A stretch of 6,500 bases of DNA from contig JAKSCF010000336.1 of assembly GCA_022360735.1 (NCBI GenBank), forward strand, positions 1 through 6,500. The letters run 5' to 3'. Positions 1-6,500 of the stretch are shown piece after piece (the stretch's first letter is position 1; each line of letters begins with the position of its first letter). Source of the DNA: Clostridia bacterium. GTDB lineage: Bacteria; Bacillota_A; Clostridia; Peptostreptococcales; JAAYPU01. A program made the position numbers and the translations under genes. Below the pieces are notes generated by a model that saw only the letters and a program-made list of their open reading frames with translations, had not been told where the DNA came from and made no database searches.

Positions 1-39
1 ACCACCTGTGACTAAGACTCTTTTTTTGTTAACCCTCAT
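1..39 (-). CDS. NAD-dependent epimerase/dehydratase, N-terminal fragment (partial)
   Basis: Only the first 13 codons are in the window, reading MRVNKKRVLVTGG from an ATG at 39-37; the rest lies off the left edge. A short basic start followed by a beta strand and V-T-G-G is the usual opening of extended short-chain dehydrogenases (NAD-dependent sugar-nucleotide epimerases and 4,6-dehydratases), where it begins the Gly-rich NAD(P)-binding loop. The gene starts 13 bp after the stop of the tandem glycosyltransferase on the same strand, with no terminator between, so it is probably co-transcribed. With a cytidylyltransferase-like gene two places upstream, a CDP-glucose 4,6-dehydratase or similar nucleotide-sugar modifying enzyme is plausible, but 13 residues cannot decide the substrate. 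The ribosome binding site is weak. Confidence 0.6.
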   Translation of the reverse strand, partial: MRVNKKRVLVTGG

Positions 40-52
40 ATTATCATCTACT

Positions 53-2455
53 TTATTTCTTTATTGTCATATAATTTTTAAAATCATATCCATCTTTATT
101 GGTAAACAAGCTTTCCATATCGCTCTTGATGGGTTTCACACTATGCATAACATGACGTAAGGCATTTAAATATGGATAATATGCGTATTGCATCACTCTA
201 AAATCAATATTTAATGGGCTCCACTTCCAAATATCAAATTCATCTTCATTAAAAATAAGCAAGCTGCCAAAATGATACGCTACCAATCCATGTTCACCAA
301 TATATAGTTGTTCATTTCTCACACTAATGGGTTCTTTAGGATTAAGAATAATATTCCACGGTGCGGTATTTATGCCATTATGTTCCGATATTTTAATGTT
401 TGAAAATAGTTGTGGAAATTGATCCAGATATTTTTGGTCTCCCCACCTTGGAAATTGTGGCTCAGGATAATCATGACACCACTCTAAACATTTCTCCATC
501 CACCATTTTAAGATAATTGAAGAAGAGCCGTCTTTGCTAAAACCTAACAAGCCCGCTTGATAAATTCCATTTGTTTTTTCCATTTCTCCCGGAGCTCTTT
601 GCCTTGTCATCAAAACAGAATGACCTTCCCATTCGTCATATATAGCTTTGGGGTGGGAGAAAAAGTAAATATCAGCATCACAATACAGCAGTTTTTCTAC
701 ATTATAATTTTCTAAAATATAGGAACATAATACTGGTTTGAGTGTCCAACAAAATTCATTTAATTTCCTGTTAGGCCTAACCGCTTTTACTCTTTCGTTT
801 TCAATTTTGTCTAAAGGCAGCAATGTAGCGTTACTTAAGTTTAAACTTTTCAGCAAAGTATAAGATTGAATATCTATACAACAAATCCATAAATGAAAAC
901 TTTCCATCTGATTTAATAAGGAACGATATAACGTAAGGACTTTAAACACATATTTTTCAGAAGCAATAGAACAAAAATAGTACATATTATCCCATTTGGA
1001 TATGATTACATCAAATTCACTGTATTTTAATGGTGTTTTGGCTTCTTCAATTTTTTTATCGCTATAACACGCACCAACTTTTTCCCCAATCATTCCCATG
1101 GAGTTTCTTAGCGCCATTAGGTAGGGTAGATATATCCCATTTTTTATAACATTACTGATTTTAATACTGCCTAAGTTCCACAAGTCATAGTGGTCCTGAT
1201 CAAATATATCAATACATGCGAAATGATAAGCAACCAATTCATAGCCTTCAATCAATACATTGGCTTCACTACGTGTGATCTGATAATTATTGTTGTATAT
1301 CGTATTCCACGGCGCAGCGTTAATGCCTAAATGTCCGGATATTTTTGTATCTGCAAAAAGTCTTGGTAAATGATCTAAATATTTTTGATCGCCCCATCGG
1401 TCGCTATCGGGATCTTCTCTTAGGTAACACCACTCCAAGCATTTCTGTTTCCACCAGTTGACCGCATTTCTGCCTATTTCATTATTTTTGAAACCAACGA
1501 GTCCTGCTTGATATACACCATACTTTTTTTCAACCCAATCCAGATCTCTTTGCAAACATAAATATAAGGAGGCCTCACCCCAATCATTGTAAATCGCCAT
1601 AGTATCTGAGAAAAAATACATATCGGAATCACAATATATAACAGAATTGACTTTGTAATGTTCGAAAATATAAGAAATGAGCCAAGATTTCATCGTCCAA
1701 CAATACTCGCTCATTGTTCGGGATTGTCTAGTTTGCCGCAATGCATCTGTCTCAACATCTTTAACATGAATGAGAATAACATTTTCAAACTGTTTTTCAT
1801 TTAAAAACTCATAAATAAAGTCATCCATGCAGCAAATAAATAATTTATAGTCGGTTGTTACACGATTTAATGATTCATAAAAAGCCAATATTTTAATTAA
1901 ATATTTTGTTCCGGCTATTGAACAAAAACATTGTTTTGGATCACCACATCCTTTCCTGATATCCAAAGCTAATTCTTGCCGATCCATGATGCTATCAATT
2001 TGTTCCTGAATATTTTCCACCTGCTGCTCACATGTGAATTCTACATCCATTGTCGTCATCTCCATTTGTTCTTGTAGTACATCTGCCAACCTAAGAATTT
2101 CTTGTAGGTTAATCCGCTCATCAACCCCTTCTTCATATGGTTTGATATCTTTCGCCGGCCCCGCGGGCTTCTCTCCCGGGACTTCTACTACTGGGTCCAT
2201 CACCGGCTGCACTGCGATATTCTCTACTACTGGGTCCATCACCGGCTGCTCTGGGATATTCTTTACCGGATCCTCTACTACTGGGTCCATCACCGGTTGA
2301 TCCGCAATATTCTCTACCGGGTCCTTTACCGGGTCTTTGTTCTTAATTTTACAAAAGCTTTGCTTGATTCTAACACTTAGCTTATGAAAAAAATTTGTAA
2401 TGGCATGCATTACCCTCATGGTAATATTTCTGATTTTTATAATAAACCCCGTCAA
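53..2455 (-). CDS. Tandem-domain GT-A glycosyltransferase with basic N-terminus and Pro/Val/Asp repeat linker
   Basis: Predicted protein of 800 residues (numbered from TTG 2455) with two copies of a GT-A nucleotide-sugar transferase domain, roughly 171-465 and 488-782. The domains align in exact register 317 residues apart: FCSIA (ending near 181 and 498), DxD metal/nucleotide motifs YCDSDMYFF (D276, D278) and YCDADIYFF (D593, D595), RWGDQKYLD (from 353 and 670), GIN-APWN, and LVAYHF. The fold resembles GT8-like putative nucleotide-diphospho-sugar transferases; donor and acceptor are unknown. In front are a basic, amphipathic stretch (about 1-40), a repeat linker (41-91) and a probable coiled-coil segment (about 110-160). 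There is no clear signal peptide or membrane helix, so it is probably cytosolic or peripheral to the membrane. The frame stays open to a TTG at 2557, but that start has no good ribosome binding site, whereas TTG 2455 follows AAGGAGG. It lies between a nucleotidyltransferase gene and a dehydratase-type gene on the same strand. Both DxD motifs are intact, so both domains could be active. Confidence 0.85.
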   Translation of the reverse strand: MTGFIIKIRNITMRVMHAITNFFHKLSVRIKQSFCKIKNKDPVKDPVENIADQPVMDPVVEDPVKNIPEQPVMDPVVENIAVQPVMDPVVEVPGEKPAGPAKDIKPYEEGVDERINLQEILRLADVLQEQMEMTTMDVEFTCEQQVENIQEQIDSIMDRQELALDIRKGCGDPKQCFCSIAGTKYLIKILAFYESLNRVTTDYKLFICCMDDFIYEFLNEKQFENVILIHVKDVETDALRQTRQSRTMSEYCWTMKSWLISYIFEHYKVNSVIYCDSDMYFFSDTMAIYNDWGEASLYLCLQRDLDWVEKKYGVYQAGLVGFKNNEIGRNAVNWWKQKCLEWCYLREDPDSDRWGDQKYLDHLPRLFADTKISGHLGINAAPWNTIYNNNYQITRSEANVLIEGYELVAYHFACIDIFDQDHYDLWNLGSIKISNVIKNGIYLPYLMALRNSMGMIGEKVGACYSDKKIEEAKTPLKYSEFDVIISKWDNMYYFCSIASEKYVFKVLTLYRSLLNQMESFHLWICCIDIQSYTLLKSLNLSNATLLPLDKIENERVKAVRPNRKLNEFCWTLKPVLCSYILENYNVEKLLYCDADIYFFSHPKAIYDEWEGHSVLMTRQRAPGEMEKTNGIYQAGLLGFSKDGSSSIILKWWMEKCLEWCHDYPEPQFPRWGDQKYLDQFPQLFSNIKISEHNGINTAPWNIILNPKEPISVRNEQLYIGEHGLVAYHFGSLLIFNEDEFDIWKWSPLNIDFRVMQYAYYPYLNALRHVMHSVKPIKSDMESLFTNKDGYDFKNYMTIKK
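2183..2335 (-). repeat. In-frame 39-nt direct repeats encoding a 13-residue Pro/Val/Asp unit
   Basis: Three 13-codon units occupy 2311-2273, 2260-2222 and 2221-2183 and encode NIADQPVMDPVVE, NIPEQPVMDPVVE and NIAVQPVMDPVVE. A four-codon DPVK insert separates the first two, and two further DPV triplets precede them (to 2335). At DNA level, a 27-nt core beginning TCTACTACTGGGTCCATC recurs on the plus strand at 2184, 2223 and 2274; the third copy differs only in its last bases. Unit length is a multiple of three, so gain or loss of a copy would keep the reading frame. The region is locally GC-rich (37 of 60 bases in 2161-2220, against 21 of 60 in 2401-2460). It probably forms an extended linker between the basic N-terminus and the catalytic domains. 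Confidence 0.9.
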
Positions 2456-2464
2456 ACCTTTTAC

Positions 2465-2471
2465 CCTCCTT
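2465..2471 (-). promoter_or_regulatory. Strong ribosome binding site for TTG start at 2455
   Basis: On the minus strand AAGGAGG lies 9 nt before an in-frame TTG (2455-2453). It is the best Shine-Dalgarno match near the start of the tandem glycosyltransferase and argues that translation begins here, not at the in-frame TTG at 2557, where only a weak AGG is seen. The alternative is that the bases are simply the codons AGG-AGG of a longer protein. Confidence 0.65.
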
Positions 2472-2563
2472 ATTCTCCACTTTTGAATATATATGGTTAA
2501 CAAAGCCACCTGTTTTTTATATTGAAAACCTTCATCTGTTATATTGTTTGAGAACAATTGACC

Positions 2564-2595
2564 TAGGTGGCATTTCTTATGCGAGATGCCACCTA
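2564..2595 (-). promoter_or_regulatory. Intergenic hairpin between the nucleotidyltransferase and tandem glycosyltransferase genes
   Basis: The arms TAGGTGGCAT (2564-2573) and ATGCCACCTA (2586-2595) are perfect inverted repeats of 10 bp around a 12-nt loop. In leftward transcription the hairpin lies 38 nt after the stop codon at 2633 and about 110 nt before the preferred TTG start. No T-run follows on either strand, so it is not a standard intrinsic terminator. It could be a processing or stability element, an attenuator in the leader of the downstream gene, or a protein-binding palindrome. The left arm overlaps ACCTAGGT (2561-2568), which shares ACCTAGG with the palindrome at 3479-3497. The structure is clear in the sequence; its function is inferred. 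Confidence 0.5.
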
Positions 2596-2632
2596 CCCAA
2601 GAAACATGATTGATAACTTTGTTAACTAACTT

Positions 2633-3385
2633 TTACTTCATATTTAAATCTAACAATGCATTTGCATTCTCAATATCTTTATTCGTATCAATTCCAATCC
2701 AGTAACCTTTATGCTCATAAACCGCTAACTCTCCAATGCTGCCTAATTCTTTAAGCAATGTTTCTTCTAATACACAATTTTTGTCTTCACTAAGATATGA
2801 AAGTATTTGCTTACTACAGACAAAAAAGCCTCCATTGACAATATGATCTAAAAGGGGCTTTTCTTTGAAGCTTGTAGCAATCCCGTCTTTTACTGTTAAA
2901 ATGCCGTAATTACTTTTATACGCTATTCCCGTAACTGTTGCCAACTTTCCTTTTCTATGATGATAGTCTATCAATGCATCAATATTAATGTCTGAGATCC
3001 CATCACCATAAGTGAGTAAAAAAGGATCTGTTTTTATATACTTTTCAAGTTTTTTTACTCTTGCTCCTGTCATAGTATCTTCGCCGGTATCGACGAAGGT
3101 AATATTCCAATCTTCTTTAGGTTTTTCAACATAGTCAATCTTTTCAATTCCGAGATTATACTTATAGTTAGAATGATATATATTATAATTGTGAAAATAA
3201 TCTTTGATGACATTACCTTTATAACCTAAAGGTAATAAGAAATCATTATATCCATAATTACTATAATGCTTCATAATATGCCAGATAATAGGCTTTCCTT
3301 TCACAATTGCCAGTGGTTTAGGGATTGAAGATGTTACATGGCTCATTCTTAGTCCTTTACCGCCGCATAAAATGATGACATCCAA
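2633..3385 (-). CDS. rfbF: Glucose-1-phosphate cytidylyltransferase-like sugar nucleotidyltransferase
   Basis: A 250-residue protein of the sugar-1-phosphate nucleotidyltransferase family, close to the usual RfbF length of about 257. It would join a nucleoside triphosphate to a hexose-1-phosphate, most likely CTP plus glucose-1-phosphate to CDP-glucose and pyrophosphate, in the cytoplasm. Visible motifs are the N-terminal nucleotide-binding loop LCGGKGLRM (6-14), I-P-K-P with K23, GKPIIWHIMKHYSNYG (30-45), DTGEDTMTGARV (99-110), YGDG with D128 (126-129), FKEKP (173-177), NGGFFV (184-189) and GYWIGIDT with D233. The WHIMK-YS-YG block and the DTG-D-MTG-R block are typical of the cytidylyltransferase subgroup, more than of RmlA or GalU. 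An oddity is GGKGLRM where the family normally has GGxGTRL. The start is TTG at 3385, placed so that the first beta strand is complete; AAGGA and GTGAG lie 11 and 5 nt upstream. It is the first gene of the leftward unit and probably supplies the donor sugar used by its neighbours. CTP versus UTP specificity is not proven. Confidence 0.8.
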   Translation of the reverse strand: MDVIILCGGKGLRMSHVTSSIPKPLAIVKGKPIIWHIMKHYSNYGYNDFLLPLGYKGNVIKDYFHNYNIYHSNYKYNLGIEKIDYVEKPKEDWNITFVDTGEDTMTGARVKKLEKYIKTDPFLLTYGDGISDINIDALIDYHHRKGKLATVTGIAYKSNYGILTVKDGIATSFKEKPLLDHIVNGGFFVCSKQILSYLSEDKNCVLEETLLKELGSIGELAVYEHKGYWIGIDTNKDIENANALLDLNMK

Positions 3386-3478
3386 AATTTCTCACTTCCT
3401 TTAATTGTATTTTATTCAGAATTGATAACGACTGTTACACCTTTCAGCCTTTTTACACATATCAATGTATTAGAGAAA

Positions 3479-3497
3479 CCCTAGGTAATACCTAGGG
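3479..3497. promoter_or_regulatory. Perfect 19-bp palindrome, candidate operator or leader hairpin
   Basis: CCCTAGGTAATACCTAGGG is a perfect inverted repeat with 9-bp arms about a central A. It ends 17 bp before the ATG of the rightward gene and just before its ribosome binding site. As DNA it could be a dimeric repressor or activator site that affects either divergent gene. As RNA it could fold as a 7-bp stem with a TAATA loop directly upstream of the ribosome binding site and modulate translation. No regulator gene is visible in the window. Confidence 0.55.
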
Positions 3498-3503
3498 AAA
3501 ACT

Positions 3504-3510
3504 GGGGTGA
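3504..3510 (+). promoter_or_regulatory. Ribosome binding site of the wall-binding glycosyltransferase fusion
   Basis: GGGGTGA, close to the GGAGGTGA anti-16S complement, lies 4 nt before the ATG at 3515. It fixes the start, which is also where the peptidoglycan-binding domain begins, so no signal peptide is hidden upstream. Confidence 0.7.
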
Positions 3511-3514
3511 GATT

Positions 3515-6500
3515 ATGGAAACAATAAAAATTGGATCTACTGTACCTGTTGTAAAACCACTGCAAAATTTGCTTACAAGGCTAGGACTATATCAACACAG
3601 TATTGATGGTATATATGGATTTTTTACAGAAAAAGCTATCATTGCTTATCAAGAATCTAAGCATTTAAAATCAGATGGCATAGTAGGTCCTATTACATGG
3701 AAATCTTTTGATGATCCATCCAACCCATATATACCTTATACGATAAGATCAGGAGATACGTTACGTGAAATCAGTAAAAAATATTCAACCACTGTTAACG
3801 AAATAGTATTAACGAATCCTGAAGTCAATTTAGAAAGTTTAATTCCAAATGAAATCATTATTATTCCCCTTAAAACCATTGATTTGGATACTATTAAAAT
3901 AAATGTTTCAGATACCATTGAAACCGATCAAGAAAATATCATGCAAGGTTTAGAAAATCCTATTATTTGTGAATTACCCTTAGTCTCAATTTTATTACCT
4001 GTATACAACCATGCCCATTTTTTAAAACAAACCATTGGCTCTGTACAAAATCAATCGTATACCAACTGGGAATTAATTATTATAGATGATGGTTCTACTG
4101 ATGATACGCCAGAGGTTTTAAAACAATATGAAACGGATTATAGAATTCAGATATATCACCAGCCCAACCAAAAAGTGCCTCGAACCCTTACTCATCTGCA
4201 CACTTTGGTTAAAGGCCAGCTGATTACATGGATTTCATCTGATAATTATATGGCCCCCACTATGCTTGAAGAATTGGTCAAATATCTGATTCAATATCCG
4301 GATATCTCTATGGTTTATGCAGACCCGGCACTTATTAAAGAAAATGGAGAATATCTGCATGAAAATGGGTATCGAGATCAAAACAGAGACCGGGAAAGAC
4401 CCTATATATTGCGACTACCTCAAGACACAGAATCTTTAGGATCTGAGTTTGATAATTATATAAATGCTTGTTTTTTATACAAAAGAGATGAAGCCGTTGC
4501 TATGGCAGGTCATTATTTTGAAGATTTAAACGGAATGGAAGATTATGATTTTTGGTTGAGACTTATTAAAGGTGGTAAGATACACCATATCAATAATCAA
4601 AAACCTTTGTATTACTATAGGGTTCATGACAAATCACTGAGTAACCAGATACAGGAAAAACATCTTAGTGATTATCAAGAGCGGAGTGAAAAGCTGTTGG
4701 CTTTAGACAAACAACGCACAGAATACGCCAGTAAGCCATGGATGGTTAAAATGAGTCGAAAAGCAAAAAGATATTTAAAACAACATCCTAAACTTTTTAA
4801 ATTTTTAAATCAATATAAATGGCAAGTAACCGATAAAAAAATTCATTTTGTCTGCCCTAACGAAACCGTAAGCCTTAAAGACGGCCAATGCTTTGTAAGA
4901 TTATATCAGGATCGCTTTGATCTATATAAATACAAAGACTATGATTACCAGCTCATTGCATCCATTGAATTTGGTAATGAAATGGATGCATTAGCTCTGA
5001 AAGCGCGATACACCCATACCGATAATCCTTTTTGGGAGTTTCCATCCTCTTATAAAAAGAAAATCATTGGGATACATCTGCCTCTTTCTTATATAGATGT
5101 TGACAAAACCATTAAAATAATGAAAATATATGAGGATTATTTCTTTATTTTAACCGATACACTTGAAAACTCAAGCGTCAAAAATGCAAAGCTTATTACA
5201 GAAGCCGTTACCAACTGTGCATTTATTGGAATGAAAGAAATGGGTAAGGATTATTGGATGTACAGCGGTTTAGATTGTATGTTGGTTCCTCCCTTGCTGG
5301 AATCAAGCCATTGTTATTCGATTATTAATAAAAGCTGTTTGTTAAGCTGGTCAATAGGAAAATGGTTATTAATACCTTCTGACTTGCAGGATGGAAAAGT
5401 TTTACCTTTTGTCTATGCTTATGATTCCAATTTTTATTTTCCTGATGTTTCTAAGTTTAATAATCCTGTTCATCATAAAGAAGTGCTCAATCGATATTTA
5501 GAAAGCCATTCTTATACCGGCAGAATAAAAAAACTATTCTCGTTATGTAATTTAGCTACACAAGATAAAGCCGTCAAACGACCTAATTTTTCTTTTGATA
5601 TACACAAAGAAGATGTTCTACCGGTTAAAAGTGAGCCGGCCTTATCTCGTGATTTAACTTTTAAAGGATGGATTGGGCTATGCATCGACGCTTTAGACGA
5701 AGGCGGATCAGAACAAGTGGTTGCTTTTTTAGCTAAAGCCTTTAGAAGCAGAGGTATAAATGTAAAAATCTTATGTACACAAAGGGATGGAAGTATTGCC
5801 AATTATTTAGTGCAGCAAAACTTTGATGTTCGTATATATCATGGTGATTCTGAAGTCTTTAGAAAAGATCTTATTCAAGACCCGCCATTAATTGTAAATA
5901 CCCATAATACAAAGCATTTTTTAGATATATTATTGGATTTGAATATTCCTATTGTAGAATCTATTGAAGATATGTACATCTATTTTTCTGAGGAAGATTG
6001 GCAAGAAGAAAAGATCAGGAGCAGATGTTTTAATCAAGTCATTGCAGCATCAAACTATGTTAAAACATATTATTTGATGAAAAATGATGCGGTTTCAGAG
6101 CAGCAGATTGTTTTAATTGAAAACGCAGGAGATCCGTCAAGATGCAGTGGCCGAGAAAGAATTTTTACTCGAAATTTTTTAAATATCGGTTCTAATGATT
6201 TTGTTTTTTTATCCATTGCCTCAATAGATGGCAGAAAAAATCAATTGGGTATGATGACGGCTTATGATTCTTTTTATAATCATTATAGTAAAGATTCCAA
6301 ATTTATTTTTTCAGGTCATATTTTTGATCCCAATTACTACTATGAGATGTTAGCCTATAGAGAAAATTTAAATTCTAAAAATAATATTTTGATTTTGCCA
6401 TATGCTAATGATAAGCCGGGAATGGATGTGGGCAGTTTGTATCAAGCTTCAGATTTATTTGTTTTAGACTCATATTTTGAAGGATGGAGTACGACGGCTA
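3515..6500 (+). CDS. Multidomain glycosyltransferase: PG-binding + LysM + GT2 + unassigned region + GT4 (partial, C-terminus missing)
   Basis: One uninterrupted frame of 995 codons runs from ATG 3515 off the right edge. Domain order: a peptidoglycan-binding-1-like domain (about 8-66; DGIYG 31-35, DGIVGP 54-59, W62); LysM (75-118; YTIRSGDTL and ending IPNEIIIIP); a GT2 glycosyltransferase (about 155-385; VSILLPVYN, IIIDDGSTDDT with D191/D192, WISSDN at 239-244 in the metal-site position, MEDYDFWLRL at 341-350); about 300 residues with no recognised family (roughly 400-700); then a GT4-like GT-B enzyme (from about 716; DEGGSEQVV 728-736, SIDGRKNQ around K908, and SYFEGW with E989, the first Glu of the usual E-x7-E motif). 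The second Glu and the end of the domain are outside the window. No signal peptide or membrane helix is seen, so the catalytic domains should be cytoplasmic and would use nucleotide sugars. It is transcribed away from the nucleotidyltransferase gene. The likely role is assembly of a surface or spore-associated glycan; donor, acceptor and linkage are unknown. Confidence 0.88.
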   Translation, partial: METIKIGSTVPVVKPLQNLLTRLGLYQHSIDGIYGFFTEKAIIAYQESKHLKSDGIVGPITWKSFDDPSNPYIPYTIRSGDTLREISKKYSTTVNEIVLTNPEVNLESLIPNEIIIIPLKTIDLDTIKINVSDTIETDQENIMQGLENPIICELPLVSILLPVYNHAHFLKQTIGSVQNQSYTNWELIIIDDGSTDDTPEVLKQYETDYRIQIYHQPNQKVPRTLTHLHTLVKGQLITWISSDNYMAPTMLEELVKYLIQYPDISMVYADPALIKENGEYLHENGYRDQNRDRERPYILRLPQDTESLGSEFDNYINACFLYKRDEAVAMAGHYFEDLNGMEDYDFWLRLIKGGKIHHINNQKPLYYYRVHDKSLSNQIQEKHLSDYQERSEKLLALDKQRTEYASKPWMVKMSRKAKRYLKQHPKLFKFLNQYKWQVTDKKIHFVCPNETVSLKDGQCFVRLYQDRFDLYKYKDYDYQLIASIEFGNEMDALALKARYTHTDNPFWEFPSSYKKKIIGIHLPLSYIDVDKTIKIMKIYEDYFFILTDTLENSSVKNAKLITEAVTNCAFIGMKEMGKDYWMYSGLDCMLVPPLLESSHCYSIINKSCLLSWSIGKWLLIPSDLQDGKVLPFVYAYDSNFYFPDVSKFNNPVHHKEVLNRYLESHSYTGRIKKLFSLCNLATQDKAVKRPNFSFDIHKEDVLPVKSEPALSRDLTFKGWIGLCIDALDEGGSEQVVAFLAKAFRSRGINVKILCTQRDGSIANYLVQQNFDVRIYHGDSEVFRKDLIQDPPLIVNTHNTKHFLDILLDLNIPIVESIEDMYIYFSEEDWQEEKIRSRCFNQVIAASNYVKTYYLMKNDAVSEQQIVLIENAGDPSRCSGRERIFTRNFLNIGSNDFVFLSIASIDGRKNQLGMMTAYDSFYNHYSKDSKFIFSGHIFDPNYYYEMLAYRENLNSKNNILILPYANDKPGMDVGSLYQASDLFVLDSYFEGWSTTA

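What the first reader, a model, noticed from the sequence alone, without database searches (positions are those of the whole stretch)
3515..6500. Wall-binding modules fused to two glycosyltransferases in one polypeptide
The frame joins a peptidoglycan-binding-1 domain and a LysM domain to a GT2 and then a GT4 glycosyltransferase. Such binding modules usually sit on secreted hydrolases, yet no signal peptide is seen and the ribosome binding site pins the start at the binding domain. A cytoplasmic protein with LysM is reminiscent of mother-cell spore-coat factors. The enzyme may therefore be tethered to the forespore surface or to lipid-linked wall precursors to build a glycan there. The architecture is read from the sequence; the spore link is inference.
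Basis: partly seen in the sequence, partly recalled or inferred. Interest (0 to 1): 0.75.

Follow-up and report, generated by a model that had tools for sequence, protein, structure and literature searches.

The report
Wall-binding modules on a glycan synthase
A bacterial protein that appears to stay inside the cell joins two small modules that usually bind cell-wall sugar chains to two sugar-transferring enzymes, and its neighbour belongs to a family seen in spore-forming bacteria, so it may be a glycan-building enzyme addressed to the surface of the developing spore, which is still unproven.

Summary
The architecture is real. The + strand frame 3515-6500 (3' end beyond the window) encodes PG_binding_1, LysM, GT2 and GT4, each over its Pfam cut-off. 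An in-frame TAG at 3482 and the lack of a hydrophobic stretch indicate a cytoplasmic protein. Two relatives (82%, 67%) share the architecture, so it is no assembly artefact; none of the other 117 listed relatives carries either module. The spore link rests on context. The divergent neighbour (53-2455, minus) is a tandem GT-A enzyme; its 41 listed homologues with an organism name are all Bacillaceae-, Paenibacillus- or Clostridium-type. In two near-identical Paenibacillus proteins that enzyme carries its own signal-less PG_binding_1, an independent wall-binding/GT fusion. Around 12 distant tandem GTs lies a sugar-nucleotide cassette, with YheC/D-type genes close by in 6. Against: the host is unknown, no sporulation promoter stands out, SpoIVA does not discriminate, and the GT2-GT4 body also occurs in phyla not known to sporulate. 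Best reading: a spore-surface glycan synthase docked to the forespore by wall-precursor-binding modules, about 0.45. New variant of a known kind.

The parts
3515..6500 (+). PG_binding_1 - LysM - GT2 - middle region - GT4 polypeptide, 995 aa seen, 3' end beyond the window
3504..3510 (+). ribosome-binding-site-like ggggtga; in-frame TAG at 3482-3484 pins the ATG at 3515
3551..3703 (+). PG_binding_1 domain, residues 13-63
   Evidence: 49.0 bits; nearest solved chains 4lpq E 1.3e-7, 5tv7 E 2.3e-7
3737..3868 (+). LysM domain, residues 75-118
   Evidence: 28.7 bits; LytE, SafA 7r1l and YaaH 4s3k among the matched chains
3986..4480 (+). GT2 (GT-A) domain, Pfam match residues 158-322, with DDGSTD and SSDN; the ED of GMEDYD follows at 342-343
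4805..5656 (+). middle region, residues 431-714, folded confidently in the model of P0002; no Pfam match over cut-off
5702..6496 (+). GT4 (GT-B) domain, residues 730-994, cut by the window's end
2633..3385 (-). RfbF-like sugar-1-phosphate nucleotidyltransferase, 250 aa
   Evidence: TIGR02623 259.5 bits, below the cut-off of 300.25
53..2455 (-). tandem GT-A glycosyltransferase, TTG start after AGGAGG; N-terminal cationic amphipathic helix, DPV-repeat spacer, two GT domains each with D-x-D

Best explanation
The protein is a cytoplasmic two-headed glycosyltransferase (GT-A head plus GT-B head) that makes or extends a surface glycan. Its N-terminal PG_binding_1-LysM pair is an address tag: it holds the enzyme on GlcNAc/MurNAc-bearing material reachable from the cytosol, most likely lipid-linked peptidoglycan precursors at the forespore outer membrane of a sporulating cell. 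With the divergent neighbours (a sugar nucleotidyltransferase and a tandem glycosyltransferase that may itself be addressed, here by an amphipathic helix and in Paenibacillus by PG_binding_1) it would build a spore-surface polysaccharide, comparable in role to the yfnHGFED crust-glycan genes of Bacillus subtilis. Shown: architecture, cytoplasmic make-up, conservation, GT2 catalytic residues, neighbours, independent second fusion. Inferred: spore role, ligand, tethering.
For: Domains over cut-off and start pinned. The architecture is kept in 3 of 3 members; P0001 against P0003 identity is PGBD 69%, LysM 54%, GT2 81%, GT4 59-67%. GT2 catalytic residues are kept in the window. P0124, the 73% homologue of the tandem GT, lies on a contig of the same length (10,615) as P0003, which suggests conserved linkage. 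Tandem-GT homologues: 41 of the 120 listed carry an organism name, all Bacillaceae-, Paenibacillus- or Clostridium-type. P0192 and P0201 (Paenibacillus) carry PG_binding_1 at residues 11-65 with no signal peptide on the same kind of enzyme. An RfbF-like gene lies near the tandem GT in 11 of 12 fetched loci and YheC/D-type genes in 6 of 12. yheC/yheD and yfnHGF-yfnED are mother-cell genes, and yfnHGFED mutants alter the crust (PMC517825, PMC7439481, PMC11708026; passages). [quoted passage not shown]
Against: Host unknown. No sigma-K or sigma-E promoter beyond shuffles upstream of 3515. SpoIVA is about as common without the tandem GT (33 of 38) as with it (11 of 12), so the genome sample does not test a spore link. 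The tandem GT was found in only 6 of 398 and 6 of 391 genomes at E <= 1e-60. YheC/D was not looked for in control loci, several of the 12 loci are close kin (e.g. L055 and L056), and their tandem GTs are only about 28-39% identical to the window's. Body relatives occur in phyla not known to sporulate. The N-terminal part of the model has low confidence. Binding is untested.
Confidence: 0.45

Rival explanations
1. The modules are carbohydrate-binding modules that hold the enzyme's own acceptor or growing GlcNAc-containing chain, and the product is an ordinary capsule or exopolysaccharide of vegetative cells.
For: The body family is widespread and carries other N-terminal extras, such as methyltransferase, kinase or PF04230 domains. 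Its heads resemble heparosan and chondroitin synthases and a capsule multienzyme. LysM matches include Ecp6 (chitin-oligomer binding recalled).
Against: The adjacent tandem GT family is in spore-former-type taxa in all 41 named hits listed, and the second PG_binding_1 fusion sits on that family.
Confidence: 0.3
2. The enzyme glycosylates lipid-linked wall precursors or a secondary wall polymer in growing cells; the modules place it at cytosolic lipid II, independently of sporulation.
For: A cytosolic wall-binding module would meet its ligand on the inner membrane face (inference). GT2 has weak likeness to TuaG (teichuronic acid; 80.5 bits, cut-off 400).
Against: No known wall-polymer gene in the window beyond generic sugar enzymes; neighbour family with spore-former-type distribution.
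Confidence: 0.15
3. The modules are inert remnants of a chance gene fusion or an assembly chimera.
For: Only 3 members were found; LysM and linker are the least conserved parts.
Against: Three sequences keep both modules in register without gaps; PG_binding_1 is 67-87% identical in the three pairs.
Confidence: 0.08

Closest known systems
SpoVID / SipL / SafA, mother-cell LysM proteins
   Same: LysM in a mother-cell cytosolic protein; the SpoVID LysM binds lipid II (PMC10659427, passages); SafA LysM 7r1l is a sequence match, E 5.5e-5
   Different: They are coat-assembly proteins without a glycosyltransferase (recalled); no SpoVID-type domain besides LysM was found here
Bacillus subtilis yfnHGFED crust-glycan genes
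   Same: Mother-cell genes whose mutants alter the crust and expand its glycan layer. YfnH is recalled as a glucose-1-phosphate cytidylyltransferase, like 2633-3385
   Different: No wall-binding module is mentioned in the passages seen; the window's nucleotidyltransferase is below the TIGR02623 cut-off; Yfn sequences were not at hand to compare
PG_binding_1 - tandem GT of Paenibacillus (P0192, P0201)
   Same: Signal-less N-terminal PG_binding_1 on a cytoplasmic glycosyltransferase, in the family of the window's neighbour
   Different: Other glycosyltransferase type (two GT-A domains), no LysM; Pro-rich repeat spacer
Multidomain surface-glycan synthases (heparosan synthase 2, K4 chondroitin polymerase, capsule multienzyme 8qoy)
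   Same: Several glycan-building domains in one chain; GT2-type matches
   Different: Here GT-A plus GT-B with wall-binding modules in front

Membership tests
PG_binding_1 (PF01471) | Pfam gathering score | tested here: met
   49.0 bits against 23
LysM (PF01476) | Pfam gathering score | tested here: met
   28.7 bits against 20.9; GDT/GDS motif in 3 of 3 members
LysM (PF01476) | binding of GlcNAc-containing glycan | not testable with these tools
   needs a binding assay
GT2 | profile score and catalytic acidic residues | tested here: met
   94.3 bits; DD of DDGSTD, D of SSDN, ED kept in the window
GT4 | profile score and GT-B fold | tested here: met
GT4 | E-x7-E motif | tested here: inconclusive
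   first E present, second lies beyond the window; present in P0002, Q in P0003
yfnHGFED-type spore-glycan cluster | true glucose-1-phosphate cytidylyltransferase (TIGR02623) | tested here: not met
   259.5 bits against 300.25; compared as working like one, not filed as one
yfnHGFED-type spore-glycan cluster | sigma-E/sigma-K controlled expression | tested here: inconclusive
   best sigma-K-like site upstream of 3515 equalled by 111 of 200 shuffles, sigma-E-like by 200 of 200; the consensus strings were recalled
SpoVID/SipL | SPOCS domain plus LysM | tested here: not met
   no other coat-protein domain among the Pfam matches of the 995 aa

The most novel reading that the evidence does not exclude
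Spore-forming bacteria use wall-binding modules in reverse, from the cytosolic side, as address tags: an exchangeable N-terminal slot (PG_binding_1-LysM, PG_binding_1 alone, or an amphipathic helix) parks different glycan synthases on lipid-linked peptidoglycan or membrane at the forespore surface, so that glycan is laid down only where the cortex is being built.
Probability: 0.25. Interest if true: 0.75.

Novelty: new variant of a known kind. Interest (0 to 1): 0.5.

Why it matters
PG_binding_1 and LysM modules are usually met on exported proteins (established knowledge). Two unrelated glycosyltransferase scaffolds with such modules and no export signal suggest that these modules may also sort cytosolic enzymes. 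If so, it gives a testable route by which spore-surface glycan synthesis is confined to the forespore, and it extends the case of cytosolic LysM-lipid II binding known from SpoVID.

Tried and rejected
Host identification: no whole genome is held for the window. The genome-contig scan with residues 1-233 gave six partial matches (four in GT2, two in LysM), none with the architecture. P0002 in 391 genomes (class of G001; E cut-off 1e-40) gave GT2-region matches in 11, best 182 bits, and 0 of 398 genomes (phylum; cut-off 1e-50). P0123 in the orders of G334, G203 and G440: 0 of 58, 0 of 22, 0 of 4 at cut-offs of 1e-110, 1e-110 and 1e-100. None of these excludes the architecture elsewhere; the tool itself says an empty answer shows nothing. 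Viral contigs: nothing. Plasmids and phages with the whole frame: 751 and 81 records, of which 15 and 15 were listed, the listed ones covering 22-35% of the query and mostly its GT2 part. The one listed phage match that reached into the LysM part (H16) turned out, when its ORFs were read, to be adjacent GT2 genes without a LysM. The 125-residue N-terminus matched 23 plasmid records; none of the 20 listed is annotated as a glycosyltransferase, though a few bear no annotation. PADLOC: nothing for P0002 and the tandem GT. PHROGs: endolysin-type and glycosyltransferase families and one of unknown function for P0002.

Spore link through SpoIVA: uninformative, 11 of 12 with against 33 of 38 without the tandem GT. 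Promoters: not above shuffles for 3515; weak sigma-K-like scores for the two other genes (14 and 10 of 200 single-base shuffles as good), nine tests in all, so not counted. A recalled lead, that B. subtilis YkvP joins LysM to a glycosyltransferase-like domain, found no paper holding YkvP and LysM nor four of five related words, and one paper naming YkvP with spore coat and glycosyltransferase that I did not read; it is not used.

Weak steps of my own: the LysM model was trained partly on wrong-strand stretches (L033, L035, L038, L039), so its negatives are not used. The PGBD model of the same call, trained on the five fusion proteins alone, found no further fusion in the fetched stretches, nor in the 117 other proteins. 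Alignment A2 (51 rows, also used for the structure model) includes one row, P0121, that is not a glycosyltransferase; counts from it carry that error. The helix of the tandem GT was examined in seven close homologues and one Paenibacillus protein only. Sensitivity was limited to 195 candidates that share exact words, and one search scored only the 7993 candidates sharing most words, so rarity of the architecture is not proven.

Full report
What is there. The + strand frame from the ATG at 3515 runs open to the end of the window (995 codons). Pfam places PG_binding_1 (13-63), LysM (75-118), GT2 (158-322) and the two halves of a GT4 (730-876, 885-994), each over its curated cut-off. The start is fixed by an in-frame TAG at 3482-3484 with no usual start codon between and by a ribosome-binding-site-like ggggtga. 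Hydropathy shows no signal peptide and no membrane helix.

Relatives. Among 383 proteins at E <= 1e-10 the best 120 are listed. Three have PG_binding_1 and LysM: the window's own, P0002 (82%, 1118 aa) and P0003 (67%, 1106 aa); none of the other 117 listed has either by the precomputed Pfam column. In 11 full-body relatives whose body position I checked (10 end in the body within 11 residues of the C-terminus in P0004, P0005, P0008, P0026, P0036, P0041, P0045, P0057, P0058, P0061, P0083), the body starts only after 94-719 residues, so their extra domains (methyltransferase, kinase, PF04230 and others, or none named) are N-terminal. The slot in front of this body is thus variable. A search with residues 1-150 of P0002 found the same three and two PG-binding proteins without a glycosyltransferase domain. 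Between the window and P0003 the PG-binding domain is 69% identical, LysM 54%, linker 51%, GT2 81%, middle 62%, GT4 59-67%, with no gaps in either module. The modules are kept, though LysM and linker drift fastest.

Neighbours. The divergent genes are an RfbF-like nucleotidyltransferase (259.5 bits, below the equivalog cut-off of 300.25) and a tandem glycosyltransferase. The latter probably starts at the TTG at 2455 behind AGGAGG (P0123 begins there). It has an N-terminal helix predicted at 2-38 (block pLDDT 67-83), cationic and amphipathic, then a DPV-repeat spacer and two GT-A domains, each with D-x-D in 38 and 37 of 38 aligned sequences. Its best fold matches are LARGE1, lysyl hydroxylase LH3 (whose glycosyltransferase part is recalled), GlyE and glycogenin, but the two-domain superposition is poor (TM about 0.25). 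Homologues: 173 at E <= 1e-10, 120 listed; 41 of these carry an organism name, and all 41 are Bacillaceae-, Paenibacillus- or Clostridium-type (one only 'Clostridiales bacterium'), which I know as endospore formers; they include many near kin. Distant relatives at 23-31% occur on 12 plasmid records of Azospirillum, Rhizobium and others, so the restriction holds for the closer family only. P0124 (73%) is on a contig of 10,615 bases, the same length as the contig of P0003; I infer that the two genes are linked there too.

A second fusion. P0192 and P0201, from Paenibacillus profundus and Paenibacillus sp. MER TA 81-3, are 821-residue members of the tandem-GT family with PG_binding_1 at 11-65 (48.3 bits, cut-off 23), starting almost at residue 1 and without signal peptide. 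They are near-identical to each other and count as one event; they are 2 of the 120 listed. A wall-binding domain has therefore been placed in front of two different cytoplasmic glycosyltransferase types that occur together in this locus.

Cassette. The tandem GT was matched at E <= 1e-60 in 6 of 398 and 6 of 391 genomes. Around these 12 I fetched 8-19 kb each. An RfbF-like gene is present in 11 of 12, a nucleotide sugar dehydrogenase in 10, a cupin in 8, and YheC/D-type ATP-grasp genes in 6 (BLASTP; families named on single representatives). The gene set is a sugar-nucleotide pathway plus transferases. yheC/yheD and yfnHGF-yfnED belong to the mother-cell programme of B. subtilis, and yfnHGFED mutants alter the crust (PMC517825, PMC7439481, PMC11708026; passages only). 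Caveats: these tandem GTs are only about 28-39% identical to the window's, several of the 12 genomes are kin, control loci were not searched for YheC/D, and none of the 12 stretches holds a PG_binding_1-GT fusion.

Mechanism. A wall-binding module without export can only meet wall material from inside: lipid I/II on the cytosolic face, or, in a mother cell, the engulfed forespore (inference). [quoted passage not shown] I therefore favour docking of the synthase at the forespore surface for a spore-surface glycan (0.45). Shown steps are architecture, cytoplasmic make-up, GT2 catalytic residues, conservation and neighbours; ligand, place and time are inferred. The main rival is that the modules hold the enzyme's own acceptor chain in an ordinary surface-glycan pathway (0.3).

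What speaks against. The host is unknown. No sporulation promoter stands out upstream of 3515. SpoIVA does not separate genomes with and without the tandem GT (11 of 12 against 33 of 38). The GT2-GT4 body occurs in phyla not known to sporulate: of 5 hits with an organism name among the 120, Anaerolineales and Omnitrophica cover 85% of the query, the other three 27-29%. In print: searches for LysM with glycosyltransferase, peptidoglycan-binding domain, fusion and spore coat (2 papers), for multidomain glycosyltransferase with LysM domain (none) and for CBM50, GT2, LysM, appended (2 papers) listed no paper whose title or abstract start describes such a protein; of these four papers I saw passages of one (PMC10659427) and only the listing of the others, and the library is open-access only.

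Verdict. Observation confirmed; interpretation partly supported; new variant of a known kind, interest 0.5.

Noticed in passing
3479-3497: Perfect inverted repeat (read on the minus strand CCCTAGGTATTACCTAGGG) just upstream of the ribosome-binding site of the main gene, reported as a terminator-like hairpin on the minus strand. It might be an operator or 5' UTR hairpin.
   Followed up: no
2564-2595: Inverted repeat TAGGTGGCAT...ATGCCACCTA, seen by eye, between the nucleotidyltransferase and the tandem GT genes, without a T run.
   Followed up: no
2169-2317: In-frame repeats encoding PVMDPVVE-type units between the N-terminal helix and the first GT domain of the tandem GT. Several homologues have other low-complexity spacers, for example KEKAKQE repeats in P0205.
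   Followed up: partly
L049:121-861, L054:15923-16681, L055:7442-8206, L056:9649-10413: A protein family of about 250 aa, 60-98% identical, next to the tandem-GT cassette in 4 of 12 loci; the three members scanned have no Pfam match.
   Followed up: partly
L050:15889-16563 and 16820-17137, L054:13592-13924: Small proteins sharing a block like NLLLASIALEELGLAHIINAE near the cassette, no Pfam match.
   Followed up: no
P0003 GT4 domain: The GT4 head of the 67% relative has lost the GG-x-E motif and one glutamate of E-x7-E, which suggests an inactive head.
   Followed up: partly
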